Shown here in pieces: positions 1 to 43,987 of a DNA stretch of 43,987 nucleotides. How positions within the stretch are numbered: the stretch's first letter is position 1; every line of letters starts with the position of its first letter. This stretch comes from a virus. The DNA lies in the IMG/VR virus record IMGVR_UViG_3300045970_001080, positions 1 to 43,987 of that record; one strand, 5' to 3'. The notes under the pieces are model-generated. The model was not told the origin of the DNA, did not search any database, and was given only the letters and a program-made list of their open reading frames with translations. The position numbers were made by a program, and so were the translations under genes.

Positions 1-127
1 AAGGAAATAAACCTGTGCAGGAAAAAACTAAATCGCTGGTTTTGCCCTGAATTTGAATGAAAATTTCATTAAATATCAAATTTTCACCTGATTTATCATG
101 TTTTGGTTACCTTTTCAAAAAGGTAGA
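1..127. repeat. Terminal direct repeat, left copy (circular assembly overlap)
   Basis: Bases 1-127 are identical to 43861-43987. An exact repeat of odd length 127 at both ends is what a de Bruijn assembler using k=127 leaves on a circular molecule. It implies that the two ends are joined and that the true unit is about 43,860 bp. A biological terminal redundancy is less likely but not excluded. Confidence 0.93.
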
Positions 128-261
128 AGGCATTTCCAGACGACCCGCCCGGCCGTGGATGCGAACGTTTGCGCCCATCGCAAAGCGGATATATGAGCAG
201 ATCCCACACTGCTCGTGCATTTTGAAGAATTCAAAATCACACCATTCCGGAAATCAAATTG

Positions 262-290
262 TAATTTAATGCAGGCATGTCAGCCTGCTA
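262..290 (-). terminator. Hairpin downstream of terminase large subunit
   Basis: GCAGGC (271-276) and GCCTGC (283-288) pair around a 6-nt loop. Read leftward the stem is followed by ATTAAATTAC, only moderately U-rich, so termination may be partial. Confidence 0.4.
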
Positions 291-307
291 CATAGGCAGG
301 CATAGGG

Positions 308-1993
308 TTAGAAGCTCATTGATCCAAAGGTAAGACCTTTCTTCTGCTTGGCTATGGCTAACCACTTCTGTCTGCATAACAGATACTTGAATGCATCACA
401 AAAGTTAGTGGACTCTAATGCCAATCGCAATGGAGGAAGCTTATCGCCTGTCTTGACCTTCTGTATCTCACCCTTGCTGCTCTTGGTTACAGGTGTTAAC
501 TCTAACTGACTCTTTAATTCTTTGCACTCAAACTTATCAATGAGTAGCCTGGGCAATCGCTTATCCTTCTCACCCATCATGATGTTCATCAGGTTGAACT
601 CATCAGAGTGAGATATGTTACCCTGTCCCACACTCATCAGTTGTACCATCCAACCAGTACGCACCCCTGCCCTGTCATACTCAATGTCATGCTTTAGTTG
701 AGATGCAAAGTCCCTGCCTATCTTACGATACTGATTGGTTGCCCTGTCATGGTACAGATGCAATGCCTTACGCTTATGTGGCCCAAAGAACTGAATGAAC
801 TTATCTGCCAATTCACGTATAGACTCAGGGTTAATAGTGTATAATCCCTTAAGGACCCTGTATGTGTTACCCTGTTCCTGCCCCAATACCAGGCTCATCA
901 TGTTGCCTGCATCGAACCCACCCTCGAGGGTCTTCTCATGCTCGATGTACTTCAGCCCTGCAGATGTCTGTGAGATATTATCCCGGATCCCGAACTTATC
1001 ATAGTAGTCATAGTTGTAGCCATCTGTATAAAAGTGCTTCTCAGACAGGGCGCCATAGAATCTGGCAGCTTTCTCCAGGGTTTTACGTATAGACAGAACA
1101 GCGGTTTTGAACTCTTCAAAAGTCAGGGATGCCAGCAGGTTCTGGAAGTACTTCAGGGTAAGGATATCGGCATTGGCGAATGAACTGACGATGTAAAAAA
1201 ACGTACTGTCCTGGCGTATTTTTCTTACTCGTTCAGCCCATTTTGCGCGATTTTTCTTGATATTTTCAATGCGATGCAGATCATCATTTTTTTGCTCGGC
1301 ATAATAAAGCTCCAGATTGATTTCATTGAGGATCATAGCCGACTGGATGATGCGTGTGATCTGCTCTTTGTTCATGTTTTTTTCCATCCGGAGCATCCAG
1401 TCGCTTTCTCCCACACTTGGATCCGGCATGTCACTGCAGAATGTTTGACCCATAAAGTAATGAGAATGGCCATACAGGGCATAATCACCGCGAAGTGTCG
1501 GGAAAAGTTTGTTTAGTTTCTCCCACTGCAGATATTTTGCTTCATCACCAAAATGATGAACAACGGAGATACCGGCGTTTGATGATGGCCGGTCCAGTGA
1601 GGTAAGGAAGAATTTACAACCATTGAAGGTCGTGATGGTATGTTTGAAAGAAAAGGTCTTGACGATCGGCTTGGGCCAGTGATCAGGCGGGGGTACATCC
1701 ACCACGAAATGGTAATTCTCCAGGAATTTCATTCTTCCCTCCCATCCCATGAGTATGGCCGGCAGAATGTTGGTCATCAGGTTGACATATGTATCAGACA
1801 CAAACGCAAAACTGGCCCGGGGCATGTCATAGATCACGTCAATGGTCCTCTTTGCCAGGATATCGGTACTCTTTGCCGTTCCACGGCCACCGTACAGATA
1901 TAAGTTTGCAGGCTTGATCAGGTCAATCAGGGTGGATATCCAGTTAGAGTACCGGATGTCAGCCTGCTCGGTAGTTATTTTAATTTTCGGCAT
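308..1993 (-). CDS. terL: Terminase large subunit (packaging ATPase and nuclease)
   Basis: Motor that pumps phage DNA into the prohead and cuts it. The N-terminal ATPase has a Walker A GGRGTAKS near residues 35-42 and a Walker B ending in GDEAK near 149-153. The C-terminal half has GFDAGNMM, which fits the first acidic cluster of the RNase H-like nuclease. Length of about 560 residues is normal for TerL. The start at 1993 (MPKIKI) overlaps the preceding terminase gene by 14 nt and is preferred over the ATG at 2017, which would overlap by 38 nt. It is the last gene before the circle junction. Confidence 0.9.
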   Translation of the reverse strand: MPKIKITTEQADIRYSNWISTLIDLIKPANLYLYGGRGTAKSTDILAKRTIDVIYDMPRASFAFVSDTYVNLMTNILPAILMGWEGRMKFLENYHFVVDVPPPDHWPKPIVKTFSFKHTITTFNGCKFFLTSLDRPSSNAGISVVHHFGDEAKYLQWEKLNKLFPTLRGDYALYGHSHYFMGQTFCSDMPDPSVGESDWMLRMEKNMNKEQITRIIQSAMILNEINLELYYAEQKNDDLHRIENIKKNRAKWAERVRKIRQDSTFFYIVSSFANADILTLKYFQNLLASLTFEEFKTAVLSIRKTLEKAARFYGALSEKHFYTDGYNYDYYDKFGIRDNISQTSAGLKYIEHEKTLEGGFDAGNMMSLVLGQEQGNTYRVLKGLYTINPESIRELADKFIQFFGPHKRKALHLYHDRATNQYRKIGRDFASQLKHDIEYDRAGVRTGWMVQLMSVGQGNISHSDEFNLMNIMMGEKDKRLPRLLIDKFECKELKSQLELTPVTKSSKGEIQKVKTGDKLPPLRLALESTNFCDAFKYLLCRQKWLAIAKQKKGLTFGSMSF

Positions 1994-2867
1994 TTTCCAT
2001 AATTTCAAATGGAACATCCTCGATCATGGCTTCACGCTTGACTTTCGATTTTTCCTTTTCAGTGATATCAAGGTTATCAATAAATGATGCGAGATTATCC
2101 CTGTTTCCATCCTGGACACCGATATCCTTCAGTTTCATGGTATAGAATACCGGGCGGCGGTCCAGGAGTTCATCCGGTACCTGGTTCGGTTTATCTTTTC
2201 CAACACCACGCAGCTCGGCGGCATCCATGGTAAGTCTGCGGGAGGTTTCAAAGTCATTCAACTCAAAACAGATCCTGGCCATATTGTCCAACCGGTCGGC
2301 ATATATATTTGCCCAGGCTTCGACCTTTACCTGGTTATCCAGGTTAAAAAAGTTCAGGGTTTCATAGTATAAGTTCGTTGCCTGGTATTTTGACAGTCTT
2401 GGCCACTGGATCACCACGGCATTGATGATATAGCTCTTGGATTCGTACTTGTTATACAGACAGCGGATGAAATCTATCTGTTCATAGAACTGAACTACCT
2501 TTTCAGGCAGGTTTTTTGTCTCACCACGCTCGATCAGTCCCTGGAGCTGTTCATACTCGTTGTGCTCTTCGTCATAAAATACCTGTTTTTTCAGGTTTTC
2601 CAGTTTTTGGGAGTTAGCATCCTTTTTCCACTGCTGTATGGATGTCAGATTGCCATCTTTGGCCCTTTTCAGGTTTGCCTTATCGATTTCTGCCTGGGTA
2701 ACGAGTTTTCCCCGGTCATAATGGTATCGGATCTTTGAATCTGGGTTGCTGAATGCTTTTTGAAATGCTTTAGCATCCACATCGAGGTACATAGCGATTT
2801 GTTTCACGCTATAGTTAATAGCGGCGAGCTGCTCGATGTCTTTATACTGCACCGGGGTTAATTCCAT
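1980..2867 (-). CDS. Probable terminase small subunit
   Basis: A protein of about 295 residues directly upstream of the terminase large subunit. The first 60 residues contain a helix-turn-helix-like stretch (the YSVKQIAMYLDVD region), as in DNA-recognising small terminases. The remainder is helical and charged and would support oligomerisation. The ATG at 2867 gives a 26-nt overlap with the upstream PLD-like gene; a GTG at 2900 lies in the same frame but would overlap further. The role is inferred mainly from position and the N-terminal motif. Confidence 0.65.
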   Translation of the reverse strand: MELTPVQYKDIEQLAAINYSVKQIAMYLDVDAKAFQKAFSNPDSKIRYHYDRGKLVTQAEIDKANLKRAKDGNLTSIQQWKKDANSQKLENLKKQVFYDEEHNEYEQLQGLIERGETKNLPEKVVQFYEQIDFIRCLYNKYESKSYIINAVVIQWPRLSKYQATNLYYETLNFFNLDNQVKVEAWANIYADRLDNMARICFELNDFETSRRLTMDAAELRGVGKDKPNQVPDELLDRRPVFYTMKLKDIGVQDGNRDNLASFIDNLDITEKEKSKVKREAMIEDVPFEIMENAEN

Positions 2868-3441
2868 GGAGGATTTCGTTTTTACGGAATTCAAAAACAC
2901 GTTTTGAGTTCAGGAATACATATTGTTCATGCTGGGCGTTTTCTCCCCAGTTTCCGGACCCTTCAACATCAAAATAGTGATCACCTGCACGGATGAGAGC
3001 AATTTTAGCATGATTCCAGGCATATTTGACGCGTACAGGTTTGGTTTCAACCAGCGCCATCAGGTGATCATACACTTTCGGCAAACGGCTGCGGATGGAG
3101 TCACTGATGAATATATCCACGGATAAAACAAGTCCATTATCGATCAGGCGAATCAGCGCATCGATGATCCGGATGTTTATCGAGTAGGTTGCCAGGATGA
3201 GTTCCTGTATCGGTCCACACTCCCGGATTATGTAGGGAATGAATGTAAAAGCATTGAATGAGTTTACCGACCACAGAAAATAAATCTCACCATCACCTGG
3301 TAAACTGCCACGCAGATCCTTGATGCTTTCAATGCGGTGCTCATGCAGCTGCAGGAATCGTTCTATATGAATGCCGGCCTTGTCAAGCGCCGGTTCATCG
3401 GTCGGACCGTCCAATTGCGATATATCGAAGAATTTCTTCAC
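2842..3441 (-). CDS. Phospholipase D-like domain protein
   Basis: A 199-residue protein carrying one PLD-type catalytic half-site: HAKIAL followed by EGSGNWGENAQHEQY (H, K, then S-G-N and N/E/Q residues). Single-site PLD proteins act as dimers, often as nucleases. Genes of this type occur near terminase genes in Bacteroidota phages. A packaging-linked or DNA-processing role is inferred; the substrate is unknown. It is translationally linked to the terminase small subunit by a short overlap. Confidence 0.7.
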   Translation of the reverse strand: MKKFFDISQLDGPTDEPALDKAGIHIERFLQLHEHRIESIKDLRGSLPGDGEIYFLWSVNSFNAFTFIPYIIRECGPIQELILATYSINIRIIDALIRLIDNGLVLSVDIFISDSIRSRLPKVYDHLMALVETKPVRVKYAWNHAKIALIRAGDHYFDVEGSGNWGENAQHEQYVFLNSKRVFEFRKNEILHGINPGAV

Positions 3442-3876
3442 TTATAAGTAAAGTAAACGGTTAACTTCTGCCAGTTCTTTGTTCATTTCAACGATCCGTT
3501 CATTGCGCTTGAGTGTTTGTGGATGACCAGGTTGTTTTCTAACTGAAGCTTTGGCAGTAATCAGTTTATGCTCGAGGTTTTTCTTCATGGTGACCAGTTC
3601 CCCGATTTTCATGCCACGAATGTCCTGGGCACGTTTCATCCAGGAGAATATTTTATGTTCTCCCAGGATTGTGCCTTTTTCTTTATAATGTTTGAGTTCT
3701 TTCCAGATCAGGCGATTCTCCAGGTAACTTTCAACCGTTTGTTTTGATGCCTGGTGTATGTCCGCATGTGTACTGGCAGTATATAAGCAGGCATGCCCCT
3801 GCCTATAATTGTCATAGGCAGTGAGCATGTCGGCAACGAGGATTTTCAACTCAGCAGGGCAATCATGCTGCCGCAA
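3442..3876 (-). CDS. Hypothetical helical protein upstream of PLD gene
   Basis: A lysine- and glutamate-rich, mostly helical protein of about 144 residues with a coiled-coil-like C-terminus. The first available start is TTG at 3876. The open frame continues upstream for about 15 codons to the end of the previous gene without ATG or GTG, so the N-terminus is uncertain. It ends directly against the PLD-like gene, in the head and packaging cluster. Function not recognised. Confidence 0.6.
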   Translation of the reverse strand: MRQHDCPAELKILVADMLTAYDNYRQGHACLYTASTHADIHQASKQTVESYLENRLIWKELKHYKEKGTILGEHKIFSWMKRAQDIRGMKIGELVTMKKNLEHKLITAKASVRKQPGHPQTLKRNERIVEMNKELAEVNRLLYL

Positions 3877-3923
3877 AAAGGGGAATTCTTCCCGGATCCG
3901 GAATGCCGGTACTGAGTTAATGT

Positions 3924-4280
3924 TTACTTTTTGCGGCTCTCTTTTTTTTCTTCAGCTGCAGCAGGTGTTTTCACACTCTTTTTTCCTGCAGGAGGATCAA
4001 CCGGTGGATCAGGTAACGTAGAGGTTGGTTGGATAATCGGTTCCTGTACCGGAAGCGATTTCTTTTGGACCGGATCAGCAAGGATCCCTTTAAGATCATC
4101 GGGCGATATCCCCGCGAGCTGTCTCAGTTCCTCATGTACCACACCGGTCATATATTCGCTGGCCGGATGGACGTTGAGTTGCTTTTTCAGGTGAAGCCTG
4201 GTACTGTACTCGATGATCAGCGTCACGCCAGCCTGGTGTGAGCGATCTGTCCTGAAGTAATTTAAAATCTTCTCTTTCAT
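3924..4280 (-). CDS. Hypothetical protein with Pro/Lys-rich tail
   Basis: 118 residues. The N-terminal 75 residues look folded; the C-terminus is a disordered stretch rich in Pro, Lys and Glu ending in SRKK. It is the first gene after late promoter P3 (4300-4335), with a predicted leader of about 13 nt. Position between the tail tube and terminase genes suggests a small virion assembly or packaging protein. Function not recognised. Confidence 0.65.
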   Translation of the reverse strand: MKEKILNYFRTDRSHQAGVTLIIEYSTRLHLKKQLNVHPASEYMTGVVHEELRQLAGISPDDLKGILADPVQKKSLPVQEPIIQPTSTLPDPPVDPPAGKKSVKTPAAAEEKKESRKK

Positions 4281-4299
4281 AACATGATTGTTTGAGAAG

Positions 4300-4335
4300 C
4301 AAACTTAAAATCAATGGCATCGGTAGAAAAGGACA
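4300..4335 (-). promoter_or_regulatory. Putative late promoter P3
   Basis: Leftward: TGTCCTTT (4335-4328), exactly 20 nt, then TAAGTTTG (4307-4300), ahead of the start at 4280. One of six sites with the same two boxes and the same spacing. The -7 box matches the Bacteroidota TAnnTTTG form; the upstream box replaces the usual TTTG. Confidence 0.72.
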
Positions 4336-4374
4336 TAAAAAACCCCGCCGCATACTATATGATGCGACGGGGAA
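4335..4374 (-). terminator. Rho-independent terminator after tail tube gene
   Basis: CCCCG/CGCAT (from 4343) pairs with ATGCG/CGGGG (to 4372), each arm with one unpaired or mismatched base, around a short AT-rich loop. Read leftward it is followed by TTTTTT. It abuts the upstream box of promoter P3, so one unit ends and another starts here. Confidence 0.85.
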
Positions 4375-4428
4375 CAAACACACACTATGAAAACAAGCTC
4401 AGGAATTAACCTGGGGAAGCATCTCGAA

Positions 4429-5241
4429 CTATTTGCGGCTCATTTCAATGAACTTCCATGCACTGGCACCGCTCTGGAATGCCTTGAACGTGATCTCAGC
4501 TCCTGATATCCCGCTCCAGGCTGTTCCGCCCGAGAGTAAAAAGTCATTGGTTGAAGTGATGGATGAAGGATAGGTTCCTCCTGATCCGATCAGGGTGAAC
4601 ACCATTCCCTCGGTCATGCCGGTGCAGGTTGTCAATGTGGCAATCGCTGAAGTACCGGTTGTGAGCTGGTATCTGCCCGTTGCGGAAAGAGTAACTGAAG
4701 TTGCATTGGCAGCTACAGTTCCGGTAACGGTGCTCAAGGTCAACGTTCCCTGGTAATCGGCAACATCGGGACCTTTCTGGGTCGATTTGAAGGTGAACGT
4801 TGTTTTGTTCTTGTCCTTGTCATCTTCCGCTTTGAAGACCATCTGCAGGGGAGAGCAAGGGGTACCATACAGGTTCTTGGCCGTTGACGAGCAACGTCTG
4901 CTGATGATACCGATGTTTTTGTTCATCCAGTTTGCACGGAATTCACGAATTGCCTGCAAGTCCCCGGGATGTTCAAATTCGAAGCTCTGCATGATCCCTT
5001 TGGCATCAGGATCACCCTCGCTGTCCGCACCGGCTTTGATCGTATTCTGGGTACCATATACTTCGAGCATATAAGCACCTGAATTCATCACGATATTACC
5101 GGTGATAACAATCCCGCTGGCGTCTCTCGACGGCATGGTGGCTACATCGTCCCAATCAAAGATGATGATCTTTTCTTTCTTGTCACCCCCGACACCTTTA
5201 TTATCTCCGGGCTTGGTGACATCAACTTTTACATATGTCAT
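4429..5241 (-). CDS. Putative major tail tube protein with C-terminal beta module
   Basis: 270 residues. Residues 1-165 resemble a tail tube subunit: beta-rich, with a charged helix containing EHPGDLQAIREFRANW. Residues about 185-270 form a separate Thr/Ser/Gly-rich domain ending KFIEMSRK. This domain resembles the two tandem C-terminal repeats of the major capsid protein encoded just upstream. Such an add-on domain would project from the virion surface. Tail tube identity is inferred from position after the capsid gene and overall character; a head decoration protein is the alternative. Confidence 0.55.
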   Translation of the reverse strand: MTYVKVDVTKPGDNKGVGGDKKEKIIIFDWDDVATMPSRDASGIVITGNIVMNSGAYMLEVYGTQNTIKAGADSEGDPDAKGIMQSFEFEHPGDLQAIREFRANWMNKNIGIISRRCSSTAKNLYGTPCSPLQMVFKAEDDKDKNKTTFTFKSTQKGPDVADYQGTLTLSTVTGTVAANATSVTLSATGRYQLTTGTSAIATLTTCTGMTEGMVFTLIGSGGTYPSSITSTNDFLLSGGTAWSGISGAEITFKAFQSGASAWKFIEMSRK

Positions 5242-5274
5242 TTTGAAAAGTTTTTTAGGTTAAGACTGGCAAAG

Positions 5275-5305
5275 CCAATGGGAGGGGTTTCCCCCTCCCT
5301 ATTGG
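5275..5305. other. Strong intercistronic stem-loop between capsid and tail genes
   Basis: CCAATGGGAGGGG (5275-5287) faces CCCCCTCCCTATTGG (5291-5305) across a 3-nt loop. There is no U-run on the leftward transcript. It may protect the abundant capsid mRNA 3' end or partly attenuate read-through into the tail gene. Confidence 0.6.
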
Positions 5306-5306
5306 A

Positions 5307-7472
5307 CTATGCGCTGCGATCGATTTCGTAGAATTTGGCATTGGCCGCTTTCTGGAGGCGAATCCAGGTACCTGCAGAGAGAGTCATTGCAGCGGTCAAC
5401 GAGAAGTTGCCCGAGTTTGCAATTGTGGAAGCATTCGTGCTGGATCCACCATAGATGGTGTAAACTTTGTCAGTGACAGAGTTATCCAGGGTGGTGATGG
5501 CTGTAGCCTGTGAGTTGGCAACGGTGATGAACTTGTCATTACCGGTGACATCAGGAGAGGTATCGTCGGCTGCAATTGCAGTGGCGGTGCTGCTGACGGT
5601 TTCCCGTTTCAGTTCAATGAATTTGCCGTCACTCCTTTTCTTCAGGTACAGGATATCTCCAACCGATGGATTCCATGCCGCCGTGATCAGGGAGAAGTTC
5701 CCGCTGGCTGCAATGGTGGATGCATTGGTGGCATTACCACACTTGATACGCACTTCCTGGCCAATGGCACAGTCATCGAACGTGGTGATGGCTGTTGCCT
5801 GTGAGTTGGCAACAGTTACCAGGGAAGTATGATTCAACACCGATGGTGAAGTATCATTGGTATCTGCTGAAATGTAATAATCAGCAGGTTCATCCACATC
5901 GTTGCAGAAGATCAGCTGGGTGCTGTAATCTGATGGCATTTCTGCGGCAGAAGCGTACTTCTTTCCAACCAGGTATGCCCATACGGATTCTTTCCAGTTT
6001 GACCAGACTTTCAGTGTCCAGTCCTGCTGCTCGATGTTGAAGTTGAGCATTTCGCCAGGCTTATCCTCAAACTGCTTGATGTTGCCATCAATCGTCCAGA
6101 TCAACCTTTTGCTCGGCGCCATGCCAATGACCGGGATGATCTTTACGGAAGGATATTCCTTCACGTACATGATATCGGCGGTGTAATCCTGGTTCAAACC
6201 GTAAAGGGTTTCCAGGTTGGTGTGATAGTCACTCAGGGCATCGGTACTCATGTAGAGAACAATCCTGCCTGAGTCACGAAGAACTTCCGGGATCAACTTG
6301 GTTCCGGCCTTGATGTATGCGGCAATGGTGGATGGTGTCCATTCGCCCAGGGCAAACGGTTTCACTTTGAATGCAGCAATCTGGGTCTTGATGAACTTCA
6401 GCATACCATTTGAAGCCTGGAGTGATGTTCCAACCACGTTTGCTGTTGGGTTCTTACGAACGCCACGGATCGCCCGGGTGGTTTTCTCATTCTTGAGCTT
6501 CTTGGCAGTTTCAACCAGGATATACTGGATGAATGACCACTTCATGGTGGATGATCCTTCGCGGTTCAGGAATCCGATCCAGTTCTTTTCAAGCTCTTTC
6601 AGCTGAGAGAACTTATGAACGAACATGACATCGTACATGGTGAGGATCTCCGGCTCAAATTTGTAGCCGCCTTTAACCATGTTATCAAAGCTGCTGCCCA
6701 GGGCTGTGCTGTCAGCCTGTGAGAAATCATCGGTGAGGAACATGTTCACCAGTACGGCCTGATCCTGATATCCGGATTCCGTTGGGAATACCTTCTCGAG
6801 ATCTGGAATTTCGGTGAGGAAACTCTGGATGCGATCCTGCATCCTGACGCGATAATAATCTCCCAGGTCACTTTTCAGGGAAGCATAATCGAGTGAAGAG
6901 GTGGCCAGCGGAACCATCATGGAAAGGCCGTTGGCGGCTGCCAGCGCGGCATAAGCACGCCTGTTGTATCCGTGGGCATCATCGATGGCCATGAATGGTT
7001 GTCCGGTCAATCCGAACAGGTGCGAATCTTTTCCGGATGGCACCCATGATTTGGAATCTTTCTTCATACCAGTTTTGTTGGCTTCCGGATCATCTTCCGG
7101 CGTTTTTATGAGGGTGGCGATAATGCCATCCTTTTCGGTTACAATTCCGGCCAGCCTTTCTTTTTCAGCTTTTTCAGCGACCAGGTCGCTCTTAGCTTTC
7201 TCATCAGCCAACCTCAATACCGTATTTTCAGCCACGGCCGCCTGGAGTTTTGTGGTCATCGCAGTAACCATGGCGGCAATGGTAGAGTTGTCCGTGGTGT
7301 TACCCTCCGGATCTTTTTGAAGAGCTGCGGCGAATTGGTTGGTGAATTCCTCACCAAACTCAGCCTTCAGCTTTGTCTGTTGGTCCTCAGTCAAAATGCT
7401 TTTACCATCCTTATCCTGGGCAAATGCCTGGATACTGAGGAACGCTAAGATGGTGGCAAAGAATTGTTTCAT
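5307..7472 (-). CDS. Major capsid protein with scaffold-like N-terminus and two C-terminal repeat domains
   Basis: 721 residues, long for a capsid subunit. Residues 1-19 read as a signal peptide ending in AFAQ. Residues about 30-130 are helical and coiled-coil-like (EKAKSDLVAEKAEKERL), resembling a fused scaffolding domain that a prohead protease would remove. Residues about 165-535 are the likely capsid fold. Residues 539-626 and 636-721 are two copies of a beta-rich module, each with VANSQATAITT and SGNFSL. It follows the S49 protease gene by 6 nt. The HK97 fold is inferred from context. Confidence 0.78.
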   Translation of the reverse strand: MKQFFATILAFLSIQAFAQDKDGKSILTEDQQTKLKAEFGEEFTNQFAAALQKDPEGNTTDNSTIAAMVTAMTTKLQAAVAENTVLRLADEKAKSDLVAEKAEKERLAGIVTEKDGIIATLIKTPEDDPEANKTGMKKDSKSWVPSGKDSHLFGLTGQPFMAIDDAHGYNRRAYAALAAANGLSMMVPLATSSLDYASLKSDLGDYYRVRMQDRIQSFLTEIPDLEKVFPTESGYQDQAVLVNMFLTDDFSQADSTALGSSFDNMVKGGYKFEPEILTMYDVMFVHKFSQLKELEKNWIGFLNREGSSTMKWSFIQYILVETAKKLKNEKTTRAIRGVRKNPTANVVGTSLQASNGMLKFIKTQIAAFKVKPFALGEWTPSTIAAYIKAGTKLIPEVLRDSGRIVLYMSTDALSDYHTNLETLYGLNQDYTADIMYVKEYPSVKIIPVIGMAPSKRLIWTIDGNIKQFEDKPGEMLNFNIEQQDWTLKVWSNWKESVWAYLVGKKYASAAEMPSDYSTQLIFCNDVDEPADYYISADTNDTSPSVLNHTSLVTVANSQATAITTFDDCAIGQEVRIKCGNATNASTIAASGNFSLITAAWNPSVGDILYLKKRSDGKFIELKRETVSSTATAIAADDTSPDVTGNDKFITVANSQATAITTLDNSVTDKVYTIYGGSSTNASTIANSGNFSLTAAMTLSAGTWIRLQKAANAKFYEIDRSA
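5310..5858 (-). repeat. Tandem repeats encoding two beta-rich capsid modules
   Basis: Nucleotides 5595-5858 and 5310-5567 encode two homologous modules of about 86 residues. Even the DNA is nearly identical around GTGGTGATGGCTGT, present near 5495 and 5782, which points to a recent internal duplication. Confidence 0.8.
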
Positions 7473-7478
7473 GGTTTT

Positions 7479-8360
7479 TTAAAAATTAAATGATTTTGAT
7501 TGATTGATGATTTTATTCTTGAGTCCTAACTGATAGGCTTTTTCAAGCGCATAGTCCATGGTATTGATCTCGTCGATCAATCCCAGCTGCTGGGCCTGCG
7601 CGGCAAAATAGATGGCACCGGTGAATACTTCAGATCCGGCATCAATGCCCATGTTATCACGGATATTCTGGTGAAACACTTCATTGATGAAATCGAGCAT
7701 TGCAATCATTGGCGCAGTGTCGCCATTGTCCTTATATGCCCGATACTGTTCATCCTTCCTGGTTGACAATGTTGCATAGATGTCTTCAACCTTGATACCG
7801 ATCTTTTCCAACATGCCGGCATAATCCTGGAATGTTGTTTTGGTCCCGATGGACCCGATCATGTCAATGGGTGAAGTGGCAATTCGGCATGTGCATCCGG
7901 AGATAGCCCATACTGCAGCTGATGCGGCCATCCCCATGATCAAGGCAACAGTTGGTTTGCCAAGTTCCTTTATTGAGTTGGACAGCAGATCAATCTGCGA
8001 TACCATCCCGCCAGGTGAGTTGACCAGGAACAGGACCGCATTGATCCGATCGTTTTCTTTCACCCATTTTAACCAGGATAAAAGCTGCATCGTGTCCCAG
8101 GTGCAGATCACGCCATCGATCGGAATAATGGCCACGGAGTTGTCAGGGATGGAATCGTATTCAAATTCCCACCTCTGGCAGGTATTTATTTCCTGATCCG
8201 GACCATTGCAACCAGCAATGTAAGGTTTCATTACATCACCCGGTTGCATCAGGATCTCCTGGCCTTTAACGAATGCGAGCAGAACGGGCAAATATGAAAT
8301 GGCTGTATCCTGGTGGATCAGCCATTGGGCGCCAAGAATTGAAAAAATGCGGTTTAACAT
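7479..8360 (-). CDS. S49 (SppA-like) prohead protease
   Basis: 293 residues of the ClpP/crotonase-fold S49 family. NSPGG is at 114-118, the nucleophile Ser147 lies in GMAASAAVW, and the general base Lys174 lies in IGTKTTF; this Ser/Lys dyad defines S49 enzymes. Phage members cleave the scaffold or delta domain during head maturation, and the adjacent capsid gene has such a region. Promoter P2 lies 21 nt upstream. Confidence 0.85.
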   Translation of the reverse strand: MLNRIFSILGAQWLIHQDTAISYLPVLLAFVKGQEILMQPGDVMKPYIAGCNGPDQEINTCQRWEFEYDSIPDNSVAIIPIDGVICTWDTMQLLSWLKWVKENDRINAVLFLVNSPGGMVSQIDLLSNSIKELGKPTVALIMGMAASAAVWAISGCTCRIATSPIDMIGSIGTKTTFQDYAGMLEKIGIKVEDIYATLSTRKDEQYRAYKDNGDTAPMIAMLDFINEVFHQNIRDNMGIDAGSEVFTGAIYFAAQAQQLGLIDEINTMDYALEKAYQLGLKNKIINQSKSFNF

Positions 8361-8380
8361 TGTAACCTCAGTTGAGTTTA

Positions 8381-8416
8381 CAATATTATAAGGTGTAACA
8401 CGGGGGTGAAAGGACT
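8381..8416 (-). promoter_or_regulatory. Putative late promoter P2 (protease-capsid operon)
   Basis: Leftward AGTCCTTT (8416-8409), 20 nt, TAATATTG (8388-8381). It sits between the end of the 8427 gene and the protease start at 8360. It differs from the late consensus by one base in the upstream box. Confidence 0.65.
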
Positions 8417-8426
8417 GAAAAGAGCT

Positions 8427-8882
8427 TTAAGAAGATATCCAACAGGCCCGGTATGTGGCACTGCATGTGAATTCCAGCTGTGATCCGGCTGCCTTTGAAG
8501 ATATCTGACCGGTCTGCGTTAGCTTCGCTCCATTTCCGATTTGTCCCAGCAATTTAGACCCACCGGTGGTGTATTCAATTTTCACCAGTACTGGTCTGCC
8601 CAGTACCAGGTCAAGTGCTGAACTACTTGACTCATCATCACCAGGGAATAAGAATTTCAAGGATTGCTCAATCAGTTCACCTGCATCTGTATCCTTAGGC
8701 TTTTCGTTAAATTCTGCAGATCCCGGGGTCAGGTAGATACCTTGCCATGATTTCCCGTCTTTCCAATAAATAAACCGGTGAAACCGGTCAGGAGATGTTA
8801 AAATTGATTCAACATCTTCCAAGGGTGCAAAGAATATTTTGCACACTGCAGGCAGCAGGTTTGAATTTTTAGGGATTGTCAT
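8427..8882 (-). CDS. Hypothetical late protein, probably virion-related
   Basis: 151 residues, no signal peptide, mixed alpha/beta with a serine-rich acidic stretch near the middle (GDDESSSSAL). The C-terminal half reads like a beta-barrel. It lies between late promoters P1 and P2, directly before the protease and capsid genes, so a small head or tail component is likely. Family not recognised. Confidence 0.6.
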   Translation of the reverse strand: MTIPKNSNLLPAVCKIFFAPLEDVESILTSPDRFHRFIYWKDGKSWQGIYLTPGSAEFNEKPKDTDAGELIEQSLKFLFPGDDESSSSALDLVLGRPVLVKIEYTTGGSKLLGQIGNGAKLTQTGQISSKAAGSQLEFTCSATYRACWISS

Positions 8883-8938
8883 ACAACTTGTTTTTATACC
8901 AGTGACACCAATGATTCCAATGATTTGAATATTCCAAC

Positions 8939-9445
8939 CTAAGAAACGTCAGGACATTCAGGCCCTTTAACTGACGAGTTTTTTTTCTTTCTAAATAAGC
9001 GATGGTAAGACCTGAGTTTCACATACCTTTGAAAATCCTTTTCCAAAAGATCACTATTATCCTGTGATAAATTGTATTTTTCAATAAATATCTGAATTGC
9101 ATCCTGGCGATCGAGACCTAAAACGATATATTTTGAGATCTCTCCCCGGTATGTGATCTTGAAAAACTTCGAGATCTCCTTGATCAGTATCCGTTGCTTT
9201 GTCGGAGACAGGTAATTATTGAAAAGCACATTCTTATTTTCAAAGTAAGGAATCCGGATCTCCAGAACTTTTTCTCCGATTTCCGGCTGCTTGAATTCCA
9301 ATGGAGGTTTATCCAGGAATACATCAAGCATCGTGTTGAAGTTTGAATTCTTGGGGAACGATATCGGTGATGGTCCGTAAAGTGTTTCAAGGAACTTAAC
9401 CAGGTATGGTTCGCACTTAAGTTTGATGGTGATTGGTGATCCCAT
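8939..9445 (-). CDS. Hypothetical protein, first gene of the late region
   Basis: 168 residues, basic C-terminus (RKKKNSS), mostly helical, no signal peptide. The segment QRILIKEISKFFKITYR could be DNA-binding. Promoter P1 ends 4 nt before the ATG, so the mRNA is probably leaderless. A late regulator or small-terminase-like role is possible from position, but the family is not recognised. Confidence 0.6.
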   Translation of the reverse strand: MGSPITIKLKCEPYLVKFLETLYGPSPISFPKNSNFNTMLDVFLDKPPLEFKQPEIGEKVLEIRIPYFENKNVLFNNYLSPTKQRILIKEISKFFKITYRGEISKYIVLGLDRQDAIQIFIEKYNLSQDNSDLLEKDFQRYVKLRSYHRLFRKKKNSSVKGPECPDVS

Positions 9446-9449
9446 AATG

Positions 9450-9485
9450 CAATATTAGTTTTGTGTATGTTTATTTTAAAGGTCA
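9450..9485 (-). promoter_or_regulatory. Putative late promoter P1
   Basis: Leftward TGACCTTT (9485-9478), 20 nt, TAATATTG (9457-9450). Only 4 nt (CATT) separate the -7 box from the ATG at 9445, so the start codon would be at or next to the first transcribed base. Confidence 0.65.
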
Positions 9486-9599
9486 ATGAACTGGTACCTA
9501 CATATAGGTATTTAAAAGCAAAAATCCAACACTAACTGAATATTTTCAAGAGCAAAAAAAAACAGTTGCGCAAGTGGCAGGGATACTTGGTATAAAAGC

Positions 9600-9890
9600 C
9601 AAAAATATTCGTGCAGTAGTACTTTAGTACTTTTAATTTTCAACTATCTGATTATCAATACTCACAAAAATTAGTACCGATTTTCGTGCGATTCGTGCAA
9701 CTCGTGCGATTTTCGTGCAGTAAAAAACACGCTCATAAAACTTGAAATTCAGATCGTTACAAAATTTTTAAATTCGTGCGCACTAAAGCACGAATATTTC
9801 CTTATTTTCTTATAAGTATACTTGTCAAAAAGATAAAATAATAAATAATATATATATGTATAAGGGAATCAACTTGTTAAAAATCTGAAC
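9600..9890. other. Candidate replication origin: TTCGTGC iterons plus AT-rich stretch
   Basis: Seven copies of a 7-mer lie in 190 bp: TTCGTGC at 9608, 9683, 9692, 9712 and 9773, CTCGTGC at 9701, and the inverse GCACGAA at 9788. The cluster at 9683-9718 is spaced 9, 9 and 11 bp; the last two copies form an inverted repeat with an 8-bp gap. The next 60 bp (about 9810-9870) are almost pure A/T. Iterons next to an AT-rich unwinding region are typical of theta origins. No replication initiator was recognised apart from the primase-helicase. Confidence 0.5.
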
Positions 9891-9966
9891 CCGTACCTTT
9901 GCACTATAAATTTTCATGAAAAAAAGGGGGCGGCGGGGTGAAAACACCCCGAAGGAAGCATTTTAA
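9874..9966 (+). promoter_or_regulatory. Rightward promoter with very short ORF or small RNA
   Basis: TTG (9874-9876), 17 nt, TACCTTTG (9894-9901) is a near-canonical Bacteroidota promoter. It points right although all genes ahead are leftward. The transcript would contain ATG at 9916 opening a 16-codon basic peptide (MKKRGRRGENTPKEAF) that ends at 9966, and a GGGGTG/CACCCC hairpin around 9935-9950. It could be a leader peptide, a small RNA or an origin transcript. Confidence 0.5.
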
Positions 9967-10023
9967 TAAGGAGTTCGTACTGAGCTATGTCCGCTATCGC
10001 TCCCATATCTCACCACTAACAAA

Positions 10024-10050
10024 TTAAAAAGCCAGGCGAAATGCCTGGCT
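10024..10050 (-). terminator. Terminator of the leftward early operon
   Basis: GCCAGGC (10031-10037), loop of 5, GCCTGGC (10043-10049). Read leftward it is followed by TTTTTAA. It lies about 50 bp past the last early gene. Confidence 0.85.
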
Positions 10051-10096
10051 TAGATCTGGCCGAAAGGATGCTGAGCATTGACCGGTGGGAGATCGT

Positions 10097-10492
10097 TTAA
10101 CCTAGAGGAGATAATGCGGCCGTATTGTCAGCAATGTCGAGAACTTTGAACGCAATCGTACGCATATCTGCAAGATGTTTCTCTGTGGCCACCAATTTGC
10201 CGGTGAGCAGATTTTCGTTTTCAGTCTTTAACTGATGTTTTGATGCATAGTCAACCATCAGGCGCAGGAACTCTTTGAAAAGCCGATCACTGATTTTCAT
10301 GAATGGCTTTACCTTGCCTGATTGATCCGTTGTGCCTGATCTGATGTACGTGTCAGATTCATGCCTGAATACACCCTGGATCGCGGGATCCTCCGAATGA
10401 GTGGTGTAAAAGCAATCAGTCCCATTCATTGGATCTACCAGCCACACATCAATGGTGCGGCTATCGAAATGTTCATTTACGTATAATTCCAT
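10097..10492 (-). CDS. Hypothetical early protein, last gene of the operon
   Basis: 131 residues. The first half is beta-rich (VWLVDPMNGTDCFY); the second half is a long helix likely to form a coiled coil. No signal peptide or membrane segment. It lies downstream of the DGR and an OB-fold-like gene. Function not recognised; a DGR accessory role cannot be excluded because no classical Avd gene is present. Confidence 0.55.
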   Translation of the reverse strand: MELYVNEHFDSRTIDVWLVDPMNGTDCFYTTHSEDPAIQGVFRHESDTYIRSGTTDQSGKVKPFMKISDRLFKEFLRLMVDYASKHQLKTENENLLTGKLVATEKHLADMRTIAFKVLDIADNTAALSPLG

Positions 10493-10507
10493 TGTTGCTA
10501 TTTTTGT

Positions 10508-10825
10508 TTATCGAACAATTACTTCTTCATCCCTTAAAACTGATAACTGCCGGCACCCGTCATGGATCACCAGGACCTTCTTCCCCACTGGGGGGATGTG
10601 ATCAAACTCGGTTAACTCAATCACCTTAGTGACGGTCCGGAATTTTCTTTGACCTGGAAGTTTAAATTCCTGGCCAGGATTTAATTCATTTGCTTTCATT
10701 TTCTGGTTTTTAGCGCATTTCCCTTCACCCCAGTTATATCCCTTGTCATTGACAACATTTTTTTGACATTCATCAGACATGCATGCATGATATACACAGG
10801 CCCATTCGCTTGTATGGCAAATCAT
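10508..10825 (-). CDS. Hypothetical Cys-containing small early protein
   Basis: 105 residues. The N-terminal 40 residues contain five cysteines and several histidines (C-T-S, C-V-Y-H-A-C, C-Q, C-A), compatible with a small metal site. The C-terminal part is a compact beta domain with PGQEFKLPGQRKF. The ATG overlaps the previous stop (ATGA), which supports the start and coupling. Function not recognised. Confidence 0.55.
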   Translation of the reverse strand: MICHTSEWACVYHACMSDECQKNVVNDKGYNWGEGKCAKNQKMKANELNPGQEFKLPGQRKFRTVTKVIELTEFDHIPPVGKKVLVIHDGCRQLSVLRDEEVIVR

Positions 10826-11118
10826 GTGAATAAAAATCTTTCCCCCTCCTGAATGATTGTAGTTTCGAACGGAAACCCATCCTCAGGAATCTGTGTTATT
10901 ACTTCGATCATACCGCAGGCCGAAGTAAATACAATATGTTTGACCCCTCCAACAGAGATCTGCAGGTACAGGCACTTCCCATCCCTGAAGCATTTCGAAT
11001 CTTCAAGCTTGAAATCATGCACTATAATTTCTCGATTCAGGATCTTCGACATCTTAATCTTGTCACCTTCGAAAATCTTCGACACAGGCTGAACATTGAA
11101 TTGGCTAAACTTTTTCAT
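10822..11118 (-). CDS. Small beta-rich protein downstream of DGR RT, OB-fold-like
   Basis: 98 residues dominated by predicted strands, with GDKIKMSKILNREIIVHDF followed by KCLYLQISVGGVKHIVFTSA. This pattern is compatible with a small OB-fold single-strand binder, but that is a guess from sequence character. It overlaps the reverse transcriptase stop by 14 nt, so the two are probably translated together. Whether it helps cDNA synthesis or simply serves phage replication is unknown. Confidence 0.45.
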   Translation of the reverse strand: MKKFSQFNVQPVSKIFEGDKIKMSKILNREIIVHDFKLEDSKCFRDGKCLYLQISVGGVKHIVFTSACGMIEVITQIPEDGFPFETTIIQEGERFLFT

Positions 11119-12064
11119 TCAACAATTTTTTCATAAGGTTCTTACTGTTACAATGCGATGCCCATCCGTTGTAGGATGCTATTGAAGCTGCATTGCGGTT
11201 CCGGGCAATCATCCTGGCAAAATTCTGCTTGATCGTTTTCCTGAGCTTGGTATGGGTATGGTAAAATACGTACCCCACGAAGTCAATGCCGCGGGCATTA
11301 ACCGGGAATACCTGATAGTTGCTTTTCACCTCGAGCTTTAATTTCTCCTGCAGGTAAATCCGGATATCGGAAAGCAGCTGGTGGAGATATGGTTTATCAT
11401 CCGACAGGATCACCAGGTCATCGGCATATCGGAAATAATATTTAACCCTGCGATCTTCTTTGATCCAGTGATCAAAATATGACAAGTAAAAGTTGGCAAA
11501 ATACTGACTCAGGTAGTTTCCGATCGGCAGGCCATCGGCGCTGTCGATGATCCCGTCAAGCAGCCAGAGCAGATCCTGGTCTTTAATCTTCCTGCGAAGC
11601 AGCTGCTTGAGCACATCGTGATCCACATTCGGATAGAACTTCCGGATATCGAGCTTCAGGCAGAACTGTGTGCCCTGCAGATCCTTCAGCGCTGATCTCA
11701 CCGCATAGGCAGCCGCATGGATCCCTTTGCCTTTGATGCAACTGTACGTGTCGGCCGTGAACACGGAGACGAATACCGGTTCCAGGATATTCATGACGGC
11801 GTGGTGGGTGATACGGTCCGGAAAGTATGGCAGACGGAAAATGATCCTTTCTTTGGGCTCGTAGATCGGAAATGTAGTGTATTCAGAGGTTTGATAAGTC
11901 TTCTCAACGAGCATTTTCTGAAGTGCGAGTATGTTTTCCTCGCGGCACCGGTCATGCTCAATCACGCCTGGCTGTTTTAATTTCCCCTTCCGGGCAATTG
12001 AATCGGCCAGCTGCAGGTTTTCCAGGCTGCAGATCCGTGCATATAAGTTATTGATTCTTCTCAT
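11105..12064 (-). CDS. Reverse transcriptase of a diversity-generating retroelement
   Basis: 319 residues. RT motifs in order: GKGIHAA (112-118), KLDIRKFYPNVDH (137-149, first catalytic Asp), LPIGNYLSQ (179-187) and YADD (213-216, catalytic Asp pair). LPIGNYLSQ in place of the PQG-type motif of group II introns is typical of DGR enzymes. No maturase or endonuclease domain follows. The enzyme copies the template RNA with adenine-specific errors, and the cDNA replaces the variable repeat. It lies 104 nt downstream of the template repeat, in the same operon as both targets. Confidence 0.93.
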   Translation of the reverse strand: MRRINNLYARICSLENLQLADSIARKGKLKQPGVIEHDRCREENILALQKMLVEKTYQTSEYTTFPIYEPKERIIFRLPYFPDRITHHAVMNILEPVFVSVFTADTYSCIKGKGIHAAAYAVRSALKDLQGTQFCLKLDIRKFYPNVDHDVLKQLLRRKIKDQDLLWLLDGIIDSADGLPIGNYLSQYFANFYLSYFDHWIKEDRRVKYYFRYADDLVILSDDKPYLHQLLSDIRIYLQEKLKLEVKSNYQVFPVNARGIDFVGYVFYHTHTKLRKTIKQNFARMIARNRNAASIASYNGWASHCNSKNLMKKLLNEKV

Positions 12065-12167
12065 TTGCTTTGCTTGTTAAAAAATCGTTTTCCCCTGCGG
12101 GTACCAACGATTTTCTTCATTCCTTTTATTTTTTGCCGTGTTGGCAGGGTTTACGCTGCGAAATACT

Positions 12168-12254
12168 GCATAGGTGAGAGCTGACATTCGTATTCGAGTT
12201 ATCGTAATTGTAATTCGTGTTCGAAAAATCGAACCTGGACCTGGAGGGCAGGAC
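12168..12254 (-). repeat. DGR template repeat (TR), 87 bp
   Basis: Non-coding segment between the second target gene and the RT gene. It aligns without gaps to both variable repeats. On the transcribed strand it has 23 adenines; 19 differ in at least one variable repeat, and none of the other 64 positions differs. Read in the target frame it is rich in AAC/AAT codons (N-T-N-Y-N-Y-D-N-S-N-T-N), as is typical of DGR templates. Open frames across it are shadows, not genes. Confidence 0.95.
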
Positions 12255-12285
12255 TGACAGCTGAGCAGCATACAACCGGTACATG

Positions 12286-12696
12286 TTATTTTGTAATTAA
12301 GAAAATCTCTTTGTACTCTCCACTGAATGTATTGGCGATATACAGCGCTACTTCACTTGAATGTGTGCAAAGGCGAGAGCCGACAGCCGTACTCGAGCGA
12401 TCGTAATCGTAATACGTGCCCGAAAAATCGAACCCGGACCCGGAGGGCAGGACCCTGAACCATGGATAATACTTTCCTTGATTGCCATTGCCATAATCCG
12501 CAATCCAACCATTATTGATCGCCTTGTAAATAACATACAGCTTGTACATGTTGATGATCGAACGGCGGAACTCCTCCGGGATCAAGGTTACATCTGGCAG
12601 AATGGCCGGATCAATGTTTTCCTTCTTACAGGCATCTTCAAACGACTTAATCGTTTTGAAATCGAACTTTGAGTCCTTTGGTGATTTTGTTTTCAT
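12286..12696 (-). CDS. DGR target protein 1 (variable protein)
   Basis: 136 residues without a signal peptide. The C-terminal region GKYYPWFRVLPSGSGFDFS through VGSRLC is the diversified segment, followed by about 25 constant residues. The N-terminal half is helical and related to that of target 2. Variable residues lie mainly at the run after DFS (G, Y, Y, D, R, S, A positions). The KYYPWF...SGFxFS...VGSRLC pattern belongs to a family common in Bacteroidota phages. A binding surface is inferred; the ligand is unknown. It lies between target 2 and the template repeat. Confidence 0.88.
   Translation of the reverse strand: MKTKSPKDSKFDFKTIKSFEDACKKENIDPAILPDVTLIPEEFRRSIINMYKLYVIYKAINNGWIADYGNGNQGKYYPWFRVLPSGSGFDFSGTYYDYDRSSTAVGSRLCTHSSEVALYIANTFSGEYKEIFLITK
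12367..12453 (-). repeat. DGR variable repeat 1 (VR1)
   Basis: 87 bp aligned to the template repeat with 14 differences, all at template adenines. It encodes the diversified part of target protein 1, from VLPSGSGF to VGSRLC. Confidence 0.94.
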
Positions 12697-12704
12697 TTTG
12701 GTGT

Positions 12705-13184
12705 TTATTTGGTTAATAAAAAATCTTCATACAATGATGTGAACTGCTTTGCAACGTATTCACATTTCTCGCTGCTTTCAAAGCAAAGGCGAGAGCCGAC
12801 ACCCGTACACGAGAGAACGTAACTGTAATGCGCGTTCGAAAAACCGAACCCGGACCCGGAGGGCAGGACATTAAACCACGGATAATACTTGGCCTGGCTG
12901 GTGTTACTCCAGTCAGGTTTCCATCCTTCGTTAATTACCTTGACGATAAGCTTCAGCTTTTTATACGCTACTACATCAGGGGTATCAGTAGTGAATAATT
13001 GACAGTCAATACGAGTCTGATCATCTGCCTCCATGTATGCCTGATCATACGTTTTGATACGGTCAATGATTTTACCGGAAAAACATTCATTTCCGAATGT
13101 ATCACTGAGAATTTTCTTGAACCATTCCGGAGCTTCCTGGAATAGTTTCTTTGCTGTGGATTTCTCCAGTTTTAATGTTTCCAT
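12705..13184 (-). CDS. DGR target protein 2 (variable protein)
   Basis: 159 residues, no signal peptide. The N-terminal 90 residues are helical, ending in KVINEGWKPDW. The diversified segment follows (KYYPWFNVLPSGSGFGFS to VGSRLCFESSE), then a helical end, YVAKQFTSLYEDFLL. It is homologous to target 1, 8 nt upstream of it, so the pair arose by duplication. Target 2 keeps the more typical C-terminus of the family (SRLCFxSSE...YVAKQF). Confidence 0.88.
   Translation of the reverse strand: METLKLEKSTAKKLFQEAPEWFKKILSDTFGNECFSGKIIDRIKTYDQAYMEADDQTRIDCQLFTTDTPDVVAYKKLKLIVKVINEGWKPDWSNTSQAKYYPWFNVLPSGSGFGFSNAHYSYVLSCTGVGSRLCFESSEKCEYVAKQFTSLYEDFLLTK
12783..12869 (-). repeat. DGR variable repeat 2 (VR2)
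   Basis: 87 bp aligned to the template repeat with 16 differences, all at template adenines. It differs from VR1 at 11 positions, so the two targets have been mutagenised independently. Confidence 0.94.
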
Positions 13185-13201
13185 TTGTTTGTTTTTAAAG
13201 A

Positions 13202-13822
13202 TTAATTCTTGATTTTATAGTGTGTTTTCCCAACTCCATTCGTAATCTTCACATACATGCCCCGCTCAGGGATCCCCGGGATCCTGCGCCCAACCATGTC
13301 ATAATATTCAATCTTATTCTGGTGACCAGGATTGTCCATGTCAGCAATGCCCACAGTGGTGATATCGATCATTGATACATTGTCAACTTTCATCCAGGGA
13401 TCAAGTATTGTAGTTACAAAAGCGATTCTCACCAAACTTGTATTTGGATGATAAAAGTTGAATGAATAATGCTGCATGGTTGCCGTTGGGAGCATATACA
13501 ATGGAGAATATCCATTCCCTTCGTCCCAATACACACAGAAGTTCGTATATACGTTGCTTAGAAAATCAAATTCAACGTGGTACGTTTTCCCGGCTGTTCC
13601 GGTTAGATTTAAATGCTGTGTAAGAATAGCCTGATACGGACTGCTGGCATATTGTGCGCCATCCTCAATCCAATATTCGTAAGTCATAACACTTACTTCC
13701 CAGGGATAAGCAAGGCTGTCATTATTTATCCCGGGTTCCATGGTCCCGTTGACAATGATGTTTTGCGACTGAGCTGCGAATCCGAACAGGACTACAAGCA
13801 GCGCAATGATTAGTGTTTTCAT
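13202..13822 (-). CDS. Secreted protein with T9SS-like C-terminal sorting domain
   Basis: 206 residues. Residues 1-19 are a signal peptide ending in AAQSQ. Residues about 20-160 look like a jelly-roll carbohydrate-binding module (NGTMEPG start, VDNVSMIDI end), a common CBM outline. Residues about 170-206, EYYDMVGRRIPGI, GMYVKITN and a final KI, match the layout of type A C-terminal signals of the type IX secretion system (YDxxGR...G.Y.xK...). The protein is therefore probably exported and displayed on, or released from, the host surface. It sits in the early operon immediately upstream of the DGR targets. Confidence 0.75.
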   Translation of the reverse strand: MKTLIIALLVVLFGFAAQSQNIIVNGTMEPGINNDSLAYPWEVSVMTYEYWIEDGAQYASSPYQAILTQHLNLTGTAGKTYHVEFDFLSNVYTNFCVYWDEGNGYSPLYMLPTATMQHYSFNFYHPNTSLVRIAFVTTILDPWMKVDNVSMIDITTVGIADMDNPGHQNKIEYYDMVGRRIPGIPERGMYVKITNGVGKTHYKIKN

Positions 13823-13832
13823 GTGTTTTGTT

Positions 13833-13934
13833 TTAAAGATTTCTTACTATTTCTGGTCTTTTTGTAATTAAAACATTGCAGTTCTTTGCTTCTTCTGCAA
13901 GTTTCTTCAGTTTGGCATGAAAGTCATCAGCCAT
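13833..13934 (-). CDS. Very small coupled gene (33 residues)
   Basis: Starts at an ATG that shares its A with the stop of the upstream zinc-finger gene (TAATG), a coupling arrangement used elsewhere in this genome. The product (MADDFHAKLKKLAEEAKN...) is amphipathic and helical. A longer frame starting at 14015 exists but overlaps the upstream gene by 82 nt. Function unknown. Confidence 0.5.
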   Translation of the reverse strand: MADDFHAKLKKLAEEAKNCNVLITKRPEIVRNL

Positions 13935-14302
13935 TAAAAGTGGTGCCCCTCCAAGGGTTCCTGGCTCACCACAGATGACTGATTCAACGATTTCTTTTTT
14001 TTTACGGGGTTGCATTCATCGCTGCAATACATTTGTCGGTTGCATGACGGATGGAACATTTTTTTGCATTCCTTGCATTTTTTCACAAGAACCACCGGTG
14101 GTTTAATTTTCTCATCTGCAGGGGGGGGTATCAAGGGTTCCACAGCAGTAATTGCAGGAACTGGTTCTTTACATGCCTTGACAATTTCCTTTGCAAAACT
14201 TAATACCTTGATCGCTGTCTGAACATTTTTTAATCGCCTTTGAAGTTGTTTTTCCGTTTCCTTCAATTGAGCAATGATTTCGATTTCCATTTCCGGTTTC
14301 AT
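13934..14302 (-). CDS. Coiled-coil protein with a small zinc finger
   Basis: 122 residues. Residues 1-45 form a charged helix (ETEKQLQRRLKNVQTAIK). A Pro-rich linker follows. Residues about 75-100 hold CKECKKMF...CNRQMYCSDEC, a treble-clef-like set of cysteines. A nucleic-acid or protein adapter role in replication is likely but unspecified. The start codon is preceded by a (CA)12 tract on the coding strand, which may affect translation. Confidence 0.6.
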   Translation of the reverse strand: MKPEMEIEIIAQLKETEKQLQRRLKNVQTAIKVLSFAKEIVKACKEPVPAITAVEPLIPPPADEKIKPPVVLVKKCKECKKMFHPSCNRQMYCSDECNPVKKKKSLNQSSVVSQEPLEGHHF

Positions 14303-14306
14303 AATT

Positions 14307-14330
14307 GTGTGTGTGTGTGTGTGTGTGTGT
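14307..14330. repeat. Dinucleotide repeat (GT)12
   Basis: Twelve uninterrupted GT units lie 5-28 nt ahead of the start codon at 14302, reading as (AC)12 on the coding strand. The A-rich ACACAAT-ATG leader style is common in this genome, so part of the tract may be functional leader that has expanded by slippage. Confidence 0.95.
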
Positions 14331-14399
14331 TTGTTTGCTTGTTTATAAAGCCACCACCCGGCACCCGGCAGTGGTTTCTATTTATTGGCTGATTATCTA

Positions 14400-14675
14400 T
14401 TAAGAACGATGTGCCTGGCAACCGCCTGCAGCAGTGAGGAGTTTTGAATCACCCTGCAGGGTTGTGGTTGATGCTTTTATATTGTCAACTTCTTCAATAA
14501 CTTCATTCAGCATTTGTAGCCCATTCTCCCATGCTGGAAGCATCCATGGCATCTTTGCTCCCTTAAATGGAACAATACCTTTTTCGACAGCGATCAGGTG
14601 CTCATAGGCTTGCTTTCTTTGCTGACGGGACGAGGCAGATAAGGAACTGAAGAATGATTTGATATCGCTTTTCAT
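14400..14675 (-). CDS. Hypothetical small early protein after primase
   Basis: 91 residues; an N-terminal helical segment rich in Ser, Arg and Gln (SSRQQRKQAYEHL) followed by a mixed region. Its ATG overlaps the primase-helicase stop (ATGA), indicating coupled translation. A replication accessory role is suggested by position only. Confidence 0.6.
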   Translation of the reverse strand: MKSDIKSFFSSLSASSRQQRKQAYEHLIAVEKGIVPFKGAKMPWMLPAWENGLQMLNEVIEEVDNIKASTTTLQGDSKLLTAAGGCQAHRS

Positions 14676-17600
14676 TGAGATGCGTATTTATCGTTTGCGA
14701 TTGTAAAATACTCTACACCCCCACGTTTATCATCACCACCAGGCTTTCCGAATTTGTCAAATATCTGGGGGTTAAAAGCGGCCTGATGATACTCACACCA
14801 GGAGAGCATCTTTTTCTTGAACTTGTATGGATTCATGAATTTGCGCTGTGTCGGGGTTTTCTCCAGGAAATCGTTATAGAGTTCAGCGCGCGGTATGGGA
14901 TGATTGATATTGATGTTATTTGTAGTATTAATGGCTTCCGGATCTTCAACACCGAAGTACTCTCCTGCCCAGGTGAGAAAGTCTTCGCCAATAAACTGGC
15001 GCAACCGGCGCTGATCAAGGCGTTCCGTTGGCGGCTGGATCAGTCCGGAGTGGTTATATCCCCATCCCATTTCCGCTGCCCGGAAATAAAGCCTCAGGCA
15101 GTCTGCCATGAAGTTGTAAAACAGATTCCATTGCTTGTCATCCCACTCATCGAAAAAGTTGATTCCGGATTCATCGATCGGTTTAAATTCCTCGTTATAG
15201 TAATCGCTGAAAGCAATCATCGCCTGCCGGTCCTTGAACGATGAGCTGCTGCCGTTGATCGCGTGATTTGTTGTGATGAAAATCTTCGGGGTATCCTTTT
15301 CGCCAATGGTCCAACGTTTAACACCTTTTACATTCACCATCAGTTTCCCGGTGATGATAGGGAAGAAGAATTCAAAGTCGATGTTGGCACGAACGTCATC
15401 CATGAAAATGTTATCGGTTTTCTCGGTAACTTCTTCAAAAAGGAATGGATCATGTTCCAGGTCCTTTGACTTCGCGCCGATATAGCATTGAGGGATAACC
15501 TGGCCAATTGCAAAACCCATGAGCGATTTCCCTGTCCGGCCATTGCTCTCACCAACCTCGCTGAGTTTGCCATCCATGGCAATGACAGCTTTCTCGCAGG
15601 ATTTATCCCGGTATTTGTGCAGCAGATACCCGATGGCTGTCATTTTCGACACCATGTGAAGATCTGTCTCACGTTTTTCGACCATGGACCGGTAATCCTT
15701 ATCAAGCGGTTTTCGCGTATGCTGATTCTGAAATTTGTTCCAGAAGAATTCACCGGTGTTATAAATAAACCTGGCGAAATGGCAATCCTTTGCCTCTTTT
15801 GAAAAATCAACCATGTATTGACCCATGACTGGCTCATACTCCATGGGATCGAGCTTATGTGCGAGCAGGTAATCAAGATCAATCTTGCTGACACTGATCA
15901 TTTCTTTGCCGATCAGCGTGGCATCAAAATCATTGACCCGGTCTTTCCAAACATAATTCTGCAGGTCATTCAGGGGTTTTTCTTCCACACCGTCAGCAGT
16001 GATCTTCCAGTAATTGTTTTTGAAAAACAGAAACTGATGGCGCTTGTCGGCAGATTCAAAGACCGGCCGGTGATAATCCAGATTACTCAGCGAATCAGGC
16101 CCAAAATACATCTTCCCGCCGCGGTACATCATATCCATGACTTCAACAAATTCATCCTTGCTATTAGTGGAAAGGATGGCCTTGCTGAATTCCATCAGGT
16201 AGTCGCGGATCTTGTATGATTCCACGATTTCCACGATCTTGTCTGTGATATGACACAAGGCAAACTGCCGCCCGAACATATCAATACGGCCAAAGCCACG
16301 ACGATAAAGAAAATTATATGCGTATGTATAGCGGAATCGGTATTGTGTGTAGTCATTTCCCTGGCGATCGGCTTTAGTAATTTTTTCCCAAAATTGTTCA
16401 TCATCCTGAAGAGGTTGTGCCGGCACGAGCTTTCCGGACTCATCAAATTTCCATTTGTGCCGGCCGATAAAGAATTCAGGTATATTCTGCAGGGTATCCT
16501 TATACTTCAGCGCAAATGAATTCGAATCCTGCAGGCTCCAGAACTCAAGCAGCTTCAGATCCGATTCGGTCGATATCTTATTGATTTGGATGTAATCGCC
16601 TTTGCCATCCTTTTCGTTGATACACTTTTTGATATCATTTAAAAGCTCGTTTTCATTATTCTTCAGGGGACCGGCCAGAAAATCATCAATGCCCTTGATA
16701 TCTGCAGCCATTTCTTTTCCGCTCGTCTTGTCTATTCCACGCTTCATGTAAGCAAAGAAGATCTCGAGATGGATCCCAAGATTCACAAACGTTTTGAAAT
16801 AGTCCCGAAAATTCTTTACTGCATGGAAGAATGAATATGGCCGCTGATCAACCCTGGATCCCGGCTTTAAATCATGGCTCAGAGAATCCCAGTCTGCATC
16901 GAGCAGGAATATCACCTCTTCAACCTTGCATGCTTGAACGATTAATTGAAGCTCATAAGGCAAACGGTTGTTATACCCGATGTTCTGTATCCCCATGATC
17001 CCAACAGAGGTAAGGCCATGCTTACACGCCTTCATGGCCTTCTTTTCACCCTCCTGCAGGAAGAGCCTTTTTATCACGCGCCGGTTCCGGTATGCTTCGC
17101 GGATCTCTTCAGGGAAGAATAAGTGGGATCCTGATCCGGATGGCGATGAATATTTCATCGGCCGGCCGCTCTTGTCATGATGCAGATCGGGATTTTGCCA
17201 ACGGATCCTGAACAGGTGTTCTTGCTTATTCCCTTTGGGCTTGGTGAACATCACCGGTTTTCCATCCAGGTCATAGTACCAGATGATCATGTCGTCACCT
17301 GGTGCGATCTTTCCATACTGGTCCCTGGTACCGGCTTCAAACACATCAACGATTTTCTTCGTTGTCTCATCCACGTTGACCGTTGCCTGCTGATCAGCAT
17401 CAGTAAGACCACTGGATGCCAGCTGCCGGTCACGGAAGGTTAATTCTTTTTTTGCGTTTTTCTTTTGTGGCCCCTTTGGTTTTTCTTCAAACTCCAGGAT
17501 CACATTGTATTTATCGGCCAGGTATTTTAATGCCTCCGGATATGTGATATTTTTTACTTCCTGCAGGAAATTAATGGGCGATTTTCCGCCTTTGTCGCAT

Positions 17601-17788
17601 GAAAAGCATTTCCAAATAAGTTCAGAAGGAGTAACGCACATCCCCTTTCCTTTTCCTGATGTGCCGCAAAACGGGCATTTGGAATACAGGCTTATTCCTA
17701 CCCGGTGTTGCTTGCCAAAATCAGCGACAACTTCTTCGAGTTTAGTGATAGATAGGACTTTCTGGATGCAATCCTGGGTGATCTTCAT
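14672..17788 (-). CDS. Primase-helicase (CHC2 zinc finger, TOPRIM, SF3 helicase)
   Basis: 1038 residues. A CHC2-type zinc ribbon: CPFC at 38-41 and CFSC at 61-64. A TOPRIM core: EGEKK at 246-250 and DADWD at 297-301. A helicase of the D5/superfamily 3 type: Walker A GRTGKS (750-755), Walker B IFMDDV (794-799), motif C IFITTNHA (836-843). Such proteins lay RNA primers and unwind DNA at the phage fork. It is the largest early gene and the only clear replication enzyme; no phage DNA polymerase was found, so the host polymerase is presumably used. Confidence 0.9.
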   Translation of the reverse strand: MKITQDCIQKVLSITKLEEVVADFGKQHRVGISLYSKCPFCGTSGKGKGMCVTPSELIWKCFSCDKGGKSPINFLQEVKNITYPEALKYLADKYNVILEFEEKPKGPQKKNAKKELTFRDRQLASSGLTDADQQATVNVDETTKKIVDVFEAGTRDQYGKIAPGDDMIIWYYDLDGKPVMFTKPKGNKQEHLFRIRWQNPDLHHDKSGRPMKYSSPSGSGSHLFFPEEIREAYRNRRVIKRLFLQEGEKKAMKACKHGLTSVGIMGIQNIGYNNRLPYELQLIVQACKVEEVIFLLDADWDSLSHDLKPGSRVDQRPYSFFHAVKNFRDYFKTFVNLGIHLEIFFAYMKRGIDKTSGKEMAADIKGIDDFLAGPLKNNENELLNDIKKCINEKDGKGDYIQINKISTESDLKLLEFWSLQDSNSFALKYKDTLQNIPEFFIGRHKWKFDESGKLVPAQPLQDDEQFWEKITKADRQGNDYTQYRFRYTYAYNFLYRRGFGRIDMFGRQFALCHITDKIVEIVESYKIRDYLMEFSKAILSTNSKDEFVEVMDMMYRGGKMYFGPDSLSNLDYHRPVFESADKRHQFLFFKNNYWKITADGVEEKPLNDLQNYVWKDRVNDFDATLIGKEMISVSKIDLDYLLAHKLDPMEYEPVMGQYMVDFSKEAKDCHFARFIYNTGEFFWNKFQNQHTRKPLDKDYRSMVEKRETDLHMVSKMTAIGYLLHKYRDKSCEKAVIAMDGKLSEVGESNGRTGKSLMGFAIGQVIPQCYIGAKSKDLEHDPFLFEEVTEKTDNIFMDDVRANIDFEFFFPIITGKLMVNVKGVKRWTIGEKDTPKIFITTNHAINGSSSSFKDRQAMIAFSDYYNEEFKPIDESGINFFDEWDDKQWNLFYNFMADCLRLYFRAAEMGWGYNHSGLIQPPTERLDQRRLRQFIGEDFLTWAGEYFGVEDPEAINTTNNININHPIPRAELYNDFLEKTPTQRKFMNPYKFKKKMLSWCEYHQAAFNPQIFDKFGKPGGDDKRGGVEYFTIANDKYASQ

Positions 17789-17810
17789 AATGGGGCAGAA
17801 AAGAAGTGAA

Positions 17811-18191
17811 TTACTGTTGTGGCTGCGGGTTCTGTTTTGAATCTTCGATCACCAGGTTTCCTGATTCAAATAAGTCGATCAGATATCGTCCCCTGGCTTC
17901 GGCTTCGCTGGTATATGTTTTCCACTTCTTTTCTCTGGTCTGCAGTTTAAAATATCCATTCAAATATTTATGGATCTTCATTTTGTTAAAGAACCCGAAC
18001 GGGATCATGTGTCCTAATTCGGTCATGTTGTATGCCGGAAACCCTTTTTTAAATGGTTCCAGTTTGTCTTTCAGAATATAGTATTTCCCACCTGGTACAA
18101 ACTGCCAATATGCAGATGCCTTCCATCGTATGCCAAGTTTGTACATTGCTTCCGATACTTCCGGAGAAGTGTAGTTGAGTTCTTTTTTCAT
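17811..18191 (-). CDS. Hypothetical early protein upstream of primase
   Basis: 126 residues, basic, rich in aromatics (KASAYWQFVPGGKYYILKDK) with a C-terminal Asn/Pro/Gln tail. The start overlaps the preceding stop by 4 nt. It resembles small replication-module proteins of Bacteroidota phages in size and place; family not recognised. Confidence 0.6.
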   Translation of the reverse strand: MKKELNYTSPEVSEAMYKLGIRWKASAYWQFVPGGKYYILKDKLEPFKKGFPAYNMTELGHMIPFGFFNKMKIHKYLNGYFKLQTREKKWKTYTSEAEARGRYLIDLFESGNLVIEDSKQNPQPQQ

Positions 18192-18700
18192 TTTTCTGAT
18201 TGTATGTGGTTGGTTTTTGTTTGATGACTGATCCCGAGTTCTTTTTTGCAGAACACGATCATATCCATCAGTTTACTTTCGGAGGAAGAAAATGAAGAGT
18301 TGTTAGGTGATGGCAGGATCTTACGCAGATCCTCCTGAAGTGCCAGGACAACCTTGCATATCTCTTCCAGTTTCTTATCTGCAAGCCACTGGTTGTACTT
18401 CTGGCAGCGGTCGAGCGCATTGATTTTTGATTCAGTGCGATAAAAATCATGGTGGCCGGTTTCAAATAGTATTTTGGCATGATTGACATACCGGCAGTAC
18501 ATAGCTTGTATATAGCTGCGTTTTGATGACAAAACATACTTTTCCGCATCTCTTCTGTCGATAAAGCTGCCACGGTCTGATTTGATGCCGTGACCGAGAT
18601 CCCACCGCATATCATATGAGGTGATCCCTGTTTGCGGGCATACATCGAATGATTTGAGTTCGAACATTTGCATAGGATTATGAATTTTCGCGTTTATCAT
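18188..18700 (-). CDS. Hypothetical early helical protein
   Basis: 170 residues, mostly helical after residue 50, with Arg/Lys-rich helices (RRDAEKYVLSSKRSYIQ). Its start overlaps the end of the 18678 gene by 23 nt; an internal Met at codon 10 is an alternative start. Function not recognised. Confidence 0.55.
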   Translation of the reverse strand: MINAKIHNPMQMFELKSFDVCPQTGITSYDMRWDLGHGIKSDRGSFIDRRDAEKYVLSSKRSYIQAMYCRYVNHAKILFETGHHDFYRTESKINALDRCQKYNQWLADKKLEEICKVVLALQEDLRKILPSPNNSSFSSSESKLMDMIVFCKKELGISHQTKTNHIQSEK

Positions 18701-18908
18701 ACTCGTTAACCAATGCTTCTGACAATTCTGTTACCCTGGTAAGTTTGATCTGCAGGATATCGGCTTCAGCGATAAACAGATCATCCAGGACTTTGATGTT
18801 TTTGATGAATTCCATGCGATCTTTAATCTGACATGCCATATAGGCATAGGCCTGTATGGTGATCAACAGGTCCGGATTACTCATGTTTGAAAATGTGGTG
18901 TGGCTCAT
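18678..18908 (-). CDS. Small hypothetical helical protein
   Basis: 76 residues, all helical, with a leucine-rich stretch DLLITIQAYAYMACQIKDRMEF. The leader AAACAAACACACAATA before ATG is the same style as several other genes here. It overlaps the flanking genes at both ends, so it is part of the early operon. Function unknown. Confidence 0.55.
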   Translation of the reverse strand: MSHTTFSNMSNPDLLITIQAYAYMACQIKDRMEFIKNIKVLDDLFIAEADILQIKLTRVTELSEALVNEYDKRENS

Positions 18909-19222
18909 TATTGTGTGTTTGTTTCCCTGGCGAGGTCGTTTTCTTCTTTTCGCAATTTTATAGAGTTGGAAACAAGTTCCCTGCTCTTGCGGTGCAGGGA
19001 ACTTGCGAAGCCCTTTTGGACTTCATTCAATTCAAATATTTTCCCATTTTCAGAATAAACCTGATCGCCGGTAGGTGATCTGATCAGCACTTCGTTTTGC
19101 TGGCTGTCATTGGCTGAGTCCGGGGAGCAATTTGCCGTCTCAGTTTCCTTCAGGCCAGTTCCAAACAGGTCCAGTTGGGTAGGATCCGGAGTTTCCGGTC
19201 CAGATATTTGGAGGATACACAT
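18908..19222 (-). CDS. Hypothetical small early protein
   Basis: About 104 residues, first half low-complexity and acidic, second half charged and helical (KSRELVSNSIKLRKEENDLA). The ATG at 19222 follows the previous stop by 1 nt (TAACATG) and is preferred over an upstream start at 19249 that would overlap by 26 nt. Function unknown. Confidence 0.5.
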   Translation of the reverse strand: MCILQISGPETPDPTQLDLFGTGLKETETANCSPDSANDSQQNEVLIRSPTGDQVYSENGKIFELNEVQKGFASSLHRKSRELVSNSIKLRKEENDLARETNTQ

Positions 19223-19223
19223 G

Positions 19224-19778
19224 TTAAGTGAGATTATGCTGACCGGCAAAGGCGCAAACCCCTGCCTTGGTGTAACAATTCAGTTTATGGCGGATGGTTC
19301 GCATCTGGGTATCGATGGTCAGTTTCGAACGGTGGAACTTATCAGCAACCATTTTGCTGCTTTGATCGGCGGACACCTCCCTGATCAGTTGGGCTTCGCG
19401 GATGGTTAACACCCCGTTGACCGCTTTTGGGAGCGTACACAGCAACCCATCAGCCGGACATGGCCGGTTCCCGCAGTCCCAGTACTCCGGAACCAGATCT
19501 CCATCGATGGTGATATCGGCTTTCTTGTCAAACTCTCCGAACTGGCAATAGATGAATTGCATCAGCTGGGCAATGGGATCAGTAATGCCCATAATGTGCA
19601 ACCCTTTTAGAAATTTCGGGTTGGCATCGATCTCAGCCCGAAGCTTGGCAGCCAGGGCGATATCTAGTTCACAAAACAACCGCTGAACTCCGTTCTCGAT
19701 AAACTGGATCTCTCCATTCATCAGGTAGAATTCAATGCCAGCGATCATGGCTTCAGGTACTGTTGTCGACTTTTTCAT
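19224..19778 (-). CDS. LuxR-type helix-turn-helix regulator
   Basis: 184 residues. The C-terminal 60 residues form a LuxR/GerE-type domain: LTIREAQLIREVSADQSSKMVADKF followed by a recognition helix ending TIDTQMRTIRHKLN. The N-terminal 110 residues are unassigned, with a Cys-rich CGNRPCPADGLLC that could bind metal. Second gene of the early operon, so it could switch between early and late transcription; it is a candidate activator for the TGTCCTTT late promoters. That link is inference. Confidence 0.75.
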   Translation of the reverse strand: MKKSTTVPEAMIAGIEFYLMNGEIQFIENGVQRLFCELDIALAAKLRAEIDANPKFLKGLHIMGITDPIAQLMQFIYCQFGEFDKKADITIDGDLVPEYWDCGNRPCPADGLLCTLPKAVNGVLTIREAQLIREVSADQSSKMVADKFHRSKLTIDTQMRTIRHKLNCYTKAGVCAFAGQHNLT

Positions 19779-19802
19779 ACTGTTTGATTTTAGTGAAATA
19801 AT

Positions 19803-20042
19803 TCAGGCTTGAATTATGCGGTTTTCAAGGTCACTCTGACCTTTATTGAATTCCTCCAGATAGAGGATTGCTTCTTCAATGATGAATGTGTTATACCTGG
19901 AATCATCCGGATTAAGGACTGCATGCACGTAGCGAAGGGTGAAATTCAGTTGGTGTTTGGCATTGACTCTATCCAGGATAATCTTGGAGCTTGCCGGAGG
20001 AAGCTTCTGGTAAAGTTTTCGTAACGCCTTCTTGTCAATCAT
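19803..20042 (-). CDS. Small first early protein, possible Cro-like regulator
   Basis: 79 residues, helical and basic (KALRKLYQKLPPASSKIILDRV). It is the first product of the leftward promoter that faces the repressor gene, the place where Cro-like proteins are found. The VHAVLNPDDSRYN stretch fits a small DNA-binding fold, but no diagnostic motif is visible. Confidence 0.55.
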   Translation of the reverse strand: MIDKKALRKLYQKLPPASSKIILDRVNAKHQLNFTLRYVHAVLNPDDSRYNTFIIEEAILYLEEFNKGQSDLENRIIQA

Positions 20043-20077
20043 GTTAAATTGGTATTTACTTTGTTTGTTTTATGTTC

Positions 20078-20129
20078 TATATTTGTTCGTTAACAGTTCG
20101 CAAATATATAGCGGATTTTCATTTTGCAA
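20078..20129. promoter_or_regulatory. Lysogeny switch: leftward early promoter and opposing -7 box
   Basis: Leftward: TTG (20129-20127), 18 nt, TATATTTG (20108-20101), giving an RNA start near 20094 and a leader of about 50 nt to the 20042 gene. Rightward: TATATTTG at 20078-20085 without a clear -33 box. The two boxes form an inverted repeat with a 15-bp centre that contains GTTCG twice and GTTAAC. Repressor bound there could silence both directions. Confidence 0.6.
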
Positions 20130-20137
20130 TGAATTAT

Positions 20138-20168
20138 TTTACATTTCATTATAATTTATTTACATTCT
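20138..20168. promoter_or_regulatory. Candidate operator direct repeats
   Basis: TTTACATT-type repeats occur at about 20138 and 20159, two helical turns apart, within the leader of the repressor gene. This suits cooperative repressor binding on one face of the DNA. Confidence 0.3.
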
Positions 20169-20184
20169 AAATATATATCATTGA

Positions 20185-20550
20185 ATGTCTGTATCATACC
20201 AAAAAATAAAACTTGAGGTAGAAAAGCGGGGATCGCAGTTAAGGATGTTCATCCCTGAAAATGCAGAAATGAGTGTTCAGGGATTCAAACTGGCTGTTGA
20301 TAATGGGACATTAAAGGTTTCTACCCTGGAACATATCAGTAAAGCATTGAAAATACCGATGTCATACTGGTTTCAGGAAGAGGATAGATTGATACAGGGT
20401 GAGGCTGAACTGGCTTATGGGGAAAACTCAGCAGTAATCATCAAGCGGTTGAATGCCCTGGTAGAAGATCTGATGGATGATAAAGCGAGATTGAAAAGGG
20501 AGAATGATGAATTGCGCGACAAGCTCGGACTTGGCAAAGTCGGATCCTGA
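20185..20550 (+). CDS. CI-like helix-turn-helix repressor
   Basis: 121 residues. Residues 10-65 fit an XRE-type fold: KLEVEKRGSQLRMFIPENAEMSVQGF and VSTLEHISKALKIPMSYWF. Residues about 85-115 are a coiled coil (RLKRENDELRDKLG) for dimerisation. There is no peptidase domain for self-cleavage, so induction probably depends on an antirepressor; one is encoded at 22462. It is divergent from the early operon. Confidence 0.75.
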   Translation: MSVSYQKIKLEVEKRGSQLRMFIPENAEMSVQGFKLAVDNGTLKVSTLEHISKALKIPMSYWFQEEDRLIQGEAELAYGENSAVIIKRLNALVEDLMDDKARLKRENDELRDKLGLGKVGS

Positions 20551-20637
20551 AGGTGGTAAGGTGACCCCCTGCCCCCATAACAAGGACATTACACTTTTAC
20601 TCAAATTATATATATAGGTTACATCAATAATTGAATT

Positions 20638-20940
20638 ATGAAAAACCAGGAATATTTGAACTATTATTTTGGGGGAGTTGATAAAATGATGAGCGCTGCT
20701 GATTATCAAACCCTGAAGACAGAATTGCAGGGATTTAAAGAAAAGTATTTGGATCTACCTCCTTCAGAATTCAGGAAAATGGTCAGAGAAGAATATTCTG
20801 ATTTGATAACCATGAACAGGATGAAAGGGTTTCAAATCATGCTGGATAGCATCAATAAAAAGGTGCACTTCTTTATGATCCTGACAATAATCGGACTGGT
20901 GCTGGCCGCTATCGCAATTATAACGGGGCTTAGCAAATAA
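20638..20940 (+). CDS. Small tail-anchored membrane protein in lysogeny module
   Basis: 100 residues: a charged soluble part (about 1-75) and one C-terminal membrane segment (FFMILTIIGLVLAAIAIITG). It lies between the repressor and the integrase and is read with them, so it is probably made in the lysogen. Superinfection exclusion is a plausible role by position only. Confidence 0.6.
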   Translation: MKNQEYLNYYFGGVDKMMSAADYQTLKTELQGFKEKYLDLPPSEFRKMVREEYSDLITMNRMKGFQIMLDSINKKVHFFMILTIIGLVLAAIAIITGLSK

Positions 20941-20943
20941 TTT

Positions 20944-21132
20944 TGAGACAAAAACTGAGACAAAACACATAAAAACACTGGGGAAATTGACGAAAATCAA
21001 AAGGTAACGCATTGATTTACAATGACCTGTTACCGATTGTAAGGTCCTGTCCCCGCTACCAATTTCAGATTTCTCAATAATACCAAGGGTTTCAGAGATT
21101 TTTATTTTGTCTCTGAGACAATTGAGACAAAA
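20944..21132. promoter_or_regulatory. Candidate attP: tRNA-like core flanked by arm-type repeats
   Basis: TGAGACAAAA occurs at 20944 and 20956, again at 21123, with a shorter TGAGACAA at 21114 and the inverse TTTTGTCTC at 21105. Between these arms, 21045-21061 reads TCCTGTCCCCGCTACCA, which looks like the last 17 nt of a tRNA (T-stem side, acceptor stem, CCA). The integrase gene begins just downstream. Core plus paired arms beside int is the standard attP plan. Confidence 0.5.
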
Positions 21133-21189
21133 AGGTTGCGGTCATTTCAGGATGTATTTTTCCCTGGCGAGGTGAAAAATTCAAATGAA

Positions 21190-22377
21190 ATGCAAAAATT
21201 TAAACCCGCTAAACTATTCGACGCCGGTGGCGATTTAACTCAGCGCTGGTTCATTTACTACTATTTCAGATCACCAGAGACCGGAAAATTCCGCAGGTTT
21301 CGTGATTGGGTTCCGTCCAAGATCCTTACCGGATCAGGTCGCAGGGAAAAAGCCCATCACATGATCAAAAACATCAACAAGAAATTGAACCAAGGGTTTA
21401 ATCCCTACGCTCAGCTGGAGAAGAAATACAACCTTCTCACTGTCGCAATACAGTATGTGCTAACAGTCAAGGTGCATTCATGCCGGTTGAGAACACACCA
21501 TACATATAGCAGTATGTGTAAACAGTTCAATGATTGGCTGGCTTATAAACGCTATGAGCTGATGACTGTTGATGAGTTTGATTATTACCACGCCCAGGAA
21601 TTCATGGATTACACAAAAACCAATCTGAAGAATTCCAATCGCAGTTACAATAATCGGGTTACAGGAATGAAGACTTTTTTCCGGGTACTGGTGAAACGTG
21701 AATGGATCATTTCAAATCCTTTTGATAATGTTGAGCACCTGCCGGTTGATCAGCCAGAGATAATCGCATTTACCATTGACGAACTGACACTTATGCAGAC
21801 TTATCTTCCGGCATGGAACTTTGATCTTTATGTTTGCGCCTGCCTTATCTTCTATTGTTTCATAAGGCCACAGGAAATTGTACGTCTCAAGGTGGCGAAC
21901 TTCCAGCTTTCAAAAAGATCGATCGTGATCCCAGGGAAAGCATCAAAAAACAAAAAGCAGGAAGTTGTGCAAGTACCTGATGCGCTAATGCCTGTGATGA
22001 TGAAACTGAATCTCAATTATCCAGGAGATTATTTTGTTTTCGGGAAAAATCAGCAGCGGGGACCGGTGGAATATGCACCAACCAGAATTGCCGAAGCCTG
22101 GAGGGCATTTGCAGAACACTACGGGATTAATAAAAAAATATATTCCCTTAAACATACCGGTGTCGGAATGGCCATTGAAAACGGAATAAATATCAGGGAC
22201 CTGCAGCTGCAGCTAAGGCATTCAAGTTTAGAGATGACCCAGATCTACCTGGATAAGTTCAACCGCCGTCCATCGGAGAAACTGTCAACCAATTTCCCCG
22301 ACCTTTCAAAACTTTCAAATAGTGGGTTGATACACCTTTCTTTGCCGGCAAATATTTACAAACCTGGTTTGTCATAA
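21190..22377 (+). CDS. int: Tyrosine-type integrase
   Basis: About 395 residues. An N-terminal arm-binding and SAM-like core-binding region (to about residue 180) precedes the catalytic domain. Catalytic residues visible (numbered from this ATG) are Arg226 in IRPQEI, His322 in LKHTG, Arg343-His344 in LRHSS and Tyr353 in IYLDKF. The second arginine of the usual H-x-x-R box is not obvious (HTGV). The ATG at 21190 is preferred; a TTG at 21136 would start within the arm repeats. It integrates and, with a partner, excises the prophage. Confidence 0.9.
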   Translation: MQKFKPAKLFDAGGDLTQRWFIYYYFRSPETGKFRRFRDWVPSKILTGSGRREKAHHMIKNINKKLNQGFNPYAQLEKKYNLLTVAIQYVLTVKVHSCRLRTHHTYSSMCKQFNDWLAYKRYELMTVDEFDYYHAQEFMDYTKTNLKNSNRSYNNRVTGMKTFFRVLVKREWIISNPFDNVEHLPVDQPEIIAFTIDELTLMQTYLPAWNFDLYVCACLIFYCFIRPQEIVRLKVANFQLSKRSIVIPGKASKNKKQEVVQVPDALMPVMMKLNLNYPGDYFVFGKNQQRGPVEYAPTRIAEAWRAFAEHYGINKKIYSLKHTGVGMAIENGINIRDLQLQLRHSSLEMTQIYLDKFNRRPSEKLSTNFPDLSKLSNSGLIHLSLPANIYKPGLS

Positions 22378-22403
22378 ATAAAAACCCGCCTGGCTGGGCG
22401 GGT
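22378..22403 (-). terminator. Terminator for the antirepressor transcript
   Basis: ACCCGCC (22384-22390) and GGCGGGT (22397-22403); read leftward the stem is followed by TTTTATTTATG. It ends leftward transcription before it runs into int. Confidence 0.75.
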
Positions 22404-22427
22404 AAAATAACCCAAATTCGGGTTATA

Positions 22428-22469
22428 GAGGGGGAAATCCCCTTTTTAAAAGTGAGAATTCTCACTTTT
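22428..22469 (+). terminator. Rightward terminator and perfect 22-bp palindrome after int
   Basis: GGGG/CCCC around AAAT followed by TTTTT (22431-22447) is a short rightward terminator. It runs into a perfect 22-bp palindrome at 22448-22469 (half-site AAAAGTGAGAA, centre GAATTC) that overlaps the stop of the antirepressor gene. The palindrome may reinforce termination in both directions or be a protein-binding site. Confidence 0.55.
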
Positions 22470-23010
22470 CAGAACTTCCTTCATCGAACAGATTCATCTG
22501 ATTTTTGAATTCTTCATTATCATTTTGCTTTAATGAGATTCCCAACCTTGCTTCTTTTGCCTTCAAATCATTAAACCTGGTAAAATTATCAATCTGTCTT
22601 AGCTCAATCTCCAATGCCTGGCGTTCCCTTTGAATCAATGCCTTTTCACGAAGCAGGTCCCTTCGGTTGGTAATTGTACCATGAAAGAAATCGTACATTA
22701 CCTTGTAGCATTCCTTTTTGTATTCAAGGAGTTCAGGAGATTCGCTGTGTATTGAAAACAACCATCCATAAATTAAATATTCTGGCAAGCAGGATAAAGA
22801 TCTGACCTGATCACCGGGGACCTGCATTGGCTGTATAGCCAATGCAGGTCCTAGAATAGTATCTTCTTTTACGTTCTTAAAAGCCCGAGTATACTCAACC
22901 CCAATTGCCTCACATACAGGCTTTATGGCAATCCAGTAGATGCCATCTTTTGACAAAAAAAGCAACGTTTTGCCTTTGAATTCCAAAAATTTTCTAATTG
23001 ATTTATTCAT
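22462..23010 (-). CDS. P22-type antirepressor (P22_AR_N domain)
   Basis: 182 residues. Residues 10-110 carry the P22 antirepressor N-terminal pattern: GKTLLFLSKDGIYWIAIKPV, CEAIGVEYTRAFK, SLSCLPEYLIYGWLFSI and a Tyr-rich CYKVMYDFFHG. Residues 115-170 are a coiled coil. Antirepressors bind the lysogeny repressor and trigger induction, which matches the non-cleavable repressor encoded here. It is the last gene of the leftward accessory cluster and converges on int. Confidence 0.8.
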   Translation of the reverse strand: MNKSIRKFLEFKGKTLLFLSKDGIYWIAIKPVCEAIGVEYTRAFKNVKEDTILGPALAIQPMQVPGDQVRSLSCLPEYLIYGWLFSIHSESPELLEYKKECYKVMYDFFHGTITNRRDLLREKALIQRERQALEIELRQIDNFTRFNDLKAKEARLGISLKQNDNEEFKNQMNLFDEGSSEK

Positions 23011-23079
23011 AGCGATTTATGTTTTTATTTTGCAACGCAGGTATCCCTGTTTTCTGCAAAAAATTAGCCCCGCCTTTCG

Positions 23080-23139
23080 GGATGGTACCCCTACTCGGCA
23101 AGGCTTTAGTTTCTTTGAAGCAATCTAACGGTACCATCC
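23080..23139. repeat. Inverted repeat upstream of antirepressor
   Basis: GGATGGTACC (23080-23089) and GGTACCATCC (23130-23139) form a perfect 10-bp inverted repeat with 40 bp between. They lie 70-130 bp ahead of the antirepressor start at 23010. A looping operator or a leader hairpin are both possible. Confidence 0.6.
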
Positions 23140-23197
23140 TTAAATTGCATATACAAAATTATCGGGACAATGTCAAGCGTAAAAGAGCAAAAAAAGA

Positions 23198-23449
23198 TTA
23201 TCCATTACCAATAAGCCAGAAGAATCTCACACGCTCATTGACCTCGATTGGTTCAAACCGATAGCCCTGGGAAATCATGAATCGAGTAATACCTTGTTGG
23301 GGCATCTCTGCATCAGGAAAAAAGTCGATGATCATTTCAGTGATCTCCGTAGTTGTAAGCTGCAGCGTGGCCTGATCCAACGCTTCAACGGGCGGAAACT
23401 TGGCGCGAAAAGATTCAAACATCTTATCAAAACCCGATTGTTCTATCAT
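23198..23449 (-). CDS. Small accessory protein, paralogue of the 24205 gene
   Basis: 83 residues: FRAKFPPVEALDQATLQLTTTEITEMIIDFFPD, then GITRFMISQGYRFEPIEVNERVRFFWLIG. About 60% identical by eye to the 24205-24498 product. The middle looks like a winged or ribbon DNA-binding fold. The start overlaps the preceding stop (ATGA) and has a GGAGG site, so translation is coupled. Confidence 0.7.
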   Translation of the reverse strand: MIEQSGFDKMFESFRAKFPPVEALDQATLQLTTTEITEMIIDFFPDAEMPQQGITRFMISQGYRFEPIEVNERVRFFWLIGNG

Positions 23450-23712
23450 TGCCGGCCTCCTTTCGTATGATCAATTGAGGAAAGAATGCCACGGGCCATC
23501 TCCAGCACTTCATTTCCAAAGCGTGATGGCGACTTCCACACGGTAAGACACTCGTCGGAAGCGGGATCGTAAACAGTCATAAACTCATCGCCCGTTTTCT
23601 CATCAAAGAGCACCTTGCTGATGCAGCGCGGGTGAATGTTTTCCATGCGCTGAATCCAATTGGTGACCAGGATATCCAGGGCTACATCCGTTTCAAGCTG
23701 CTTAACCTTCAT
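23446..23712 (-). CDS. Small accessory protein with strong Shine-Dalgarno
   Basis: 88 residues from the ATG at 23712, chosen because AAGGAGG lies 5 nt upstream; longer starts (23733, 23814) run back into the previous gene. The product is acidic with DEKTGDEFMTVYDP in the middle. No recognised domain. It overlaps both neighbours and belongs to a compact three-gene unit. Confidence 0.65.
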   Translation of the reverse strand: MKVKQLETDVALDILVTNWIQRMENIHPRCISKVLFDEKTGDEFMTVYDPASDECLTVWKSPSRFGNEVLEMARGILSSIDHTKGGRQ

Positions 23713-23959
23713 TTTCCCCTCCTTTCCCGCCATTATCCAACGCTTTAAGAACATTAAACATGTTGAGCAACATGAGAAAAAGCTTTCGTTGCAAGCCATA
23801 ATTGGCAATGTCAATGCTTGATAGTATCAGGCATTGTTCGGTGAAAAAATGCGTATCGCATGTATCTTCCTTAAGATCCTGCAACGCATCAAGTAATTCT
23901 TTTGTAATCTTTATCCCGCCGATGGTTACCGGGAGAAGGCAATCTGATTGTTTTGCCAT
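23702..23959 (-). CDS. Small helical accessory protein
   Basis: 85 residues, leucine-rich and helical, ending in a Gly/Lys/Glu tail. It is the first gene after promoter 24097-24126 and the structured leader at 23976-24053. A weak AGGAG lies 9 nt before ATG. Function unknown. Confidence 0.6.
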   Translation of the reverse strand: MAKQSDCLLPVTIGGIKITKELLDALQDLKEDTCDTHFFTEQCLILSSIDIANYGLQRKLFLMLLNMFNVLKALDNGGKGGENEG

Positions 23960-23975
23960 GGTGTGTTTCTCCTAA

Positions 23976-24053
23976 CGGAAAAATCCCTGAGGCTTGTCTC
24001 GGTTCGAGGAACCGCCAGAGCATTACTGCATCCGGAGCCACAGGGATTTCCCC
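23976..24053 (-). ncRNA. Structured leader element 1 (long imperfect hairpin)
   Basis: The outer stem pairs AAATCCCTGAGGCT (near 23982) with AGCCACAGGGATTT (ending near 24049), with one mismatch. Inside, CGGTTC GAG GAACCG forms a second hairpin. The element fills the predicted leader between the promoter at 24097 and the start at 23959. It may control translation of the small gene or be a processed small RNA. Confidence 0.55.
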
Positions 24054-24096
24054 TATATAGAAGATGAAAATTCATTTATACTCGATTTAGACATTG

Positions 24097-24126
24097 CAAA
24101 TATACAATGCTAAACGGGAAAATCAA
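24097..24126 (-). promoter_or_regulatory. Leftward promoter of small accessory operon
   Basis: TTG (24126-24124), 19 nt, TATATTTG (24104-24097). The -7 box is identical to that of the early promoter at 20101-20108. RNA start is predicted near 24090, giving a leader of about 130 nt. Confidence 0.7.
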
Positions 24127-24204
24127 TACTGATTTTTGGTTATTCGTACTTATCAGTTAATATTGTCTAAAAAAACAAGTTCAGAACATTCAACATTATT
24201 ACCA

Positions 24205-24498
24205 TTAATAACAGCCTCCGGCCATCGGAGAAACTCTCGAAAGACTTTCCTGACCTTGTCCGATTAGCCAAAAATAACGCACCCGTTCATTTACCTCTAC
24301 CGGCTCATATTTATATCCCTGGTCAATCATGAATCGGGTGATCCCCGACCTGGGCCAATCCACATTCGGGTAAAAATCCTGGATCATTTCGGTAATTTCT
24401 GTAGTGCTGAGTTTCAATGTTGCCTCCTGGATGGTTGCGACAGGTGGGAACTTGGAGTGAAAAGGTTCGAAGATCTCTTCAAAATTGGTGCGCGACAT
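24205..24498 (-). CDS. Accessory paralogue with C-terminus run through an integrase remnant
   Basis: About 97 residues from the ATG at 24498. Homologous to the 23198 gene over FHSKFPPVATIQEATLKLSTTEITEMI and GITRFMIDQGYKYEPVEVNERVRYFWLIG. The paralogue stops right after WLIGNG, whereas this one continues for about 18 residues. Those extra codons are antisense to a short integrase-like sequence (24219-24269), so the tail is probably acquired rather than ancestral. Confidence 0.65.
   Translation of the reverse strand: MSRTNFEEIFEPFHSKFPPVATIQEATLKLSTTEITEMIQDFYPNVDWPRSGITRFMIDQGYKYEPVEVNERVRYFWLIGQGQESLSRVSPMAGGCY
24219..24269 (+). pseudogene. Remnant of an integrase 3' end
   Basis: Rightward translation gives R-P-S-E-K-L-S-K-D-F-P-D-L-V-R-L-A. 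The intact integrase at its C-terminus has R-P-S-E-K-L-S-T-N-F-P-D-L-S-K-L-S, 12 of 17 identical. It is a diverged scrap of a second integrase and marks an old recombination point. Confidence 0.65.
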
Positions 24499-24517
24499 AT
24501 GTTGATGGTTTAAAAAA

Positions 24518-24631
24518 GCCCCGGTACCTGTCGCGCATATCAACACCGTAGTGTAACATGTGTAAAGGCTTCCCCTTTACTGTACCGGGGAAAACCTTTC
24601 ACTACTTTAATATTGATATACGCGACGGGGC
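24518..24631 (-). ncRNA. Structured leader element 2 (114-bp nested hairpin)
   Basis: Nested stems from outside in: GCCCC/GGGGC, GTCGCGCATATCAA/TTGATATACGCGAC, GTAGTG/CACTAC, AAAGG/CCTTT, CCCC/GGGG. An alternative pairing, CCCCGGTAC (24519-24527) with GTACCGGGG (24582-24590), interleaves with the second stem, so two states or a pseudoknot are possible. It lies between a -7 box TATATTTG (24638-24631) and the start at 24498. Confidence 0.6.
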
Positions 24632-24641
24632 AAATATAATG

Positions 24642-24668
24642 AAAAACCCGCCTGGAGTGGCGGGTTTT
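24642..24668. terminator. Bidirectional terminator after secreted moron gene
   Basis: AAAACCCGCC (24643-24652), loop of 6, GGCGGGTTTT (24659-24668): perfect stem with A- and T-runs on both sides. Confidence 0.85.
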
Positions 24669-24695
24669 AAAACGTCAAGTCGTTAAATGAACATT

Positions 24696-25187
24696 CTACC
24701 GATTCGCTTTACCTTCAACTAATGTGATTTTTTTATCTTTTGGGACCCATAAAGTTCCATCAGTGAAATGTACCTTTTTTAAATACACTTTTACTTTCGT
24801 AGTATTGTCATATCCATATAAGGTCCAAGAATCATTAAATGACACAGTTTTCCCTGCTTTAAGAATGTCTTGAGAAGTACCTGTGAAAATATTGGTATTC
24901 TTTAATTGATCGTTTACTGGCTCATTATAATTGTTATAACAATAAATTTGAACAGTATACGCATCAATATCCTTTTTAGAAATATTCTTTGGAATTAATT
25001 TAATTTCTGGGGTACCAATCGCATCATATCCCACTTCAGCAGTAAGAAAGAAAATAGGGATCCCGATACTTTCAAATTTTTTAATTTTAACCAGTTGAAT
25101 GCTGTCAATATTTGGATACATTACATTCTGAGCAGTTGTATGAAAATAAAAAACTAGTAATACCGAACAAATAAATAAATATTTCAT
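24696..25187 (-). CDS. Secreted moron-type protein
   Basis: 163 residues. Residues 1-19 are a signal peptide (MKYLFICSVLLVFYFHTTAQ). The rest is a beta-sandwich-like domain with KLIPKNISKKDIDAYTVQIYCYN and a late FTDGTLWVPK, the outline of small extracellular immunoglobulin-like domains (FxLYD/DUF5780 type, not confirmed). Terminators stand on both sides (24642-24668 and 25219-25248), and local composition is more AT-rich than the structural genes. An isolated exported gene at the end of the tail operon fits a moron that changes the lysogen. Confidence 0.65.
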   Translation of the reverse strand: MKYLFICSVLLVFYFHTTAQNVMYPNIDSIQLVKIKKFESIGIPIFFLTAEVGYDAIGTPEIKLIPKNISKKDIDAYTVQIYCYNNYNEPVNDQLKNTNIFTGTSQDILKAGKTVSFNDSWTLYGYDNTTKVKVYLKKVHFTDGTLWVPKDKKITLVEGKANR

Positions 25188-25218
25188 AATGCTTGTTTTT
25201 GGTTTGTCCCTGCAAATT

Positions 25219-25248
25219 AAAAAAAAACCGGCACATGGGCGCCGGTTT
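25219..25248 (-). terminator. Main terminator of the tail operon
   Basis: AAACCGGC (25225-25232), loop of 8, GCCGGTTT (25241-25248); leftward transcript ends in a run of nine or more T. It ends late transcription just after the 25272 gene. Confidence 0.85.
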
Positions 25249-25271
25249 CATCAAGAAATACAACTAAAGAA

Positions 25272-26894
25272 TTACGAGCAGTTATAACATTCCAGAAGCG
25301 AAGGCATGATCCGGTCTTTTTTTATGGTTACCTGGAGGCTTTTCACCAGGTACCTGATGCCGCCAATCATGTATTTTTGCGAGAAATCAAAATTCTGCAG
25401 TTCACGATAGCTTAACTGTGCTGTTATTCTTACAAGTTTTGCCGACATCCTGAAATCAAGAAAAGCCTTGAATTGTTTGTTGAAAAGCCCGTCGGCGCCG
25501 TTGTAAAATAGTGACATTCCTGTTGTATAGGAATTTGCACGCATGGCATAAAATGAGCCCGCATCATACACCGGTGTGAGAAAGAAAAGCCTGCAGGGGA
25601 CTTCTCGCCAGTTCTCACGCTGGCATCCTACTTCTGCTTCGGCCTGCCCGGTCTCAAAAAGAGGGGAAACTGCGGTGGACAGAGACTCTCCTTCAGCCAT
25701 CTTATATAAATACTTTGTATAGGTAATGAAATTAACAAGGTCAAAAAGAACCCATGATCCGGATATCATTCGGTAAAAGCTTTTTGTTTCAACCACATAC
25801 CTGATATCAAGCTCAGCAGAACCAGGCCAGCATGGCAAATCATTAAGCGTAGGTACAGTATCCCTGATAAACCCAAATTGGGTCTCATCATAGGTTGAGA
25901 TATTTTCGGTTTCGGTATCACCTGAATCGAGTTCCATTTCAAGTTTAAACCCGAGAATTTTTTCTTCAATCTCAATACTTTTCGAAATGATTTTTGTAAT
26001 ATTTTCAGAGCATACAGGAGATTTGATAATATCATCCAGTGACAATATTTTAACACGTCTGTTCTTATTATCCAAAAAAAACCGAATGTTAAAAAATGTT
26101 TCAAGTCCGGTTAGAAAATCATTTAGATTCATTTGAGGAACATGATAATTGTATAGAATCTTATTAAATGGATATTGAAAATAACCATTTGCAGTTTCCC
26201 AGCAAGTAACAGAATTATAAATTGCGCATAAGTTAAACTCAGGGTGTGCAGAAAAAAATGAATTGTCGAGTGTATATGACAACTTGGCGAAAATGACAGA
26301 CAATACATATCTCAGATACAACATTGGAATAATGATCGTCGGATTGGAAGAAGGTGTCAACATGCCGATATATCCGTTAATGTAATTATTTATCCACATT
26401 TGTCCGGCATCTGTTGTCGGCGGATCAAAGTACTTAAGATTGTAAATTCTAGGGAAAGCAACGTCACGGCTCGGGTAATAATTAAGCGAACATCCATTAA
26501 TGAAATCAAACTTATCAGTTTCATCGGCAAATGTTCGCGTACCAAAATCAATTTGCTGAAGACTCATGTTTTTACGCTGATAATAAAAATCTCCTTCTCC
26601 TTCGAAGATCGATCCTTCATACGTTTTTGGGTTCAAGGACTTCAACCTGACTGCTCCCTGGAACAGGGTCAGCCCATTCCAGGAGAATGCACCCTGATCA
26701 GAGCGGTAAACATCGGCAGTGCTTTCAATTCGATGCACAAAGTCAAGGATTCTGGCATTTCGTGGCGTCACCGGGATCTTGAAGGGATAGGAGTAGGATC
26801 CAACCTCACCAAAAATCGGAGACTTTAAGTTCATAGTGAACGAAAAGTCATCCGGAAGATCAACGTTTTTATCGGCAATTTTGAGAGAAAGCAT
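25272..26894 (-). CDS. Tail tip / hub-like protein
   Basis: 540 residues. The N-terminus has the beta-rich opening (DDFSFTMNLKSPIFGEVGSYSYPFKIPVTPRNA) seen in large tail tip proteins of Bacteroidota phages. The middle contains a long aromatic-rich region with LNDFLTGLETFFNIRFFLDNKNRRVKI, like a hub protein. The start at 26894 follows the previous stop closely (TAATATG). It is the last gene of the tail operon; role inferred from position and length. Confidence 0.6.
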   Translation of the reverse strand: MLSLKIADKNVDLPDDFSFTMNLKSPIFGEVGSYSYPFKIPVTPRNARILDFVHRIESTADVYRSDQGAFSWNGLTLFQGAVRLKSLNPKTYEGSIFEGEGDFYYQRKNMSLQQIDFGTRTFADETDKFDFINGCSLNYYPSRDVAFPRIYNLKYFDPPTTDAGQMWINNYINGYIGMLTPSSNPTIIIPMLYLRYVLSVIFAKLSYTLDNSFFSAHPEFNLCAIYNSVTCWETANGYFQYPFNKILYNYHVPQMNLNDFLTGLETFFNIRFFLDNKNRRVKILSLDDIIKSPVCSENITKIISKSIEIEEKILGFKLEMELDSGDTETENISTYDETQFGFIRDTVPTLNDLPCWPGSAELDIRYVVETKSFYRMISGSWVLFDLVNFITYTKYLYKMAEGESLSTAVSPLFETGQAEAEVGCQRENWREVPCRLFFLTPVYDAGSFYAMRANSYTTGMSLFYNGADGLFNKQFKAFLDFRMSAKLVRITAQLSYRELQNFDFSQKYMIGGIRYLVKSLQVTIKKDRIMPSLLECYNCS

Positions 26895-26895
26895 A

Positions 26896-27177
26896 TTACT
26901 TGGTTTCAGGATCAGGATTAACACCTGGATTAACTTCCGGTTTTGTGCCGGGTAAGCTGTGGGATTTAAAGTATTCTGAAGTGATCAAGCCGTAACCTAC
27001 CAGGATGATAGAGAATACTCCCCAGAATATTTCCATGTTCACTACAACACCGTTGGTGCTCTTATAGACCATGTAGGTGATCAATGCAAATGCCCAATAG
27101 AAACCGGCTCTTTTAGAACTCGCTGCACCTTGCTGGTCTTCCAGCAGGCCCGCAGCCCATTTTAAGAATGTTTTCAT
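26896..27177 (-). CDS. Small two-helix membrane protein, possible second holin
   Basis: 93 residues from the ATG at 27177; an in-frame start at 27264 lies within the tail fibre gene and is less likely. Two membrane segments (FYWAFALITYMVYKS and MEIFWGVFSIILVGYGLI) lie between a basic N-terminus and a Pro/Lys-rich tail. The topology fits a small holin or holin modulator, but it is far from the lysis cluster. Confidence 0.6.
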   Translation of the reverse strand: MKTFLKWAAGLLEDQQGAASSKRAGFYWAFALITYMVYKSTNGVVVNMEIFWGVFSIILVGYGLITSEYFKSHSLPGTKPEVNPGVNPDPETK

Positions 27178-27188
27178 GACTTTTATTT

Positions 27189-30020
27189 TTACCAGGTTGA
27201 TATTGCTGACCTCTTCCAGGTATTGGTAGCGGTACAGATGTATATGTAATTTGCATCCCAGCAAATATCCCCGGCATTTCCGGTTGCCGTTGCCGAAGCA
27301 GGTGTTTTTGCTGTTCTTAAACGTATAATATCACTGCTAACATCGAGTTTAGCAGTTGGAGAAGTTGTTCCAATTCCAACATTTGATCCTGCATTCGTGC
27401 CAAAGGCTGTATAGCTTGTATTTTGAAATTCACAGGTAGTTATCCCACTTCTTAAAAAATAGTCTCCTGTAGTTAAATCAACAAATTGCATAATTCTTGT
27501 TGCTCCTGGATCTTTTAAGGTTGTTTGATACTCATAATGAGTATTATCCCGGTTATATCTCAAAACATTTCTTGCATAATAGGTGTTTGATAAATAACTC
27601 ATATTTACTTGAGAAATGGTTTGTGGACCTGTACCTGCACTAACAGCCAGGGTTGAATTCAAGTTCAAATTGGTTGCCATTGTTGAACTATTTACATCAA
27701 GGACTGCACCCGGGGAGGTTGTTCCTATTCCAACCTTGCCATTATTCAGCATCGTTTGAATCACTGTACCTCCATTTGTACCTCCTTTAAAACTGTGAGC
27801 AATACCCGTAGTCGATCCAATCCCGGAAGTTGATGTGTAGGTTATCCCCGAAACTACGTCACTACCGCCTAATATTGTAGGTAGCGTTGACGTTCCATTG
27901 ACGTCTAAGGTTGTTGCAGGTGCAGTTGTACCAATACCTATTTTCCCATCCGGTGTTAATCTTAATTTTTCACCAGACACTGTGTTTAGCGTTATGTCAG
28001 AATGATTTGTTGAACTATTGCCAATTTTCAATGTTTCATCAAATGACATATCCTGTGATATATACGCACGTTCCGTCCCATCAGCAGTGAAAGATATTTT
28101 AGAAGCAACATCTGCGCCATCCGTACCTAATGTTAACAAAGGATAATTACCTGCAATTGATAAGTCTTTATATACTTTTAACCCTCCCCCGAAGTTACCC
28201 CCTCCATAAACTTTAAACGAACTGTCAGAAACAGATCCACCGATCGAAACCTTATTCATGTAATATATATCGCTACCCGATGTTGTCCACTGACTTGACA
28301 CATAGGTTGAGTTATCCCATGTCCATGCAGATCCATTCCATTTGAGGAATCCGGTTGATTTTGAAATGGCAGGTTCTGCGCCAACCTCTGAATAAGTATA
28401 GGTAGGTTTTGTTGCTGATTTCGCCCATGCGAATACTAAAGGATCGGTTTCAGTGTAACTTGTCAAGTAACCGGCACTCGCATGATTCCCCCATCCGTAG
28501 GCTGTATTCCAATTTGCCGAATTATCTGTGATCGAAGTTCCCCATGCAGAACCCGTTGATATGGCTATTCCTGCACCGGGATATGTCATTGAAAAAGTGG
28601 GAGCGGCCTGAACTCTTAGTTCTTTCGTTAACGAATCCCATACGCAATAACGAGTAGCCCCTGATGTAATTGGAATTCTTCGTATATAAATTGTAGAATC
28701 GAGCCATGTCCTTCCAAGCGAATAAAGAGCATAGCTATTTGTAGAACGGAAATATCCACCATATGAATTTTGAGATATTCCCCCTATGCCATAAAGATTT
28801 GTCGATGATCCAGCAACACCAATTCCACTACCTGACATTCCTTGTATTGCATATCCAGATGTCGCAGACGATATTAATCCATAAGTTGATCCTGATGATA
28901 CTATTTCTAATTTAGCTGTCGGATTTGTATTTCCTATGCCAATATTGCCGTTGGGCGCCATCATCATGCCACTATCAATTATACTATTTTTATCCGAACA
29001 AAAATCAAATACCTTTGATCCAACCCCTTTTGCAATTAAAGCAGTTCCAGAACCACCCGTCACCTGAAAATACCCTCCGACTCCTGTTGTGGATGAACCA
29101 AGTACGCCATATAATCCAAGTCCATAAATTCCATACCCAATTGCCGCAGTTCCATATACTGCTATACCTGCTGATAGCTGATTGGAACCATATATACCTT
29201 TACCGTTAGCAGAAGAAGTTGTTCCATAAACTCCAATATTGGCTGAAGCCCCATACACTCCACTTCCACTTCCAGAAGTTCCTACAACGCCAGTTCCGCT
29301 ATTTGAAGCCCCACTAATTCCTGTTCCAGCACTTGAATATGCATAAACACCAACACCACCATTATTTGCTTGTGCATAAATAGCATTTGTGTCACTTACA
29401 ACGTGCAATCTCCTTGAAGGATTACTAATGCCTATTCCTACATTGCCTCCCATAAATATACCCGAGTACCCACTTGTAGTTTCCCCATAAATTGCAGTTC
29501 CCCATGCAGCGCTACCATAAACGCCTTTACCATATGGCGCATATCCAAACACTCCCGCACCATTATAAGTTGCGCCATACACACCAGTGTTTCCGCTTGT
29601 AACAGTTGCTCTGATTGTTCCTTCTACATGAAATTTGTAACTTGGATTTGTTAATCCAACCCCAACATTTCCAGAATTGTAATAAATATTACTTCCTGAT
29701 GTTGTCCATTGGCTCGACACCACTGACGGCAAAGTCTGCCATGTCTTATCACCACTCCAATATTGGTTAGTGGTTCCGATCCCAATCACAGGCTCGTATA
29801 TACCGCTGTGTGCATGATCTCCAAAGGCCGATTTCACATGGGTTGTACCGAAGCCAGGGAACGAATAATATTTGTTTTCGTTCAGCTTCAGGCTATCTCC
29901 CCAGAGAAGGATCCGGTAGAGTTTCCCGCCCCGGATAAATGTAATAGTGTCAAAAACTTTGTTTTGTCCCATGCCAGTGATGGCGGCCAGAAGAAAAATA
30001 AAAAACGTGAGCTTTTTCAT
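27189..30020 (-). CDS. Large repetitive tail fibre protein
   Basis: 943 residues. Residues 1-19 look like a signal peptide (MKKLTFFIFLLAAITGMGQ). Residues about 130-430 are GxGVYG/GIYG-type repeats of 10-20 residues, forming a long beta-solenoid or triple-stranded shaft. NVGIGxTNPxxKLxV blocks recur through the protein (for example near 115, 185, 360, 670 and 900). Such units are widespread in phage tail fibres. The C-terminus ends with an ICWDANYIYICTATNTWKR domain found at fibre tips. Likely host-receptor binding. Confidence 0.75.
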   Translation of the reverse strand: MKKLTFFIFLLAAITGMGQNKVFDTITFIRGGKLYRILLWGDSLKLNENKYYSFPGFGTTHVKSAFGDHAHSGIYEPVIGIGTTNQYWSGDKTWQTLPSVVSSQWTTSGSNIYYNSGNVGVGLTNPSYKFHVEGTIRATVTSGNTGVYGATYNGAGVFGYAPYGKGVYGSAAWGTAIYGETTSGYSGIFMGGNVGIGISNPSRRLHVVSDTNAIYAQANNGGVGVYAYSSAGTGISGASNSGTGVVGTSGSGSGVYGASANIGVYGTTSSANGKGIYGSNQLSAGIAVYGTAAIGYGIYGLGLYGVLGSSTTGVGGYFQVTGGSGTALIAKGVGSKVFDFCSDKNSIIDSGMMMAPNGNIGIGNTNPTAKLEIVSSGSTYGLISSATSGYAIQGMSGSGIGVAGSSTNLYGIGGISQNSYGGYFRSTNSYALYSLGRTWLDSTIYIRRIPITSGATRYCVWDSLTKELRVQAAPTFSMTYPGAGIAISTGSAWGTSITDNSANWNTAYGWGNHASAGYLTSYTETDPLVFAWAKSATKPTYTYSEVGAEPAISKSTGFLKWNGSAWTWDNSTYVSSQWTTSGSDIYYMNKVSIGGSVSDSSFKVYGGGNFGGGLKVYKDLSIAGNYPLLTLGTDGADVASKISFTADGTERAYISQDMSFDETLKIGNSSTNHSDITLNTVSGEKLRLTPDGKIGIGTTAPATTLDVNGTSTLPTILGGSDVVSGITYTSTSGIGSTTGIAHSFKGGTNGGTVIQTMLNNGKVGIGTTSPGAVLDVNSSTMATNLNLNSTLAVSAGTGPQTISQVNMSYLSNTYYARNVLRYNRDNTHYEYQTTLKDPGATRIMQFVDLTTGDYFLRSGITTCEFQNTSYTAFGTNAGSNVGIGTTSPTAKLDVSSDIIRLRTAKTPASATATGNAGDICWDANYIYICTATNTWKRSAISTW

Positions 30021-30031
30021 GGTTGTTAGTA

Positions 30032-30412
30032 TTAAGATGATGATCCACCATAGGGTCGAGCGTGTGCGAACAGAGTTGCGTTCACAAGCGTTTTGACTAC
30101 TATTTTCGTGGTTGATTTGCTCCGGAAGTATATTTCAACAGGATTGCCCAGGCTGTCATATCCCTGGACAATGAAGTTGTAATCTGTGTCGGTGAATGGT
30201 TCGTTCCAGGTAAGGTTACAGTTGACATCGGCTGTTGCAGCCGCATGGGCTTCCCGAAGTATTGAACCGGTGGCTTCGGTTTTTACCTGTTCAACATAAT
30301 CGAGTAGTTTAATATTTGCATCCTCAAGATCTTCAGCCTGGACCCTGGTACCGACCGGCCGGCCGGTAAGAGCTGAGACGAACTTATTGAATACTTCCAG
30401 GTACGTTATCAT
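30032..30412 (-). CDS. Small tail protein next to fibre
   Basis: 126 residues. N-terminal helical part (MITYLEVFNKFVSALTGRPVGTRVQ) and C-terminal beta domain with NLTWNEPFTDTDYNFIVQGYDSLG. The C-terminal half resembles receptor-contact domains of the H-type tail fibre class in outline. It lies 12 nt upstream of the fibre gene. A fibre adaptor is likely. Confidence 0.5.
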   Translation of the reverse strand: MITYLEVFNKFVSALTGRPVGTRVQAEDLEDANIKLLDYVEQVKTEATGSILREAHAAATADVNCNLTWNEPFTDTDYNFIVQGYDSLGNPVEIYFRSKSTTKIVVKTLVNATLFAHARPYGGSSS

Positions 30413-30482
30413 GAAAATGCTTGTTAACTGAACTGTTCCGAGAATTCATCAGAGAAAACCCTGATAGAAACAATGGTTGATA

Positions 30483-32033
30483 TCATTCTAATCCTTGAAA
30501 AAAAAAATCGTCCCAAGCCCTTTCGTATTCAAATGCAAGGCTGTAATTGTATTGCGTATCCTTGAACAGCGATGTTTTTTTAGAGGTGAGCAGACACTTC
30601 AGCAACTTGCCGTCTTCTACTTCGTAGATGTCGGAAGAAAGCATGAAGTCGCGCAGGTAGTTCAGGAAATCCTTCGAAAGCCATCCGGTATTCGCTTTGA
30701 AGCTTTGCGATTCCTTGATGATAGAATAGTTTCCTGGAGTGTTGTACATTGTTTCGGTCTCATCACTTCTGAACATGACCTTTTCACGATCATTTTCAAT
30801 GATGTTTTCAAACACACCGGTGCACCTCAGGGAGTCGTAGGTTCCCCAGGAATTACGGAACCTGAAGTACCTGGTATTTTCAGCATATTTCTCATCAAGT
30901 TCAAATGACCTGATGTCAGAAATGATCGTGTCCGAACCATCAACCAGGTATAATTCCCAGCGATTGACGCCGCCTGAAAGGAATTCACTCAAACCCAGCT
31001 GCGCATATCCTGCCATAAATTCCACCACAGACCAGTACTGGACATTGATATTTGGCGACAATGAGATGACAGATCCGGTATCGGATGAATAAATGTTTGC
31101 CTTGAGTTTATATGTACCGTAGGATGGTGTCTGAAAAGCAAAGAACAGGCTGTGGGTTTCAAACTTATCCGTGATCCTGGTTGGCGGGGCCCAGGAAAGA
31201 AACTTCTTCCTGGTGGCAGTGAGATTGAAATAATCAGTAAGCGACTGATTGTTGGATACCAGATCCTCCCTGTTCAATCCGCCAGCTATGGCATAGCAAT
31301 AGAGATTATCCGGATCACTGTAAGTCCTTGTATCAAATACACCGGAGATCTTATCGCAAAAAACGGTACGGTACTTCAGGAAATAATCAGTGTAAACATT
31401 TTTGAAATAACTGGCTCCGGTCAGCTTGAATCTGGGAGGGGGTACCTGCAGCAGACTGGCATTGATATACTCCTGAACCTCGAATTTGACATTACCTGCA
31501 GTATCCAGTGGTTTGTAGTCCTCACCAAGCTTTTCTGTTCCGTTCTTCCATACCTGCATGCGCACGCCATCAACGGTACCAGGCGTGCCGGCCATTCCAT
31601 TTTGAGTGGTCGTTACCGTTACGCCAACAATTGTATTGGAACCTTCGCTCCAGTCATAATCTGGCGATGCGGTTCTGGCAGTGAGGATAATATTCGCACT
31701 ATCCATGGCGATATCATATTCGCGGGAAAGCTGAACATCATTCAGGATATACTCAAAACACGCCAGGCACCATCTTGCCGCATTCCAGGCATCGTCTGCA
31801 ATAGGCAGATGATCTTTGGTTGTCGGAGAATTTTTAAGCGTGAAGGTTCGGGTAGATCCCAGCATAGTGACCTCGATGGCGTGATCAGGTGTACTGTCGA
31901 TATCTGTAAATTCAATTTGGATTACGGATAGCTGTTCAGCACCACCACCGCCACCACCAGATTCGGGTGATAAAAGATATCGCATCGGATTACCGGCGAA
32001 CGACATCAGAAAAGGTTTTTTTGTTATTTCCAT
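30483..32033 (-). CDS. Distal tail protein
   Basis: 516 residues, almost wholly beta, with a glycine linker (SGGGGGG) near residue 25. Repeating aromatic strands (YCYAIAGGLNREDL, YWSVVEFMAGYAQLGLSEF) resemble multi-domain distal tail components. Located after the tape measure gene and preceded by promoter P6. Exact family not recognised. Confidence 0.6.
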   Translation of the reverse strand: MEITKKPFLMSFAGNPMRYLLSPESGGGGGGAEQLSVIQIEFTDIDSTPDHAIEVTMLGSTRTFTLKNSPTTKDHLPIADDAWNAARWCLACFEYILNDVQLSREYDIAMDSANIILTARTASPDYDWSEGSNTIVGVTVTTTQNGMAGTPGTVDGVRMQVWKNGTEKLGEDYKPLDTAGNVKFEVQEYINASLLQVPPPRFKLTGASYFKNVYTDYFLKYRTVFCDKISGVFDTRTYSDPDNLYCYAIAGGLNREDLVSNNQSLTDYFNLTATRKKFLSWAPPTRITDKFETHSLFFAFQTPSYGTYKLKANIYSSDTGSVISLSPNINVQYWSVVEFMAGYAQLGLSEFLSGGVNRWELYLVDGSDTIISDIRSFELDEKYAENTRYFRFRNSWGTYDSLRCTGVFENIIENDREKVMFRSDETETMYNTPGNYSIIKESQSFKANTGWLSKDFLNYLRDFMLSSDIYEVEDGKLLKCLLTSKKTSLFKDTQYNYSLAFEYERAWDDFFFQGLE

Positions 32034-32038
32034 GGTGG

Positions 32039-32074
32039 CAAACTTAAATGAGGTTGCATTTTTTTTAAAGGACA
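32039..32074 (-). promoter_or_regulatory. Putative late promoter P6 (tail tip operon)
   Basis: Leftward TGTCCTTT (32074-32067), 20 nt, TAAGTTTG (32046-32039). Only 5 nt separate the -7 box from the ATG at 32033, so the mRNA should be leaderless or nearly so. Confidence 0.72.
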
Positions 32075-32076
32075 GC

Positions 32077-35000
32077 CTAGCGTGTTACTGCCTTTTCAAG
32101 CCTGGTAACGGTATCTATTGTATTACGCATGTCGTCGTAAACAATATTCGAAATGATGGGTTTCTTGAGCTGTTCCTGGAAATCATTCAACGCCTTCAGC
32201 GTGTCGGGATGGAACTGGACTACACCAGGACCACCTGCAGCCGATCGTTGCGCTGCCGCATCCGGATAAAGCCCACCGGCACGCTGGGGTACCTGCATGA
32301 TAGACTCGATGAGATCCGGACGGAACTTCATTAAATTCTCGGTATGCTTAGGATTAAGGATGATCTCTTTTCCGGTTTCAGCGAAAAGAGTAGGCTGCCC
32401 GTACATGCCTGAGGGTGGCTCCTGCATGTATGGGACACCGCGGTATTGCTTTTTATCATCCTGGCCGAGCACATCATATCTCCCCATTGCTGCCTGTTGA
32501 ACTCTTTGGATGGCTTTGTACCGGCCTTTCGCAGCTTCAGGAACAGGAGTACTGGCAATATAACCGATTTGTACAGCCCCCATGAGTCCAACTAATACAG
32601 CGAGAATGGCTCCAAAAACTCCTCCTGGGTTGGCTAATGCAGCAGTAATACCCTGGGCTGTGTTGATAATTGCTTGTACCAGGGATAATGCTTTCTGTCG
32701 TTTGGCCTGCCTAACTTGCATTTCTCTCTTTTTATCATCAAGTTCCTTGTCCATCTTCAAGACCTGAGTATCGTACTGCTTCTGCGTGATTCTTTTCGCA
32801 TCAAGCTGCCTTTTCAGGTTTGCCTTTTTTACATCATTGGCATTTGCATCTTTTTGTAACTGGGCATTCTCGTGAGCAGTCATTAACTGGTCGATGTTCA
32901 TCAAGCCACTTAACACCGTATTGGCATATCCCATGAACTGTTCTGCCTTGGCTCCCCAGACATCAACACCTAATGCTCCTTTCGGCTCTTCCACTTTCTG
33001 AGGTAGTTCGCCATCACCCCATACATGATCCTGGCGTCCTCGCAGGACTTGTTTATCTCCAGTTTTTAAACCTTTCGATTTAACTTTGTCAAGTTTACCT
33101 CCTTCAGCTTCGGCATTTTCCAACAAGCTTTTTGTTGCTTCATCAATCGCATCCTTGTAATTCTTTAATCGTTGAATTTTATCGGCGATAACTTTTGCCT
33201 GAACCGGATCAGATAAAACCTCTTTCTGCAGCAGATTGACAAGCTCCTGGATCTGTTCATTGAGTTTCTCATAGTCCGTCTTCAGCTTTTTAAGATTCTT
33301 TTGCTTGTCGGAAGCAGGATCACTATTGTCAAACTTTGCCAATTCCCCATTGGTCTGCTTTATCTTTTGCTGGATCCGGTTATAATCTTCACTGTTCGCG
33401 GTAGTATTGCGTAGGGCAGTTTGATATTTGGTTAATTTTTCTGAAAGGGCTTCCTGTGTTTTTGCAAGGATCCCATCACCAATCTGTTCAGCCCTGGTAA
33501 TTTCAATGAGCTGGCTCTTTGTGGACTTTAAATTTTTAAGGTTGTCTTCCATTGCCTTGATACCATCATTGAGCTGATCAGCCGCTGCTTTGCCATTATT
33601 AGTTGCATCTTCATTATTAAGGGCTGTCATAGCACCTGCCACCGGTGCGCCCAGTGTTTTAACCGCATTGACAGTTTTTTGCCATATTGTAGGCTTTGAA
33701 TTGTCGGCCTGTACTTTCTGCTGACGTGACTTCATCAATGCCAGTTCGGTTTCTGCGAGTTTGATGTTCTTATCAATCTTTTCATCCAGATCCTGTTTTT
33801 CCGTCTGAGATAATTTGTTCAGTGTTCTGATCTGTTCATTGAGATATTGATAATTATCAGAAAGGGTTTTATTGACAACGTTCATGCGTTCGATTGTGCT
33901 GGCTTTCGTCCTCTCATTTCGGATGGTTTCCGAGTTATATTTATCGTAAGCCTTTATTGCCGCTACCAATGCAGTGATCCCAACGATCAGCAATCCGATG
34001 GGATTCGCTTTCACAACAGTATTCCACAGTAACTGGGCAGTAGTAGCAAGTTTCGTTGCCGCGGTTCCATTGCCTTTCCAAATAGTGAGCATTTGCTCTC
34101 TGACAATGAGATACTCCATTACGATGGCGTCTTTCGCCTTCAGGAGGATCCCCTCTTTCATGGTCAGATTATTCAGCAGGGAAACCTGTAATGATCTGGT
34201 TAATGCGGCTACCCATACACCTATTGCTCCGGAAAGTGCGATCAGCACGATCCGGTATTTTTCAATGATCAGCGGAAGATCCTTGAGCCAATTCACCAAT
34301 TGAACAACGTGTAACACCTGGTTCTTAAAAAACTCAGTCACATTCGGCATAGTTACCAGGCTGTAAAAATCCTTTTGCAGTTTGGCCAGCGTGGCGCCTA
34401 GTGTTGCATTCTTGATGTTGAATTCATTGGTGATTGAGTCTGTGCCCTGGAGGGAACTTCCTGCCAGTTTTGTTTTTTCGGCCAACAGATCTGTGTTGGT
34501 TCCGAGCTTTGCAAATATTTCAGAAGCTCCGACACCGGAGATTTCAAGATCCTTGATGATTCCGGCCAGATCGGTTGCACTCTGACCACCTCTTTTCGAA
34601 CCTTCAACAACTTTTAGGAATGCTCCATACAAATCATTGTTCACCAGGTTCGTGAATTCTTTGACAGGCATTCCGGCAACACTGGCAAATGATGCGGTGT
34701 TGGTGGTCATCTTCTGCAGGATCTTCACCACGGCCGTACCGCCGCGTTCGGCATTTACATTAAGTTCCTGCAGTGTGGCTGAAAGTCCCAGCACTTCATC
34801 AGATGTCAAGCCAAGCGGGATCCCGATGCCGCCGATACGGCTTGCAAAATCGGTCATCACCGGGCCTGTGGCAAACCCGGCAGCTCCCAGGGCATTGATG
34901 GCATTACCCACGCGCATCATATCATCAGCAACATTGGCAGTTTTGCTGTCGGTAAGGACATTCCGGAGCATGCCCATTTGTTTTGCAACCTCTTCAGCGC

Positions 35001-35736
35001 CACCGGTGAACTCATCACCCAGGGCAACATTCAGCCTGTCAACTGAATTGACAAAAGCAAAAACATCTTCCTTCGCCATTCCTAACTGACCGGCCACAAC
35101 CGCCATCTGCCGGAGATCCTGCCGGCTGGTCCTGGTGTCAATCTTTCCAAGTTCTTTATTCAGGTTCATTACCTCAGTGGCGGTCATCCCGGTTGACTTC
35201 CTGATGTCAGCCAGGGAATCCGATAACTCTCCCTGGGCAGTTATCAGGCTCTTGATGGAAAATGCCAGGCCGGTTATTGCCGCAATGCCGGCAGATGCGA
35301 TCGCAAAATATTTATTGAAGCCATCGGCCATTTTCCCGAAGGACATGCTGGTAGTCTTCGCGCCATTCTGAAGTTCACCCAGGCGTTTACCTACGGCATT
35401 GAATTCCGTTTCCAGTTTTTTACGATGTTCTGTTCCCGGGATTGCCCTGGCAAGTTCATTGCGGAGCTGTGACTGCAGCGATTTAAGTTCTTTGAGAGAT
35501 AGCGCCTGCAATCCGGCTTCTTTTCGCATCTCTTTCATTGCAGCATCGAGCTGAGTAATTGCCTCTTTGCGCTGCTTGTACTCTTCAGTGTTCTTTTTGC
35601 CTTCAACTTCAAGCCTTTTGAGGTCCGATTCATAACCCATCATGGTTTTCTCCATCTCAATCAGGGACCGTTTTGCCTGGTCATTGTTGATGAAAATGGA
35701 AAACCTGTAATCCGAAATGTTCGTTTTGGAAGCCAT
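32077..35736 (-). CDS. Tail tape measure protein
   Basis: 1219 residues, the longest protein here, as expected for the tape measure that sets tail length. Residues 1-100 are coiled coil; residues about 170-430 are the TP901-type tape measure region (TGMTATEVMNLNKELGKID, GGTAVVKILQKMTT). Hydrophobic segments near 480-500 and 570-590 and again near 1040-1070 can insert in membranes. Long helical repeats fill 600-1000. At roughly 0.15 nm per residue it implies a tail near 180 nm, so a siphovirus-like virion. It sits between the 35739 gene and the tail tip genes. Confidence 0.88.
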   Translation of the reverse strand: MASKTNISDYRFSIFINNDQAKRSLIEMEKTMMGYESDLKRLEVEGKKNTEEYKQRKEAITQLDAAMKEMRKEAGLQALSLKELKSLQSQLRNELARAIPGTEHRKKLETEFNAVGKRLGELQNGAKTTSMSFGKMADGFNKYFAIASAGIAAITGLAFSIKSLITAQGELSDSLADIRKSTGMTATEVMNLNKELGKIDTRTSRQDLRQMAVVAGQLGMAKEDVFAFVNSVDRLNVALGDEFTGGAEEVAKQMGMLRNVLTDSKTANVADDMMRVGNAINALGAAGFATGPVMTDFASRIGGIGIPLGLTSDEVLGLSATLQELNVNAERGGTAVVKILQKMTTNTASFASVAGMPVKEFTNLVNNDLYGAFLKVVEGSKRGGQSATDLAGIIKDLEISGVGASEIFAKLGTNTDLLAEKTKLAGSSLQGTDSITNEFNIKNATLGATLAKLQKDFYSLVTMPNVTEFFKNQVLHVVQLVNWLKDLPLIIEKYRIVLIALSGAIGVWVAALTRSLQVSLLNNLTMKEGILLKAKDAIVMEYLIVREQMLTIWKGNGTAATKLATTAQLLWNTVVKANPIGLLIVGITALVAAIKAYDKYNSETIRNERTKASTIERMNVVNKTLSDNYQYLNEQIRTLNKLSQTEKQDLDEKIDKNIKLAETELALMKSRQQKVQADNSKPTIWQKTVNAVKTLGAPVAGAMTALNNEDATNNGKAAADQLNDGIKAMEDNLKNLKSTKSQLIEITRAEQIGDGILAKTQEALSEKLTKYQTALRNTTANSEDYNRIQQKIKQTNGELAKFDNSDPASDKQKNLKKLKTDYEKLNEQIQELVNLLQKEVLSDPVQAKVIADKIQRLKNYKDAIDEATKSLLENAEAEGGKLDKVKSKGLKTGDKQVLRGRQDHVWGDGELPQKVEEPKGALGVDVWGAKAEQFMGYANTVLSGLMNIDQLMTAHENAQLQKDANANDVKKANLKRQLDAKRITQKQYDTQVLKMDKELDDKKREMQVRQAKRQKALSLVQAIINTAQGITAALANPGGVFGAILAVLVGLMGAVQIGYIASTPVPEAAKGRYKAIQRVQQAAMGRYDVLGQDDKKQYRGVPYMQEPPSGMYGQPTLFAETGKEIILNPKHTENLMKFRPDLIESIMQVPQRAGGLYPDAAAQRSAAGGPGVVQFHPDTLKALNDFQEQLKKPIISNIVYDDMRNTIDTVTRLEKAVTR

Positions 35737-35738
35737 TG

Positions 35739-36260
35739 TTAACGTATATAAATTCGTGTTGAATTGAGAATAGCGGTTTCCGCGTATTCCTTGATGATTT
35801 CTCCCAGCTCAGGGATGAATGATTCAATTACCGGGTTGAACCAGGGTTTTGGCTGACGATTAAAGCCTGTGGATTTTGATGTTTTCACAACCACCCCGTT
35901 TCTCATTACATATCCGCTGCCAACTCCTTTGTGCACGAATATCCCTTCCCTGGGAAATGAAAAACCAAGCCGGTAGATTTCTCCGTATTCATAATAATAG
36001 GTGTTGCGGATCCCTTTGGAAAGGTGGCTGCCCCGGATGCCATGGGAGGAAATTGAACCAGGCATGGCCGCATTCACTTTTGCGCCCCATACTTTCAATT
36101 TTTCATTGAAGGCTTCCATTTGTTCAGTATTCCTGGAACGGGAAAACCGCTGGGTCTTTCCGGTATCTTCAATGCCAACATCGAAGGGACCTTCCCAGGA
36201 TCCTTTGAAAGCCCCTTTCCTGACTGATCTGCTTTCTGCAATTCTTTCGACTATACTCAC
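35739..36260 (-). CDS. Tail completion-type protein
   Basis: About 173 residues. FSFPREGIFVHKGVGSGYVMRNG and KPWFNPVIESFIPELGEIIKEY at the C-terminus resemble HK97 gp10-like neck or tail completion proteins. GTG at 36260 is preferred because promoter P5 covers the TTG at 36278, which would lie upstream of the RNA start. It ends 2 nt before the tape measure gene. Confidence 0.5.
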   Translation of the reverse strand: MSIVERIAESRSVRKGAFKGSWEGPFDVGIEDTGKTQRFSRSRNTEQMEAFNEKLKVWGAKVNAAMPGSISSHGIRGSHLSKGIRNTYYYEYGEIYRLGFSFPREGIFVHKGVGSGYVMRNGVVVKTSKSTGFNRQPKPWFNPVIESFIPELGEIIKEYAETAILNSTRIYIR

Positions 36261-36275
36261 TGCAGTTATTTTTGA

Positions 36276-36311
36276 CAATGATAAATCAGGCAGAAAAGAG
36301 ATTAAAGGACA
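36276..36311 (-). promoter_or_regulatory. Putative late promoter P5 (tape measure operon)
   Basis: Leftward TGTCCTTT (36311-36304), 20 nt, TATCATTG (36283-36276). It is set directly against a terminator (36312-36345), as at P3. Confidence 0.65.
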
Positions 36312-36345
36312 TAAAAAAACCCCGGGAGGAATCCAGCAGGGTTTT
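36312..36345 (-). terminator. Terminator of the lysis gene cluster
   Basis: AACCC (318-322 of 36xxx) and GGGTT (339-343) close a GC-rich stem; leftward the stem is followed by TTTTTTT. The stem is less regular than others here. Confidence 0.55.
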
Positions 36346-36393
36346 TGTTAAATGCTCCTTAGAATAATGGCCGCTTGACATCACGGCCGAAAC

Positions 36394-36927
36394 TTAAAAT
36401 ACTTTTAGTCGCCAAAGTAGCACGGCCACGCCGGCCAGAATGAAAGCCAGTATTATCGCTATAGCCCACCCAGGAAGACCGGTCCTTTCGACGATCTTAT
36501 CTTTTAGCACTGTCTCTGATTTTTGAGATAGCTGCTCTTTGCGGGCTGCGTTTGTGGAGCCTTTTTCTTTTTGCTCCTGCTGTTGTTCCTTAAATTCTTT
36601 CCGTATTATGGTTCGGTTGAATTTTATCGGAACGAGAATTTGGGTATAAACCGTAGAATCTGTTTTTGAATATTCATTGGGTACTGCAACTGAAACCAGA
36701 ATCAGCGAATCACATTGCTCTGTCGTTTGTGTCTCTGAGGTAGTTTTTGTTGAAGTGTTGGTTTGAATTTCTTTGTTGGTTTTGATTTCTTCGGCTATGG
36801 TTGAGTTGATTTCAACTTTGCTTTTCTCCTGGTGAAGATTTTTGGAGGTGCTGCACCCGCTCAAAAGAAGGAATAAAGACATGAGCAGCGCAAAAAATGC
36901 TGCTTCTGTAATGCGATCAGTTTTCAT
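36394..36927 (-). CDS. Unimolecular spanin (u-spanin) candidate
   Basis: About 177 residues from ATG 36927 (overlapping the endolysin stop by 11 nt). It has a lipoprotein signal: hydrophobic run then lipobox LLSGC (Cys near residue 25). A polar periplasmic region of about 125 residues follows, with Ser/Thr/Glu/Gln-rich coiled-coil character. A C-terminal transmembrane helix (WAIAIILAFILAGVAVLLW) ends the protein. An outer-membrane lipid anchor plus an inner-membrane helix in one chain is the defining layout of a u-spanin, which fuses the membranes at lysis. It follows holin and endolysin. Confidence 0.75.
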   Translation of the reverse strand: MKTDRITEAAFFALLMSLFLLLSGCSTSKNLHQEKSKVEINSTIAEEIKTNKEIQTNTSTKTTSETQTTEQCDSLILVSVAVPNEYSKTDSTVYTQILVPIKFNRTIIRKEFKEQQQEQKEKGSTNAARKEQLSQKSETVLKDKIVERTGLPGWAIAIILAFILAGVAVLLWRLKVF

Positions 36928-37417
36928 TGAATTGAAATTTAAGTTTACCATTAAAATAAAGGTACGATTCCGACCGGCGTCGCCTGATCAGGCCGGCATG
37001 TGGTTTTCCACCGGCAAGGATCCAGCGGTTGAATTGAGAAATGATGCCCTGAGTTAACGGGTCTTTATTGATTACTTTGACCAGGGTTGAACTCTTGAAA
37101 GCCAGGGCACCGAGATTGTAGACAAAATCAACCAGGGCATCAAACTGATGCTGGTTTATTTCTGCCGTGACCGCTCCGGCAACGGCACTTTCAGCGAACG
37201 ACAAATCGTGGGTGAGAAACTGATAAGCCTGTTGTTCGGTGATCGCATCACCAGGCATGACCCGGGATCCGTCAGGGTACCGGGTGGTTCCCATGCCGAT
37301 GGTCCACTTCCCGGCAGGGCACTTGTAAGAAGTGAGGAATTTGCGAAAATTCCCGCCGCATTCAAACTCTTCGATCATTTTCAGACAATCGGAAGAAACC
37401 GTGACAATTTTACCCAT
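36917..37417 (-). CDS. Endolysin, GH24 muramidase (T4 lysozyme-like)
   Basis: 166 residues. The GH24 N-terminal region is visible: EEFECGG (catalytic Glu, about residue 19), then YKCPAGKWTIGMGTTRYPDG with the family's CPAGxxTIGxGTT box. The helical C-terminal lobe has QFDALVDFVYNLG and GLIRRRRSE. There is no signal peptide, so release depends on the holin. It cleaves peptidoglycan glycan strands. It overlaps the holin gene and the spanin gene, forming a lysis cassette. Confidence 0.88.
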   Translation of the reverse strand: MGKIVTVSSDCLKMIEEFECGGNFRKFLTSYKCPAGKWTIGMGTTRYPDGSRVMPGDAITEQQAYQFLTHDLSFAESAVAGAVTAEINQHQFDALVDFVYNLGALAFKSSTLVKVINKDPLTQGIISQFNRWILAGGKPHAGLIRRRRSESYLYFNGKLKFQFNEN

Positions 37418-37964
37418 TATCGTTCCTTTTTTTACGTGTTTTGGTATATTTCACCTCAGTTTTGGTATTCTGCTCGAATCTGCTGGTATAACCATCATCG
37501 GGATCATCGGTAATCTCACTGATCGTTTCGGAAGATTTTCGTTTCAGAAGCTTCAATATCCGCTGGAAAATAGGTTCATTGGTTATCCTGGTAACGTTCT
37601 CGAAAATCGACTTCAGTTCAACAAAGCAAATAAAGCCTGCAGTGATACTTGCCAGGCTAGTCCAGGCGAGTTTGAAGGTATGTTCCATCATGTAGGCGGC
37701 CATCACGCCAATCGTATACCACAGGAATTTCAGTACAGTTTTCCGTAGTTTATGGCTCTCCAGTTTGTTGCCTTCCTTGATTGATGCCCATATCCCGGAT
37801 ACGGTATCAAGTGCCAGGAATATCAGCATTACATGCACCATATCAGATATTGGCCTGAAATATGCAACAAACAATATGGCCAGGTTAAGCCAAAGCGATT
37901 TAAATGAAACAACACAGATGTTTTCAGGAATCATTGGGGTGGGGTATTTGAGGGTGGTTGACAT
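37410..37964 (-). CDS. Holin (toxin-secretion/phage-lysis family)
   Basis: About 184 residues. Three or four membrane segments lie in residues 25-135, with the conserved LDTVSGIWASIKEGNKLESHKLRKT loop and FVELKSIFENV of the Bacteroidota holin family. The C-terminus is charged and cytoplasmic. The ATG at 37964 shares its A with the preceding stop (TAATG), fixing the start. It permeabilises the inner membrane for the endolysin. Confidence 0.8.
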   Translation of the reverse strand: MSTTLKYPTPMIPENICVVSFKSLWLNLAILFVAYFRPISDMVHVMLIFLALDTVSGIWASIKEGNKLESHKLRKTVLKFLWYTIGVMAAYMMEHTFKLAWTSLASITAGFICFVELKSIFENVTRITNEPIFQRILKLLKRKSSETISEITDDPDDGYTSRFEQNTKTEVKYTKTRKKRNDNG

Positions 37965-38443
37965 TAGTACGAAGTTCCTTTTGTTTTCAACTTGAACGAT
38001 AAACCCCAACCGTTACAGCCAAGGAGATTGTATTCCGGATCTGTGTGCATTCCATTGATAAACAAGCGGTGCATCAAATGTCCGAATGATCCAGGGCATT
38101 GATCAGTATCACCGCTCAGCTCAATCATTTTATGCTTGATACTGGTAATGATGTTCTGGGTGGCTTCCATTTCTGCCAGGTATTCCTCATGTGTAAGTGA
38201 TCCGCGGTCGCTTTTTTTCACCACAAACATGAAGCATGAATCAATCTCTTCATAGTCATCATTACTGGTAGCCTCGATGTCCGTCGATGGAATTACTGCG
38301 AACAGGATCACGCATCCGGCATCTATATCACGAATGATGGAAGCAAGGTCAGATTCTTCATGAACGATGAAAACTTTGTCAATACCCCCGGTTACAGCGG
38401 CGATATAATCCCAGAAGGATTTGTAGGTGCTAATCGATACCAT
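37964..38443 (-). CDS. Hypothetical connector/tail-terminator-type protein
   Basis: 159 residues from ATG 38443; an alternative GTG at 38470 would overlap the upstream gene by 41 nt. Mixed alpha/beta with FIVHEESDLASIIRDIDAGC and DDYEEIDSCFMFVVKK, an arrangement like small neck proteins. Followed by the holin in a TAATG overlap. Function not certain. Confidence 0.5.
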   Translation of the reverse strand: MVSISTYKSFWDYIAAVTGGIDKVFIVHEESDLASIIRDIDAGCVILFAVIPSTDIEATSNDDYEEIDSCFMFVVKKSDRGSLTHEEYLAEMEATQNIITSIKHKMIELSGDTDQCPGSFGHLMHRLFINGMHTDPEYNLLGCNGWGLSFKLKTKGTSY

Positions 38444-39350
38444 TGCTTTTGTATTTAGACTCCATTGCACGTGATTGTTTTACTACCTGGTACAGTCGGA
38501 TCATGATGTCAAAAAGGTTTTGACCGTCAGTTTCCTCAATGGACCCGAATACTTTTGTTTCGGCCAGGCTATACAGGATCCCGATCAACCCGATATCGGG
38601 TGAATCTTCTGAATTCTCCGATTTCTCGTAAATGATAGAAAAATCAATTTGCTTTCCGTCAACATTGACAACACCTTTAGCGAGAAATTCTTCACATCCG
38701 GAGAAGAAAAGAAAGATGCCATATCTTATGGACATCGGGAGTTTTGCAATTGCTTTTGCTCTGGACTCCAAAAACAGCGGGTTCGATTTTGAGGTGAAAG
38801 GGATCCTCACCTGTCCATCATACGATGGCAGCAGTTTTTTGAGCCAAAGAAATCGTTTTGCAGGCCGGTAAAGAACCGCGATCAGGTGGTTCAGGTCGCT
38901 GTCTGTTTTTGAATCCAGGTATGCCGCATAGAAACTATGTGCGATGCGATATTCGGCAAAGGTGATATCCTGAAGTGCATCGGCAGGACCATAGAATTTG
39001 CCGCAGATTTTAGGGATGAATTGCTGGGTAAAACTCAGCTTAAAGGTTTTTGTCTTCTGGCCATCGCGTTCGATATCTTCAAAAAACGATTCGCAAAGCT
39101 CACTGATCCGGTAAATCTCTCCATTGGCCTGTTCCCGATTGTCTGATGACAGTGTCATGTACCTGGCATCAAACCGGATGTTCAGCAATTTGCGGATCAG
39201 ATTGATCTTGAACTGAACAATTGTTATTGTACCGGAGAGGTACCGCAGGACCAGGTCAATAAAATACACGAACTGATCTTCATTCATCTCCTGGATGGAT
39301 GAAGGGAACTCGCGGATAAGTCCTTTTGCTGGAATTTCGATTTTATGCAT
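38430..39350 (-). CDS. Hypothetical late structural or assembly protein
   Basis: 306 residues, mainly helical, with an aromatic middle and an acidic C-terminal segment SENSEDSPDIG. It sits between the DUF6712-like gene and neck genes; start and stop are tightly overlapped with neighbours. Possibly a tail assembly chaperone or adaptor; no motif confirms this. Confidence 0.55.
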   Translation of the reverse strand: MHKIEIPAKGLIREFPSSIQEMNEDQFVYFIDLVLRYLSGTITIVQFKINLIRKLLNIRFDARYMTLSSDNREQANGEIYRISELCESFFEDIERDGQKTKTFKLSFTQQFIPKICGKFYGPADALQDITFAEYRIAHSFYAAYLDSKTDSDLNHLIAVLYRPAKRFLWLKKLLPSYDGQVRIPFTSKSNPLFLESRAKAIAKLPMSIRYGIFLFFSGCEEFLAKGVVNVDGKQIDFSIIYEKSENSEDSPDIGLIGILYSLAETKVFGSIEETDGQNLFDIMIRLYQVVKQSRAMESKYKSNGID

Positions 39351-40381
39351 TACAGTCGAACAAACTTTTGTGTGGCATCAATTCTTTCATCCGGATCTGT
39401 GGTGGTGAAAGTTTCCCCTGCAGCAGTCAGATCAATTTTTCTCAGGTACTCCTGCAACCTGGCCAGCTCGCGCAGGCCATCTTTCTCAAACGATGATGAG
39501 ATCTCGTTGCGATCTTGTTTCCCGGCAGGGTTTTTACCTTTGATCACATTAGCAACGATGTTTGCGAAAATCCCTGCAGGCAATATTTCTGATGAAAGTC
39601 TTTTCACCGCCACGCTTAGTGCCAGAAGTGCCAGTGGTGGTATTACTTTGCCCAGGATAACCTCATTTTCAGGCGTAAGTTCATCCGCCAGGAATTGTGC
39701 TTTGATTTCATCATATCTGGCCACGGTAAGACTGGCCTGTATTTCATTTTCCTGAACCCGTTTTATGAACGGGACCAGGGAAAGAAAGGTCTGTCTGCTG
39801 CCACCTATGAGAAATACTGATTCAAAAATTGAGACCGTGGGTATAAATAATTCCCTGGTTGCTCCATATTCAGCAGAAGTTCCCCAGGGGAGTAATGACA
39901 CTTTAACCGAATCTATGGTAGCCATATCAGCAATATGCTCGTCAAGGAATTCAAGAAGCATATCGGTGGCCTCATGTGCCAGGCGAAGCAGGTTCTCATC
40001 ATCCTTTTCGATCTGCCATTCAAAAGCCGGTTTTTCCTGTTCGGATACGAAGATCTGCCGGCCTTTATCGCTATGAGTAAGATCGGAACTTGGCACATAC
40101 CTGCGATACGCGTGAACTGCAACCGGGTACTGAATTTTTTCCACCAGTTGATCCAGTACTGCCCAATGCACCTCGACAGGATCGGCGCCAGAATAATGGT
40201 AAAAATCGGAATTGTAATGCGCAAGCGCGAGGTTGAATACATCTTTACCGATGATCCTGATGATGTCGCGCTCGGCAAAACCAATATACGATTTGAGATT
40301 GTTGAAATTGATCGATTTGTAAATAAAACCGATAAGTTCTTTTAATTCAGCGGCACCGGTATTGTTTTTATTGAAGATCAT
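39350..40381 (-). CDS. DUF6712-like head-tail protein
   Basis: 343 residues. It opens with KELIGFIYKSINFNNLKSYIGFAERD and has a central YPVAVHAYRRYVPSSDLTHSDKGRQIF region, features I associate with the DUF6712 family of Bacteroidota phages. It lies 3 nt after the portal gene. Helical C-terminus with a QEYLRKIDLT stretch. Adaptor or neck role inferred from position. Confidence 0.55.
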   Translation of the reverse strand: MIFNKNNTGAAELKELIGFIYKSINFNNLKSYIGFAERDIIRIIGKDVFNLALAHYNSDFYHYSGADPVEVHWAVLDQLVEKIQYPVAVHAYRRYVPSSDLTHSDKGRQIFVSEQEKPAFEWQIEKDDENLLRLAHEATDMLLEFLDEHIADMATIDSVKVSLLPWGTSAEYGATRELFIPTVSIFESVFLIGGSRQTFLSLVPFIKRVQENEIQASLTVARYDEIKAQFLADELTPENEVILGKVIPPLALLALSVAVKRLSSEILPAGIFANIVANVIKGKNPAGKQDRNEISSSFEKDGLRELARLQEYLRKIDLTAAGETFTTTDPDERIDATQKFVRL

Positions 40382-40384
40382 GGC

Positions 40385-41791
40385 TTACAGTTTTGGGGCG
40401 GGTGGGGCTCCGGATCCCGGGGTTTTGTTGACTAAACGATCGTTGGGATTTGTTGCAGCTTCAGGCAGCAGGATATCGTGGTAGAAACCCAGTCTCAGAT
40501 CTTTCCCTGGGAAATTAACCTTGATGGCCATGTTGATATCCTTCATCACGATTCCTTCAGGGATATCGATCCCGGTAGCCAGGTAAATTTTGAAAGAATA
40601 AAGCTGCTCGGAACCGCTGGGCAGATTTCCATCTTTGCTCAGGTTGCTCAGGGCCGGATGCAATCCGATCCCTGAGGTAGTTTGGAACAATGCCTCATTG
40701 GCAATGTTAATCTGAGCATCAATGAAATCCTTTACCTTCTGATCCAGTGGTGTAATCTTCCATCCCACGTACATATTCGACATTTCATCAAAAATCGTTG
40801 TGGTGCTGACGAATTTTCCGACTTTGTCATTGCCCGCGAGCGCAACACAGAATTTCTCCATCACCTTGTCCTGGGCATCCTTGAACATTTTCTCAGTAAA
40901 TGCAACGCTGTTCTGCTCACAGTTGCTCGTGATCTCATCGCGCAGCTTCTCCCAATAGATAGCCGGTACCTCAATGTGATATTTTATCGCCATTGAGTTG
41001 TCATTGAAACTTGTGAGCAGTTTAGGGATGGATGATGACAGCCGGATCCAGCTCAGTGATCCGTGTATCGGCGAACGGGAGTACTCGTTATCCAAGGCAA
41101 ATCCATAAAGATTTGAATATCGCATGGAAACGGGGTTGGCAAATGGTGCGGATGTGTCAAATAATGGGTATCTGCGAAGTCCCAGGTGCCAGGGTTGCTT
41201 GAAATCTCCGACAATGATGCCATTTATCTGATTGTTGGCATCCGGCCATTCGAGTCGTGAAAACATGGAAGAGACATGCTCCAGTTTAACGATCTGGCCT
41301 TTTTCTCCGATTCTGTATCCTTTGTTGCGATAGAATTTGGTGAACCGCCCATTCATGGTCCGGAATTCAACGCATCCCTTCAAAAGATAGTCTTCATAAT
41401 CCCATGAATCAAGCCATGCCTGAATATCAGGATCGGTATCCCAGTATTTAACCCTTCGGCCATTCTCAAATTTGATTTTGTACAGCGCCGGTCCCTGGCC
41501 ATAAAGGAGTTGAGCCTGTTTGTTCAGGATCTCCGGGGTGAGATTATTCTCATCCAGGATCAGGCGAAGTTCATCAGGATAATTATTCTCCTGGCCATTG
41601 GCCACGATCGAGAATTCTCCGATCTTGACCGGGATCAGTTGACGAACATTGGTATAAAATGGCAGAACCGAAGGGCTGGCCATCTTGAAGGATCCGACAA
41701 CGTCGAATGCATACACGCCTACCGGCGTAACTCCGAAGGCTTTATTTCCTTCGCGGATGATCTTCACATCCGATTTATTGATCTCAGTCAT
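40385..41791 (-). CDS. Portal protein
   Basis: 468 residues. The N-terminal wing has YTNVRQLIPVKIGEFSIVANGQENNYPDELRLI; a long helical stem region (DEITSNCEQNSVAFTEKMFKDAQDKVMEKF) and a crown-like IDIPEGIVMKDINMAI follow. Size, the mid-protein helical stem and the place between head and neck genes fit a portal. It forms the dodecameric channel at the capsid vertex. Confidence 0.7.
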   Translation of the reverse strand: MTEINKSDVKIIREGNKAFGVTPVGVYAFDVVGSFKMASPSVLPFYTNVRQLIPVKIGEFSIVANGQENNYPDELRLILDENNLTPEILNKQAQLLYGQGPALYKIKFENGRRVKYWDTDPDIQAWLDSWDYEDYLLKGCVEFRTMNGRFTKFYRNKGYRIGEKGQIVKLEHVSSMFSRLEWPDANNQINGIIVGDFKQPWHLGLRRYPLFDTSAPFANPVSMRYSNLYGFALDNEYSRSPIHGSLSWIRLSSSIPKLLTSFNDNSMAIKYHIEVPAIYWEKLRDEITSNCEQNSVAFTEKMFKDAQDKVMEKFCVALAGNDKVGKFVSTTTIFDEMSNMYVGWKITPLDQKVKDFIDAQINIANEALFQTTSGIGLHPALSNLSKDGNLPSGSEQLYSFKIYLATGIDIPEGIVMKDINMAIKVNFPGKDLRLGFYHDILLPEAATNPNDRLVNKTPGSGAPPAPKL

Positions 41792-41797
41792 GCGGAA

Positions 41798-42088
41798 TCA
41801 ATTAAGGGTAATCTTTCTGCCATTAAAATACATGATCAGGATGAGCCAACAGATCCGAGGTTCTTTCAGATCTTCATCGAAATAGAAAATTTTGTCATCT
41901 GCATTCACCACGTCATCTCCTTTTGCTGCAGGCCTCAGATGTGCAAATCTGACATGCCGAATTCCATTGCAGGTATCGGTATCCCGGTTCAGTGTGGAAT
42001 GAACAAATGAAAAAGACGCATCCTCAGAGGATAGTTTTCTCATTTGCCTGATGGCTTCGTACAGATCAATAGTTTCTTCATCGTCCAT
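41798..42088 (-). CDS. Small hypothetical late protein before portal
   Basis: 96 residues, acidic N-terminus (MDDEETIDLYEAIRQMRKL), aromatic C-terminus. It begins 4 nt after the -7 box of promoter P4, so its mRNA is likely leaderless. It ends 6 nt before the portal gene. Likely a small virion or assembly factor; not recognised. Confidence 0.6.
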   Translation of the reverse strand: MDDEETIDLYEAIRQMRKLSSEDASFSFVHSTLNRDTDTCNGIRHVRFAHLRPAAKGDDVVNADDKIFYFDEDLKEPRICWLILIMYFNGRKITLN

Positions 42089-42092
42089 GAAG

Positions 42093-42128
42093 CAAACATA
42101 TCTTAAGGGTAGTTTTTTTTAAAGGACA
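42093..42128 (-). promoter_or_regulatory. Putative late promoter P4 (portal operon)
   Basis: Leftward TGTCCTTT (42128-42121), 20 nt, TATGTTTG (42100-42093). Just CTTC lies between the -7 box and the ATG at 42088. Confidence 0.72.
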
Positions 42129-42152
42129 CAACCATTAAGGCCTTACGACCAG

Positions 42153-42182
42153 AAAAAAAGGAGTCCCGAATTTCGGGACTCC
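42153..42182 (-). terminator. Terminator after the 42192 gene
   Basis: GGAGTCCCGAA (42160-42170) with a matching TTCGGGACTCC (42172-42182); leftward it is followed by TTTTTTT. It lies 25 bp ahead of promoter P4. Confidence 0.88.
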
Positions 42183-42191
42183 CAGGGAAGC

Positions 42192-42638
42192 TTAGAAGTT
42201 GATTTTATTTTCAACTTCAGCGATGCTTGAATCAAATGCAGACTTGAGGAACTCTATCACTTTCTTAATTCCAGGAGTAAAACTGGAGGTGAAGACATTC
42301 CCGTCTGAATCATTCAGCCTCAGGCTGCAGTTGAAATCATTGGACGAGATCTGGAAGCGTTCAATCTCGCTGCGCGTTTGAACCAGCTTCGCTCGTTTTT
42401 CAACGATAAGCTGGAGGTTTTCAACCTTGCTGATTTTTTCTGCAAGGGTGAGCTCCTTCTTTACTTCAGGTACCGGGGCTTTCTCCTCCGGTAGTTTGAA
42501 GCTTGGAGATTGCTGCGGCTTAACAACGGTCATACCGGTTTTCTCGTGTGAATCTGCCCCGCCGTTGGTGGGTTTCAGAACTGATGAAGTGACTTTTGTC
42601 ATTTGTTTTGCCCCTGCCCTGGGGACTTTTTTAGGCAT
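42192..42638 (-). CDS. Hypothetical coiled-coil late protein
   Basis: 148 residues: a basic, Pro/Ser/Lys-rich N-terminus (1-60) and a C-terminal coiled coil (AEKISKVENLQLIVEKRAKLVQ). It is isolated between terminators (42153-42182 and 42924-42950). Possibly a DNA-binding or scaffold helper; family not recognised. Confidence 0.6.
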   Translation of the reverse strand: MPKKVPRAGAKQMTKVTSSVLKPTNGGADSHEKTGMTVVKPQQSPSFKLPEEKAPVPEVKKELTLAEKISKVENLQLIVEKRAKLVQTRSEIERFQISSNDFNCSLRLNDSDGNVFTSSFTPGIKKVIEFLKSAFDSSIAEVENKINF

Positions 42639-42699
42639 CTGGCACGCCAGGGTTTAAGAAAAATTTATGCCAAAGGCCACAACCGGAATGAAAATTCTG

Positions 42700-42900
42700 G
42701 AACAAATGTTCAGGTCACGATCAGAATGATCTGAAGGAACCCGAAGGGCGGCTGATCCATCAGGAGGCCGCGTTTAGAGACATGATATTTTCATGAGGTT
42801 AACTTTGCTATAAATTTTGAGTAATAAGTAGTGCGGTGGCCACCGTGTTTTTCTTTGCTGGCTTTCTTTATTTGCGGTGATTTCAAAAAAGAAAGCTGCC
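42700..42900. repeat. Duplicated structured intergenic element, copy 1
   Basis: Shares blocks in the same order with 43640-43845: GGTCACGAT, ATCTGAAG, GGCGGC, GATCCATCAGGAGGCCGC, AACTTTGCT, TAAGTAGTGCG, TGGCCA, and a distal hairpin. It contains a rightward TAACTTTG box (42800-42807) and a perfect CGGTGG/CCACCG palindrome followed by TGTTTTTC, a possible short terminated RNA. The distal stem is GCTTTCTTT (42861) / AAAGAAAGC (42888). Confidence 0.65.
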
Positions 42901-42923
42901 CGATGTGATGCCCTGGCGAGCAT

Positions 42924-42950
42924 AAAAAAAGCCCCGGGATTTCCCGGGGC
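42924..42950 (-). terminator. Terminator of the radC operon
   Basis: GCCCCGGG (42931-42938), loop ATTT, CCCGGGGC (42943-42950); leftward followed by TTTTTTT. Perfect 8-bp GC stem. Confidence 0.9.
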
Positions 42951-42958
42951 TTCTGTTG

Positions 42959-43093
42959 TTATTTATACATCTTCAGGAATTGTTCCCATTCGAATTTCAA
43001 TCTTTCGGGATCTGATGTTTCCATTTGGCTGCAGTAACCAGGGAAGTAAATATCATCCTGCATCTGGCTGAACATTTCGTATAGTGCTTGCAT
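42959..43093 (-). CDS. Small gene coupled to radC (44 residues)
   Basis: 44-codon frame (MQALYEMFSQMQDD...) from the ATG at 43093, which shares one base with the radC stop (TAATG). GGAGG stands 5 nt before the ATG, the best Shine-Dalgarno in this region. The product is acidic with Tyr, Phe and Trp spread along it. The stop lies just ahead of the terminator. Function unknown; a RadC partner is possible. Confidence 0.75.
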   Translation of the reverse strand: MQALYEMFSQMQDDIYFPGYCSQMETSDPERLKFEWEQFLKMYK

Positions 43094-43554
43094 TATAACC
43101 TCCCTTCGTCTGCGAATGAAAAGAATTGATCATCTCCAATGATCAGATGGTCCAGAACGTGGATTTCTAGCAGTTCGCCGGCTGCTTTCAGCTTTTTTGT
43201 AATTCTTTCGTCAGCTTCAGACGGGGTTAACGTTCCGCTCGGGTGGTTATGCGCCAGGATAACGTTTGATGCATTAGCCAGTAATGCGGCCTGGAATATT
43301 GCTTTCGGATCTACCACGGTTCCGGACACGCCTCCCATGGAGATCAGGCGGTAACCGAGGACTTTATTTGCCCTGTTCAGGAGCAGGATATAGAATGATT
43401 CGTAGAGTTCTACCTGATCATTCCAGATATCCCTGAGGATTTCATACGCGCTGGAAGAGTTGGTGATCTTCTTTCGTTCGGATGGGCGAACGGTGTGATG
43501 GTAGACGATGTTTATCTCATCGACTGTTGAGTTGAACAAGTTCATGGTTTTCAT
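43093..43554 (-). CDS. radC: RadC-like JAB-domain protein
   Basis: 153 residues. JAB/MPN metal site: HNHPSG followed by TLTPSEAD (H-x-H...S...D), inside the fold starting LLNRANKVLGYRLIS. Only the JAB domain is present; the N-terminal helix-hairpin-helix of cellular RadC is missing. Phages and mobile elements often carry such short versions; their activity is uncertain despite the repair name. It is flanked by the two copies of the duplicated intergenic element. Confidence 0.88.
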   Translation of the reverse strand: MKTMNLFNSTVDEINIVYHHTVRPSERKKITNSSSAYEILRDIWNDQVELYESFYILLLNRANKVLGYRLISMGGVSGTVVDPKAIFQAALLANASNVILAHNHPSGTLTPSEADERITKKLKAAGELLEIHVLDHLIIGDDQFFSFADEGRL

Positions 43555-43639
43555 ACGGCGTTTGTTTTATGCAGCCGTTTTATGGCCGCTGGTTAATAAT
43601 GAAATTTTGCCGTAAGGCTTTCACCGGGGGGAATAAATA

Positions 43640-43845
43640 ATGTCAAGGGTGATGGTCACGATTGGGACAATCTGAAGTAACCTGAAAGGCGGCGAGATCC
43701 ATCAGGAGGCCGCCCTTGACAGTTTTACACTTCATTCCCCATAGGTAACTTTGCTGGATTTCGAGTATTAAGTAGTGCGCTGGCCAAACTCGGTTTCTTT
43801 TTCGCTTCCTTTTTCTTTGCCGTTAATTCAAAGAAAAAGGAAGTC
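43640..43845. repeat. Duplicated structured intergenic element, copy 2
   Basis: Homologous to 42700-42900. TGTCAAGGG pairs with CCCTTGACA to close a stem around the GGCGGC...GGCCGCC core. It has a rightward TAACTTTG box (43746-43753). It ends in a perfect 15-bp stem, CTTCCTTTTTCTTTG (43805-43819) / CAAAGAAAAAGGAAG (43829-43843), with a 9-nt loop. The two copies differ in sequence in the stem but keep the hairpin, which suggests the structure matters. Confidence 0.65.
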
Positions 43846-43860
43846 CAAAATTCAGGCAGG

Positions 43861-43987
43861 AAGGAAATAAACCTGTGCAGGAAAAAACTAAATCGCTGGT
43901 TTTGCCCTGAATTTGAATGAAAATTTCATTAAATATCAAATTTTCACCTGATTTATCATGTTTTGGTTACCTTTTCAAAAAGGTAGA
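43861..43987. repeat. Terminal direct repeat, right copy
   Basis: Second copy of bases 1-127 with no mismatch. Joining the copies makes the leftward late region continuous from the terminase genes into radC and the portal operon, as expected for a single phage genome. Confidence 0.93.

Follow-up and report, generated by a model that had tools for sequence, protein, structure and literature searches.

A phage diversity-generating retroelement with one template repeat, two tandem target genes and a covarying spacer RNA

The virus record IMGVR_UViG_3300045970_001080 is a contig of 43,987 bases, and the whole of this stretch, referred to as the window, was analysed. The window encodes an integrase, a tape measure protein, an S49 protease, a lysozyme, and a protein containing a CHC2 primase zinc finger, indicating that it belongs to a temperate tailed phage. 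In the current view, diversity-generating retroelements (DGRs) vary C-lectin surfaces, which in phages belong mostly to tail proteins. The DGR cassette of the window is located on the minus strand, where its parts follow one another in the order TP2, TP1, template repeat (TR), and reverse transcriptase (RT), and each of the two target genes contains one variable repeat (VR). The features of the locus are the following:

12705-13184, minus strand: TP2, the RT-distal target gene, 159 aa, phrog_11581 (function unknown), orthologous to the RT-distal targets of relatives
12783-12869, minus strand: VR2, the variable repeat in TP2, differing from TR at 16 positions, all of them template A
12286-12696, minus strand: TP1, the RT-proximal target gene, 136 aa, phrog_11581 (function unknown), placed by its profile match and the target tree
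12367-12453, minus strand: VR1, the variable repeat in TP1, differing from TR at 14 positions, all of them template A
12168-12254, minus strand: TR, the template repeat, 87 nt, defined by repeat alignment
12168-12182, minus strand: IMH*-like 3' end of TR, AGCTCTCACCTATGC as opposed to GGCTCTCGCCTTTGC in both VRs, with fixed differences at TR 73, 80, and 84; the IMH role is putative
12081-12146, minus strand: structured spacer RNA between TR and RT, predicted from covariation, with a covariance model match at 12043-12175
12134-12146 and 12081-12114, minus strand: hairpin and long stem of the spacer RNA, respectively, predicted from covariation
11105-12064, minus strand: DGR reverse transcriptase, 319 aa, with YADD and LPIGNYLSQ motifs and matches to RVT_1 and phrog_1423
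10822-11118, minus strand: candidate accessory gene overlapping the 3' end of the RT gene, 98 aa, phrog_19665, found at the same position in 88 of 103 RT loci

The coordinates given in a first-pass annotation of this DNA were exact when rechecked, and both RT motifs that it named are present in the open reading frame at 11105-12064 on the minus strand. The SQ motif is a hallmark of the RTs of DGRs (PMC3521204). TR aligns without gaps to VR1, with 14 differences in 87 positions, and to VR2, with 16 differences in 87, which reproduces the earlier alignment. All 30 differences are at template adenines, of which TR has 23 among its 87 nucleotides. The probability of all differences falling on A by chance is 1.5e-10 for VR1 and 2e-12 for VR2. 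As previously claimed, the 64 non-adenine positions are the same in TR, VR1, and VR2. The two VRs differ from each other at 11 sites, and neither contains a stop codon. Nineteen template adenines are varied in VR1 or VR2, whereas those at TR 41, 44, 50, and 64 are unvaried in both. At TR 13, 19, 73, 80, and 84 both VRs carry the same other base (G, G, G, G, and T).

Scans of IMG/VR yielded 28 loci by similarity to TP2 and, by similarity to the RT, the best 80 of 350 encoding a relative. About a hundred related virus sequences contain the same two-gene cassette. The number of targets was counted in the 84 loci with at least 1,450 bases before the RT; two tandem targets are present in 74 of them, three in six, and one in four. 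The spacing before the RT is nearly constant: for the most part, TR is located about 180 to 100 bases upstream, and the VRs about 375 and 790 bases. Further homologues of the targets are located several kilobases from the tandem pair in loci L082 (134-517), L066 (316-756), and L021 (2399-2746).

The restriction of changes to template adenines extends throughout the family. In 158 distinct TR/VR pairs, identified by a search that favours A mismatches, template A is changed in 2,284 of 3,389 cases (67%), and the other bases in 38 of 9,220 (0.4%). The changed adenines are replaced by G 1,329 times, by T 656 times, and by C 299 times. A position profile, which counts without scoring yet starts from pairs found by the A-favouring search, takes the Ser codon of the SRL motif as its reference point. 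Non-A mismatches are nearly absent from -58 to +9, a block of about 70 nt, and identity collapses beyond it. In diverged non-A columns, the VR base is that of its own TR by 79,398 to 461 comparisons, which are not independent of each other. Continual overwriting of both genes by the template, with divergence of their flanks, would lead to such agreement.

The first-pass annotation had proposed counting population variants by template base. No near-identical contig of the window phage itself, sharing an exact 30-mer, was found; the count was made by proxy on contigs of relatives that have 0-2 differences in about 1,650-1,720 flanking bases. L041 and L034 differ in VR1 at 12 sites, all of them template A; L038 and L039 differ in VR3 at 13 sites, and L045 and L042 in VR2 at nine sites, again all template A. 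L037 and L034 differ in VR2 at 11 sites, nine of which are template A, and at the remaining two L037 has the template base. Over these pairs, 43 of 45 changes are at template A, the TRs are identical, and a single VR is altered in each closest pair, indicating that each target is rewritten independently. Together with the 11 differences between VR1 and VR2 in the window, these changes agree with the earlier proposal that the two repeats underwent separate rounds of mutagenesis. If the two non-A changes of L037 are resets to the template, the conversion tract would span at least -57 to -7.

Template adenines are of three kinds. Those in the interior of the repeat, from about -50 to -6, are replaced by G, T, and C across the family, and by this sequence pattern their variation is true diversification. 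At -58/-57, -51, -3, and +4, the VR almost invariably has G in place of the adenine (151 distinct pairs), and of 123 VRs, 121 have T in place of the adenine at +8. TR 13, 19, 73, 80, and 84 of the window belong to these fixed kinds. The earlier description of 19 variable sites, all template adenines, holds in that every site is at A, but five of the 19 are fixed family-wide, which leaves 14 sites with true A-to-N variation among 18 mutable template adenines. The G at -3 and at the 5' sites restores glycine (in GSGF and VGSRL), and that at +4 restores arginine; selection on the protein can therefore explain those sites. The same explanation was ruled out for position +8, the third position of a leucine codon, where the change is synonymous. 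A DNA-level difference of the IMH/IMH* kind would be the natural reading of +8. The fixed differences are located near the end of the homology, one of them synonymous, and the 3' difference between TR and VRs probably acts as an IMH. Third codon positions -1 and +2 vary between phages and match the phage's own TR in 151 of 151 pairs, which places the reach of copying, or of shared descent, at +2 or beyond.

Two relatives have unusual templates. The TR of L093, about 190-110 bases before its RT, has lost 10 of 16 consensus adenines and is changed at two of 28 other positions (hypergeometric P about 1.5e-4), while the adenines at +4 and +8 are kept; judged by its sequence, it looks like a template overwritten by its own mutated cDNA. 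The TR of L016 is ambiguous, with seven of 16 consensus adenines and eight of 28 other positions affected.

The conserved spacer between TR and RT has a hairpin (TGCC/GGCA) and a long stem with a GGUA/GAA internal loop. The covariation of this structure scores 0.412, compared to 0.177 for shuffled alignments and at most 0.148 for slid pairings. The single spacer of the window folds moderately better than shuffles (z -1.2), and the evidence for the structure is its covariation. A search of Rfam gave no match within window positions 9000-14500. A covariance model finds the spacer RNA before the RT in loci outside its training set, with E values of 8e-10 to 2e-20 in the genome loci L110-L112, L114, L115, L117, and L120. 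Weaker matches are positioned just before the RT in the crAss-like loci L122 (4396-4522), L123 (4405-4522), and L124 (4387-4522), and the spacer RNA may belong to a wider clade of DGRs. In phage BPP-1, a structured spacer recruits the complex of RT and Avd (PMC12875486), which suggests the same role for the spacer RNA described here.

In the RT loci that have it, the candidate accessory open reading frame is 98-103 aa long and starts inside the 3' end of the RT gene. It has no match in Pfam or the PDB. Avd (PF05635) was not found in the window, and the 48 carrier records contain two matches below the cut-off and none above it. The RT-overlapping gene may replace Avd, as judged from its position. 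Further unnamed accessory proteins of DGRs are reportedly listed in a published survey.

The relationship of the two targets was analysed in a tree built without the VRs. The proximal and distal labels change 11 and 13 times on the tree, compared to about 51 times for shuffled labels, and a clade of 54 rows with SH-aLRT 99 includes 51 proximal targets. The alignment is short, the method quick, and one row (L098_d2) is an artefact, so that details of the tree are unsure, but the separation is clear and points to proximal and distal targets being old, separately evolving paralogues. Proteins similar to phrog_11581 are also encoded without a detected nearby DGR RT, in L118 (7079-7816 and 9836-10390), L119 (7594-8169), L015 (5953-6369), and L025; those of L118 and L119 are located among recombination genes.

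AlphaFold models of TP2 and TP1 have mean pLDDT values of 85 and 83.5, with about 50-68 in the VR region, and TP1 is predicted to be arranged as helix, beta-hairpin, and helix. Foldseek searches of the PDB with the models, which are least certain in the VR, gave no match (best E values 4.4 and 5.3). Matches in BFVD are mostly uncharacterised phage proteins, among them every match with an E value of 0.001 or lower. No known domain was assigned convincingly by profile or Pfam searches. A lectin or another known fold was considered for the targets, and the Foldseek PDB, profile, and Pfam searches gave no convincing match; a C-lectin fold around the VR was not detected in the predicted models, but may be present. 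Comparison of TP1 with a tail target of a crAss-like phage yielded nothing. About 26 codons come after the VR. GC-rich hairpins or cruciforms with stems of 7-10 bp were searched for after the VR at 141 sites, where stem lengths are close to those of shuffles; the best stems in the window are 3 and 5 bp.

The A-only differences between TR and VRs, the adjacent RT, and the family-wide pattern bear out the initial identification of a DGR with one template and two tandem targets. With high confidence, the locus can be read as a phage-borne DGR in both mechanism and architecture, the latter comprising two targets, one TR, a spacer RNA, an RT, and an accessory gene; no observation speaks against the mechanism. 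This set, with its structured spacer RNA and RT-overlapping gene, appears to be a clade-specific design. The RT would copy the transcript of TR and spacer with errors at template adenines, according to the established mechanism of DGRs, which is deduced here from the pattern in the sequence. The mutated cDNA would replace the matching VR in either target independently, as seen in relatives whose contigs are nearly identical. Copying would reach its 3' end close to the VR's IMH-like GGCTCTCGCCTTTGC; TR differs from this sequence, and the difference should protect TR from being overwritten. The spacer RNA, judged by its position and covariation, probably serves to recruit both the RT and the small protein whose gene overlaps it, the role that Avd has elsewhere. 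The two small targets would be ancient separate paralogues, in each of which a short stretch is varied.

Several other explanations bear on this reading. Three related repeats within 0.7 kb could be ordinary duplications with chance differences at A and no retroelement, but the chance values of 1.5e-10 and 2e-12, the adjacent RT, and the A pattern of the whole family make this practically negligible. It is very improbable that the cassette is the relic of a dead DGR in which diversification has stopped. The RT is intact, all 64 non-A positions of the VRs are preserved, the VRs have no stops, and they differ from each other at 11 sites; on the other side stand the search for near-identical contigs of the window phage, which found none, and the relative L093, which seems to have lost template A. 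The second target could be a redundant copy that provides dosage without a role of its own, which would fit the tandem arrangement and the shared VR sequence. DGR cassettes readily acquire paralogous targets (PMC3521204). However, the proximal and distal targets form separate old lineages that are kept together in most loci, and redundancy is an improbable explanation.

A stronger alternative concerns the role of the targets. Diversified by the same DGR, TP1 and TP2 may be receptor binders at the virion tail tip that change host range, as Mtd of BPP-1 does; this is a considerable possibility, short of an even chance. Most of the targets published for viral DGR clades carry tail-protein annotations (PMC8144416), which counts against a non-virion role, and DGR variation tracks host range in phages of Bacteroides uniformis (PMC8143477). 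However, phrog_11581 has no assigned function and the targets have no tail-family match, and no tail family is among the 25 most frequent neighbours on either side of the cassette. The named neighbours are mostly methyltransferases, primases, integrases, terminases, portal proteins, RecT, and helicases; many others are unannotated, and genome position is weak evidence on the role of the targets. The cassette, including the accessory gene, is the only unit common to its carriers, which are phages with Mu-type portals, a sheath, and other types: among 48 carriers, a Mu-type portal is present in 14, a sheath in one, and a PF10145 tape measure in 15. Relatives of the targets outside DGRs, in Phocaeicola and Barnesiella contigs, are located beside genes for SbcC-like, HU, and SSB proteins, and a tail-fibre-like gene of the window lies apart from the cassette, about 14 kb away. 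The setting among replication, methylase, and packaging genes, the relatives among recombination genes, and the unrelated virion types lean towards non-virion targets. From this genomic evidence, it is somewhat more likely that the targets are non-virion intracellular binding proteins, acting in phage-host or phage-phage conflict, than that they are tail receptors.

A more far-reaching proposal is that a widespread DGR, using a spacer RNA and an accessory protein in place of Avd, diversifies a fixed pair of intracellular, non-lectin, non-virion proteins as a variable repertoire of binders. Taken as a whole, this proposal is tentative and rather doubtful. If it is true, phages also direct hypermutation at proteins within the cell or at a new fold. 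The covarying spacer RNA and the RT-overlapping gene are two defined new parts open to testing. Because each target is rewritten separately, direct tests become possible of the way in which a single template supplies two genes and of the reason for retaining both.

The cassette shares with the DGR of BPP-1 (mtd, avd, TR, brt) the RT, the position of TR just before it, A-specific changes in the VR, an IMH/IMH*-like 3' boundary, and a structured spacer between TR and RT (PMC12875486, PMC3240598). In contrast to the single target and Avd of BPP-1, there are two targets and another small RT-overlapping gene here, the targets are small and without a detected lectin fold, roughly 26 codons come after the VR, and no post-VR hairpin exceeds chance. 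The crAss-like DGRs of cr55_1, cr52_1, and CrAssphage LMMB have RTs up to 57% identical and matches of the spacer RNA model before the RT (E values 5.3e-8, 4.5e-8, and 2.6e-4), whereas there a large gene annotated as tail or tail fibre adjoins the RT. In the crAss-like DGR loci, homologues were found neither for the small targets nor for the accessory gene.

The DGR of Quimbyviridae likewise belongs to Bacteroidota phages and has a target away from structural genes, near methyltransferases, and a non-structural second target has already been proposed for it (PMC8008677). Its two targets are far apart and both hold C-type lectin domains, unlike the small tandem targets described here, which have no detected lectin fold. 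Tentaclin DGRs also combine one phage DGR with two targets, but those have different topologies and C-lectin domains (PMC10743442), whereas the two small proteins here belong to one family. The multi-VR cassettes G2/G4 (PMC6642488) and DGRs with paralogous targets (PMC3521204) resemble the present one in having one TR and several paralogous targets; G2/G4 cassettes are enriched in Proteobacteria. As far as the available text of these two papers extends, they do not describe long-term orthology of paired targets, a spacer RNA, or this accessory gene. DGRs, multi-target DGRs, and a proposed non-structural target are thus already known from this literature; in the portions available, no description was found of a conserved cassette that combines paired paralogues with a covarying spacer RNA and a gene other than avd overlapping the RT.

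Two further features were seen elsewhere in the window. An open reading frame of 206 aa upstream of TP2 (13202-13822, minus strand) has a signal-peptide-like start and, by eye, a C-terminus resembling T9SS sorting sequences; a T9SS sorting domain was rejected, as it has no significant Pfam or NCBIfam match. The AT-rich segment 9606-9795, without long open reading frames, contains iterated TTCGTGC-like motifs that may be operator or origin repeats.
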